DNA from: an uncultured Alphaproteobacteria bacterium
GTDB lineage: Bacteria; Pseudomonadota; Alphaproteobacteria; HIMB59
Assembly (NCBI GenBank): GCA_902613185.1
Contig: CACMGP010000004.1
Coordinates: forward strand, 1-39,943
Length of the DNA stretch: 39,943 nt
Direction of reading: 5' to 3'
The notes beneath the pieces are model-generated. The model saw nothing but the letters and a program-made list of their open reading frames with translations. It ran no database searches and was not told the origin of the DNA. The translations under genes were made by a program, and so were the position numbers. How positions within the stretch are numbered: the first letter of the stretch is position 1; every line of letters begins with the position of its first letter. Below are positions 1 to 39,943 of this stretch, piece by piece.

Positions 1-1033
1 GTTTATCTGTATCATATTGCAATTTTTCTTTCCATTTAGATGGAAGCATAGAAGTATCATTATTTAATAATTTTATTATAGATACTAAAATTTTTTCAGC
101 TTGCGTTCTATTTTTATATACAAAATCAGATGTGTAAAAAAATTCAAATAGAAAATTTTTAAGAAATTTTACTTTATCTAATACTGGAGGACTAAACTTA
201 ACCAAAAAATTTGTGTTTATTATAACATCTTCAATTGATCGTATTTGTGAATTATTAGAAAGAGTATTTTCAGTTTCGTTAAGAAGATCCAAAATTAAGT
301 AGTTCATAATGGATCTTGAAAAGTAATTTCTTGCAATACTTTTATCTAAGTTTGCAATGTATGAAAAATCTATAAAATTAAATTGTTCTTTATTTTCAGC
401 TAAACTTGATATTGTCAGAATACCTGATCTTAAAGCGTCATCGAAGTCATGAGCTATGTAAGCTATATCATCAGACAAGGATGCGATTTGAGCCTCTAAT
501 GAGGGATTCTTATTTAAATCAAATTTAAAATTTTTTGATAAGTCGTAGTTTCTATTTGTTTCTTGTATTTTTCCATTATGCTTTATTAAACCATCTATTG
601 TTTCCCAAGTTAAATTTAGACCATCAAAATTTATATATTTCTTTTCTAATAATGTAATTTGTCTAAAAGATTGATAATTGTGGTTAAAATTTGCATCTAA
701 TTCTTGAGTAATTATTTCTTCGCCCACATGACCAAAAGGACTATGACCTAAATCATGAGATAGTGCTATACATTCAGTGAGATCTTCATTTAAAGACAAT
801 TTTCTACTTATAGATCTTGCTATTTGAGATACCTCAAGAGTATGTGTTAGTCTATTTCTATAATAATCACCTTTTTCAAACATAAATACTTGTGTTTTAT
901 CTTTTAGTTTTCTAAAGGCTGTTGAATGATAAATTCTGTCTCTATCTCTTTCGTAAAGTGATCGATGATCATTTATTTCATCGTAAAGTCTTCCTTTTGA
1001 ATTTTCTGGTAAAGCTGATAAATTACTGAACAT
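1..1033 (-). CDS. dgt: Deoxyguanosinetriphosphate triphosphohydrolase-like HD protein (dgt), 3' end missing
   Basis: This is the N-terminal 344 codons of a dGTPase-family protein, which cleaves dNTPs to the nucleoside and triphosphate in the cytoplasm. The gene runs off the left edge of the window. The HD-domain metal ligands are visible: H64 in RLTHT, the H93-D94 pair in ALSHDLGHSPFGH, and a later Asp in the SLSDDIAYIAHD stretch. The N-terminal RDRIYHSTAFRKLKDKTQV motif is typical of the alphaproteobacterial branch. The ATG at 1033 is the only Met before this motif, and it directly abuts the ATG of the divergent erpA-like gene. The neighbourhood dgt/hesB/xth is a common alphaproteobacterial order. 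The exact nucleotide substrate cannot be read from sequence. Confidence 0.93.
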   Translation of the reverse strand, partial: MFSNLSALPENSKGRLYDEINDHRSLYERDRDRIYHSTAFRKLKDKTQVFMFEKGDYYRNRLTHTLEVSQIARSISRKLSLNEDLTECIALSHDLGHSPFGHVGEEIITQELDANFNHNYQSFRQITLLEKKYINFDGLNLTWETIDGLIKHNGKIQETNRNYDLSKNFKFDLNKNPSLEAQIASLSDDIAYIAHDFDDALRSGILTISSLAENKEQFNFIDFSYIANLDKSIARNYFSRSIMNYLILDLLNETENTLSNNSQIRSIEDVIINTNFLVKFSPPVLDKVKFLKNFLFEFFYTSDFVYKNRTQAEKILVSIIKLLNNDTSMLPSKWKEKLQYDTDK

Positions 1034-1360
1034 ATGGGAAGTATTAATATAACAGATAAAGCTATAAATAAAATTCAAGAAGTTCTAAAAGATCAAAATA
1101 TGAAATATTTTAGAATCAGAGTCAAAGGTGGTGGATGTTCTGGATTCCAGTACGTATTTAAAAGTGAAAATGTAATTAATGAAACCAAAGATCATGTATT
1201 TAATTTTAAAGATTTACAAATTTTGATCGATAAAAATTCTATGACTTTCATAAATAAGTCTGAATTAGATTATAAAGATGAATTGATAGGCTCTAGTTTC
1301 TCTATTTCAAATCCTAATGCTAAAAATTCTTGCGGCTGTGGCACATCATTTAGTATTTAA
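1034..1360 (+). CDS. erpA: HesB/IscA-family iron-sulfur cluster carrier, ErpA-type
   Basis: A-type Fe-S carrier of 108 aa, the usual length of the family. It takes a cluster from the assembly scaffold and hands it to apo-enzymes. The three conserved cluster-binding cysteines are present: C35 in GGGCSGFQY, and C100 and C102 in the C-terminal SCGCG motif. The start ATG at 1034 touches the start of divergent dgt with no base between, so any promoter must lie inside dgt. Two bases separate its stop from xth, which suggests co-transcription. ErpA, IscA and SufA cannot be separated with certainty from one sequence. The symbol follows usual annotation at this locus. Confidence 0.9.
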   Translation: MGSINITDKAINKIQEVLKDQNMKYFRIRVKGGGCSGFQYVFKSENVINETKDHVFNFKDLQILIDKNSMTFINKSELDYKDELIGSSFSISNPNAKNSCGCGTSFSI

Positions 1361-1362
1361 TT

Positions 1363-2130
1363 GTGAAAATAATTAGTTGGAATGTAAATTCTTTAAGAGC
1401 TCGAGAACCACTTATAGAAAAAATAATAAAAACAGAAGCTCCAGATATATTTTGCTTACAAGAACTGAAAATATTAGATAAAGAATACGTAGAAAATTTT
1501 TTTAATCAATTTTCATTGAAAACAATGGCTGAAACTCAAAAAAGCTATAATGGGGTAAGTGTTTCTTGTAAAAGTGAGATTGTATTAAATGAAAATCCCT
1601 TAAAAAGGTTAAATATGACACAAGCGAGAAACAATACAGTTATTATAAAAGATAAAAATTTAGCAATCCTCAATTGTTATTTTCCTAATGGAAATCCTAT
1701 AGATACAGACAAATTTACAAATAAGCTTGAATGGATGAAATTACTTTATAAAGAAATAGAAATACTTAAAAAAGAATATGAAGTTTTATTAATGGGAGAT
1801 TTTAATGTTATTCCAGATGATGAAGATGCTCATGATATTAAAAAATATAAAAATGATGCTCTAGCACAACCTGAATCCAGAAAAGAATTCTATAAATTAA
1901 TAAATCTAGATCTAATTGATGTGTTTAAGACTACTCCAAAAAAACAAAGTTATACTTTTTTTGATTATAAAACTTACAAATTTGGAAAAGAGGAAGGAAT
2001 AAGAATAGACTTCTTTCTTTTATCTCCATTTTTGAAAAGTAAAATAATGAAACTAAAAGTATTAAAAGAATACCGTGATATGGATAGACCCTCTGATCAT
2101 TGCCCTATTCTTATAGATTTAAATATCTGA
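1363..2130 (+). CDS. xthA: Exodeoxyribonuclease III / AP endonuclease
   Basis: Exonuclease III homologue (255 aa; E. coli XthA is 268), which cuts abasic sites and trims damaged 3' ends during base-excision repair. The endonuclease/exonuclease/phosphatase fold motifs appear in order: WNVNSLRAR with N7, LQELK with E34, the YFPNG substrate loop near 105, MGDFNV with the catalytic Asp and Asn near 146, and the C-terminal SDHCP. It begins with GTG at 1363, two bases after the erpA stop, and no ATG fits better. Its last 12 bases overlap the 3' end of convergent ilvD. Confidence 0.95.
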   Translation: MKIISWNVNSLRAREPLIEKIIKTEAPDIFCLQELKILDKEYVENFFNQFSLKTMAETQKSYNGVSVSCKSEIVLNENPLKRLNMTQARNNTVIIKDKNLAILNCYFPNGNPIDTDKFTNKLEWMKLLYKEIEILKKEYEVLLMGDFNVIPDDEDAHDIKKYKNDALAQPESRKEFYKLINLDLIDVFKTTPKKQSYTFFDYKTYKFGKEEGIRIDFFLLSPFLKSKIMKLKVLKEYRDMDRPSDHCPILIDLNI

Positions 2131-3831
2131 ATAAGTCTTTTTTTCTAATTTACCACCAGGGTGTGTAACTGCCCCTAGGTTTGCAGGTCCAACAGTTTTC
2201 ATATATTTCCATAAAGTACCTGACATAAACTCTGGTTCTTTATTAACCCATTTAGTTTTTCTATCGGATAACGTTTTTTCGTCTACATTCAAATTTAGTA
2301 TATTTTTCTCTGCATCAATTTCTATTTCATCACCATCTTCAACTAACGCTATAGGCCCACAATCATAAGCCTCTGGACCTACATGGCCGATACAAAATCC
2401 TCGTGTACCTCCAGAGAACCTTCCGTCAGTAATTAAAGCTACCTCTTCACCAAGATCTTGTCCATAAAGGGCACTAGTGGTAGATAGCATTTCTCTCATA
2501 CCTGGCCCTCCTTTTGGGCCCTCGTATCTTATAATCACAACATGACCAGGTTTAATTTTACCATTTAAGACAGCGTCTAGAGCATGTTCTTCTCTATCAA
2601 AGCAAATTGCCTTTCCTTTGAACTGTAATTTTTTAAGTCCAGCTATTTTTACAATCGCACCATCAGGAGCAAGTGAACCTTTCAAACCTACCACGCCACC
2701 TGTTTTAGTAATTGGGCTACTAACAGGATATACAACATCTTGATTTTTTGGTAACTCCACATCTTTTACATTTTCAGCTAACGTTTTTCCAGTAACAGTC
2801 ATGCATGATCCATCAATCAAACCGCCATCAATGAGTGCTTTAATTAGAACAGGAACGCCACCAACTTCATATAAATCTTTAGCTACATACTTCCCCCCCG
2901 GGGCTAAATTACCTATATAAGGTGTTGATTGGAAAATATTACAGACATCTTCCAAAGTAAATTCAATACCAGCTTCATGAGCCATAGCAGGTAGATGTAA
3001 ACCTGCGTTGGTTGATCCACCTGATGCAGAAACAACCACAGCCGCATTTATTAGTGATTGTTTTGTAACAATATCCCTAGGTCTCAAGTTTTTTTCAATT
3101 AATTCCATAACTACTTTTCCACTTTCATAAGCATATTTATCTCTACTTTCATAAGGAGCTGGTGTCATAGCAGAACCTGGAAGAGCTAAACCAATAGTCT
3201 CTGAAACGCATGCCATGGTATTTGCGGTAAACTGTCCGCCACAGGATCCAGCAGATGGACAGGCAACACACTCAATGTCATGGAGTTCTTGGTCTGAAAT
3301 CTTTCCTGTTGAATGTTTTCCAACAGCTTCAAAAACATCTACTATTGTTACGTCCTTATCCTTATAAACACCTGGTAATATAGATCCACCGTACATAAAT
3401 ACAGATGGCACATTAAGTCTTAGCATTGCCATCATTAAACCTGGCAAAGATTTATCACACCCAGCTAAACCAACTAATGCATCATAACAGTGCCCTCTTA
3501 CAGAAAGTTCAGTTGAGTCAGCTATAATCTCCCTACTAGTTAAAGAAGATTTCATTCCCTCATGACCCATAGCAATACCATCAGTAACAGTAATGGTGGT
3601 AAATTCTCTTGGTGTACCTTTTGCATCCCACACACCTTTTTTGGCTGATTGAGCTTGGCGAGAAAGTGAAATATTGCAAGGGGCAGACTCATTCCATGTT
3701 GTTACTACACCGACAAAAGGTTGTTTAATCTGTTCTTCGGTAATGCCCATAGCATAATAAAAAGCTCTATGTGGTGCACTTTTAGGACCTACAGAAACAT
3801 GTCTACTTGGTAATTTGCTTTTATCAACCAT
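2119..3831 (-). CDS. ilvD: Dihydroxy-acid dehydratase
   Basis: Catalyses the third step of valine, leucine and isoleucine synthesis, dehydrating 2,3-dihydroxy-acids to 2-keto acids. The protein has 570 aa. Cys52 (ESAPCN), Cys125 (GLAGCDKS) and Cys197 (SAGSCGG) match the three cysteines that hold the iron-sulfur cluster, and D126-K127 lies in the metal/carbamate-lysine motif. The start codon overlaps the stop of valS by one base (TAATG), so translation is probably coupled. The pairing of a valine biosynthesis gene with valyl-tRNA synthetase may be meaningful. The 3' end overlaps xthA by 12 bases. No leader peptide or attenuator is visible. Confidence 0.97.
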   Translation of the reverse strand: MVDKSKLPSRHVSVGPKSAPHRAFYYAMGITEEQIKQPFVGVVTTWNESAPCNISLSRQAQSAKKGVWDAKGTPREFTTITVTDGIAMGHEGMKSSLTSREIIADSTELSVRGHCYDALVGLAGCDKSLPGLMMAMLRLNVPSVFMYGGSILPGVYKDKDVTIVDVFEAVGKHSTGKISDQELHDIECVACPSAGSCGGQFTANTMACVSETIGLALPGSAMTPAPYESRDKYAYESGKVVMELIEKNLRPRDIVTKQSLINAAVVVSASGGSTNAGLHLPAMAHEAGIEFTLEDVCNIFQSTPYIGNLAPGGKYVAKDLYEVGGVPVLIKALIDGGLIDGSCMTVTGKTLAENVKDVELPKNQDVVYPVSSPITKTGGVVGLKGSLAPDGAIVKIAGLKKLQFKGKAICFDREEHALDAVLNGKIKPGHVVIIRYEGPKGGPGMREMLSTTSALYGQDLGEEVALITDGRFSGGTRGFCIGHVGPEAYDCGPIALVEDGDEIEIDAEKNILNLNVDEKTLSDRKTKWVNKEPEFMSGTLWKYMKTVGPANLGAVTHPGGKLEKKTYSDI

Positions 3832-6428
3832 TATTGAATATTAATTAATATACTATCAATTTTAGACAATTCCATATTAATTGAACTTTGTCTCTCTTTA
3901 TTTTGATCAATTAGATCTTTTGGAGCTTTTGATACAAAATTTTCATTTGATAAATTTTTATCAATCGTATTTTTTTCTTTTTCCAAAGAGCTTTTATTTT
4001 CTTGAAGTTTTTCTTTGATTTTAGATTTATCAATTTGGCTAGTGGAAATTTCAAAATCAAACTCTTTAAAAGGTAAAGTAACACTATTGTCTTTATGGGA
4101 TGATGAAAGTTTTTTTCTTGTTAAAAATTCAAATGTTTTTTTATTATCTTCTAAAATTGTTTGAATTAATTGGTTTTTAGAAAAAATTTCTACAGTATCT
4201 TCTTTTTTGATTTCAAAAAGTTTTTCTATTGACCTGTATTCCTCTATAAAATCAATAAATAATTTTGTTTTAGATACATGCTCACTCTCTGTTTTTAGAT
4301 CAACATAGTCCCACTGATGACTCATCAAGATATCTTTATTATTTTTACCCCACAATTTTTCAGTAATAAAAGGAATCACTGGATGTAAAAGTTGCAATAA
4401 AGAATTAAATACTAAATGAAAAGTTTGTTTGGTTTCATCTCTAAATTGATTGATGTCTAAAAGATTTTTAGAAAGTTCAATATACCAGTCACAAAAAGTA
4501 TGCCATGTAAAATGATATAGTTGATTAGCTACTTCATGAAAATAGTATTTCTCATAATTTTCTTGAACTTTTTTATATAACTCTTGAAACTCATTTATAA
4601 TCCAAATATTAAAAATATGGTTAGGGTTAACTTTGCCATTATCTGTAAATGGATAAATTCCTTTAAATTCAGCAAACTTATAGGCATTGGTGATTTTAGT
4701 AACGAAGTTTCTATAACCAGCTATACGTTGCTCACTTAACCTTACATCCCTTCCAGGTGTATTTAATGATGTTAGAGTAAAGCGAAGTGTATCTGCACCA
4801 TACTTGTCAATTATTTCTAAAGGATCTATGACATTACCTTTTGATTTTGACATTTTTTGACCTTTTTCATCACGAACGAGAGCATGAACATAAACAGTTT
4901 TAAAAGGTGTTTCTGACATAAATTTATTACCCATCATCATCATGCGGGCAACCCAGAAAAAGATGATATCAAAACCCGTAACTAGAACAGAATTAGGGTA
5001 AAATGTATCTAATGTTTGTTCTTTGTTGGGCCATCCCAATGTAGAGAAAGGCCAAAGAGCTGATGAGAACCAGGTGTCTAAGACGTCTTGATCTCTTTTT
5101 AAAATTATTTTATCCGCTTTATAAAAGTCTACAGCTAAATTTTTCGCTTCTTCTTCAGTTTCTGCACAAAATTCTTTTCCATCAGGACCATACCAAACTG
5201 GAATTTGATGTCCCCACCATATTTGTCGAGAAATACACCATGGTCTTATATTTTCCATCCATTGAAAGTATGTTTTCTCCCAATTTGAGGGAAAAAATTT
5301 TGTATCACCGTCTTTTACAACTTTCATTGCCTGTTTTGCTAATTCTTCAGCATTACAAAACCACTGATGAGTTAAAAAAGGTTCGACAACAGTGTTCGAG
5401 CGATCACCATATGGTATTGTAGTTTTATAATCTTCAATTTTTTCTAAAAAACCTTTTTCTTTTAGCAATTGAACAACTTTTTTTCTTGCCTCAAATCGAT
5501 CTAAACCCTGAAATTCTTTAGGACAATTTTCGTTCAATGTTCCGTCATCGTTTAGAATATTTAATAGTTCTAAGTTGTGCCTTTTAGCGATTTCAAAATC
5601 GTTGAAATCGTGTGCTGGGGTTATTTTAACTGCACCACTTCCCATTTCCGGATCAGAATATTCATCAAATATAAGTGGAATAGATCTTGATGTTAAAGGA
5701 ATAGTAAAAGTTTCTTTTTTTAATGAGGTATATCTACTGTCATTGGGGTTAACTGCTATAGCAACATCACCAAAAATTGTTTCTGGCCTAACTGTTGCAA
5801 CAGTTATACTCTCAGAATTAGAGCTTGGATATTTTATATAGTAAATTTGGGTGCTTACATCCGTAGGAACAACTTCTAAATCAGAAATAGCTGTTTTAAA
5901 TTTGGTATCCCAATTAACAAGAGCTTGATCTTTATATATCAACCCCTCTGTATATAATTTAACAAAAACCTTTCTAACTGCAGATGACAATCCGTCATCC
6001 ATCGTAAATCTTTCCCTTGACCAATCACATGAACTACCAAGCCTTTTTAATTGATTTATGATTGTGGAACCCGAATATTCTTTCCACTCCCATATTTTTT
6101 CAATGAACTCTTCTCTTGTGAGATCTTTACGATAAATATTTTTCTCAGCTAAGTTTCTTTCCACAACCATTTGTGTCGCTATGCCTGCATGGTCTGTTCC
6201 AGGTTGCCAAAGAGTATTAAATCCATTCATTCGGTGATATCTTGTTAAAATATCCTGAATAGTGTTATTAAGTGCATGTCCCATATGCAACGACCCCGTT
6301 ACATTTGGGGGAGGTATACAAATAGAAAAGTTTTTATCAAAATTGTATTTAGGTTTAAAACATTCTTTGTCTAACCAAAGCTGATAAATTTCATTTTCAT
6401 ATTCTTTTTTATTTTGAAATTCATCCAT
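3831..6428 (-). CDS. valS: Valyl-tRNA synthetase
   Basis: Class Ia aminoacyl-tRNA synthetase that charges tRNA-Val in the cytoplasm. At 865 aa it is at the short end of the family. Visible parts are the HIGH-type motif HMGH at 48-51, the CP1 editing region (VRPETIFGDVAIAVNP near 215), DIIFFWVARMMMM near 493, the KMSKS loop at 525-529, the anticodon-binding region, and a lysine/glutamate-rich C-terminal coiled coil from about 800. Upstream, pcm ends three bases before it. Downstream, its TAA stop overlaps the ilvD start. An ATG at 6428 opens a good N-terminus. This is an ordinary essential gene. Confidence 0.98.
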   Translation of the reverse strand: MDEFQNKKEYENEIYQLWLDKECFKPKYNFDKNFSICIPPPNVTGSLHMGHALNNTIQDILTRYHRMNGFNTLWQPGTDHAGIATQMVVERNLAEKNIYRKDLTREEFIEKIWEWKEYSGSTIINQLKRLGSSCDWSRERFTMDDGLSSAVRKVFVKLYTEGLIYKDQALVNWDTKFKTAISDLEVVPTDVSTQIYYIKYPSSNSESITVATVRPETIFGDVAIAVNPNDSRYTSLKKETFTIPLTSRSIPLIFDEYSDPEMGSGAVKITPAHDFNDFEIAKRHNLELLNILNDDGTLNENCPKEFQGLDRFEARKKVVQLLKEKGFLEKIEDYKTTIPYGDRSNTVVEPFLTHQWFCNAEELAKQAMKVVKDGDTKFFPSNWEKTYFQWMENIRPWCISRQIWWGHQIPVWYGPDGKEFCAETEEEAKNLAVDFYKADKIILKRDQDVLDTWFSSALWPFSTLGWPNKEQTLDTFYPNSVLVTGFDIIFFWVARMMMMGNKFMSETPFKTVYVHALVRDEKGQKMSKSKGNVIDPLEIIDKYGADTLRFTLTSLNTPGRDVRLSEQRIAGYRNFVTKITNAYKFAEFKGIYPFTDNGKVNPNHIFNIWIINEFQELYKKVQENYEKYYFHEVANQLYHFTWHTFCDWYIELSKNLLDINQFRDETKQTFHLVFNSLLQLLHPVIPFITEKLWGKNNKDILMSHQWDYVDLKTESEHVSKTKLFIDFIEEYRSIEKLFEIKKEDTVEIFSKNQLIQTILEDNKKTFEFLTRKKLSSSHKDNSVTLPFKEFDFEISTSQIDKSKIKEKLQENKSSLEKEKNTIDKNLSNENFVSKAPKDLIDQNKERQSSINMELSKIDSILINIQ

Positions 6429-6431
6429 TTG

Positions 6432-7094
6432 CTAAAAAACAAATGGTTCGGATTGAACATATTTATAAATATAAGAAGAAGAAGCTTCATCTATAACAAA
6501 CTTATTCGATTTGCCTTCTACTTTTATATATTTAACAATCTTATGTTTAAAATCTTGGTTATCAATTATACAAACTATCTCTGCATTATCAGATGCATTT
6601 TTAATTATATTTATGGGTTCTTCATCAAGTGAACCATTAATAATAATCTTTTGGTATTTTTTAATATTTGGCTTTTTGTTATTGAAAAATTCCTCTATCG
6701 TTAAATCTAATAAAGAGGCATTGAACAAACCGTCTTTTATACTATTTTTGAAAACTTCAGTCATTTGCATAGAAGACTCTATACAGTCAATATTAGAGGA
6801 AAATTTATTTATAATAGATGTTGATGTACCAAATCCAGAACCAATTTCTAAAATACTCTCATCATCAATCTCTCCCAAAGCTTGTAATAAATGAAATGAT
6901 GTTAAAGGAGGTAGAATAAAGCGACCATCATCTAAAAATATAATCTTATCAGAGTAAGCCAAATGTTTATAAGATTTTGGATACAAGTTTTCTCTTGGAA
7001 ATAATTCAATTTTTTCAATTAAAGATGAGTTTTTTATACGATTAGCTCTTAGTTGATTAAGAACCATATTTGTTCTTGCTTGTTCAAAATTCAT
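6432..7094 (-). CDS. Protein-L-isoaspartate O-methyltransferase-family protein
   Basis: Class I SAM-dependent methyltransferase of the Pcm family, 220 aa. The first 70 residues (FEQARTNMVLNQLRANRI, FPRENLYP) match the alphaproteobacterial Pcm-like proteins, and ILEIGSGFGTS at 81-91 is the SAM-binding loop. The QTISQP-type segment that carries the catalytic Ser of canonical Pcm is replaced by LPPLTSFHLL, as in other alphaproteobacterial members as I recall them, so repair of isoaspartate is not assured. In many relatives this gene sits beside tolC, upstream of valS. Here it is three bases from valS and tolC is absent. It is divergent from the secreted protein gene at 7177. Confidence 0.82.
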   Translation of the reverse strand: MNFEQARTNMVLNQLRANRIKNSSLIEKIELFPRENLYPKSYKHLAYSDKIIFLDDGRFILPPLTSFHLLQALGEIDDESILEIGSGFGTSTSIINKFSSNIDCIESSMQMTEVFKNSIKDGLFNASLLDLTIEEFFNNKKPNIKKYQKIIINGSLDEEPINIIKNASDNAEIVCIIDNQDFKHKIVKYIKVEGKSNKFVIDEASSSYIYKYVQSEPFVF

Positions 7095-7176
7095 GATAAA
7101 GTTTGATTTATAACAAAATTAATTGTTTTTCATAGATCATATTCGCCTCATATAAAATAATAGTGTAAATTAAATT

Positions 7177-7755
7177 ATGAAATTTTTTAGTGTTTTTATT
7201 TTAATTACCTTTTGTTCATTATCCTATGCTCATCAACCTGTAATAAATGACTCAAACCCAAATAAACCTAATGAGGCATATCTAATAGAAAAACCAGAAA
7301 TATCAAAAGCAATATACTCTAAATTAAATGGTGATCCACATTATTACTTAATAAATTCTGATCAGAAATTTAACTTTTATGTTGGTATTACTGTTCCAAA
7401 AATTGATGATTGTAATACATTTAGAAAGTTCTCATTTAGTATTTTAGAAGGTAAAGACCTTGAGTTAAGTGTCATCGAGGAAGTTGATGGTCAAAATTTT
7501 GAGTGGTGGGAATGGTATGAGCCTTATGGTAAAAAATGGTATTGGATAGGACCACAAATAGGTGAAGATTTTAAAAGTACAGTAACTTACGAACCAGGTT
7601 CATACTACATTAAAGTTTTCAATGAAATTAATATGGGTAATTACGTTCTTGCAACTGGAGATATAGAAAAATTTGGACCTACTGTTATTGCTAAACTGCC
7701 ATTAATAATGCCAAAGGTTAATAAATTTTGGGACAATGAACATTGTGTAAAATAA
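7177..7755 (+). CDS. Secreted protein of unknown function, aromatic-rich
   Basis: 192 aa with a clear Sec signal peptide (MKFFSVFILITFCSLSYA, cleaved near residue 18, before HQPV). The mature part has no membrane segment and looks largely beta-structured. It is rich in Trp and Tyr around residues 108-129 (EWWEWYEPYGKKWYWIG) and has a YEPGSYYIKVFN stretch like the last strands of small jelly-roll or pre-peptidase C-terminal domains. It has two mature cysteines, one near 70 and one three residues from the end, so a disulfide is possible. I do not recognise the family. A periplasmic carbohydrate-binding or protein-binding role is a guess. It stands alone, divergent from the pcm-like gene. Confidence 0.75.
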   Translation: MKFFSVFILITFCSLSYAHQPVINDSNPNKPNEAYLIEKPEISKAIYSKLNGDPHYYLINSDQKFNFYVGITVPKIDDCNTFRKFSFSILEGKDLELSVIEEVDGQNFEWWEWYEPYGKKWYWIGPQIGEDFKSTVTYEPGSYYIKVFNEINMGNYVLATGDIEKFGPTVIAKLPLIMPKVNKFWDNEHCVK

Positions 7756-7817
7756 AGTTTTCATAATATTCACAAATTAAAAAATACAAAATCCAATTTA
7801 TTTGATAAGATAGAATC

Positions 7818-7891
7818 ACCTAGAGGATAGGTTTAAGGATGGAGGTTAAAAAGATGAAGCCACCAAAGTAAGTAATTTAAGACATTACTTA
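7818..7891 (+). other. Cluster of three small hairpins with a possible mini-ORF
   Basis: The 262-base gap between two convergent genes holds three adjacent potential stems: ACCTA/TAGGT (7818-7822 with 7828-7832, loop GAGGA), TGGAGG with CCACCA (7840-7845 with 7860-7865, one A-A mismatch), and a perfect 8-bp stem at 7869-7891. A consensus-strength GGAGG (7841-7845) lies eight bases before ATG AAG CCA CCA AAG TAA (7854-7871), a five-codon frame also readable as a ten-codon one from 7839 (MEVKKMKPPK). Read on the minus strand, the same DNA carries CCTCC and CCTATCC tracts like the anti-Shine-Dalgarno loops of some alphaproteobacterial sRNAs. Whether it is a small RNA, a peptide gene or chance is undecided. 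Confidence 0.3.
7869..7891. terminator. Possible bidirectional terminator hairpin
   Basis: A perfect 8-bp inverted repeat, TAAGTAAT / ATTACTTA, with a seven-base loop sits between the convergent genes ending at 7755 and 8018. The stem is AT-rich and followed by ACAAAATTTT rather than a clean T-run, so it is a weak intrinsic terminator candidate. Its two arms contain the stop codons of the tiny reading frames on either strand. Confidence 0.3.
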
Positions 7892-7935
7892 ACAAAATTT
7901 TCTCTTAATCTATTGCTTCTTCTACCTTTTAACAT
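7885..7935 (-). CDS. Possible 16-residue basic peptide
   Basis: The minus-strand frame MLKGRRSNRLRENFVK is preceded by AGGA with a six-base spacer to the ATG at 7935, which is a better ribosome-binding site than most genes in this window have. It ends inside the hairpin at 7869-7891. It lies downstream of the gamma-butyrobetaine dioxygenase gene on the same strand, about 80 bases past its stop. Six of its 16 residues are Arg or Lys. I do not recognise it, and a chance frame of this length is quite possible. Confidence 0.25.
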   Translation of the reverse strand: MLKGRRSNRLRENFVK

Positions 7936-8017
7936 AACTAATCCTAATAAATTTTTTTATTTATATTGCTGTAATCTTTGAACAACTCTTGAATTTTTAT
8001 TTTAATTTTTATTAAAT

Positions 8018-9160
8018 TTAAGGATTTAAATTTTCAATATAATTTAAGCGACCCAAGATTTCATCTCTGTCCATATAATAACCTTGAAGGTGCCTTTCTC
8101 CAGAATTGGCATCATATTCTTTTCTGCCATGCAACACTCTTCTATTATTAAAACTAAAAATATCTCCGGCTTGCATACGAAAGTTAATTTCAAACCTCTG
8201 GTCATGAAGTAAGCTTAAAAGCTTTCTGTATGCTGAGTAAAAATGATCCATTTGATCAGGATGGCAGTCCATAACTCCCATGTAAGCAACGCTGAACCTA
8301 ATATCATTATAATCATTATTGTGATCGAGAGTTATTATAGGTTTATGCATTACTCTAATTGTATTAGTTGTGTAGTCTCTATTTACAAATTTTACAGACG
8401 TATTAAGGAGTACGTCATAATCATTTGGGTGATTATTTTTTAAATAATCAATTACCTTAAAACCATCTACAGCAACTGACTCACCCCCAGTAGCATTATT
8501 TATTAAGCAGTGAAGAAACTGATATCCTGGAGCTATCTCATAATATGGTAAATCAATATGATTTCTTAGACCTGCAGCAGTATAAGCTGAATTATTAGGG
8601 TTAGGTATATCAATGACCTCGAATGGTGTTTTAAAAAAAGTTTCTCGAGTGTGACTTATATTTTTCAGGATATCAAAACCAGAATTTAGATCTGTTGGAG
8701 CATTTTTAACAATTGAAATACCAAAAAAATGTAGTTGCTGTAACCACTTTTTTAAACCATCATCACTACTAATTATTTCGCTGTAATCTATTTGAATATC
8801 AGTAAATGTATCTTGCATGGATTTATCCCAAATCCTATATGGTGAAACGTACTCTCGACTGTGTTTTAAAGAATAACAATTATGTCTCAACCAATCTCTC
8901 TCATAAACACTTTTATGTCCTCCCTCACTCCATTCAATCTCAAGATTACCTTCACTATTTAGAGAGTAATTTTTAGGGTGAATATCTTCAGATACATCAA
9001 GCAAATTAAAAGTTCGTTCACGAGCTGTTGGATGCACTTCAGAAGGACAATTATCTCTCAACCATAAGAAATTATATTTACTTTTAAAACCATCACTCCA
9101 ATCGACCAAAATAGACTTGTTATTTTTATCGATTGTTTTAATTGAAAGATTTTCGCTCAT
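8018..9160 (-). CDS. Gamma-butyrobetaine dioxygenase (TauD/GBBH family)
   Basis: Fe(II)/2-oxoglutarate dioxygenase that most likely hydroxylates gamma-butyrobetaine to L-carnitine. Its 380 aa match the family. Residues 10-95 form the GBBH-like N-terminal domain (DGFKSKYNFLWLRDNC), followed by the TauD catalytic fold. The iron facial triad is H201-x-D203 (RNHIDLPYY) and H344 (RRVLHGRKEY), and R356 is placed to bind 2-oxoglutarate. The gene follows the carnitine dehydrogenase gene after one base, which favours a carnitine role over trimethyllysine hydroxylation. Together the two enzymes turn gamma-butyrobetaine into 3-dehydrocarnitine. The later steps (beta-keto acid cleavage enzyme, betainyl-CoA thioesterase) are not in the window. 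Confidence 0.85.
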   Translation of the reverse strand: MSENLSIKTIDKNNKSILVDWSDGFKSKYNFLWLRDNCPSEVHPTARERTFNLLDVSEDIHPKNYSLNSEGNLEIEWSEGGHKSVYERDWLRHNCYSLKHSREYVSPYRIWDKSMQDTFTDIQIDYSEIISSDDGLKKWLQQLHFFGISIVKNAPTDLNSGFDILKNISHTRETFFKTPFEVIDIPNPNNSAYTAAGLRNHIDLPYYEIAPGYQFLHCLINNATGGESVAVDGFKVIDYLKNNHPNDYDVLLNTSVKFVNRDYTTNTIRVMHKPIITLDHNNDYNDIRFSVAYMGVMDCHPDQMDHFYSAYRKLLSLLHDQRFEINFRMQAGDIFSFNNRRVLHGRKEYDANSGERHLQGYYMDRDEILGRLNYIENLNP

Positions 9161-9161
9161 A

Positions 9162-10133
9162 TTAAAATTTATTAAATGTTTTATTCCAATTAGGAAAATT
9201 ATTTCTTTGATATTTATTCAAAGTTTTCATGATTTCAATCAAAAAAATATCTCTTTGCACCTCTAGATCTTTAATAGTGTATTTTCCTGCCTGTTTTTTT
9301 GTGCCTGAAATCATTAATTTTTTTAGTTTTGCATCAAGTTTTGGCGCCTTTAATTTAGTCCAAGGTAATTTAAGAGCAGGTCCAAACTGCTCTAACATGT
9401 GTTTCATACCAGTTTGCCCTCCAGCAAGATGAAAAGTTAGGCAAACACCCATAAAAGACCATCGTAATCCAGGTCCATAAACAATCGCATCGTCAACATC
9501 TTTAGTCGAAGCAATGCCATCTTTAATTATGTGAAGTGCCTCTCTCCAAAGAGCCTCCTGTAAACGATCAGATATATAGCCCTCAATTTCTTTTTCTACA
9601 ATCAAAGGCTTCATTCCTATTTCCTCGTAAAACTTCTTAGCTCTGGTAATTGTGTTTTTCTTTGTTTGCTTTCCTGATACCAACTCGACAAGAGGTAATA
9701 AATATACAGGGTTAAATGGATGTCCTATACAAACTCTTTCTGGATAATTACATAAAGATTGAATTCTTGTGGGCAAAAGTCCTGATGAACTAGACGCAAT
9801 GATTATATTTTTTGGCAATAATTTATCTATATCTTTGAGAAGTTTCTTCTTTAACTTTTCATTCTCTGGAGCATTTTCTTGGACAAAGGTGGTTGAATGA
9901 AGAGACTCTCTGAGATCAGAATAAATTTTCAAATTACTAAGTTTTGCATTTTTATTTAAACCTAATCTTTGAAGGCTCTTAAAAGCTGTTTTGGTATTTA
10001 ATAATAGTTGCTTTCTTGCCTTAACACTTGGGTCATAAGCGTTAACTATTAGACCACATGCTAGCATTCTAGCAGCCCATCCAGCTCCAATGACGCCAGC
10101 ACCGACTATTGTGACAATCTTTTTTTTAATCAA
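9162..10133 (-). CDS. lcdH: L-carnitine dehydrogenase, 3-hydroxyacyl-CoA dehydrogenase superfamily
   Basis: NAD-dependent oxidation of L-carnitine to 3-dehydrocarnitine is the likely reaction. The 323-aa protein has an N-terminal Rossmann fold (VGAGVIGAGWAARM, with GAGVIG at 11-16) and the C-terminal helical domain with the family signatures IGHPFNPVYLLPLVE near 138 and GPGLRWSFMG near 220. The length equals the single-domain carnitine dehydrogenases. Longer relatives carry a fused thioesterase that is absent here. The start is TTG at 10133: an in-frame stop lies two codons upstream and no ATG precedes the Rossmann motif. One base separates it from the dioxygenase gene. Other 3-hydroxy acids remain possible substrates. 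Confidence 0.8.
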   Translation of the reverse strand: MIKKKIVTIVGAGVIGAGWAARMLACGLIVNAYDPSVKARKQLLLNTKTAFKSLQRLGLNKNAKLSNLKIYSDLRESLHSTTFVQENAPENEKLKKKLLKDIDKLLPKNIIIASSSSGLLPTRIQSLCNYPERVCIGHPFNPVYLLPLVELVSGKQTKKNTITRAKKFYEEIGMKPLIVEKEIEGYISDRLQEALWREALHIIKDGIASTKDVDDAIVYGPGLRWSFMGVCLTFHLAGGQTGMKHMLEQFGPALKLPWTKLKAPKLDAKLKKLMISGTKKQAGKYTIKDLEVQRDIFLIEIMKTLNKYQRNNFPNWNKTFNKF

Positions 10134-10184
10134 CTTTTAAAAATATATTAACTCATAAATATTAAATTATGATATTTTTTTTGT

Positions 10185-10607
10185 ATGATTATATACATTT
10201 GTAAGTTTCTTCATCTTATATCTCTGTTTATTGCTGGAGGAGGAGGTATTGGTAGTGCTGTTATACAATCTATATATAAAAAAGAAGGTAAAGTGCCTGA
10301 GCCTCATTTGGCCAAAGGTTTTAAGGTTTTAGCATTTTTATCTTTATTAGCTATCATCACAATGTGGGTTACTGGAATTATTTTGCTACTTGCAATATAC
10401 GGCTCATTTGATTTAGGTTGGACTTTTCATATGAAATTATTTGGAGCTAGCTTAATTCTAATAACAGCCATATTTTTAAATATGCATTTATATGTATCAG
10501 CTAAAAAAAACCTATCCCCCAATCAAAAATATATTAAAAATTCTGGGTCTTTATCTAGATTGGGCCTGATTCTTGCCATAGCTGGTGCAATAGGATCTTT
10601 TGTCTGA
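10185..10607 (+). CDS. Small four-helix inner-membrane protein
   Basis: 140 aa with four predicted membrane helices, at about 3-27, 45-70, 80-103 and 119-139. The first helix contains YICKFLHLISLFIAGGGGIG. The His in FLHLIS and the overall plan recall CopD/DUF2269/HemJ-type small membrane proteins, some of which bind heme or copper, but I cannot assign it to one of them. The start ATG at 10185 lies 51 bases from the divergent carnitine dehydrogenase start. The desaturase gene follows 41 bases after its stop, on the same strand, so it may share a transcript with it. Confidence 0.75.
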   Translation: MIIYICKFLHLISLFIAGGGGIGSAVIQSIYKKEGKVPEPHLAKGFKVLAFLSLLAIITMWVTGIILLLAIYGSFDLGWTFHMKLFGASLILITAIFLNMHLYVSAKKNLSPNQKYIKNSGSLSRLGLILAIAGAIGSFV

Positions 10608-10648
10608 CCTTGTTTATTTTTTTTTTAGTTTATGGTATTTTTTTGTAA

Positions 10649-11641
10649 ATGAAGGTTGACTTAGACAAATGGCATCATTGTGACGTTGATAAAGAAGAAT
10701 TTGTAAAGCTTCTTAAGAAGTCGGATTATCAAGGTTTTAAACACATGTTTATTTTCTTTGGGTCTTTAACTGTATTCGGTGTTTTAGCTTATATGACATG
10801 GGGTACTTGGTGGTCTTTATTATTTTTTTTAATTTATGGAAATATATGGAATTGCGCAGATCCTATTTGGCACGAAACTGGACATAAAACAGCTTTTAAA
10901 ACGAACTATTGGAATAACTTTTTTTATCAAATTGGTAGTTATATGAATGGTTTTGAACCAGTAAGATGGAGATGGTCACATTTTCGTCATCATGGTTATA
11001 CTTACTTTGATGATCCTCTTGATTTTGAAATAGCAATTAGAAGGCCTACTGATGTTTTTTACTTTTTCAGTTTATTCATACCTTTCTTTGACATAATTAA
11101 TTTTAAAAAAACAACTCAATACGAGACTATTCTTCATGCTTTAGGCAAAAAAACAGAAGTAATGAAACAAGTAATTCCTGAAAGAGAACATCAAAAATGT
11201 ATCAACTCTTCAAGATTACATGTTGGTATTTGGATCTTATTAATTTTTATGTCAATTGCTTTTCAGTCTTGGTTGCCGGTTTTATATTTTTTACTTCCAA
11301 ACTTTTATGGGATAACACTCAAAAGACTTTTTGGATTAACTCAACATACTGGGCTTAAAGATAATATCAAAGATCATAGATATAGTACTAGGACAATGCA
11401 TTTAAACCCGATCTTCAGTTTTTTATATTGGCAGATGGAATATCATATTGAACATCATATGTTCCCTACTGTGCCATCGCATAATTTGCCTAAACTGCAC
11501 CAATTAGTTAAAGATCAGATGCCTCCTGCAAAAAAAGGTTTATGGGGAGCATACTCTGAAATCATCCCTACTATTTTAAAACAAGCAAAAAACCCTTCAT
11601 ATGAATTACAAGTAGCCGTTCCATCAAATAACAATGGCTAA
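10649..11641 (+). CDS. Membrane fatty acid desaturase-family di-iron protein
   Basis: Integral membrane di-iron oxygenase or desaturase, 330 aa. All histidine boxes are present: H75-ETG-H79, H111-FR-HH115, a lone H233 in TQHTGL, and H266-IE-HH270 followed by MFP. Hydrophobic segments lie near 33-65 and 192-222. The family introduces double bonds or hydroxyl groups into acyl chains, but some members act on other substrates. The last 8 bases overlap the next gene, which encodes a PanB-like protein, so the two are translationally coupled and probably work in one pathway. That context argues against routine membrane-lipid desaturation. The substrate is unknown. Confidence 0.85.
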   Translation: MKVDLDKWHHCDVDKEEFVKLLKKSDYQGFKHMFIFFGSLTVFGVLAYMTWGTWWSLLFFLIYGNIWNCADPIWHETGHKTAFKTNYWNNFFYQIGSYMNGFEPVRWRWSHFRHHGYTYFDDPLDFEIAIRRPTDVFYFFSLFIPFFDIINFKKTTQYETILHALGKKTEVMKQVIPEREHQKCINSSRLHVGIWILLIFMSIAFQSWLPVLYFLLPNFYGITLKRLFGLTQHTGLKDNIKDHRYSTRTMHLNPIFSFLYWQMEYHIEHHMFPTVPSHNLPKLHQLVKDQMPPAKKGLWGAYSEIIPTILKQAKNPSYELQVAVPSNNNG

Positions 11642-12419
11642 AAGAACTACCGTTTTTGATTTATGGAGTCAAAAAGGGAAAAAGAAGTGGCCTCAAACTC
11701 ATATAGATACAGCAAAAGAGGCAGAAGCTGCCTATAAAGCAGGAATTGAAATCATTTCCTGTGAACCCGATCATCATTTCAAGGATGTAAGAAAAGTTGC
11801 TCCAACAGCATTTTTATCTGTTGGTCTTAAACATGGGTTGGTGAGTTCTCCTCAAGAGGCAATAAAAAAAGGTTTTGAAATAATGGAAATGGGAGCAGAT
11901 GCTATTTATTGTTCACACTCAATTAACTTTATTGAAGCTATGGCAAAAGAGGGAATACCTGTAACTGCACACGTTGGATTAGTCCCAAATATTGCAACAT
12001 GGACTAATTACAGAGCTGTAGGAAAAACATCAAACGAAGCTTTTAAAGTGTATCAAAAAGTAAAAGATCTCGAAAATGCTGGAGCGGCTTGCGTAGAAGT
12101 TGAGGTGGTACCAGTTGAGCTTGCAGAATTTATAACAAAGAATACTAAAATGATAACTATGGGTATGGGTTGTGGTGATGTGTGTGATACACAATATTTA
12201 TTTTGTAATGATATACTTGGTACAAACGTTGGTCATTATCCTCGACATGCAAAAAAATATGTAGATTTAGAAATTAAAGAGAGAGAATTACAAGAATTAA
12301 GAATAAAAGGTTTTAAGATGTTTGTTGATGAATTTAATAGTGGTGTATACCCTGAAGATAAACATCTTATTAAAATGGAAGAAAAAGAGCTTAATGATTT
12401 TCTAGATAAAGTTAAATAG
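11634..12419 (+). CDS. Divergent PanB-like (ketopantoate hydroxymethyltransferase superfamily) protein
   Basis: 261-aa TIM-barrel protein clearly related to PanB over residues 75-210: IPVTAHVGLVPN at 108-119, LENAGAACVEVEVVPVELA at 146-164, and GMGCGDVCDTQYLFCNDILG at 177-196. The catalytic Glu of PanB matches E157. The magnesium-ligand positions are changed: the KLEGG segment is replaced by IYCSHS at 91-96, and the Asp of the second metal loop aligns with SVGLKH at 62-67. Ketopantoate synthesis is therefore doubtful. Aldol or retro-aldol chemistry on another keto acid is an inference. It overlaps the desaturase gene by 8 bases and, convergently, the glutamine synthetase-like gene by 8 bases. 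Confidence 0.8.
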   Translation: MAKRTTVFDLWSQKGKKKWPQTHIDTAKEAEAAYKAGIEIISCEPDHHFKDVRKVAPTAFLSVGLKHGLVSSPQEAIKKGFEIMEMGADAIYCSHSINFIEAMAKEGIPVTAHVGLVPNIATWTNYRAVGKTSNEAFKVYQKVKDLENAGAACVEVEVVPVELAEFITKNTKMITMGMGCGDVCDTQYLFCNDILGTNVGHYPRHAKKYVDLEIKERELQELRIKGFKMFVDEFNSGVYPEDKHLIKMEEKELNDFLDKVK

Positions 12420-13797
12420 CATCTAAATATAAATCAATATCTAATTCTGATATAGTACTAGCAAATTTATGATATTCCATTTCCTTAATGGCTATAAACG
12501 CCTTATGTAATTCTGGACCTAAAGTTTGTTTTAAAAAAGAGGATTTCTTAGATAGCATAATTGATGAATTCCAGTCAGAAGGAATTTTGTATTTTTGATT
12601 ATTTTTCTTTAAATAAGCATTTCCAGTTGTTTGTTTATCTGGAGAAATTTTATTTTGAATTCCTAATTCAATTGCTGAAATTATAGTTAAGGCTACTAAA
12701 TATGGGTTTGCATCAACTCCTGAGACTCTATGTTCTATCCTTCTATTATTTTTATTACTACTTGGTATTCGAAAAGCTACTGATCTGTTATCTATTCCCC
12801 AATTAGGCTTTGTTGGTGCATAAGACCCTGAAACAAACCTCCTCCAACTATTAGCATTTGGTGCGAATATCAACATACTTTCACCCATAGTTTTTGAAAG
12901 ACCCCCAAGTGCATAATTAAGATTTTTATTTATTTTTTCATTATTTCTTTCGGCAAAAATATTTTTTTCTTTTTGATCATAAAGTGAAATATGAAAATGC
13001 ATTCCAGAACCAGAAATATTTTCCATAGGTTTTGCCATAAAGCATGCAGTGACTCCATGTTTTCTTGCTTGTGCTCTTATAATTCTTTTTAGCCTTAAAA
13101 TATCGTCAGCAGCTTTTAATAACGATTTTTGATGTTTTAATGTTAATTCGTATTGACCGGGTGCGTACTCTGAAATAATGGTTTCAGCTTCTATTTTTGC
13201 AAGTTTTGTAGCTTCATAAATATCATCAATTAAAGGTAACATACCATGGAGATGATCTACTGAATATACATCTGTCTTTTTAATTGATGCTCTTTTTCCA
13301 AGTATAGATTTTGCTGGTTTGAGTTTTCCATACTCATCCAATTCATTTGAAACAAGAAAAAATTCTAGCTCAAATGCTGCATAAAAATTAATTCCTTTTT
13401 TTTTAAAATCTTGAATTTTATTTTCCAAAATATTTCTTGGATCTGTTAACAATTTTTTTCCATCAATATCATACATGTTCATGAATAACTCACCTCTTGG
13501 TGGTTTGCTGTTATGCAATAACTTAAGTGATGATGGTATAGGCCAAGCTTTTATGTCACCATCACCTTGCTCTAAAATTAATCCTGTTTCAGGTGTATCC
13601 TCACCAGTAATATCCATTCCAAGTAAAGAAAGAGGAAATTGCCTACCTGACTTATACAAATTTAATAGCTCATTTCTTCTAATTATTTTTCCACGACCTA
13701 CACCATTACAGTCATGCATGACAATATCGAATGATTTTACTTGTGTATTTCTTTTCAGAAAATTTTGTGCTTCAGATAAATAATTTTTAGTTTTCAT
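12412..13797 (-). CDS. Glutamine synthetase-family ligase, gamma-glutamylpolyamine synthetase (PuuA)-like
   Basis: 461 aa, the length of PuuA-type enzymes, which join glutamate to an amine using ATP. Metal and substrate residues of the GS fold are visible: E143 and E145 in AFELEFFL, E217 in GQYELTLKH, H267 in GSGMHFHISL, and E355 in NRRIEHRVSGVDANPYL. The beta-grasp N-terminal domain includes MHDCNGVGRGK. The adenylylation-loop Tyr region of housekeeping GlnA is absent, which favours gamma-glutamylation of an amine (putrescine, methylamine, ethanolamine) over ammonia. It runs convergent to the PanB-like gene (8-base overlap) and divergent from the GST gene (39 bases). The amine is unknown. 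Confidence 0.85.
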   Translation of the reverse strand: MKTKNYLSEAQNFLKRNTQVKSFDIVMHDCNGVGRGKIIRRNELLNLYKSGRQFPLSLLGMDITGEDTPETGLILEQGDGDIKAWPIPSSLKLLHNSKPPRGELFMNMYDIDGKKLLTDPRNILENKIQDFKKKGINFYAAFELEFFLVSNELDEYGKLKPAKSILGKRASIKKTDVYSVDHLHGMLPLIDDIYEATKLAKIEAETIISEYAPGQYELTLKHQKSLLKAADDILRLKRIIRAQARKHGVTACFMAKPMENISGSGMHFHISLYDQKEKNIFAERNNEKINKNLNYALGGLSKTMGESMLIFAPNANSWRRFVSGSYAPTKPNWGIDNRSVAFRIPSSNKNNRRIEHRVSGVDANPYLVALTIISAIELGIQNKISPDKQTTGNAYLKKNNQKYKIPSDWNSSIMLSKKSSFLKQTLGPELHKAFIAIKEMEYHKFASTISELDIDLYLDAI

Positions 13798-13836
13798 GAC
13801 AAATATTTATAATATAAAAATATTAATATAAACTTT

Positions 13837-14535
13837 ATGTCTAAACTACAGTTAATCTATTTCAATCTTAGAGCTTTGTGTGAGGCTCCAAGAATGATGC
13901 TACATACTGCGGGTATCGAATATTCATATGAAATGGCATGGGATTATTTTAAAAAACCATGGGGTGATGTCAAAAAAGAGGTGATTTTTCATAAATTACC
14001 TTTGCTTGTTATAGATGAGAAAATTGAAATATGGCAAAGCAATACTATCTCAAGATATATAGCTAAGCTTACAAACAATATCCCCAATAATGAGGAAATG
14101 GTGGCTTATGCTGACTCTATATTTGAGTCTGCCCATGATTTATTTTTTCCTTTAAATCCAACAATAAATGTTTGGGTTGGTGAAATGCACTTAAAGAATA
14201 AAAAAAATCTTTTAGATGAAATTTTACCCAAAGCTTTTACAAATTTTGAAAAGTTATTAAGTAAAAATGAAGGTAATTTTTTTTTAGGAGAAAGAGCATT
14301 TTATTGTGACTTTAATGTTTATCATCATGTTTCACTAGCATTGCTATTAGATGATAAAATTTTAGATAACTTTCCAAAGTTAAAAAAATTTATGAGCGAT
14401 TTTGAAAAGATACAAGGTATTTTAGATTATCTGGAGTCAAGACCCAAACTTATTGGAATTGGTACTTGGCCAAAAGTAGTAATTGATGGTATAGAATACA
14501 CATCTGGCACTAATCCCGATTACAAATATCAATAA
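13837..14535 (+). CDS. Glutathione S-transferase family protein
   Basis: 232-aa cytosolic GST. The N-terminal thioredoxin-like domain (1-78) has Tyr8 (LIYFNLRALCEAPRM) at the place of the catalytic Tyr of sigma/mu-class enzymes, a cis-proline motif KLPLLVID at 52-59, and the glutathione-binding WQSNTISRYIA near 68. The C-terminal all-helical domain follows and ends with an unusual tail, GTWPKVVIDG. It may conjugate or isomerise an electrophile, but the substrate is unknown. It is divergent from the glutamine synthetase-like gene. The 39-base gap contains TATAATAT-like sequence that could serve as a promoter in either direction. Confidence 0.85.
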   Translation: MSKLQLIYFNLRALCEAPRMMLHTAGIEYSYEMAWDYFKKPWGDVKKEVIFHKLPLLVIDEKIEIWQSNTISRYIAKLTNNIPNNEEMVAYADSIFESAHDLFFPLNPTINVWVGEMHLKNKKNLLDEILPKAFTNFEKLLSKNEGNFFLGERAFYCDFNVYHHVSLALLLDDKILDNFPKLKKFMSDFEKIQGILDYLESRPKLIGIGTWPKVVIDGIEYTSGTNPDYKYQ

Positions 14536-14556
14536 AAGTGTTATGCTAAGTTTTAT

Positions 14557-14630
14557 GGCCCGCTGGCAGATTGGTTATGCAGAGGACTGCAAATCCTTGT
14601 AGCTCGGTTCGATTCCGGGGTGGGCCTCCA
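14557..14630 (+). tRNA. tRNA-Cys (GCA)
   Basis: A 74-base cloverleaf with an encoded CCA end. The acceptor is GGCCCGC with GTGGGCC (one G-U pair), the anticodon loop CTGCAAA carries GCA, the T arm is CTCGG/CCGGG around TTCGATT, and the discriminator is T, as expected for tRNA-Cys. It lies 21 bases after the GST stop. Confidence 0.97.
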
Positions 14631-14707
14631 CTTTCAACGATAATTCAAAACCAATCATTACTATAATAGCATTTTTTTGATCAGCGTGCGATGGAATAGA
14701 GATAAAT

Positions 14708-15571
14708 TCAAAGCGAACAAATTTCTAAAAGTTTGAAATCATTCCTATTGAAAAAAGAAATATTTGGCAGATTTGGAAAATTATTACCTTCATTGGGAAT
14801 AAAACTATTAAGAGTATTATATGTATTAATAAATTTTGTTGGATACTTGGGTAAATTAGTAGAAACAGATCTAAATATTTCATCGTATAATTTTTTTAGA
14901 ACAGAAAACTCATCTATAATTTTTAAATTAATTTGTGAATAAGGTATTGCATAAGTGAAGCGATCAACTATTGGAAAAGACCATTGGTTTCCTTTCACAT
15001 TGTACTCATGGGGAAGTACAGTTGCTAGCTTTGGAAAATTGCATCTTATAGTTAATTTTTGATTTGTAGGCAAAATGTATTCAATACAAACAAAAGCTAG
15101 ATTGCTATCAAACCCAGGCGTTAAATATTTTAAATAATTAAAATTACCTTTGTTACCTTTTTCATATAATTGATAAAGGGAATTTCTTAGCTGAGAGGCA
15201 GGAGGAATATTAGAATCATTAAAATTAAATAACTCAACTAGATATTTATCTGAAAAAATTTCTTCATGATTAAGCTCATCTAAAAATTCATCATAAATGA
15301 TTTCTCTCTCCCTATTAGATAAATTCTCATTCTTATTATATAATTTTATATTTAAATCTTGATATTCTTTTGACCTTAGTGCTATGTGCTCATCCCAATT
15401 TTCAAGATAATAAAAATAAACATAAGCTTTACAAGTTATTGGAATAAAACGAAAGTTTCTAAAATCAGAATAATTCTTTTCAATATCATTGGAGTAATGT
15501 TCAACTAATAATTCATCAGTATACTTTTCTGGAGTATGCCATCGATAAACTTTATCTTTTTTAGAAAACAT
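14708..15571 (-). CDS. Protein of unknown function, last gene of a four-gene cluster
   Basis: 287 aa, no signal peptide and no membrane helix. I do not recognise it. It is rich in Asn, Tyr and Phe. The N-terminal part has a hydrophobic stretch, FIPITCKAYVYFYYLENW, near residues 42-59, followed by a charged helical region (80-115, RSKEYQDLNIKLYNKN) and a beta-rich second half. It starts five bases after the stop of the preceding gene, so it is probably the fourth cistron of the set read from 17106 down to 14708. Its 3' end faces tRNA-Cys. No catalytic motif stands out. Confidence 0.7.
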   Translation of the reverse strand: MFSKKDKVYRWHTPEKYTDELLVEHYSNDIEKNYSDFRNFRFIPITCKAYVYFYYLENWDEHIALRSKEYQDLNIKLYNKNENLSNREREIIYDEFLDELNHEEIFSDKYLVELFNFNDSNIPPASQLRNSLYQLYEKGNKGNFNYLKYLTPGFDSNLAFVCIEYILPTNQKLTIRCNFPKLATVLPHEYNVKGNQWSFPIVDRFTYAIPYSQINLKIIDEFSVLKKLYDEIFRSVSTNLPKYPTKFINTYNTLNSFIPNEGNNFPNLPNISFFNRNDFKLLEICSL

Positions 15572-15576
15572 CTTAT

Positions 15577-16215
15577 TTAATTAATATTAACATAATTAAA
15601 ATTATAGAATTTTTTGTATTCAGTAACAAAATTACTATCACTATTTACAAAACAAATAAATTGAAGCTTTTTATTAATATGAATTTGTTCGTTTAATAAT
15701 TTACAAGCACTAGTTAGAGTTAAATTATCAAAAATATAAAGAAAGTTTTCAGATATTAATGGAATATATATTTCATTTTTGTCTTTCATAATAGACAAAG
15801 AAAATAGTAGACAAATAAAATTTAAATCTCCGCCAGGGAATAAGTAAAAATTTTTTAAATTAGAACGACCACTATATTTATTATTAAGATACTCTTGGTG
15901 TTTAGGAATAAGTGAGTTAAAAAGCCTTCTAAAAGTAAGATTATTATCTACATCAATTATATTTTTATAATTTGTAATTATATCTTTGAACTTCTCATTA
16001 TATATCAGAGAACTACAATAATTTATTTTATTATTTCTATATTTCTTACTCACTAATTGAATAAGATTATTTTTAACAACATCAGCCTTTGAATAATCTT
16101 TATAGATTATAACATTAACACCTCTTTGAATGTTTTTATCTAAAGTAATATTTTGATTAATTTTTAAGTCAGAATATTCAATATAATTATAATTACCTTC
16201 AACTAAATATTTCAA
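15577..16215 (-). CDS. Protein of unknown function, third gene of a four-gene cluster
   Basis: 212 aa, apparently cytoplasmic, strongly enriched in Asn, Lys and Ile. I do not recognise it. A GNYNYIEYSDLKIN start is followed by alternating helix and strand prediction. FYLFPGGDLNFICLLFSLSIM at about 124-144 (with PGGD) is the most motif-like part, and the C-terminus ends in NFNYVNIN. Its ATG overlaps the stop of the secreted protein gene by four bases (ATGA), which indicates coupled translation. PGGD plus a hydrophobic strand could belong to an alpha/beta fold, but that is only an impression. Confidence 0.68.
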   Translation of the reverse strand: MKYLVEGNYNYIEYSDLKINQNITLDKNIQRGVNVIIYKDYSKADVVKNNLIQLVSKKYRNNKINYCSSLIYNEKFKDIITNYKNIIDVDNNLTFRRLFNSLIPKHQEYLNNKYSGRSNLKNFYLFPGGDLNFICLLFSLSIMKDKNEIYIPLISENFLYIFDNLTLTSACKLLNEQIHINKKLQFICFVNSDSNFVTEYKKFYNFNYVNIN

Positions 16216-16637
16216 AACAACTTATCTTTTTTCTTGGAACATTGGTAAATACCTATGGCTGCTAATCCTTTTTTGGTTTCAGATCCATCAACCCAAGAGA
16301 GATCCTGAGTGGCAAAAATAGACATGTAAGTTTTACCATTAATTCTATTTATTTTTATCAATCTATTGAAATAGCCTAACGATTGATCAAAAGCACTAAT
16401 TACATCATCATTCTTAGAAGTTATCTCATAGTTTAAATCATTTACCTTTATATAATCTTTAAGTAAGAATGTTTGAATATCTAATGGAGGGAATAAAGCA
16501 TTACAAAGAGAGCCTATACCTTTAACTGTAATATATTCACATTCACATGATAACTTCGCAGCAAATGAACTAGATGAGTATAAAATAGGAAATGAAATAA
16601 TTAAAATTATTAAAGATCTATTAAAAAAATTAACCAT
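16212..16637 (-). CDS. Small exported cysteine-containing protein of unknown function
   Basis: 141 aa with a Sec signal peptide (basic NFFNR, then LIILIISFPILY, cleavage likely after SSSSFA near residue 26). The mature domain has Cys31, Cys33 and Cys45 near its N-terminus and a Cys about ten residues from the C-terminus (GIYQC), which could make two disulfides in the periplasm. No lipobox is seen. SWVDGSETKKGLAAIGIYQC near the end suggests a small beta-domain. It overlaps the upstream NTF2-like gene by 8 bases and the downstream gene by 4. The family is not recognised. Confidence 0.7.
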   Translation of the reverse strand: MVNFFNRSLIILIISFPILYSSSSFAAKLSCECEYITVKGIGSLCNALFPPLDIQTFLLKDYIKVNDLNYEITSKNDDVISAFDQSLGYFNRLIKINRINGKTYMSIFATQDLSWVDGSETKKGLAAIGIYQCSKKKDKLF

Positions 16638-17106
16638 ATAAATATGCTTCTCTCAAATCAGCATCTTCATCAGGAATTTCACTATCAAATTTATCTACGA
16701 TTTTAACTTCATCAACTAACGGTTTAATTGTTGTTGTAAAAATTTTTGTAATTTTATGAAGTTCATTGACCTCAATTGCTACGTAACAATCATTTAATCC
16801 ATTTAGATTTATCACTAGGCAGGGTTTATTATGAGGAGCATAACCTTTAAATAGGACTCTAGGTTTGGTTTCTCTATATTGACCAAAAAAATGAAATCTT
16901 TTGACAATGTATCTAGCTACATCTTCCAATCCTTCAATATCAAAAAAAACATCTTGGCTTCCATAGGTTACATCATGTGCCAAATGTTTAATCATGATAG
17001 ATCCATCAAAAGTCTCATTGGCTTCTTTATAAAGTAATAATAATTTCTCCAGAGGTTCTTTTTCTTCTTTTTTATAATATTTAGGCCAAAGACTTAAATA
17101 GGGCAT
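16630..17106 (-). CDS. NTF2-like (SnoaL-type) protein, first gene of a four-gene cluster
   Basis: 158 aa. The pattern of an N-terminal helix with LLLYKEANETFDGSIMIKHLAHDVTYG, then FFDIEGLEDVARYIVKRFHFFG, then alternating strands (KPCLVINLNG, CYVAIEVNE, ITKIFTT), is that of the cone-shaped NTF2-like fold. Such proteins are small enzymes or ligand binders, and the ligand is not readable here. The start ATG at 17106 has no Shine-Dalgarno sequence and lies inside the 3' arm of a potential 9-bp helix with upstream sequence (17100-17177). It opens the four-gene unit with 8-, 4- and 5-base junctions. Confidence 0.72.
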   Translation of the reverse strand: MPYLSLWPKYYKKEEKEPLEKLLLLYKEANETFDGSIMIKHLAHDVTYGSQDVFFDIEGLEDVARYIVKRFHFFGQYRETKPRVLFKGYAPHNKPCLVINLNGLNDCYVAIEVNELHKITKIFTTTIKPLVDEVKIVDKFDSEIPDEDADLREAYLYG

Positions 17107-17177
17107 TTAAAAATAATATACCTAAGGAGCACATAGGTAAACACTCTTAAATCAAACTTAAATTTGAGAAATGCCCT
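17100..17177 (-). promoter_or_regulatory. Potential three-way-junction leader enclosing the start codon at 17106
   Basis: Read on the minus strand, AGGGCATTT (17177-17169) is perfectly complementary to AAATGCCCT (17108-17100), which contains the ATG of the NTF2-like gene. Between the arms are two more stems: CTCAAAT with ATTT-AA-GAG (17168-17162 with 17152-17144, two-base bulge) and ACCTA with TAGGT (17138-17134 with 17124-17120). The layout is a closing helix plus two hairpins, like several riboswitch aptamers, and would hide the start codon. No known riboswitch consensus is recognised. A 28-codon frame (17180 to 17094) spans the same segment and is an alternative reading as a leader peptide. 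Confidence 0.35.
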
Positions 17178-17263
17178 CATAAGAATATGAAAAGACCAAA
17201 CATAAAATGTAACCGTATTACCACAAATTCTTATGGCTGGTTAAACTTTGTTTTGCACGCCCT

Positions 17264-18022
17264 TTACTTCATTTCATCGATTATTTTTTTTATGGTTCTT
17301 GATGTAAGATCTAGAATTCTTTTTCCTTTATCTGCAGAGGATTTTGTAGGATTGCCAATTATACCTGTCTTGGACAAATCTTTTGTATTCCAAGCTCTTT
17401 TAATTGTTCTTTCATAAGAAATTATTTTTTTTGATTTAAAGTCAGATGAGAGTTTGTTTCTTTTAATTTTATTTAATTTTATCAATTCTGGATAAAGGTG
17501 GAGCATTATTGATGTTTCAAATTCACCTCCATGATATCCATAAAGTAATTCCTTTTTTGGAATAATTTTTTCAAAACCTTTAAATAAAAAATAATGTGCC
17601 TTAACAATATCGACAGCTTTATATCTACTTTTAATTTCTTTAGCAGCTATATCTAAGTGACTAATTTGTCCGCCATGACTATTTAAAAAGATAAATTTTT
17701 TATATCTACGAATACATAACTCACCAACTATGCTGATAATATAATCTATATAATTTGTAGAGTTCGAAGATAGAGTGCCCTCAAAGCTATTATGCTCACT
17801 CGCTGAACCTATTGAGATATTTGGTAGAATTAAATATTTATTAAGTTTGGGATATTTCATAATAAAAGTATTTAAAATTCCATCTAATATCAATTTATCA
17901 GTACCTGATGGAAGGTGTTCTCCATGTTGTTCTACAGATGAAAATGGGAGAATAAGTATTTTATTTTTACCTAATTTACTTATCTCTGCTGATGTTAAAT
18001 CGGACCAAAACTTTGATAGCAT
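17264..18022 (-). CDS. Creatininase-family amidohydrolase
   Basis: 252 aa. The family includes creatinine amidohydrolase, the mycofactocin protein MftE and the archaeal ArfB deformylase, which acts on the formylated product of GTP ring opening. Metal ligands are visible: E31 and H33 in SSVEQHGEH, D42 in SGTD, H116 in LNSHGG, and E167 with E169 in HGGEFETS. The gene is divergent from the dehydrogenase at 18052 (29 bases apart) and lies beside GTP cyclohydrolase II and RibD-type genes. This context suggests a pyrimidine or pterin intermediate as substrate, perhaps an N-formyl group. The substrate assignment is inference from neighbours only. Confidence 0.82.
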   Translation of the reverse strand: MLSKFWSDLTSAEISKLGKNKILILPFSSVEQHGEHLPSGTDKLILDGILNTFIMKYPKLNKYLILPNISIGSASEHNSFEGTLSSNSTNYIDYIISIVGELCIRRYKKFIFLNSHGGQISHLDIAAKEIKSRYKAVDIVKAHYFLFKGFEKIIPKKELLYGYHGGEFETSIMLHLYPELIKLNKIKRNKLSSDFKSKKIISYERTIKRAWNTKDLSKTGIIGNPTKSSADKGKRILDLTSRTIKKIIDEMK

Positions 18023-18051
18023 AAGTGATATTTAACATTTATATAATTATT

Positions 18052-19014
18052 ATGGAAACTTATTCTCTATGGCTTAAGAATAAAAATAAACCAATTATTA
18101 AGAAAAAAATACTAAGCTATAAAAAAAATTCTAAAACTGTTCTTGTAAAAACTCTTTATTCAGGAATTAGTAAGGGTACTGAGAGATTAGTAGCCTCTGG
18201 TAATATTAGCAAAGATCAGTTCGATATAATGAAATCTCCTTTTCAAGAGGGATCTTTTTCCTTTCCAATTAAGTACGGCTACATTAATGTTGGTAAAATA
18301 GTTGAAGGCCCAAAAAAATATTTAAATAAAAATACATTCTGCCTTTACCCTCATCAGTCGCTATTTAAGATTGATATAAATAATGTGAATATTTTAAAAG
18401 GTAATGGTGATATTCGAAAATATTTACTAACAGCAAATATGGAAACAGCTATTAATATCTTTTGGGATACTCAAGCAAAATTAAATAACAAAATATTGAT
18501 AACAGGGATGGGCTCTGTTGGTATTTTAACTGCCTACTATTATAAATTATTAAAATTTAAAAATGTCTTTATTACTGACATAAATATTAAAAAGAAGAAA
18601 TTTGCTGATATTTTAGGACTAAAATTTATTAATTTTAAAAAAATTAAAGACTTAGATGTTATAATTAATACAACTTCTAATTACGATGTATTAAACCAAT
18701 CACTAAAAAAATTAAATTTAGAGGGAAAATTTATTGAGGCTAGTTGGTATGGAAATAGAAAAGGTCAAATAAATTTAGGAGGTAATTTTCACTCAAAGAG
18801 ATTAAAAATTATTGGTTCTCAAGTTTCAAATATTCCAAAGTATTTATCAAAAAAATATAACTATAAAAAGAGATTGAATTTAGCAATTAATGCTTTATCT
18901 AATAACCAACTTCTTAAATTAATAAACACTGAAAGTGACTTTAAGGACTTAGAGAAAGATTATATTTCAATATTAAATAATCCAGAAAGCATAATGCATG
19001 CTATAAAGTATTAA
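18052..19014 (+). CDS. Medium-chain dehydrogenase/reductase (zinc alcohol dehydrogenase-like)
   Basis: 320 aa from the ATG at 18052. A GTG at 18025 would add nine unlikely residues (IFNIYIII). The GroES-like N-terminal half has SGISKGTERLVASG at 37-50 and KYGYINVGKIVEG, followed by a Rossmann domain with TGMGSVG at 151-157. The catalytic and structural zinc cysteines of classical alcohol dehydrogenases are not seen, so it may be zinc-free, as in BchC-like and other divergent members. It heads a plus-strand run with a one-base gap to the PTPS-like gene, divergent from the creatininase gene. It probably oxidises or reduces a side chain of the cluster's product. Confidence 0.82.
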   Translation: METYSLWLKNKNKPIIKKKILSYKKNSKTVLVKTLYSGISKGTERLVASGNISKDQFDIMKSPFQEGSFSFPIKYGYINVGKIVEGPKKYLNKNTFCLYPHQSLFKIDINNVNILKGNGDIRKYLLTANMETAINIFWDTQAKLNNKILITGMGSVGILTAYYYKLLKFKNVFITDINIKKKKFADILGLKFINFKKIKDLDVIINTTSNYDVLNQSLKKLNLEGKFIEASWYGNRKGQINLGGNFHSKRLKIIGSQVSNIPKYLSKKYNYKKRLNLAINALSNNQLLKLINTESDFKDLEKDYISILNNPESIMHAIKY

Positions 19015-19015
19015 A

Positions 19016-19423
19016 ATGTATTCAATTACTGTTCGAAATAATATTTTAATTGCACATTCTCTCCCAGGTGAGGTTTTTGGACCAGCACAGAATATGCATG
19101 GAGCGACCTACATAGTTGATGCTGAGTTTTATGCAAAAGAGATTAACAAATATAACATTATTATGGATCTCGGGGTTGTAACAGAAATTCTCTCTGACGT
19201 ATTAAAATTTTATAGTTATAAAAATTTAGACGAAGTTGAAGAATTTAAAAATATAATTACCTCTACGGAATTTCTTGCAAAAGATATTTTTGATAGAATA
19301 TGCGCTAAATTACAAAAAGATTACATAGAAGATTTTAACAAGTTGCATAAAATTAAAATTATTTTAACTGAGTCAAATGTAGCTTGGGCTTCTTATGAAC
19401 AAGAGATCAGTAATACACAATAA
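19016..19423 (+). CDS. 6-pyruvoyltetrahydropterin synthase/QueD-fold protein with altered active site
   Basis: 135 aa, with the T-fold of the PTPS/QueD family. H14 (IAHSLPG), H28 (MHGATY), D51 (IIMDLG), the STEFLA motif with E85, and E119 (LTESNVAWASY) line up with conserved positions. Two key residues differ: the catalytic Cys four residues before the His box is Ala24, and the second His of the HGH zinc motif is Ala30. It therefore probably does not act as standard PTPS or QueD, but the fold would still suit a pterin-like ligand. The stop lies 29 bases inside the glycosyltransferase frame. Placement between dehydrogenase and glycosyltransferase genes suggests one pathway. Confidence 0.82.
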   Translation: MYSITVRNNILIAHSLPGEVFGPAQNMHGATYIVDAEFYAKEINKYNIIMDLGVVTEILSDVLKFYSYKNLDEVEEFKNIITSTEFLAKDIFDRICAKLQKDYIEDFNKLHKIKIILTESNVAWASYEQEISNTQ

Positions 19424-20438
19424 GTCTTATTATTTTATTTATCCGGGTGATATTAATACAAAAACAGGCGGTTACATTTATGAAAAAAATATATTAAGAA
19501 GAGCAAAAAAAATTAAATTTAATTTAAATGCTATCAAACTAGCTAACAGCTTTCCCTTTCCTAAAGAAAATGACTTAAAAAATCTAAAAAAAACTTTAGA
19601 AAAATTACCTGATAATGCAGTACTAATTATTGATGGGTTAGTTTTTGAGTGTATTGATAGTATAATAAACTGTTTAGATAGATTTGTAGTAATAGCTCTT
19701 ATACACCACCCTCTTTATCTAGAATTTAATGGCAATCAAAGTCAATTTTTTCTTAAGAACGCTAAAAAATTATATAAGAAAACGAAAAAAATAATTGTCA
19801 CTTCAAATGATACAAAACAACTAATTTTTAAAAAATTTAAAATTAATAAGCATAAAATTCAAGTTGTAGAGCCTGGAATAGAAAAATTAAAAAAATATAA
19901 ATTAAAAAAAGATAAAAATATAAATTTACTATCTGTAGGAAGTATTATTGAGAGAAAAAATTATCATTATCTGTTAAACGAATTAAGATACATGGATAAG
20001 ATAAAATTAAATATTGTAGGAGATATAACTAGAGAGAGTAAGTACTATAATAGATTACTAAAAATTATAAGTGATTATAAATTAAGTAAAAAAGTTAAGT
20101 TTCATAGTAATGTATCAACTAATTTATTATCAAAACTATATTCTAAGTGTGACTTCTATGTCTCAGTAAGTAAATATGAAGGTTTTGGTATGTCACTTGC
20201 TAATGCCCTTCAACTCAAAAAAATGATTATTACATATAAAACTAAAACAATTATGAGTACTCTAAAAAGGGATGGAATTATCTACTTAAATAATTTCAAA
20301 GAAAAAAGTTTATCAAAATTAATTACTAAAAATGCATTTAATTCAGATTTATCAAAAAAATTATCACAAAATAAGAGAAAATTTTTAACACCAATACAAT
20401 CTGGAGATCTTTTTATCAAGATAATAAAAGATGCATAA
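19395..20438 (+). CDS. GT4-family glycosyltransferase
   Basis: 347 aa, GT-B fold. The N-terminal acceptor domain has the TGGYIYEKNIL loop (residues 24-34), and the C-terminal nucleotide-sugar domain has LLSVGSIIERKNYHYLL near 178-194 and VSVSKYEGFGMSL at 256-268. E262 is the first Glu of the EX7E motif. The second is Asn270, a departure from the family. It starts inside the PTPS-like gene (29-base overlap) and overlaps the methyltransferase gene by 8 bases. In this setting it probably glycosylates a small soluble pterin- or pyrimidine-like acceptor rather than a cell-envelope polymer, but this is inference. Confidence 0.83.
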   Translation: MNKRSVIHNKSYYFIYPGDINTKTGGYIYEKNILRRAKKIKFNLNAIKLANSFPFPKENDLKNLKKTLEKLPDNAVLIIDGLVFECIDSIINCLDRFVVIALIHHPLYLEFNGNQSQFFLKNAKKLYKKTKKIIVTSNDTKQLIFKKFKINKHKIQVVEPGIEKLKKYKLKKDKNINLLSVGSIIERKNYHYLLNELRYMDKIKLNIVGDITRESKYYNRLLKIISDYKLSKKVKFHSNVSTNLLSKLYSKCDFYVSVSKYEGFGMSLANALQLKKMIITYKTKTIMSTLKRDGIIYLNNFKEKSLSKLITKNAFNSDLSKKLSQNKRKFLTPIQSGDLFIKIIKDA

Positions 20439-21219
20439 ATTTAATAATGATTGGCTATTTCTTCGAGAGAAAATTGATAAAGTTTCAAGAAATAAAAAAA
20501 TTATAGAAAAAATTAATAAATATTTTCAAGACTACAAAATATTGTCTATCGCTGATTTAGGTTGTGGAACAGGTTCCAACTATAGATATCTGTACCCTAA
20601 ACTTAAAAAAAGGCAATCATGGGATATGATAGACATATCATTTGAGTCAATTAAAGAATTTAAGAAAAAAACAAATAATAAGAATAAAATTATAAATATA
20701 AATTATAAAAAATTTGATTTAATCAAAAATATAAAAAGTTTTAAATTCGAAAAATACGATATTATTACAGGATCTGCGTATTTAGATATAATGCCAAAAA
20801 ATTGGTATTTAGGATTTAAAAAACAAAATCTAAATACAAAAGTTATTTATTTTTCGATTAATTATGATGGATTTTTTAAATTTCACCCAAAACATAAAGA
20901 TGATCAATACGTTTTAAATCTATTTAATAAAGATCAGGAGTCAGATAAAGGTATTGGGCAAAAAGCAGTTGGTAAAAACTGTAGTCAAATAATTAATAAA
21001 TTATTTTCTAAGTCACACAAAACATTTGTTTTTGACTCGAGTTGGGATGTATCAAATAATAAAAAATTTCAAAATATGTTTATAGATTTTTGTGAAAATG
21101 TACTTGAAAAAAATAAGATATCATTAGATAGATGGTTAGATTTTAGAAGGGAAAATATTAAAAAAAATAAATCAAAATTATTTCTAAGAAATAAAGATTT
21201 TTTAGCTTTAAAACTCTAA
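20431..21219 (+). CDS. Class I SAM-dependent methyltransferase
   Basis: 262 aa. Motif I (IADLGCGTGSNYRYL, residues 40-54) binds S-adenosylmethionine, and WDMIDIS near 64 carries the acidic residue for the ribose. KYDIITGSAYLDIMP near 109 is motif IV. The region after 120 is long and basic, with a KNKISLDRWLDFRRENIKKN tail. The gene overlaps the glycosyltransferase by 8 bases and converges on the RibD-like gene with a 12-base overlap. It presumably methylates the glycosylated product of this cluster. The methylated atom is unknown, and the sequence does not point to a protein or RNA substrate. Confidence 0.82.
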   Translation: MHKFNNDWLFLREKIDKVSRNKKIIEKINKYFQDYKILSIADLGCGTGSNYRYLYPKLKKRQSWDMIDISFESIKEFKKKTNNKNKIININYKKFDLIKNIKSFKFEKYDIITGSAYLDIMPKNWYLGFKKQNLNTKVIYFSINYDGFFKFHPKHKDDQYVLNLFNKDQESDKGIGQKAVGKNCSQIINKLFSKSHKTFVFDSSWDVSNNKKFQNMFIDFCENVLEKNKISLDRWLDFRRENIKKNKSKLFLRNKDFLALKL

Positions 21220-22038
21220 ACTTACTATCATTTCTTCACCAAATTTATAAATTTTATTTTTTGTTCTAATAACTTTTTTTAAATTTGTTATAGGTTTTAT
21301 ATTTATAGAATTTATACCAGAACCAATAATTGTAGGTGCTATTATAAATTGCATAATATCTAATAATTTATTCTCAAGAAATTTAGATATAGTTTTAGAA
21401 CCACCCTCTACTAACACGAACTTAAAACCTAATTTATTTATATGTTTGTATATAAGATTTGTGAAATTTCTTTCAGGTAATTTATAAATTTGTGTATTAT
21501 TTAAATTCTTTTTAATATTAGAGTGTGTAAATATGATATTTGAAAAACCATCTTTAAATATTTGATAGTTATTTGTTAATTTTAGAGACGGATCTATAAT
21601 TATCCTCTGAGGATTTGAGCCCTTAATTGCTCTTGTAGTGAGTAAGGGATTATCTTTTTTTATTGTATTTACACCAACTATAACTGCATCACACACTGAA
21701 CGTAGACTATGAAGGTATGAAATACTATTTTTATCATTAATGTAATGAGAATTGCCGTTTAAAAGTGCAATTTTACCGTCTAAGCTTTGCCCAATTTGAC
21801 CGATATAAAATTTTTTTTTTATCATCAATATTGGTAATAAAATTTGTGATATTTCATTTATTTTTTTTTCAATCTTACAATTAAAATTAACGCCATTTTT
21901 ATCAATTAAAATATGATTAGTTTTAGAATGTTGACTAAGTACAAACGATTTGTTAATTAAATCAATTCTTAAGATATTTGATTTTTTTTGTTTTTTTACA
22001 AATTCAAATAGTGAAGAAATATTATGCTTTGTTATCAT
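21208..22038 (-). CDS. RibD C-terminal (dihydrofolate reductase-like) reductase, no deaminase domain
   Basis: 276 aa. Residues 76-245 form a RibD-type reductase domain with QSLDGKIAL at 84-92, VGVNTIKKDNPLLTTR at 121-136, and LVEGGSKT at 209-216 as the NADPH-binding turn. In riboflavin synthesis this domain reduces the ribosyl chain of the pyrimidine to ribityl. The N-terminal deaminase domain of bifunctional RibD, with its zinc HxE/PCxxC motifs, is absent. Instead there is a 70-residue basic N-terminal segment I cannot assign. It lies between the methyltransferase gene (12-base convergent overlap) and divergent ribA (41 bases). It probably serves the cluster rather than primary riboflavin synthesis. 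Confidence 0.85.
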   Translation of the reverse strand: MITKHNISSLFEFVKKQKKSNILRIDLINKSFVLSQHSKTNHILIDKNGVNFNCKIEKKINEISQILLPILMIKKKFYIGQIGQSLDGKIALLNGNSHYINDKNSISYLHSLRSVCDAVIVGVNTIKKDNPLLTTRAIKGSNPQRIIIDPSLKLTNNYQIFKDGFSNIIFTHSNIKKNLNNTQIYKLPERNFTNLIYKHINKLGFKFVLVEGGSKTISKFLENKLLDIMQFIIAPTIIGSGINSINIKPITNLKKVIRTKNKIYKFGEEMIVSLEF

Positions 22039-22079
22039 TTTTCATCTGTATCAAGTACTATTGAGTATATATATAGTCT

Positions 22080-23198
22080 ATGAGTTTAAAATCAAATTTT
22101 GGCACATTTATTGATAGAGCTATCAATGAGCTTAGAACCGGAAGACCAATAGTTATCAAAGAAAATAAAAATTATTGGATGTTCTTTAATATTGAACATT
22201 CGGACAATAAAATTCTAAATCAATTCAATCAATACCTACAAAAAGACAAATATCTTTTAATCACAAAACAAAAAGCAAAATCAATATTTGAAGATAAAAT
22301 ATCAACAAATATTTATTTAAAAATAAATGAAAAAATATCAAACAAATCTTTATTAAGTTTATTCATTAACCCTTTATCTGATCAAAATAAAATATTATTT
22401 AAAGATGAGCCTTATATCAAAAGTAAAGACTTCCATAATGTCTGTTTAGATATTGCCAAAAATGCGAAGGTAATACCGTCACTTATATTTAAAAAAATTA
22501 ATTCAAAATATTATAAAAATATTGATAATCTAATATTACAACTTGGTCTATTAAGATTTAACCATAAAGAGTTAAAAAATCAGAATAAATTTATAACTAA
22601 TAGTATCAGATTAGTTTCAAGTGCAAATGTGCCCTTACCAAATGTTGCATCTACTACTTTTAATATTTTTAAGTCATATATTGGTGCTAGAAGACATATC
22701 GCGATCATAATTAAACCAAAAAATTTAAAACAACCAACAAACCTTAGAATTCACTCAGCTTGTTTTACTGGGGATATATTTCACTCTAGAAAATGCGATT
22801 GCGGAGAACAATTAAATAACTCTTTAAACTATATGGTTAAAAATAAAGGAGGTATTATCCTTTATTTAGATCAAGAAGGGAGAGGTATAGGACTAGCCAA
22901 TAAAATGAGGGCATATTCTCTTCAGTCAAAAGGCTTGGATACTATTGATGCTGATCACAACATAGGTTTTTTAGATGATGAAAGAGATTTTAATATTGCC
23001 GCTAAGATACTTAAGTTATTAAAAGTAAATAAAGTCAATATTATCACAAATAATTTTACAAAAGTTTCTTCTCTTAAAAAAGCTGGTATTAAAATTGCCA
23101 AGCAAATAAATACAAAACCTACAATTAACAAATTTAATAAGAATTATTTTAAAACAAGAGTAAAAAAAACAGGTTACGGTTTTAAAAATTTAGACTAA
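22080..23198 (+). CDS. ribA: GTP cyclohydrolase II with degenerate N-terminal domain
   Basis: 372 aa. Residues 178-355 are GTP cyclohydrolase II, which opens GTP to a 2,5-diamino-6-ribosylaminopyrimidinone phosphate, formate and pyrophosphate. Zinc ligands C228, C239 and C241 have the E. coli spacing (54, 65, 67). Y279 and D300/R302 (LDDERDF) match catalytic residues, while the Glu of the E. coli HSEC box is Ala227. Residues 1-175 resemble a decayed DHBP synthase-like region (AINELRTGRPIVI) without its acidic metal motif. The start is ATG at 22080. It supplies the likely first step of the neighbouring pathway and may be a second copy beside a housekeeping enzyme elsewhere. Confidence 0.88.
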   Translation: MSLKSNFGTFIDRAINELRTGRPIVIKENKNYWMFFNIEHSDNKILNQFNQYLQKDKYLLITKQKAKSIFEDKISTNIYLKINEKISNKSLLSLFINPLSDQNKILFKDEPYIKSKDFHNVCLDIAKNAKVIPSLIFKKINSKYYKNIDNLILQLGLLRFNHKELKNQNKFITNSIRLVSSANVPLPNVASTTFNIFKSYIGARRHIAIIIKPKNLKQPTNLRIHSACFTGDIFHSRKCDCGEQLNNSLNYMVKNKGGIILYLDQEGRGIGLANKMRAYSLQSKGLDTIDADHNIGFLDDERDFNIAAKILKLLKVNKVNIITNNFTKVSSLKKAGIKIAKQINTKPTINKFNKNYFKTRVKKTGYGFKNLD

Positions 23199-23201
23199 AA
23201 T

Positions 23202-23444
23202 TTAGTCAAAATCTCCTCGTTCTAATCTATCCTCGTATTCATTGGAAGACTCGGAAATAGTATTAAGCTGTTTTTTAGTCATAATTTTTAGAGTTTTTTT
23301 TATAGCAAGTTGGTAAGTATGTAACTTTTCAACAATATTTCTTTCACTTGTGTTTCTCATCATTTGACTTAGGGCTCTATTTAGCTCTGTAAGTCTGCCT
23401 AACAGCGTATTATCGTCATTATTATCATCATCGTAATACATCAT
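23202..23444 (-). CDS. Small acidic/helical protein of unknown function
   Basis: 80 aa, no signal or membrane segment. A very acidic N-terminus (MMYYDDDNNDDN) is followed by a long amphipathic helix (LLGRLTELNRALSQMM...LHTYQLAIKKTLKIM, about 14-57), likely coiled-coil, and a charged C-terminus. It lies three bases from the ribA stop in convergent orientation. The family is not recognised. The regular helix periodicity and the fit into the gene spacing make it a probable real gene, perhaps a small regulator or scaffold, but nothing shows its role. Confidence 0.6.
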   Translation of the reverse strand: MMYYDDDNNDDNTLLGRLTELNRALSQMMRNTSERNIVEKLHTYQLAIKKTLKIMTKKQLNTISESSNEYEDRLERGDFD

Positions 23445-23504
23445 TTAATATTATAATAATTTTGGAGATCATAAATAAAATAATTAAATAAATAACTTAA
23501 CGAT

Positions 23505-23606
23505 TTATTTTTTTTTTCTATAAAATAATAATCCAATTATAATTATCCCAATACCTATAATCATCAGGAGTTCACCTGCATTCCAAAACCATATTAAGAA
23601 TTCCAT
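23505..23606 (-). CDS. 33-residue single-span membrane peptide
   Basis: A short minus-strand frame beginning MEFLIWFWNAGELL, continuing into the hydrophobic run MIIGIGIIIIGLLFY and ending RKKK before TAA. This is a textbook positive-inside single transmembrane peptide. The ATG at 23606 is four bases after the stop of the AhpD-like gene, which fits an operon. Without it the region between 23445 and 23610 would be empty. There is no strong Shine-Dalgarno sequence. It may be a small membrane protein of unknown role. Chance in AT-rich DNA is the alternative, though the Trp, Asn-Ala-Gly-Glu and Arg-Lys ends argue against noise. Confidence 0.5.
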   Translation of the reverse strand: MEFLIWFWNAGELLMIIGIGIIIIGLLFYRKKK

Positions 23607-23610
23607 TGGA

Positions 23611-24018
23611 TTATTTTTCTATATCTTCATCAAATATTTCATCTACTGGCACTTGTATACTATTGACCAGTTGATTTGTTTTTGCTGCAAGAGCTACAAT
23701 ATTTAAAAATTCTGAATGTTCGTCTTTAGTCATCCCAAGTTTTTTTGCTGCAGCTGTGTGTGAGTGTGTGCAATACGAGCAATTATTTGTTATTGAGACT
23801 GCCATATAAATCATTTCTTTAGTTTTATTTGGAATTATGGTTTGTTTAACCATTAAATCTTTAACATCACTCCAAACATTTTTTAGTAATTGAGGGTCGA
23901 ATGCTAAATATTTCCAAAAATTACCTATATAAGTTGTGTTTCTTGATTGTTTAATATCTTCATAGACTTCCTTTATAATTGGATGATTATCATCATCAGT
24001 TCTTTTAATTGTGCTCAC
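23611..24018 (-). CDS. AhpD-like / carboxymuconolactone decarboxylase-family protein
   Basis: 135 aa all-helical protein with the AhpD-like redox motif NNCSYCTHSHTAAAKK near residues 78-93, containing CxxC and the following His. Such proteins use the Cys pair to reduce peroxides or peroxiredoxins, and many are uncharacterised. The start is GTG at 24018 (no upstream ATG), giving STIKRTDDDNHPIIKEVYEDI. It is adjacent to and divergent from the MFS transporter, and upstream of the 33-residue membrane peptide. Confidence in the family is high, but the physiological partner is unknown. Confidence 0.85.
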   Translation of the reverse strand: MSTIKRTDDDNHPIIKEVYEDIKQSRNTTYIGNFWKYLAFDPQLLKNVWSDVKDLMVKQTIIPNKTKEMIYMAVSITNNCSYCTHSHTAAAKKLGMTKDEHSEFLNIVALAAKTNQLVNSIQVPVDEIFDEDIEK

Positions 24019-24080
24019 CAGTGGTCCCTTTCTTTATTATAATTGATATATGGTCATTAAATCATAATATCCCTCTTGTT

Positions 24081-25274
24081 TTGATTAATTTTATAATTAA
24101 AAATTCAAATTTATTAATATTTGGCTTTCTAATAGCATTCGCATCAGGATTTGGACAAACATTTTTTATCTCTCTTTTTAGTGAAGATTTTAGAGAAACA
24201 TTTAACTTAAGTAATACTCAATTTGGCAGTCTGTATTCAATAGCTACAATTTTAAGTGCGTTAACTATTATATGGGCTGGCAAACTTATAGATACTGTCT
24301 CTCTTAAAAAATATACTTTAGCAATTGTATTAGGTCTCTCGATAACATGTTTTTTTGCAAGTATTGTGTTTAATGTAATTCTTCTTTTTTTTGTAATTTA
24401 TTTTTTAAGACTTTTTGGACAAGGGCTTATGGGACACACTTCAAGAACAACCATGGCAAGATACTTTAAAGCTAATAGAGGAAAAGCATTAGCTATATCT
24501 GGATTTGGTTTTTCTTTTGGTGAGATGATCTATCCATTTATAGTAGTAATTTTAATATTAACTTTTGGCTGGAGAATTACCTGGTTTAGTTCATCTGTAT
24601 TTATAATAATATTTTTTGGAGTATTTTTATACTACCTATTAAATAAAAATAATTTTAAAAGTGAAAGTGGGTTTGAAAATGAAGATAATCAAAATTCATT
24701 TTCATGGAGAAGAAGAGATGTCTTAACAGATCTTAAATTTTATCTTTATTTACCTCTTACATTATTTATGTCATTTACAGTAACTGGTTTTTTATTTCAT
24801 CAAGTTTTTATTGGGCAATTAAATAATTGGACAATGTTAGATATTGCACAAAGTTTTATTTTTTATGCAATCTGTGGGATTGGTGGTTCATTAGTTTCTG
24901 GTTTGTTAGTCGATAAATTTTCTGGTAGGAGTGTAATCACATTTCACTTAATTCCCATGGCTTTAATATTTATTGTGATGTTATTTTCAAATCATATATT
25001 TGTATTATATCTTTACATGGCAGGTCTTGGATTATCAAATGGCTTTACTGAAAATATGTCTAATTCTTTGTGGGCAGAAATGTATGGAGTCAAAAACCTA
25101 GGAGCAATAAGGGCCCTTTTAACATTTTTTGGTGTTTTGGCCTCAGCAGCCTCCCCTTTCTTATATGGATTAATATTGGATGAGACAAATTCGATAAATA
25201 CTTTGATCTATATGAGCCTTGCCTTAATAATTATTTTTTCTTCTATGAGCTTTATAGGTAATAAAATTAAATAA
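24081..25274 (+). CDS. Major facilitator superfamily transporter
   Basis: About 397 aa from TTG at 24081. The frame is open back to TTG 24009, overlapping the divergent gene's start, so the true start is uncertain and no start has a good ribosome-binding site. There are twelve predicted membrane helices. The loop after helix 2 has WAGKLIDTVSLKK, the MFS motif A variant. LMGHTSRTTMARYFKANRGKALAISGFG near the middle resembles the oxalate/formate antiporter-like (OFA) or monocarboxylate subgroup. The substrate cannot be assigned. The 3' end overlaps the exonuclease gene by 8 bases in convergent orientation. Confidence 0.85.
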   Translation: MINFIIKNSNLLIFGFLIAFASGFGQTFFISLFSEDFRETFNLSNTQFGSLYSIATILSALTIIWAGKLIDTVSLKKYTLAIVLGLSITCFFASIVFNVILLFFVIYFLRLFGQGLMGHTSRTTMARYFKANRGKALAISGFGFSFGEMIYPFIVVILILTFGWRITWFSSSVFIIIFFGVFLYYLLNKNNFKSESGFENEDNQNSFSWRRRDVLTDLKFYLYLPLTLFMSFTVTGFLFHQVFIGQLNNWTMLDIAQSFIFYAICGIGGSLVSGLLVDKFSGRSVITFHLIPMALIFIVMLFSNHIFVLYLYMAGLGLSNGFTENMSNSLWAEMYGVKNLGAIRALLTFFGVLASAASPFLYGLILDETNSINTLIYMSLALIIIFSSMSFIGNKIK

Positions 25275-25767
25275 AATAACCTTTTTTAAAAGCCTCAATA
25301 GCTATCAAAGCACATCCTTTAGCATCTGATAATGCATCGTGATGATTTAATGGAATTCTTAAATTTTTACATACTGTATTTAGTTTATTGTTTTCAAATT
25401 CCCAATATTTTCTTGCGATTGCAACAGTGTCTTTAAATTCTTGTTTAGGTAGGTCGATATTATAAAAATAACAACATGAGTGCAGGACAGACCGATCAAA
25501 AGGAGCATTATGTGCGAAAAAGTAATCAACAGCTGATAATTCACTCTTAATTTGGCGCCACACTTTATCAAATGTTTTAGCTTTCTTTAACATATCCCAC
25601 GTTAAACCATGTATATCTGTAAAATGAACTTCAGGTTTAGGTGGTCTTATTAAATGGGAGACTTTTTTTATAATTTTAGTTTTATTAAATATTACATATC
25701 CTATAGCACATGCTGATGTTCTCTCACTTGTGGCTGTTTCAAAATCTATGGCTGCAAATAATTGCAT
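25267..25767 (-). CDS. DEDDh 3'-5' exonuclease (DNA polymerase III epsilon-like)
   Basis: 166 aa exonuclease domain alone. The DEDDh residues are visible: D8 and E10 in AIDFETA, the Asp of FAHNAPFDRSVL near 91, and the C-terminal HHDALSDAKG with the catalytic His and the last Asp. It lacks the extra domains of DnaQ that bind the polymerase core. It is probably a stand-alone exonuclease in repair or RNA turnover, in the style of YprB/ExoX-like proteins. Its start overlaps the stop of the acyl-CoA ligase gene (TAATG), so it is the last cistron of the five-gene minus-strand operon starting at 28960. Confidence 0.85.
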   Translation of the reverse strand: MQLFAAIDFETATSERTSACAIGYVIFNKTKIIKKVSHLIRPPKPEVHFTDIHGLTWDMLKKAKTFDKVWRQIKSELSAVDYFFAHNAPFDRSVLHSCCYFYNIDLPKQEFKDTVAIARKYWEFENNKLNTVCKNLRIPLNHHDALSDAKGCALIAIEAFKKGYFI

Positions 25768-27473
25768 TAAAATAATTGATCAATTTGATTTTGATATTTT
25801 TTTTGTACTTCATGTCTCCTAACTTTCATTGTGGGAGTCATTAGGTTATTTTCAATACTAAAAGGCTCATCAATAAAGATAAACTTTTTTATTTTTTCTG
25901 GTTGAGTTAAGTCTTTATTTACTTCATCAATATATCTTTGAATATCTTCATCACTAGATTTACTCTCTGAGTTTAATACTAATAATGCTGCAATATAATT
26001 CTTTTGTTCACCAAAGACACAGGCTTGTTCTATCTCAGGAGATAAAGTTAATAGATTTTCAATCTTAGATGGTGCAATATTATCACCTCCTAGAGAAACT
26101 ATTATATCCTTTTTACGATCTGTAATTTTAAGATAATTGTCCTCATCAAATTCACCAATATCCCCCGTATGGAGCCAACCATCTTTTATTGTTTGCTCAG
26201 TAGCTTCTTTATTATTCCAATAGCCCAGCATAAGGTTCTCCCCTTTAACTAATATTTCACCATCTTCTGCTAATTTAACTTCAACTCCAGGAAATATAGG
26301 ACCAACTGTATCAACTTTTACTTTATTTAATAAATTGCAGCTTACAACTGGTGAGGTTTCTGTTAAGCCATAACCTTGTAAAGTCTTTAAACCAAGGGCA
26401 TTAAGCGCCTCCCCTACTTGACTATCAAGAGGTCCTCCACCTGATATAAAAGCCTCTAATCTGCCACCAAAATTATTTTTTACTTTTTTTCTGACTAATT
26501 TATCTAATATTAGGTTAATTATATTTTCACTAAAACTTAATTTAATATTTTTAAATTTTTTTGTTCCTAGCTGGATAGTCTTATTAAATAAATTTTGTTT
26601 AAAATTAGACTGATTTTTCAGATTAATCTTCATTTTTGCATGGAGATTATTATAAAATCTTGGAACAGCAGTCATTATATGAGGTTGTGCAATTTTTACT
26701 GTAGGTAGAAGTGTTTCAATACTTTTATTATAAAATACTTTTGCTTCTAAAATAATCTGAACAAATTGAACTGCATGTTCATATGAATGAGATAAAGGTA
26801 ACCAAGTAAGAAAGGTTAAATCTGGACTCTTTATAGTTTTAAGAAGTTCATACGCTCCTTCACAATTACTTAATATACCCCCATGACTTAAAATAACACC
26901 TTTCGGTAATCCTTGTGTACCTGAAGTGTAAATAATGCAAGCTGGATCTGTACGCTTAATTTCTTTAATTTTTTCTCTGTTATTATCATTATTGTCATCT
27001 GTTAAGTCATTTAAAAATACTAAATTTGAAATTGAATTATTTTCAAAATAATCAAAACATAAGATAAATTTGAAATTATATTTAACTTTTTCGCTGGCAG
27101 TTAAAATAGTCTGAAGTAAATTTTTATTTGAAACTATTAAACCAACAGGCTGAGAGTCATTTAAAATATGCTCAAAATCTCTTGATGTATAAGTTGTATA
27201 GTTGGGGACACAAATAAGTTTATTAGACATTATAGCGATATCAGAAGCCATCCATTCAGGTCTATTTTCTGAAACCAATAAAACTCTCTCTAATTCACCT
27301 AAATATTTATTTGCTAAAAAATTGTGTATTTTCTTTGTTAGATTTTTTGTCTCTAACCAGCTCATTGAGACAACTTGATTGTTTGAGTCGAGTTTTAGTA
27401 AGTGTTGATTATTTTCGTTCTTATCTGCTTGAAAATAAAATAGTTCTGGAAGATTATTAAATTTATTCATCAT
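25767..27473 (-). CDS. Long-chain acyl-CoA ligase (AMP-binding enzyme)
   Basis: 568 aa ANL-superfamily enzyme that activates fatty acids to acyl-AMP and then acyl-CoA. The P-loop-like motif CIIYTSGTQGLPKGV is near 180, QGYGLTETSPV near 370, the GWLHTGDIG hinge near 432, and DRKKDIIVSLGGDNIAP with the catalytic-Lys-bearing C-terminal domain follows. The split between the large and small domains is intact. Its first 11 bases overlap the 3' end of the alpha/beta hydrolase gene, and the exonuclease gene starts on its stop codon. It resembles FadD15-like long-chain ligases more than short-chain ones. The substrate length is unknown. Confidence 0.92.
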   Translation of the reverse strand: MMNKFNNLPELFYFQADKNENNQHLLKLDSNNQVVSMSWLETKNLTKKIHNFLANKYLGELERVLLVSENRPEWMASDIAIMSNKLICVPNYTTYTSRDFEHILNDSQPVGLIVSNKNLLQTILTASEKVKYNFKFILCFDYFENNSISNLVFLNDLTDDNNDNNREKIKEIKRTDPACIIYTSGTQGLPKGVILSHGGILSNCEGAYELLKTIKSPDLTFLTWLPLSHSYEHAVQFVQIILEAKVFYNKSIETLLPTVKIAQPHIMTAVPRFYNNLHAKMKINLKNQSNFKQNLFNKTIQLGTKKFKNIKLSFSENIINLILDKLVRKKVKNNFGGRLEAFISGGGPLDSQVGEALNALGLKTLQGYGLTETSPVVSCNLLNKVKVDTVGPIFPGVEVKLAEDGEILVKGENLMLGYWNNKEATEQTIKDGWLHTGDIGEFDEDNYLKITDRKKDIIVSLGGDNIAPSKIENLLTLSPEIEQACVFGEQKNYIAALLVLNSESKSSDEDIQRYIDEVNKDLTQPEKIKKFIFIDEPFSIENNLMTPTMKVRRHEVQKKYQNQIDQLF

Positions 27474-28281
27474 TAATTATAGTTTCATAAAACTCATCCA
27501 TCCTATTCATTAAACTTTCATCATAAGTTACTAAATGTTCATTCTCATCAACGAAATAACTACTTTTAGGTGAATTTGCTAATTTGTACATTTTTTCACC
27601 CATTCTAAATGGAACAATATCATCCCCTGTGGCGTGCATTATAAATATAGGGGAAATAACGTTTTTAATCTTTTTATCACTTAAATACTTATCTTTAAGC
27701 ATGATTGAAACAGGAAGGTATGGATAATGAAATTTTGCAGCATCAATCATTGAAGTAAATGGCGCCTCCAGAATTAGACCCTTAAAATTATTATTTTGGG
27801 CTATTTCTATACTAACAGCAGTTCCTAAAGATTCTCCATAAATAATGATGTCCTTTTTAGAAATATTTTTTTCTTCAAGCCATTTTATAGCACTTCTAGC
27901 GTCATCATATAAACCATCCTCAGTAGGTTCACCATCATTACCGCTATATGATCTCCAAGAAATAAGTAAAATATTTTGGTCATATTTTGATAGCTTGTTA
28001 ATTTTATAAAATCTATTTTCAATAGGACCAGCATTACCGTGAAACATTAGTAATGTAGTTTTAGTATTAGATGGATGTTTATAAAAAATTGACCTTAATT
28101 TTATATTTGAGCTATTTTCAATAAATACTTGTTCCGCAGGAATGATTAGTAATTCATCATCATAATTATCAATTTGAGGGACATAAAGAAGAGATCTTTG
28201 TTTTGTATAAACATAAAAGATAATTAAAAGGTATATAAATAATAATATTAAGATAATCTTGATTGTTAATGAGTAATTCAT
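27463..28281 (-). CDS. Membrane-anchored alpha/beta hydrolase (BEM46/ABHD13-like)
   Basis: 272 aa with one N-terminal membrane anchor (IKIILILLFIYLLIIFYVY, about 8-26). The serine-hydrolase triad is visible: the nucleophile in IYGESLGTAV, the Asp in ATGDDIVPF, and the His in NEHLVTYDE. The oxyanion-hole segment is MFHGNAGPIENR. It is likely an esterase or thioesterase at the inner membrane. Its position directly before a long-chain acyl-CoA ligase (11-base overlap) suggests release and reactivation of fatty acids as a pair. Its start overlaps the stop of the GFA-family gene by four bases. Confidence 0.87.
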   Translation of the reverse strand: MNYSLTIKIILILLFIYLLIIFYVYTKQRSLLYVPQIDNYDDELLIIPAEQVFIENSSNIKLRSIFYKHPSNTKTTLLMFHGNAGPIENRFYKINKLSKYDQNILLISWRSYSGNDGEPTEDGLYDDARSAIKWLEEKNISKKDIIIYGESLGTAVSIEIAQNNNFKGLILEAPFTSMIDAAKFHYPYLPVSIMLKDKYLSDKKIKNVISPIFIMHATGDDIVPFRMGEKMYKLANSPKSSYFVDENEHLVTYDESLMNRMDEFYETIINDE

Positions 28282-28700
28282 TTAATTCTGTAAATAAACT
28301 TATCAAAATATCCATGGGCAGATTGAGGAAATTTTTTTAATTTAGAAAAATTAATTTTCGATTTTTTATATTTGTAAAAAATATGGCCGATAGAGGGAAT
28401 ATTTTTATTTAAGGTACCTGTTGATATTGAGATATAATCATCTGAAGATTTTTTTTGAAAAAACAATGAACTTCCACAAGTTGAACAAAAACCTCTTTTA
28501 TAATGTTTACTAGAAACAAACCATTTTAAAGTTTTTTTACTTTTAAAATTTAGATTTTCTTTTTTTACTTTTGTATAAGAACTAAATTCAGCATTTGAAG
28601 ACTGGCACATCTGGCAATGGCAAAAAACTGAGTATCTACATTCATTTTTAATCTCAAAGGTAATTTTCTTGCAAAGACACGAGCCTTTAATTTTTTTCAT
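28278..28700 (-). CDS. GFA/CENP-V-family zinc protein
   Basis: 140 aa. The family is named after the glutathione-dependent formaldehyde-activating enzyme, but most members have no known activity. Zinc cysteines are visible: C8 and C10 (GSCLCKK), C27, C29 and C32 (FCHCQMC), and C72 and C75 (FCSTCGSSL). The typical beta-rich core follows. The gene is coupled by ATGA overlaps on both sides, to DUF1289 upstream and the hydrolase downstream. Its function is unknown beyond probable zinc or glutathione-adduct binding. Confidence 0.88.
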   Translation of the reverse strand: MKKIKGSCLCKKITFEIKNECRYSVFCHCQMCQSSNAEFSSYTKVKKENLNFKSKKTLKWFVSSKHYKRGFCSTCGSSLFFQKKSSDDYISISTGTLNKNIPSIGHIFYKYKKSKINFSKLKKFPQSAHGYFDKFIYRIK

Positions 28701-28960
28701 TTATTCATCATTTTGTGCTTTGCTAAAGATATTCCGTTTTTTATTTTAAAATCATATGACTCCTCAAATGATGATAATTGCCAACCAGAAAGTCTATTTT
28801 TTAACTCGGAAATATTATTTATTTTCCATTCATTTGTCGTATTTTCGTCTTTCCATATCGCTTTTTCTTCAGAAGTTCTAGCACAACCATAACAATATCC
28901 GGTAGATGGATCTGTTTTGCATATTGATATACAAGGTGAAATAATTTTTTCCATCAACAT
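28697..28960 (-). CDS. DUF1289-family cysteine-rich small protein
   Basis: 87 aa. The N-terminal pattern SPCISICKTDPSTGYCYGCART (C10, C14, C23, C26) is the DUF1289 signature, an Fe-S- or zinc-binding-looking module common in proteobacteria with no established function. A helical C-terminal half follows. It could start at 28960 or at the second ATG, 28954. The weak GGA is better spaced for 28960. It is the first gene of the tight five-gene minus-strand operon. Confidence 0.85.
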   Translation of the reverse strand: MLMEKIISPCISICKTDPSTGYCYGCARTSEEKAIWKDENTTNEWKINNISELKNRLSGWQLSSFEESYDFKIKNGISLAKHKMMNK

Positions 28961-29063
28961 ATTATATCCAAATAAACCCTAATATCATTGAAAATTATTT
29001 TTAAAATTGAATTAAAAAATGCTAATTGAAAAATTAAAAAATTATTGTAGTTTGATGCAACGT

Positions 29064-29138
29064 TCCGCAGTAGCTCAGCGGTAGAGCATTCGGCTGTTAA
29101 CCGACAGGTCGTAGGTTCGAATCCTACCTGCGGAGCCA
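29064..29138 (+). tRNA. tRNA-Asn (GTT)
   Basis: A 75-base cloverleaf with an encoded CCA. Acceptor TCCGCAG/CTGCGGA, D-arm AGCTCAGCGGTAGAGC, anticodon loop CTGTTAA with anticodon GTT, T-arm GTAGG/CCTAC around TTCGAAT, discriminator G. The EamA transporter gene starts eight bases after it, so both may share a promoter. Confidence 0.98.
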
Positions 29139-29145
29139 GTTTCTT

Positions 29146-30057
29146 ATGAACTCCAAACATTTCTTATCTACTTTATGTCTCATAGTAGCATCAATAATTT
29201 GGGGTACTGCATTTGTGGCTCAAACTACAGGAATGGAATTTATTGGTCCACTAACTTTTACAAATATGCGTTTTTTAATTGGTGGAATAATAGTTTTACC
29301 TTTTGCTTTTTATGAAATAAATAAAATTAAAAATCTTAAAAATAAAAAAAAATTTATATTCATAGTTCTTTTAACTGGTTTAAGTTTATTATTAGGAACT
29401 TACCTTCAACAATACGCTTTACAGTATACTAAAGTAGGAAATGCAGCTTTCTTAACTATATTATATGTTCCATTTGTTCCTATAATATCGAGATTATTTT
29501 TAAAAAAGAAAATACACTGGAGTATTTGGCTATCTGTATCAATATGTCTTGTAGGCTCATATTACTTAACTCTTGAAAATAGTTTTGAAGCACAATTTGC
29601 TGATATACTTGTAATTGTATGTGCTTTATTTTTTGCCATACACTGTATTTTAATTGATGAATACTTTGAAATTATAAATGCTCCTTTTACTCTAGCTTCT
29701 TCTCAATTTCTATTATGTTTTTTTTATAGTTTGCCATTCATATTCATTTTTGAAAATCCTACTATTGACGGGATATCAAAAGAAATATTTGAACTTTTAT
29801 ATGTAGGTGTAATGTCAAGTGGGATTGCTTATACTCTACAAGTCTTTGGGCAAAGGTATGTAAAACCCTCTACAGCAGCAATTACATTTTCTCTTGAAGG
29901 AGTATTTGGATCGTTAGCAGCTTGGGTTATACTTTCCCAATTTTTGACAAATGTCCAGATTTTTGGGTGTTTTTTAATACTTATTGGTGTACTCGTAGCA
30001 CAACTTTTACCCTTAATTAACAAAGAAGCAGCCTTAAATAGGTTTTATAGTGAATAA
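29146..30057 (+). CDS. EamA/DMT-family transporter
   Basis: 303 aa with ten predicted membrane helices in two EamA repeats. The first contains SIIWGTAFVAQTTGMEFIGPLTFTN and MRFLIGGIIVLPFA. The second contains FFAIHCILIDEYFE and GQRYVKPSTAAITFSLEGVFG. Members export or import amino acids and other metabolites in the inner membrane, and the substrate is not evident. The ATG at 29146 lies eight bases after tRNA-Asn, so it is probably read from the tRNA transcript. The length is standard. Confidence 0.9.
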   Translation: MNSKHFLSTLCLIVASIIWGTAFVAQTTGMEFIGPLTFTNMRFLIGGIIVLPFAFYEINKIKNLKNKKKFIFIVLLTGLSLLLGTYLQQYALQYTKVGNAAFLTILYVPFVPIISRLFLKKKIHWSIWLSVSICLVGSYYLTLENSFEAQFADILVIVCALFFAIHCILIDEYFEIINAPFTLASSQFLLCFFYSLPFIFIFENPTIDGISKEIFELLYVGVMSSGIAYTLQVFGQRYVKPSTAAITFSLEGVFGSLAAWVILSQFLTNVQIFGCFLILIGVLVAQLLPLINKEAALNRFYSE

Positions 30058-30101
30058 ATAATCCTACTTTTTATCCAACAAATACAATAAAATTCTCCAT
30101 T

Positions 30102-31463
30102 ATGAGTGAGGATAGTAAATTTTTTTTAAAAGACAGTGATGTGCCAAAACAGTGGTACAACCTGGGAGCGGATTTAAAAGAGCCTATGAGCCCACCCTTA
30201 AATCCAGGAACAAAACAGCCAATAGGTCCAGATGACTTAGCACCTTTATTTCCCATGGAATTAATAATGCAAGAAGTTACCCAAGAAAGATATATTGATA
30301 TACCGGGGCCAGTTTTAGAGGCTTACAGTCGTTGGAGATCTACGCCACTAGTAAGGGCTAGAGCTTTAGAGAAAGCATTAGATACACCAGCTAGAATTTA
30401 TTACAAATACGAAGGAGCCAGTCCATCAGGGAGTCATAAACCAAATACTGCATTAGCTCAGGCTTTTTATAATAAAGAAGCAGGTGTAAAAAAAATAGCA
30501 ACCGAGACCGGTGCAGGTCAATGGGGAACAGCATTAAGTTATGCTGGAGCCGTATTTGGAATAGAGATAAAAGTATTTATGGTAAGAGTAAGCTATGATC
30601 AAAAACCTTATAGAAGAGCTATAATTGAAAGTTATGGTGGTAGTGTTGTAGCTAGCCCATCAAATGAAACAAATTCAGGTAGAGCCATACTTGAAAAGGA
30701 TCCTAATAGTTCAGGTTCACTAGGTATTGCTATATCTGAAGCAGCTGAAGTTGCTGCTACAAATGATGATACAAAATATGCATTAGGTAGTGTTCTTAAC
30801 CATGTTTTAATGCATCAATCTATAATTGGGCAAGAAGCACTTTTACAGATGGAAATGGCCAATGATTATCCGGACATTGTAATAGGATGTACTGGAGGAG
30901 GGAGTAATTTCTCAGGTTTATGTAATCCGTTTTTAGGAAAAAAATTTAGAGGAGAACAAGATGTTCATGCGATTGCAGTTGAGCCATCTTCTTGTCCTTC
31001 TTTAACTAAAGGTAAATATTCCTATGACTTTGGTGACACTCTAAAATCTGCACCATTGTTAAAGATGCATACATTAGGTTCTGATTTTATGCCATCACCT
31101 ACTCATGTAGGTGGACTTAGATATCATGGAATGTCTCCAATGCTATCACATTTAGTTCATAATGGTCATATGGAACCTCGAGCTTATGGTCAAAAAGAGT
31201 GCTTAGAGGCCGGAATACAATTCGCAAGAACTGAAGGTATCATGCCTGCACCTGAGGCCACCCACGCCATTAAAGGTGCTGTTGATGAAGCTCTTAAGTG
31301 TAAAGCTGAGGGTCAATCAAAAGCTATTTTGTTCAATCTTTGTGGGCATGGCCATTTTGATATGCAAGCATATATGGATTATTTTTCAGGCAATCTTGCT
31401 GAAGATAAATTCGATACTGAAGCTTTTGAAGAGTCTATGGCATCAATACCTGCTGTAAATTAA
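30102..31463 (+). CDS. trpB: TrpB2-type tryptophan synthase beta chain
   Basis: 453 aa PLP enzyme of the TrpB2 branch, which condenses indole or a similar acceptor with serine-derived aminoacrylate. The TrpB2-specific N-terminal extension of about 80 residues (RYIDIPGPVLEAYSRWRSTPL) precedes the PLP Lys113 in SPSGSHKPNTA. The catalytic Glu lies in TETGAGQWG, and the phosphate-binding loop is CTGGGSNFSG near 260. No trpA, trpC or trpF is nearby, so it stands alone. TrpB2 enzymes usually lack a TrpA partner, and their role as an indole-salvage enzyme is proposed, not settled. Four bases overlap convergent umuC. Confidence 0.92.
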   Translation: MSEDSKFFLKDSDVPKQWYNLGADLKEPMSPPLNPGTKQPIGPDDLAPLFPMELIMQEVTQERYIDIPGPVLEAYSRWRSTPLVRARALEKALDTPARIYYKYEGASPSGSHKPNTALAQAFYNKEAGVKKIATETGAGQWGTALSYAGAVFGIEIKVFMVRVSYDQKPYRRAIIESYGGSVVASPSNETNSGRAILEKDPNSSGSLGIAISEAAEVAATNDDTKYALGSVLNHVLMHQSIIGQEALLQMEMANDYPDIVIGCTGGGSNFSGLCNPFLGKKFRGEQDVHAIAVEPSSCPSLTKGKYSYDFGDTLKSAPLLKMHTLGSDFMPSPTHVGGLRYHGMSPMLSHLVHNGHMEPRAYGQKECLEAGIQFARTEGIMPAPEATHAIKGAVDEALKCKAEGQSKAILFNLCGHGHFDMQAYMDYFSGNLAEDKFDTEAFEESMASIPAVN

Positions 31464-32734
31464 TTTACATTAGGTAGATCATCAAAATTTGATGTGTATG
31501 CGGGACTTAAGTTTTGTCGTCTAGTTATGTAAAACTTTTCGTAGTTTTCTTTGGCAACACAAATAGTCCCGCTTCCGTATCTGTTATTTAGATTATCAAA
31601 TACCTTATTGACCCTAATTTTTTTTAAAATACTTTCTTCTGATTGATGAAAAAATAAATCTCTATTGTATTCTCCCTCTGGTGTTAAGTCTGAGAGTAAA
31701 ACACCTGCTTTTTTATATTTAATTTCTGGTCGATAAATAGATTTTAGCGCCTTTATGGCAAATTTAATCGTCTCAAATAAGTCATTTGATGGAGATATAA
31801 AATCATAAGTCCGAGCTGCATGGTATTGTTTATTATTGTTGTTAAATTTATTTGAACGAATAAATGTAGTAATTGTTTTTGCCTGCAAACCATCAGATCT
31901 AATCTTTTCTGAGGCTCTAGTAGCATAAGATATTATTCTTTTCTCTAAATCATGAAAACTGGTTACATAATTTTCGAAAGATCTTGATACTCGACATTGT
32001 TTTTTTGGCTCAGATCTCTCTACTATGGGTATACATATTTCACCATGTAGTTCTCTATAGGTTCTCTCTCCCACTACTCCTAGGTGTTGCCTAACCCACC
32101 TTGGGTCTGTTTTGTATAGATCGTATGCGGTGTAGATACTATTTTTTTGAAGAAATTTCTCTATCCTAGCTCCTATTCCCCAAATATCACCCACCCCTAA
32201 TACCTTTAGGGATATTTCTATTTGTTTTTGATTTATAATTTCTACCACTTGGGACCCTAACTCATCTTTTTTAGCTAGATGGTTTGCTACTTTTGATAAG
32301 GTTTTATTGTTAGCTATTCCTATACTTACAGGTATGCCTATCCACTTCCTTATTATTTTTTTTATTCCTTCTGCTCTTGAAACAAAACTTCTCTCTGAAT
32401 ATTTATTTAATATTAAAAAAGCTTCATCTATAGAATAAACTTCCAATCTATCACAATGCTCTTTTAATACTCCCATTACCCTAGATGAGATATTTCCATA
32501 TAAACTGTAATTTGATGAAAACACATGCACTGGGTATTTTTTTATTATTTGCTTTATCTCAAAGAAAGGCACTCCCATTTTAATTCCTAATTTCTTAGCT
32601 TCAGAACTTCTAGCTATGACACATCCATCGTTGTTTGATAGAACTACAATAGGTTTTTTACTTAAATCGGGTTTAAAGATAGTCTCACACGAGGCATAAA
32701 ATGAATTACAATCTACTAGGGCCACTATATTCAT
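31460..32734 (-). CDS. umuC: DNA polymerase V catalytic subunit UmuC
   Basis: 424 aa Y-family translesion polymerase, near the E. coli length of 422. The catalytic acidic residues are D8 (ALVDCNSFYASCE) and D103-E104 (VYSIDEAFL). NDGCVIARSSEAK at 35-47 is the fingers motif, and VSIGIANNKTLSKVANHLAKK and VGDIWGIGARIEKFLQK are the Y-family palm and helix-hairpin-helix segments. It copies damaged DNA with processed UmuD' under SOS control. It lies three bases after umuD and shares its LexA-regulated transcript. It overlaps the trpB2 stop by 4 bases. Its + strand seems slightly richer in GC than its neighbours, by eye only. Confidence 0.96.
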   Translation of the reverse strand: MNIVALVDCNSFYASCETIFKPDLSKKPIVVLSNNDGCVIARSSEAKKLGIKMGVPFFEIKQIIKKYPVHVFSSNYSLYGNISSRVMGVLKEHCDRLEVYSIDEAFLILNKYSERSFVSRAEGIKKIIRKWIGIPVSIGIANNKTLSKVANHLAKKDELGSQVVEIINQKQIEISLKVLGVGDIWGIGARIEKFLQKNSIYTAYDLYKTDPRWVRQHLGVVGERTYRELHGEICIPIVERSEPKKQCRVSRSFENYVTSFHDLEKRIISYATRASEKIRSDGLQAKTITTFIRSNKFNNNNKQYHAARTYDFISPSNDLFETIKFAIKALKSIYRPEIKYKKAGVLLSDLTPEGEYNRDLFFHQSEESILKKIRVNKVFDNLNNRYGSGTICVAKENYEKFYITRRQNLSPAYTSNFDDLPNVN

Positions 32735-32737
32735 GGG

Positions 32738-33175
32738 TTATTTAATAAATTGACGAATAGCGCTGGTAACAACTCCCCATATCTCTAATTCTGCATACTC
32801 TGATATTAATATATTTTTATACAATGAGTTCTCAGCTTTTAAGATGGCAGAACCATCTGTCTTGATAACTAGTCTTTTGACAGTTAAATTTCCCTCGAAT
32901 ATAGCTATTACTATATCTCTACTTTTAGCTTCTAAACTCCTATCCACAACTAATATGTCACCATCATTAATTCCAGAATCTACCATGGAGTCACCACTAG
33001 CTCTCATTAGAAAAGTTGATAGGTGATTTTTGATCAATAGTTCTGATAGACTTAGATTGTTTTCTATATAATCATCAGCTGGGGATGGAAATCCAGCTGA
33101 AATCTTAGACAAAACATAAGGTACAGACTCAAGGTTGTTGTCCTTATCAGTCTTTACTTGGATATTTTTGTTCAT
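32738..33175 (-). CDS. umuD: UmuD, self-cleaving SOS mutagenesis protein
   Basis: 145 aa LexA-fold serine/lysine protease. Ser63 (ASGDSMVDSG) and Lys100 (NLTVKRLV) form the catalytic dyad with the same 37-residue spacing as E. coli Ser60 and Lys97. The self-cleavage site is probably A27-G28 (SKISAGFPSPA). RecA-stimulated cleavage turns it into UmuD', the partner of UmuC. It is the first gene of umuDC. The start ATG at 33175 lies within the LexA box (33170-33184). Confidence 0.93.
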   Translation of the reverse strand: MNKNIQVKTDKDNNLESVPYVLSKISAGFPSPADDYIENNLSLSELLIKNHLSTFLMRASGDSMVDSGINDGDILVVDRSLEAKSRDIVIAIFEGNLTVKRLVIKTDGSAILKAENSLYKNILISEYAELEIWGVVTSAIRQFIK

Positions 33176-33184
33176 ATTTTGTTC
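33170..33184 (-). promoter_or_regulatory. LexA (SOS) box at the umuDC start
   Basis: GTTC-N7-GTTC on the plus strand (33170-33173 and 33181-33184), which is GAAC-N7-GAAC in the direction of umuD. This is the exact alphaproteobacterial LexA operator. The half-site nearest the gene includes the ATG of umuD, so bound repressor would block early transcription or the promoter just upstream. An A/T-rich TATTATAGT about 15 bases upstream of the box is a possible -10 element. Confidence 0.82.
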
Positions 33185-33240
33185 TTTTATAAACTATAAT
33201 AGACCTTAAAGGAATAAAAAAAAATTTAAAATAAAAGTTA

Positions 33241-33513
33241 TTATTCGTCGCTATATGAATTTATTTTTTGGTTAACAATAGCAAGTTGCTCACATAAAGA
33301 CTTAGTGTGAGAGATAAATACATATAAAACCAAATAAAGTGATATAAAAATCAAAATAAAATCTAAATTAATTAAATTAGGTGTTTTTAGAAAGATTTTA
33401 TTAATAAGCACAGAACCTATAAAACTAGTAACAAAGGGTGCCAATCTTGAAAAAATAAGGAAATTACGAATTAGTATATTCCTTTGGCTGTATAAATTTG
33501 TGTTATCTTCCAT
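33241..33513 (-). CDS. Small two-helix membrane protein of unknown function
   Basis: 90 aa. Two membrane helices are predicted, near 22-41 (SRLAPFVTSFIGSVLINKIF) and 50-68 (LDFILIFISLYLVLYVFIS), with a short C-terminal cytoplasmic helix (TKSLCEQLAIVNQKINSY). I do not recognise the family. It lies 65 bases upstream of umuD on the same strand but outside the LexA box, and 30 bases from the divergent MOSC gene. Confidence 0.6.
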   Translation of the reverse strand: MEDNTNLYSQRNILIRNFLIFSRLAPFVTSFIGSVLINKIFLKTPNLINLDFILIFISLYLVLYVFISHTKSLCEQLAIVNQKINSYSDE

Positions 33514-33543
33514 AAATATAAACTAAGGTAAATATATTAAAAA

Positions 33544-33990
33544 ATGAGTAAAATTAAAGCAATCAATATTAGCAATCTTGATGGAGAAAATACTTTTTAT
33601 ATAAATCAAGCAATCTTAAAAAAAAATAAGGGTATTGTTAATGATAGATATTATGGAAATTTTAAGAATAGATACGAACAGGTAACTTTTATAGAGTCTG
33701 AAAAAATTGATGATTTTAATAAAAAAATAAAAAAAAAATTAGATTATAAAGATTTTAGAAGAAATATAATTACGTCAGGTATTAACTTGAACAAATTATT
33801 AAATAAAAGAATACAAATTAATAATGTAGTTTTTAAAATACATGAGTTATGTCAACCGTGTAAATATCTTCAAAATAAATTAGAAGTAAAAAATCTAGTT
33901 AAACTTTTAGCATTTAAAAGTGGAGTACGTGCAGAAATATTGACTTCTGGGGAGATTTCAATAAATGATCAAATTAAAATAATAAAATAA
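33544..33990 (+). CDS. MOSC-domain protein
   Basis: 148 aa, a small MOSC (molybdenum cofactor sulfurase C-terminal) domain protein. Family features in order: GIVNDRYYG at 30-38, QVTFIESE at 46-53, FRRNIITSGINLNKLLNKR at 71-89, the sulfur-carrier-like Cys pair in ELCQPCKYL (C103, C106), SGVRAEILTSGEI near 125, and a final beta-strand. Such proteins are thought to carry or transfer sulfur to molybdenum or a substrate. The stop touches the stop of the convergent AsmA-like gene with no base between. Confidence 0.88.
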   Translation: MSKIKAINISNLDGENTFYINQAILKKNKGIVNDRYYGNFKNRYEQVTFIESEKIDDFNKKIKKKLDYKDFRRNIITSGINLNKLLNKRIQINNVVFKIHELCQPCKYLQNKLEVKNLVKLLAFKSGVRAEILTSGEISINDQIKIIK

Positions 33991-35022
33991 TTACTCCCAA
34001 ATATCGAAAAAGTTTCTTGTTTTTCCAGGAGTTAATATAGATAGAGGATTAAATGTAAAATCAGTTTTATTACCATTTTTTTTAACTTTAAAGTCAGCTG
34101 CTAAAAGGCTTTCTTCTACATTTTTTCCAAATAATTCACTTAAAAAAGGTATATTTTTAAAGTTCTGTTCAAATAAATATAGTGGACCATAAGTTCCATT
34201 AACAGAGGCTGTTTTCTCAGATGGATTTGCTTCACCCTTAAAAGAAAAAGCAACTGTGCCTCCAAGCATTATAGCATGATCAAAATTATAAATTTTTCCC
34301 TTTTTAAAAACTGGAACCTCTAAATAATTAAATTCATCTTGATTATTTTGTAAAACTGAAAAAATATCAAGCATTCTTGATGTAAATAATAAATTATAAA
34401 ATTTAGAATTTTTATCTATACTAAAATCCTTTACTTTAACGTTGAGGTCAAAATCATCAAACTTTCTAAAAGATCCTTTTCCGATTAAAGCACCACCAAT
34501 CATATTTTTAGATATTTTTTGTGCATAAAAAAATTGACCAGCATTCTTTGAAAATAAATAAATTTGTTTACTACCCTCTAGTTGTGGAAGAATTGATAAT
34601 TCAAATTCTTTTTTATTATCGTGAAATATTAAAGACTCAAAACCTTTATCATAGATAAAATTTAATTTATTTGAAAAAAGAGAGTAATTATCTGAAATTG
34701 TCATTTCAGAAATTTCCCAGTTGAAATTAATTTTTTTAGTTAATTTTTTATTTTTTTGTGGCTTAGGAAAGATTTTTTTAAAATTATTAAATGAAATTTT
34801 ATCAGTATTTAAAATTATATAAATTTCGTCATTATGATAATTAATTAATCCAAAGTTTCTTTGACCATTAATATCTATATCAAACTTTATTTCCTTAACT
34901 TTTCCATAATCAAAGTCAATATCTATTGATATATTATCTTTTTGGAAACTAAAATCATATGCATATAATTTTAAAGATATCAAAAATAAAAAAAATAATT
35001 TAAAGATTAGTATCTTATACAT
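33991..35022 (-). CDS. Short AsmA/DUF3971-like exported protein
   Basis: 343 aa with an N-terminal signal or anchor (YKILIFKLFFLFLISLKLYA). The last 140 residues fit the C-terminus of AsmA-like/DUF3971 (YhdP) proteins: MIGGALIGKGSFRKF, LDIFSVLQNN, FDHAIMLGGTVAFSFKG, the IPFLSELFGK motif, and ending in FTFNPLSILTPGKTR. Full-length alphaproteobacterial relatives are usually over 1,000 residues and bridge inner and outer membranes for lipid traffic. This one lacks the long beta-helical middle. The start lies inside prfB (8-base overlap), so it is the third gene of mrcA-prfB-asmA. A truncated relic versus a true mini-version is undecided. Confidence 0.65.
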   Translation of the reverse strand: MYKILIFKLFFLFLISLKLYAYDFSFQKDNISIDIDFDYGKVKEIKFDIDINGQRNFGLINYHNDEIYIILNTDKISFNNFKKIFPKPQKNKKLTKKINFNWEISEMTISDNYSLFSNKLNFIYDKGFESLIFHDNKKEFELSILPQLEGSKQIYLFSKNAGQFFYAQKISKNMIGGALIGKGSFRKFDDFDLNVKVKDFSIDKNSKFYNLLFTSRMLDIFSVLQNNQDEFNYLEVPVFKKGKIYNFDHAIMLGGTVAFSFKGEANPSEKTASVNGTYGPLYLFEQNFKNIPFLSELFGKNVEESLLAADFKVKKNGNKTDFTFNPLSILTPGKTRNFFDIWE

Positions 35023-36107
35023 CTATTAGCGATGACTCCAAAAAATCAAAAATTTCACCATCTAGGACATTGTCTGCATTGGATGTTTGGTAATTTGTTC
35101 TTAAATCTTTAACCATTTTATATGGATGAAGAACGTAAGATCTTATTTGATTTCCCCAACCTATTTGTTTCTTATTGCTCTCTTCTTTCTTTTTTTCTTC
35201 ATTTTTTTTCTCTGTTTCAATTTCATATATTCTTGATTTCAACATTTTCATTGCAGTATCTCTATTACGATGTTGTGACCGTTCACTTTGGCTTTGCACT
35301 ACAATATTATATTTAACATGAGTTATTCTAACAGCACTATCAGTTGTGTTTATATGTTGCCCTCCTGCCCCAGAAGCCCTAAATGTGTCAATTCTAAGAT
35401 CTTTGTTATTAATTTCAATTTCTATGTCTTTATCAATTTCGGGATATACCCATACACTTGAAAAACTTGTGTGCCTTCTCTTATTAGAGTCAAAAGGTGA
35501 GATTCTAACTAATCTATGAATTCCTGTTTCGTTTTTCAAATACCCATAGCTTTTAAAACCTGAAATATTCATTGTTATACTTTTTATTCCTGCCTCTTCT
35601 CCTCTCTGATAATCAATGATTTTAGATTTATATTCATTTTTTTCAGAAAAACGCATGTACATTCTTGAGAGCATTTCAGCCCAATCTTGGCTTTCTGTTC
35701 CACCAGCACCAGCATGTATCTCTAAAAAAGCGTTACAATCATCAGTTTCTTTATTAAGAAGAGATTTTATTTTTAATTGTTCGCATTTTTTTTTTAGAGT
35801 ATTTATATTACTAACTAGCTCAATAATTTCATTACTGTTTAATGTTTCATATATGTCAATAAACTCTTTAAAGTCATTAAATTGATTTGAGACAAAGTCA
35901 AATTCAAAAATAATATCTTTATTTTGTTTTAGTTTTTCTTGTGATTTATTAATTAGAGTAATGTCATTCCAATTATCAGGATTTGTTATTAAATTATTTA
36001 AATCCTCAATATCATTTCTAATTTTATCGTAGTCAAAGACTCCTCCTGGTAAGAGAGATAAGAGTTTCAATTTCTTTTATAAGATTTATTAGCTCAAATT
36101 TATCCAT
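35015..36107 (-). CDS. prfB: Peptide chain release factor 2, with programmed +1 frameshift
   Basis: RF2 terminates translation at UGA and UAA. The true start is ATG 36107, 24 codons (MDKFELINLIKEIETLISLT, then RRSL) before an in-frame TGA at 36035-36033. A +1 slip at CTT-TGA-C lets reading continue as L-D-Y-D-K. The joined gene is complement(35015..36034, 36036..36107), 363 aa. The RF2 signatures are present: the SPF motif in RISPFDSNKRR, and GGQ in ASGAGGQHIN. Its start overlaps the mrcA stop (TAATG). A second in-frame ATG at 36070 in the shifted frame is not the real start, because the conserved N-terminal helix would be lost. Confidence 0.95.
36032..36047 (-). promoter_or_regulatory. prfB recoding site (autoregulatory +1 frameshift)
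   Basis: On the minus strand the order is AGGAGG (36047-36042), three bases AGT, then CTT TGA C (36038-36032). This is the same spacing as E. coli, where an internal Shine-Dalgarno-like element and a weak UGA stop let RF2 control its own level: low RF2 delays termination and favours the shift. Confidence 0.93.
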
Positions 36108-38398
36108 TAATTTATTCCGCCGATACTCTCAATTTTATTGATATCATTCATCATTTTTATTTGGTCTTTTGTAAAATAATCAATTATCGTATCTTGTCCA
36201 TCAGAAATTTCGCCATTTTCTATATTTACCTTTTTTATAATTAAATCACTAGGTACCACAAATTTATCATTAATATTTTCATTATATAAAAGATATTCCT
36301 CAATTATTGATTTGAATATGGGTAAAGCAACAGAAGATCCTGTTTCCTTATATCCAATTGGCTTAGGTGTATCATATCCAACATAAACTCCTATTACAAA
36401 TCTTGGAGTCAGTCCAAAAAACCATAAATCTTTACTTTCATTTGTAGTGCCTGTTTTACCTGCCAAAGGATATTTAATTTTGCTTAAAGATTTGGCAGTA
36501 CCTCTTTCAACTGTACCTTGGAGTATATTTAAAATTTGAAAAGAAGTTTGTGGAGATATTACATTTTCATTTTGAGACACTATAATTGGTTTCCTATATG
36601 ACCTATCATCAAATGAAAACGAGCAATACTTACATTCAAAATAATCATTATTAATAATTAATTCTCCATCATTTGAAACAACTTTTTTAATTATAGTTGG
36701 CTTAACAATATAGCCACCATTTAAAAATATTGAGTAAGACTTTGTCAAATTTAAAAGGTTATTTTCTACTGCACCTAATAATGTTGAGTAAACATCAGTA
36801 ATTATTTTGTCATCATAAAAATTGATTTTACCTAAAAAATTGTTTACAGAATTTAATCCTAAATCAAGACCAATTTTTAGTGTAACTAAATTGTTTGATG
36901 TCTCTAATGCTCTTCTAAAAGTTAATTCTCCATATGATTTATTAGAGTAGTTTTTAGGTACCCATATAGGAAGATTATTACCTTGGTCTAATAAGATATT
37001 AGAGTCTAATATTTGCGTATTTGGTAAATATTTTTTAGTTTCTAAAGCTTTGGCATATATAAATGGTTTTATTGATGAACCTGGTTGTCTATATGCTTGT
37101 GTCACTCTATTAAATTTACTGATATTATAATTAACACCTCCAACCATAGAGACTATATCACCATTAAATGGATCCATTATAAGAACAGAACCATTGATCT
37201 CATGTGGCTGCACAATGTAAAAAATATTATTTATATTAGTAACAAATATATAATCATTTATATTTAAAAATGTATTTGGTGAACTTTTTTTAGGTCCATA
37301 TAAATTTTTATCATTATCTAAACTAATTATATCGCCTGTGTTGATAATATTTAATTTAACAGAATTTGTATTTTTCTCTAATACTTTTGCTATTTCCCAA
37401 TGTTCATTGTCTAATTTTGATATAGTATCTAAATTGTTATAACTCCCTTTCCAATCTCTATATTTTTTCTCAAATAAGGCTAAATTATTAATTAATGCTT
37501 TTTCTGATATTTTTTGAAGACTTTGATCAATAGTAGATTGAATATAAAATGCATTTTCGTTGTATGAATTTGAATTAAGATAATTTAATATGAAATCAGT
37601 TTTATAATCAGCCTTATATTTTTTTATATTTTTTTGTGAAAGATCTATTTTTAGTTTTGAATAATAATCATATTGATCTTGGGAAATATATTCATTAATT
37701 TGCATTTGTTTTAAGACATAATTTCTTCTATCGAAGGCTCTTTCATAATTTTTTTCTGGATCGTAATTATTTGGACCTTTTGGTAAAGCTGCTAAATAAG
37801 CAAATTCATGTATGTCAAGATCAAATATTGATTTATTAAAATAATTAAATGAAGCTGACGCTACACCATAAGATCTTCTTCCAAAATATATTTCATTTAA
37901 ATATAATTCGATTATAAATTCTTTTGTATATTCTTGTTCTATTCTTAGTGCTAATATTAATTCTTTAACTTTTCTTGTAATCGTCTGATCTCTATTTAAT
38001 AAAATATTCTTTACTAATTGTTGTGTAATTGTTGAAGCTCCAACATAATTATTATTATTTTTTGAGTAAATATTTTTTAGATTTACGATAAATGCATTTA
38101 CAATACCTTTTACATCAAACCCTTGGTGTTGGAAAAATGTTTTATCTTCAGCTGAAATAATAGCTCTTATCATGCTTTTTGGTATATCTTCAAAATCTAA
38201 ATAAAATCTATCTCTGTTTCCTACGTGGTACATTAACTCATATTTTTCATCATAAATTTTTGTTATTTCATTTGGGAAATATTGAGATATATTGTGATCA
38301 GGCAGATCCTTTTGAATATTCCATAAATATATAATCACTATGGATGTGCCCAATATAAAAAGCGTGAAAATGTACTGTAAATATTTAAAAAGTTTCAT
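36107..38398 (-). CDS. mrcA: Penicillin-binding protein 1A (bifunctional peptidoglycan synthase)
   Basis: 763 aa class A PBP anchored by one N-terminal helix (LQYIFTLFILGTSIVIIYLW, about 7-26). The glycosyltransferase (family 51) domain has IISAEDKTFFQHQGFD near 80 with the catalytic Glu, GASTITQQLVKN, and LNEIYFGRRSYGVASASFNYF. The transpeptidase has the SxxK serine in PGSSIKPFIYA, SNN in ALETSNNLVTL, and KTGTT. It synthesises glycan strands and cross-links them in the periplasm. prfB begins on its stop codon. It is divergent from rne with 54 bases between. The amidase gene often found between rne and mrcA in alphaproteobacteria is missing here. Confidence 0.96.
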   Translation of the reverse strand: MKLFKYLQYIFTLFILGTSIVIIYLWNIQKDLPDHNISQYFPNEITKIYDEKYELMYHVGNRDRFYLDFEDIPKSMIRAIISAEDKTFFQHQGFDVKGIVNAFIVNLKNIYSKNNNNYVGASTITQQLVKNILLNRDQTITRKVKELILALRIEQEYTKEFIIELYLNEIYFGRRSYGVASASFNYFNKSIFDLDIHEFAYLAALPKGPNNYDPEKNYERAFDRRNYVLKQMQINEYISQDQYDYYSKLKIDLSQKNIKKYKADYKTDFILNYLNSNSYNENAFYIQSTIDQSLQKISEKALINNLALFEKKYRDWKGSYNNLDTISKLDNEHWEIAKVLEKNTNSVKLNIINTGDIISLDNDKNLYGPKKSSPNTFLNINDYIFVTNINNIFYIVQPHEINGSVLIMDPFNGDIVSMVGGVNYNISKFNRVTQAYRQPGSSIKPFIYAKALETKKYLPNTQILDSNILLDQGNNLPIWVPKNYSNKSYGELTFRRALETSNNLVTLKIGLDLGLNSVNNFLGKINFYDDKIITDVYSTLLGAVENNLLNLTKSYSIFLNGGYIVKPTIIKKVVSNDGELIINNDYFECKYCSFSFDDRSYRKPIIVSQNENVISPQTSFQILNILQGTVERGTAKSLSKIKYPLAGKTGTTNESKDLWFFGLTPRFVIGVYVGYDTPKPIGYKETGSSVALPIFKSIIEEYLLYNENINDKFVVPSDLIIKKVNIENGEISDGQDTIIDYFTKDQIKMMNDINKIESIGGIN

Positions 38399-38452
38399 TT
38401 TATCAAATAACCATTTTATTAGTAACTTATCATATCAAAAGGATTTAAAAAT

Positions 38453-39943
38453 ATGTCTAAAAGAATTTTTATTGATGGTAGCATTAATGCTGAATTATGT
38501 ATCATTGCGACTGACGGACAAGAAATCAACTATTTTGACTATTCAAATGATTTAGCTACAAGTAAAAAAAATAATATTTATCTGGGAACCGTCTCAAGAG
38601 TAGAGCCTTCTCTACAAGCTGCTTTTATAGAATTTGGTTCAGAAAAAAAAGCTTTTTTACCATTTGATGAAATACATCCAAGTTATTTTAAGATTCCACA
38701 TAATGAAAAAATAATCACAAATGGAATTGAAAAAAATAATGAAATTGATGACGAAAAAGAAAATAAAAGGCAATTTTTATCCTTTTACCGTAAATATAAA
38801 ATTCAAGATGTAATTAAAAAAGATCAAGTTCTTTTAATTCAAATTGTCAAAGAGGAAAGAGGCACTAAAGGAGCTGCAGTGACAACTTTTATATCTCTTC
38901 CTGGAAGATACAGTGTTTTATTACCTAATAATTCTTCAACAGGTGGGGTATCAAAGAAAATATCAAATCCAAATGATAGAAAGAGATTAAAAAAATTACA
39001 TGATAATTTCAACTTACCTGATGGCATGTCTTTGATTATAAGAACAAATGCTATATCAGCTGAGGATGATGATATAATTGGTGATTTTAATTATCTCAGA
39101 AGACTATGGACTAAAATAAGAGATGATACGCTAAAATCAAAAGCACCAGCTTTAATAGCTGAATTAGATACTCCTATCATCAAGGTAGCAAGAGATTTTA
39201 ATCAGAGAAATATAGAAGAAATGTTTTTTTCAGATTTAAAAACTATGAAGTTATATAAAAAATTAGAAAAAGATTTTAGTGTAAATTCAAATAAAAAAAT
39301 AACTCATTATAAAGATAAACTTCCTCTTTTTGAGAATTTTGGTATTAAAAATCCAATTAATAGTCTTACTGAAGAAAATATTTATTTAAAATCTGGTGGA
39401 TATTTAGTCATAAATCCAACTGAAGCACTAACAAGCATAGATATAAATTCTGGACGTTCAACTTCCGAAAAAAATATAGAAATAACTGCATTAAACACAA
39501 ATTTAGAGGCTAGTGTGGAAATATTTAAACAAATACAATTAAGAAATATTGCAGGTTTAATTGTTATTGATTTTATTGATATGAACATCAATGCAAATAA
39601 TTTAAAAGTTGAGCGAAAAATAAAAGAGTTGTTCTATAAAGATAGATCTAGAGTTCAAATCACAAAGATTTCTCAGTTTGGTTTAATGGAGATTTCAAGA
39701 CAAAGAATTGGGCAAAGCATATACGAGACATTTTACAATAAATGTGATTGTTGCAGTGGAAGTGGATATAAAAAAACAAACTCAATTATAATTCACAATA
39801 TAATTTCTAATATTAAGGGTATTAATGCTATAGGAAATACAGAAGATATTGAAATTCAGATAGATGAAAATTTCTATAGTAAAAACTCAAAAGAAATTAA
39901 CAAAAAATTAAAATTAATTGAAATGCCCTATAAAGTCGTTTTT
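38453..39943 (+). CDS. rne: Ribonuclease E/G, 3' part outside the window
   Basis: The first 497 codons of an RNase E/G family endoribonuclease, the core of mRNA decay and rRNA processing. The start is ATG 38453 with AAAAGGA upstream. The S1 RNA-binding domain starts near residue 38 (GTVSRVEPSLQAAFIEFGSE) and contains a lysine/acidic insert around 75-105. The catalytic Asp residues are in TSIDINSG near 329 and VIDFIDMN near 370. The zinc-link is CDCCSGSG near 431. The C-terminal degradosome scaffold, if any, lies outside the window. Whether it is RNase E or G cannot be settled here, but synteny with mrcA favours rne. Confidence 0.93.
   Translation, partial: MSKRIFIDGSINAELCIIATDGQEINYFDYSNDLATSKKNNIYLGTVSRVEPSLQAAFIEFGSEKKAFLPFDEIHPSYFKIPHNEKIITNGIEKNNEIDDEKENKRQFLSFYRKYKIQDVIKKDQVLLIQIVKEERGTKGAAVTTFISLPGRYSVLLPNNSSTGGVSKKISNPNDRKRLKKLHDNFNLPDGMSLIIRTNAISAEDDDIIGDFNYLRRLWTKIRDDTLKSKAPALIAELDTPIIKVARDFNQRNIEEMFFSDLKTMKLYKKLEKDFSVNSNKKITHYKDKLPLFENFGIKNPINSLTEENIYLKSGGYLVINPTEALTSIDINSGRSTSEKNIEITALNTNLEASVEIFKQIQLRNIAGLIVIDFIDMNINANNLKVERKIKELFYKDRSRVQITKISQFGLMEISRQRIGQSIYETFYNKCDCCSGSGYKKTNSIIIHNIISNIKGINAIGNTEDIEIQIDENFYSKNSKEINKKLKLIEMPYKVVF

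Follow-up and report, generated by a model that had tools for sequence, protein, structure and literature searches.

Seven adjoining genes at positions 17264–23198 of the window, by which we mean the whole 39,943-nucleotide stretch of alphaproteobacterial DNA that was analysed, encode homologs of RibA and RibD together with proteins of five other families. The question raised by this locus is whether these genes serve riboflavin synthesis or a separate pathway. The evidence presented below indicates that they are probably a biosynthetic cassette branching off the riboflavin pathway, the predicted ring-opening of GTP being its best-supported start.

Results

The initial annotation had placed seven families in this interval, and open reading frame coordinates and Pfam matches agreed with that assignment as well as with the spacing (gaps of 2, 1 and 41 bases and overlaps of 29, 8 and 12 bases), the Pfam cut-off being exceeded by all proteins except the MDR dehydrogenase. 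Located on the minus strand were genes for a creatininase-family amidohydrolase that is a candidate formamidase (17264–18022; PF02633, 7.9e-53) and for a RibD C-terminal reductase (RibD_C, 21208–22038; alignment and PF01872, 8.3e-29, 101.3 bits versus a cut-off of 24.1), in which a Pfam scan found no deaminase family. Located on the plus strand were genes for an MDR dehydrogenase of the SGISxGTE type (18025–19014; profile match, fold model and Foldseek), a PTPS-IV T-fold protein with the motif FGPAQ...HGA (19016–19423; PF01242, 8.9e-21, and profile match to SCO6650), a GT4 glycosyltransferase (19395–20438; PF00534, 1.1e-22), a class I SAM methyltransferase (MT, 20431–21219; PF13649, 1.5e-7; model pLDDT 93.5) and the GTP cyclohydrolase II RibA, with zinc cysteines and switch Tyr present (22080–23198; PF00925, 9e-48). 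By inspection, ATG 18052 is a likelier start for the MDR gene than GTG 18025. Since the creatininase and RibD_C genes are on the minus strand, the cassette is not one operon. As noted previously, genes for riboflavin synthase, lumazine synthase or folate were not seen among the window open reading frames scanned or read, which were part of the total. An Rfam scan of the window revealed two tRNAs and no other match.

Within the window's genus, the cassette was placed in a variable slot between a tRNA-Cys (14557–14630, plus strand) on the side of the glutamine synthetase gene and a conserved flanking gene of the carboxymuconolactone decarboxylase family on the opposite side (23611–24018, minus strand; PF02627), both of which are outside the pathway. 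The same slot without the cassette was present in three relatives. Duplication of tRNA-Cys as a mark of the far end of an island was rejected, the best match being 10 bases. In a sister-genus genome (G037), the same seven genes were present in identical order and on identical strands, with protein identities of 50–69%.

By comparison with E. coli RibA, window RibA keeps the three zinc Cys, the switch Tyr and the catalytic Arg (residues RCCCYDR). Apart from this RibA, no intact GTP cyclohydrolase II was found in the genome (G000), which is 92% complete. A riboflavin operon elsewhere in that genome comprises ribD, whose product has a deaminase domain, ribE, ribB and ribH; ribB is fused to a decayed RibA domain (RQNK-DK) that lacks all three zinc cysteines. 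Thus, the search for a second, housekeeping ribA and ribD proposed in the initial annotation yielded the operon ribD and no intact second ribA, and the concern that the cassette copies might be the only ones held for RibA and failed for RibD. In three genomes (G029, G013 and G023), ribA adjoins dmdA-like and rmuC-like genes, and it is absent from this site in G000 and G028, both of which carry the cassette. Because the sole intact RibA found resides in the cassette and the gene is gone from the ancestral ribA site, riboflavin synthesis must also draw on the cassette. Cassette ribA thus appears to have replaced housekeeping ribA, a natural gene swap in a small genome, and its product is predicted to have a dual use in riboflavin synthesis and the side pathway. 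An additional short RibA was present beside the cluster RibA in the four sister-genus cluster genomes examined.

Occurrence of these families together was more than a chance grouping and was not confined to a single genome. When 387 alphaproteobacterial genomes were drawn evenly, PTPS and MDR were found in the identical 51 genomes, with MDR directly upstream of PTPS in 48. Around 47 of these clusters (i.e., the 51 minus G000, G004, G028 and G037), MDR was noted in 46, GT4 in 46, MT in 41 and RibD in 37, RibA was near 15 or 16, one of the 16 being a cysteine-less RibBX-like copy, and creatininase was near 6. The cluster core is MDR-PTPS-GT4-MT, usually with RibD_C; RibA and creatininase are optional. 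For many Streptomyces clusters, a search of the surrounding 10 kb revealed no RibD_C. The four-gene core occurs in many bacteria and in some haloarchaea. Of nine haloarchaeal loci opened, four (L245, L246, L247 and L252) had MDR immediately preceded by a gene annotated as GTP cyclohydrolase IIa, and the two scanned, L245 and L246, matched PF05165, GTP cyclohydrolase III (2.2e-82 and 2.5e-87); no GTP cyclohydrolase gene was found in the stretch at the other five. The first step thus appears to have undergone non-homologous replacement, GTP cyclohydrolase III being unrelated to RibA.

Distance correlations among the five core genes were 0.82–0.96 over 33 loci drawn from those with all five genes (no more than four from each similarity group, species kinship uncorrected), and 200 shuffles of each pair gave values no higher than 0.28. 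The corresponding correlation between creatininase and CDP-alcohol phosphotransferase at 5 loci (0.88) was not above that of shuffles (0.89).

A profile from seven cluster PTPS matched PDB 3d7j, the structure of SCO6650 from Streptomyces coelicolor (E 1.3e-63), and the cassette protein is assigned by this match to the known PTPS-IV subfamily. The sequence FGPAQxxHGA was present in 86/86 loci, FGPAQ itself being part of one search pattern. Enzymes of the 6-pyruvoyl-tetrahydropterin synthase/QueD type have a catalytic Cys and three zinc His. In comparison with QueD, cluster PTPS retains the positions of H16 and H31, but has Ala at the positions of C27 and H33 in 86/86 loci and Tyr, Phe or Met at that of H71, and so lacks the QueD-type set of catalytic Cys and three zinc His in all 86 loci. 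The residue aligned with QueD Glu110, which anchors the pterin, was kept in 85 of them. The MDR protein was below the Pfam cut-off (ADH_zinc_N, 4.5e-4), and its fold model matched polyol, secondary-alcohol and other MDR dehydrogenases (TM by query length 0.65–0.78), which indicates the broad family only. In zinc-dependent MDR alcohol dehydrogenases, residues of the GxC and GHE motifs bind the catalytic zinc; in alignments read by eye, SGISxGTE and KYGY were noted in their place. Similarly, the methyltransferase model matched small-molecule methyltransferases with TM by query length of 0.41–0.64 among the 50 matches listed, again indicating the broad family only.

The set is not entirely unassigned, as had been supposed. 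The PTPS-IV family, the SCO6650 structure and the PF00925/PF01872 neighbourhood were already known, and the FGPAQ signature and both neighbouring domains are described in PMC5445326 (section 19), a section in which MDR, GT4, MT, creatininase and the archaeal and Pelagibacterales forms are unmentioned. Neither a description of the whole cluster nor a product of the gene set was found in open-licence PMC papers.

Association of creatininase with the RibA switch residue was drawn from Actinobacteria alone. Thus, creatininase was present in 26/26 loci with Met, His or Gln at the E. coli Tyr105 position of RibA, all actinobacterial and 23 of them with Met, and in 22/33 loci with Tyr-type RibA, 20 of those 22 being Pelagibacterales-type. 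GTP cyclohydrolase II SCO6655 of S. coelicolor, which forms a formylated product, has Met at the switch, as in those 23 loci and unlike window RibA. Since the latter keeps Tyr, the window creatininase, the one match to this family in G000, is unexplained by the switch residue, and its identity to five actinobacterial creatininases was 25–28%, no nearer than to others. PMC9478397 reports that riboflavin synthesis in Sinorhizobium meliloti requires a creatininase-family formamidase, BrbF, which is likened to the window creatininase by superfamily annotation only and, unlike the cassette gene, has MarR- and CobW-type neighbours.

Discussion

The cluster, its joint inheritance, the predicted GTP-opening start and the probable double duty of RibA in this genus are supported by the above results, whereas we infer the creatininase role, the RibD_C substrate, every tail step and the product. 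The earlier proposal of a multi-gene pathway starting at GTP gains from the co-occurrence outside this genome and from the rib operon elsewhere in it, and the start itself is indicated by RibA, by the 26/26 pairing of non-Tyr RibA with creatininase and by haloarchaeal GTP cyclohydrolase III. RibA would open GTP to give 2,5-diamino-6-ribosylamino-4(3H)-pyrimidinone 5'-phosphate (DARPP), and the creatininase would strip the formyl group where a formylated intermediate is released. RibD_C would convert ribosyl to ribityl without deamination, so that the 2-amino-4-oxo ring would be kept and the intermediate committed away from flavin. The MDR enzyme may then oxidise a side-chain hydroxyl, the PTPS-IV T-fold may bind the pterin-like ring and promote the next step, perhaps ring closure, and GT4 and the methyltransferase would attach a sugar and a methyl group, respectively. 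A glycosylated and methylated product is thus plausible. The archaeal enzymes ArfA-ArfB-ArfC, the front end of riboflavin/F420 synthesis, resemble the cassette front in GTP opening, a formamidase-type hydrolase and a non-deaminating reductase; however, ArfA-type GTP cyclohydrolase III is unrelated to cassette RibA, and the order and function of the three cassette enzymes are those we infer.

Among alternatives, remodelling of a pterin, with dihydroneopterin triphosphate from GTP cyclohydrolase I as substrate, RibD_C reducing pterins in the manner of dihydrofolate reductase and RibA as a mere riboflavin gene, is unlikely. The residue aligned with Glu110 and the lack of RibA near about two thirds of the 47 alphaproteobacterial clusters are in its favour, but the haloarchaeal GTP cyclohydrolase III genes, which precede MDR at four loci, and the constant company of creatininase with non-Tyr RibA are not. 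More doubtful still is the suggestion that RibA, RibD_C and creatininase serve riboflavin only and that the remaining genes are chance neighbours. Although the single intact RibA of G000 and the S. meliloti requirement reported in PMC9478397 fit this suggestion, the ribD-ribE-ribB-ribH operon elsewhere, the separate short RibA of four sister-genus cluster genomes, the 51/51 agreement between PTPS and MDR genome sets and the missing deaminase of RibD_C argue against it. F420 synthesis and the proposed cassette pathway would have ribityl-pyrimidine chemistry in common. Despite this and an unpublished remark, in a section of PMC5041015 (section 7), tying PTPS-IV to an F420/deazaflavin-related cofactor, such a product is highly improbable given that CofH (TIGR03551) was found in 0/8 Pelagibacterales-type genomes and in only 1/19 of all genomes searched, none of them haloarchaeal (18 cluster-bearing and G029, which is not).

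The preferred branch from riboflavin synthesis can be extended, tentatively and with a low probability, to a route that would bypass GTP cyclohydrolase I and yield a pterin-like (2-amino-4-oxo) ribityl cofactor common to Bacteria and Archaea. Its first enzyme, RibA or GTP cyclohydrolase III, would be followed by the non-deaminating reductase, MDR oxidation at ribityl C2', ring closure on the PTPS-IV T-fold, and glycosylation and methylation. A membrane module (CDP-alcohol phosphotransferase, LPG_TM and cytochrome b561) would have been added in many lineages, which might make a lipid-anchored redox cofactor, and the marine cassette a soluble form.

The interest of the cluster lies in its well-supported start, recurring four-gene core and spread over Bacteria and haloarchaea. 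The marine seven-gene version, with no membrane module alongside, is small enough for transfer to a laboratory host and readout by mass spectrometry. The idea that genomes of the genus with the cluster have one more CDP-alcohol phosphotransferase elsewhere was rejected by per-genome counts: G000, G004, G017, G019, G023 and G028 had three each, as did G029, which lacks the cluster, and G013 had five, a number in which fragments may have been counted twice.

Gene content and location of the cassette

Open reading frame calling and a family scan bore out both the coordinates (17264-23198) and the family assignments given to the seven genes in the initial annotation. A minus-strand creatininase gene is divergent from plus-strand genes for an MDR dehydrogenase, a PTPS-IV protein, a GT4 glycosyltransferase and a methyltransferase (MT), the last convergent with a minus-strand gene for a RibD C-terminal domain (RibD_C), from which plus-strand ribA is in turn divergent. 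The PTPS-like protein belongs to the same family as SCO6650 (PDB 3d7j) and shares 79% identity with a Pelagibacterales record; close relatives named among the matches listed were uncultured alphaproteobacterial isolates, and the source is thus probably a Pelagibacterales-type organism.

The cassette is flanked by tRNA-Cys and a carboxymuconolactone-decarboxylase-family (CMD) gene (23611..24018, minus strand), with four short reading frames (14708-17106, minus strand) that lack a Pfam match between tRNA-Cys and the cassette. In genomes G029, G009 and G025, a glutamine-synthetase-family gene and the CMD gene are 0.9-2.1 kb apart with tRNA-Cys in between, and no cassette genes were found between these flanks; at the tRNA-Cys/CMD site, G028 and G030 do carry the cassette. 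In G037, of a sister genus, it lies at a different location, and the 7 of 34 window genes matching that 19.9 kb stretch were those of the cassette only. Elsewhere in the window (8018-10133), a gamma-butyrobetaine hydroxylase-like gene adjoins a 3-hydroxyacyl-CoA dehydrogenase-family gene, resembling carnitine-type metabolism.

Conservation of the core genes

Co-occurrence outside the window's genome, a point raised in the initial annotation, was evident from profile matching of 387 evenly drawn alphaproteobacterial genomes. PTPS and MDR were each matched in 51, the two sets were identical, and these genomes, whose shared descent makes any chance estimate for the overlap too favourable, represent 36 of 263 genera. 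In 48 of the 51, MDR lay immediately upstream of PTPS in the same orientation; in the exceptions it was fragmented and about 6 kb away (G407), on a different contig (G086) or about 1.6 kb off on the opposite strand (G253). Neighbourhood counts for 47 genomes (leaving out G000, the window's own, G004, G028 and G037), which are lower bounds because some contigs end early, were MDR 46, GT4 46, MT 41, RibD 37, RibA 16 (one, at L214, without the cysteines) and creatininase 6, together with CDP-alcohol phosphotransferase 20, cytochrome b561 11, FkbM 10, a sulfatase-annotated membrane protein 9 and LPG_TM 1. Among 86 loci (the best 80 of at least 575 PTPS relatives from a contig scan plus six plasmid loci), a set biased toward the window's kin and Streptomyces, corresponding counts were MDR 83, MT 79, GT4 78, RibD 60, RibA 59, creatininase 54, CDP-alcohol phosphotransferase 47 and LPG_TM 41. 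These comparisons support the view that the cluster is inherited jointly.

An FGPAQ-type PTPS-IV adjoined by PF00925 and PF01872 genes is described in a passage of PMC5445326, and a role of PTPS-IV in F420 metabolism is mentioned as unpublished in a passage of PMC5041015; CofH, an F420-pathway marker, was matched in 1 of 19 genomes searched. On a Streptomyces anthocyanicus plasmid (L174:12001-12426), a PTPS-IV gene lies beside MEKHLA-domain and cupin genes, with no other core gene annotated in the surrounding 24 kb. A Rhodobacteraceae plasmid (L172:10984-15132) carries ribokinase, MDR, PTPS, MT and RibD genes, then one annotated S-methyl-5-thioribose-1-phosphate isomerase.

RibA in housekeeping and in the first step

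In 7 of 8 cluster-bearing genomes of the window's genus (those searched being 86-94% complete), RibA was matched only twice, by the cassette copy and, weakly, by a protein of about 361 residues; G023 had a third match. The second housekeeping ribA considered in the initial annotation was not found in the window's genome (11 contigs, 1.35 Mb, 92% complete), where the only other match (L005:9741-10814) was the decayed GTP cyclohydrolase II domain of the rib-operon RibB, without zinc cysteines, Tyr and Arg. In G023 and in cluster-lacking G029 and G013, ribA sits between dmdA-like and rmuC-like genes, neighbours that are kept in G000 and G028 with ribA lost between them. This loss and the weakness of the second RibA support a takeover of the housekeeping role by cassette ribA, which may act alone or with creatininase. 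Neither cluster-type RibD_C nor creatininase of any kind was found in G029 and G013, and sister-genus cluster genomes (G037, G040, G042 and G043) retain a separate 198-residue RibA.

At the position of the switch residue Tyr105 (E. coli numbering), 26 of the 59 RibA loci in the 86-locus set had another residue (Met 23, His 2, Gln 1), all from Actinobacteria according to record titles. Creatininase accompanied all 26 of these as opposed to 22 of 33 Tyr-type RibA, the 11 loci without it including both of the actinobacterial Tyr-type loci (L077 and L086). SCO6655, with Met at this position, reportedly yields a formylated intermediate. A creatininase-family formamidase acts on this intermediate, according to PMC9478397.

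Proposed pathway

Comparison of the clusters supports GTP opening as the likely start of the pathway, and comparison of genomes a dual role of cassette RibA. Reduction without deamination, oxidation by MDR, ring chemistry at PTPS-IV, glycosylation and methylation would follow, and creatininase may have a role beside Tyr-type RibA as well. Structure models of MT and MDR, searched against the PDB, gave answers at family level only. In other lineages, the presence of membrane genes in the clusters points to a lipid-linked product. No extra CDP-alcohol phosphotransferase was found in cluster-bearing genomes of the window's genus, and the membrane module thus seems optional.

Haloarchaeal clusters

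A search of plasmid records for MDR gave 34, of which 12 were haloarchaeal; in the nine of these opened, MDR is present by construction and PTPS was annotated in seven. Directly upstream of MDR in four (L245, L246, L247 and L252) was a gene annotated GTP cyclohydrolase IIa, and the two of these scanned were PF05165, GTP cyclohydrolase III. Locus L244 contains creatininase and an apparently damaged PTPS-like reading frame. Six aligned haloarchaeal PTPS had HSH and Glu whereas bacterial ones had HGA and Ala, so the two branches differ in their T-fold site. In L245, L247 and L252, a Gfo/Idh/MocA oxidoreductase gene adjoins that for CDP-alcohol phosphotransferase, and a cytochrome P450 gene lies about 4-5 kb past the methyltransferase.
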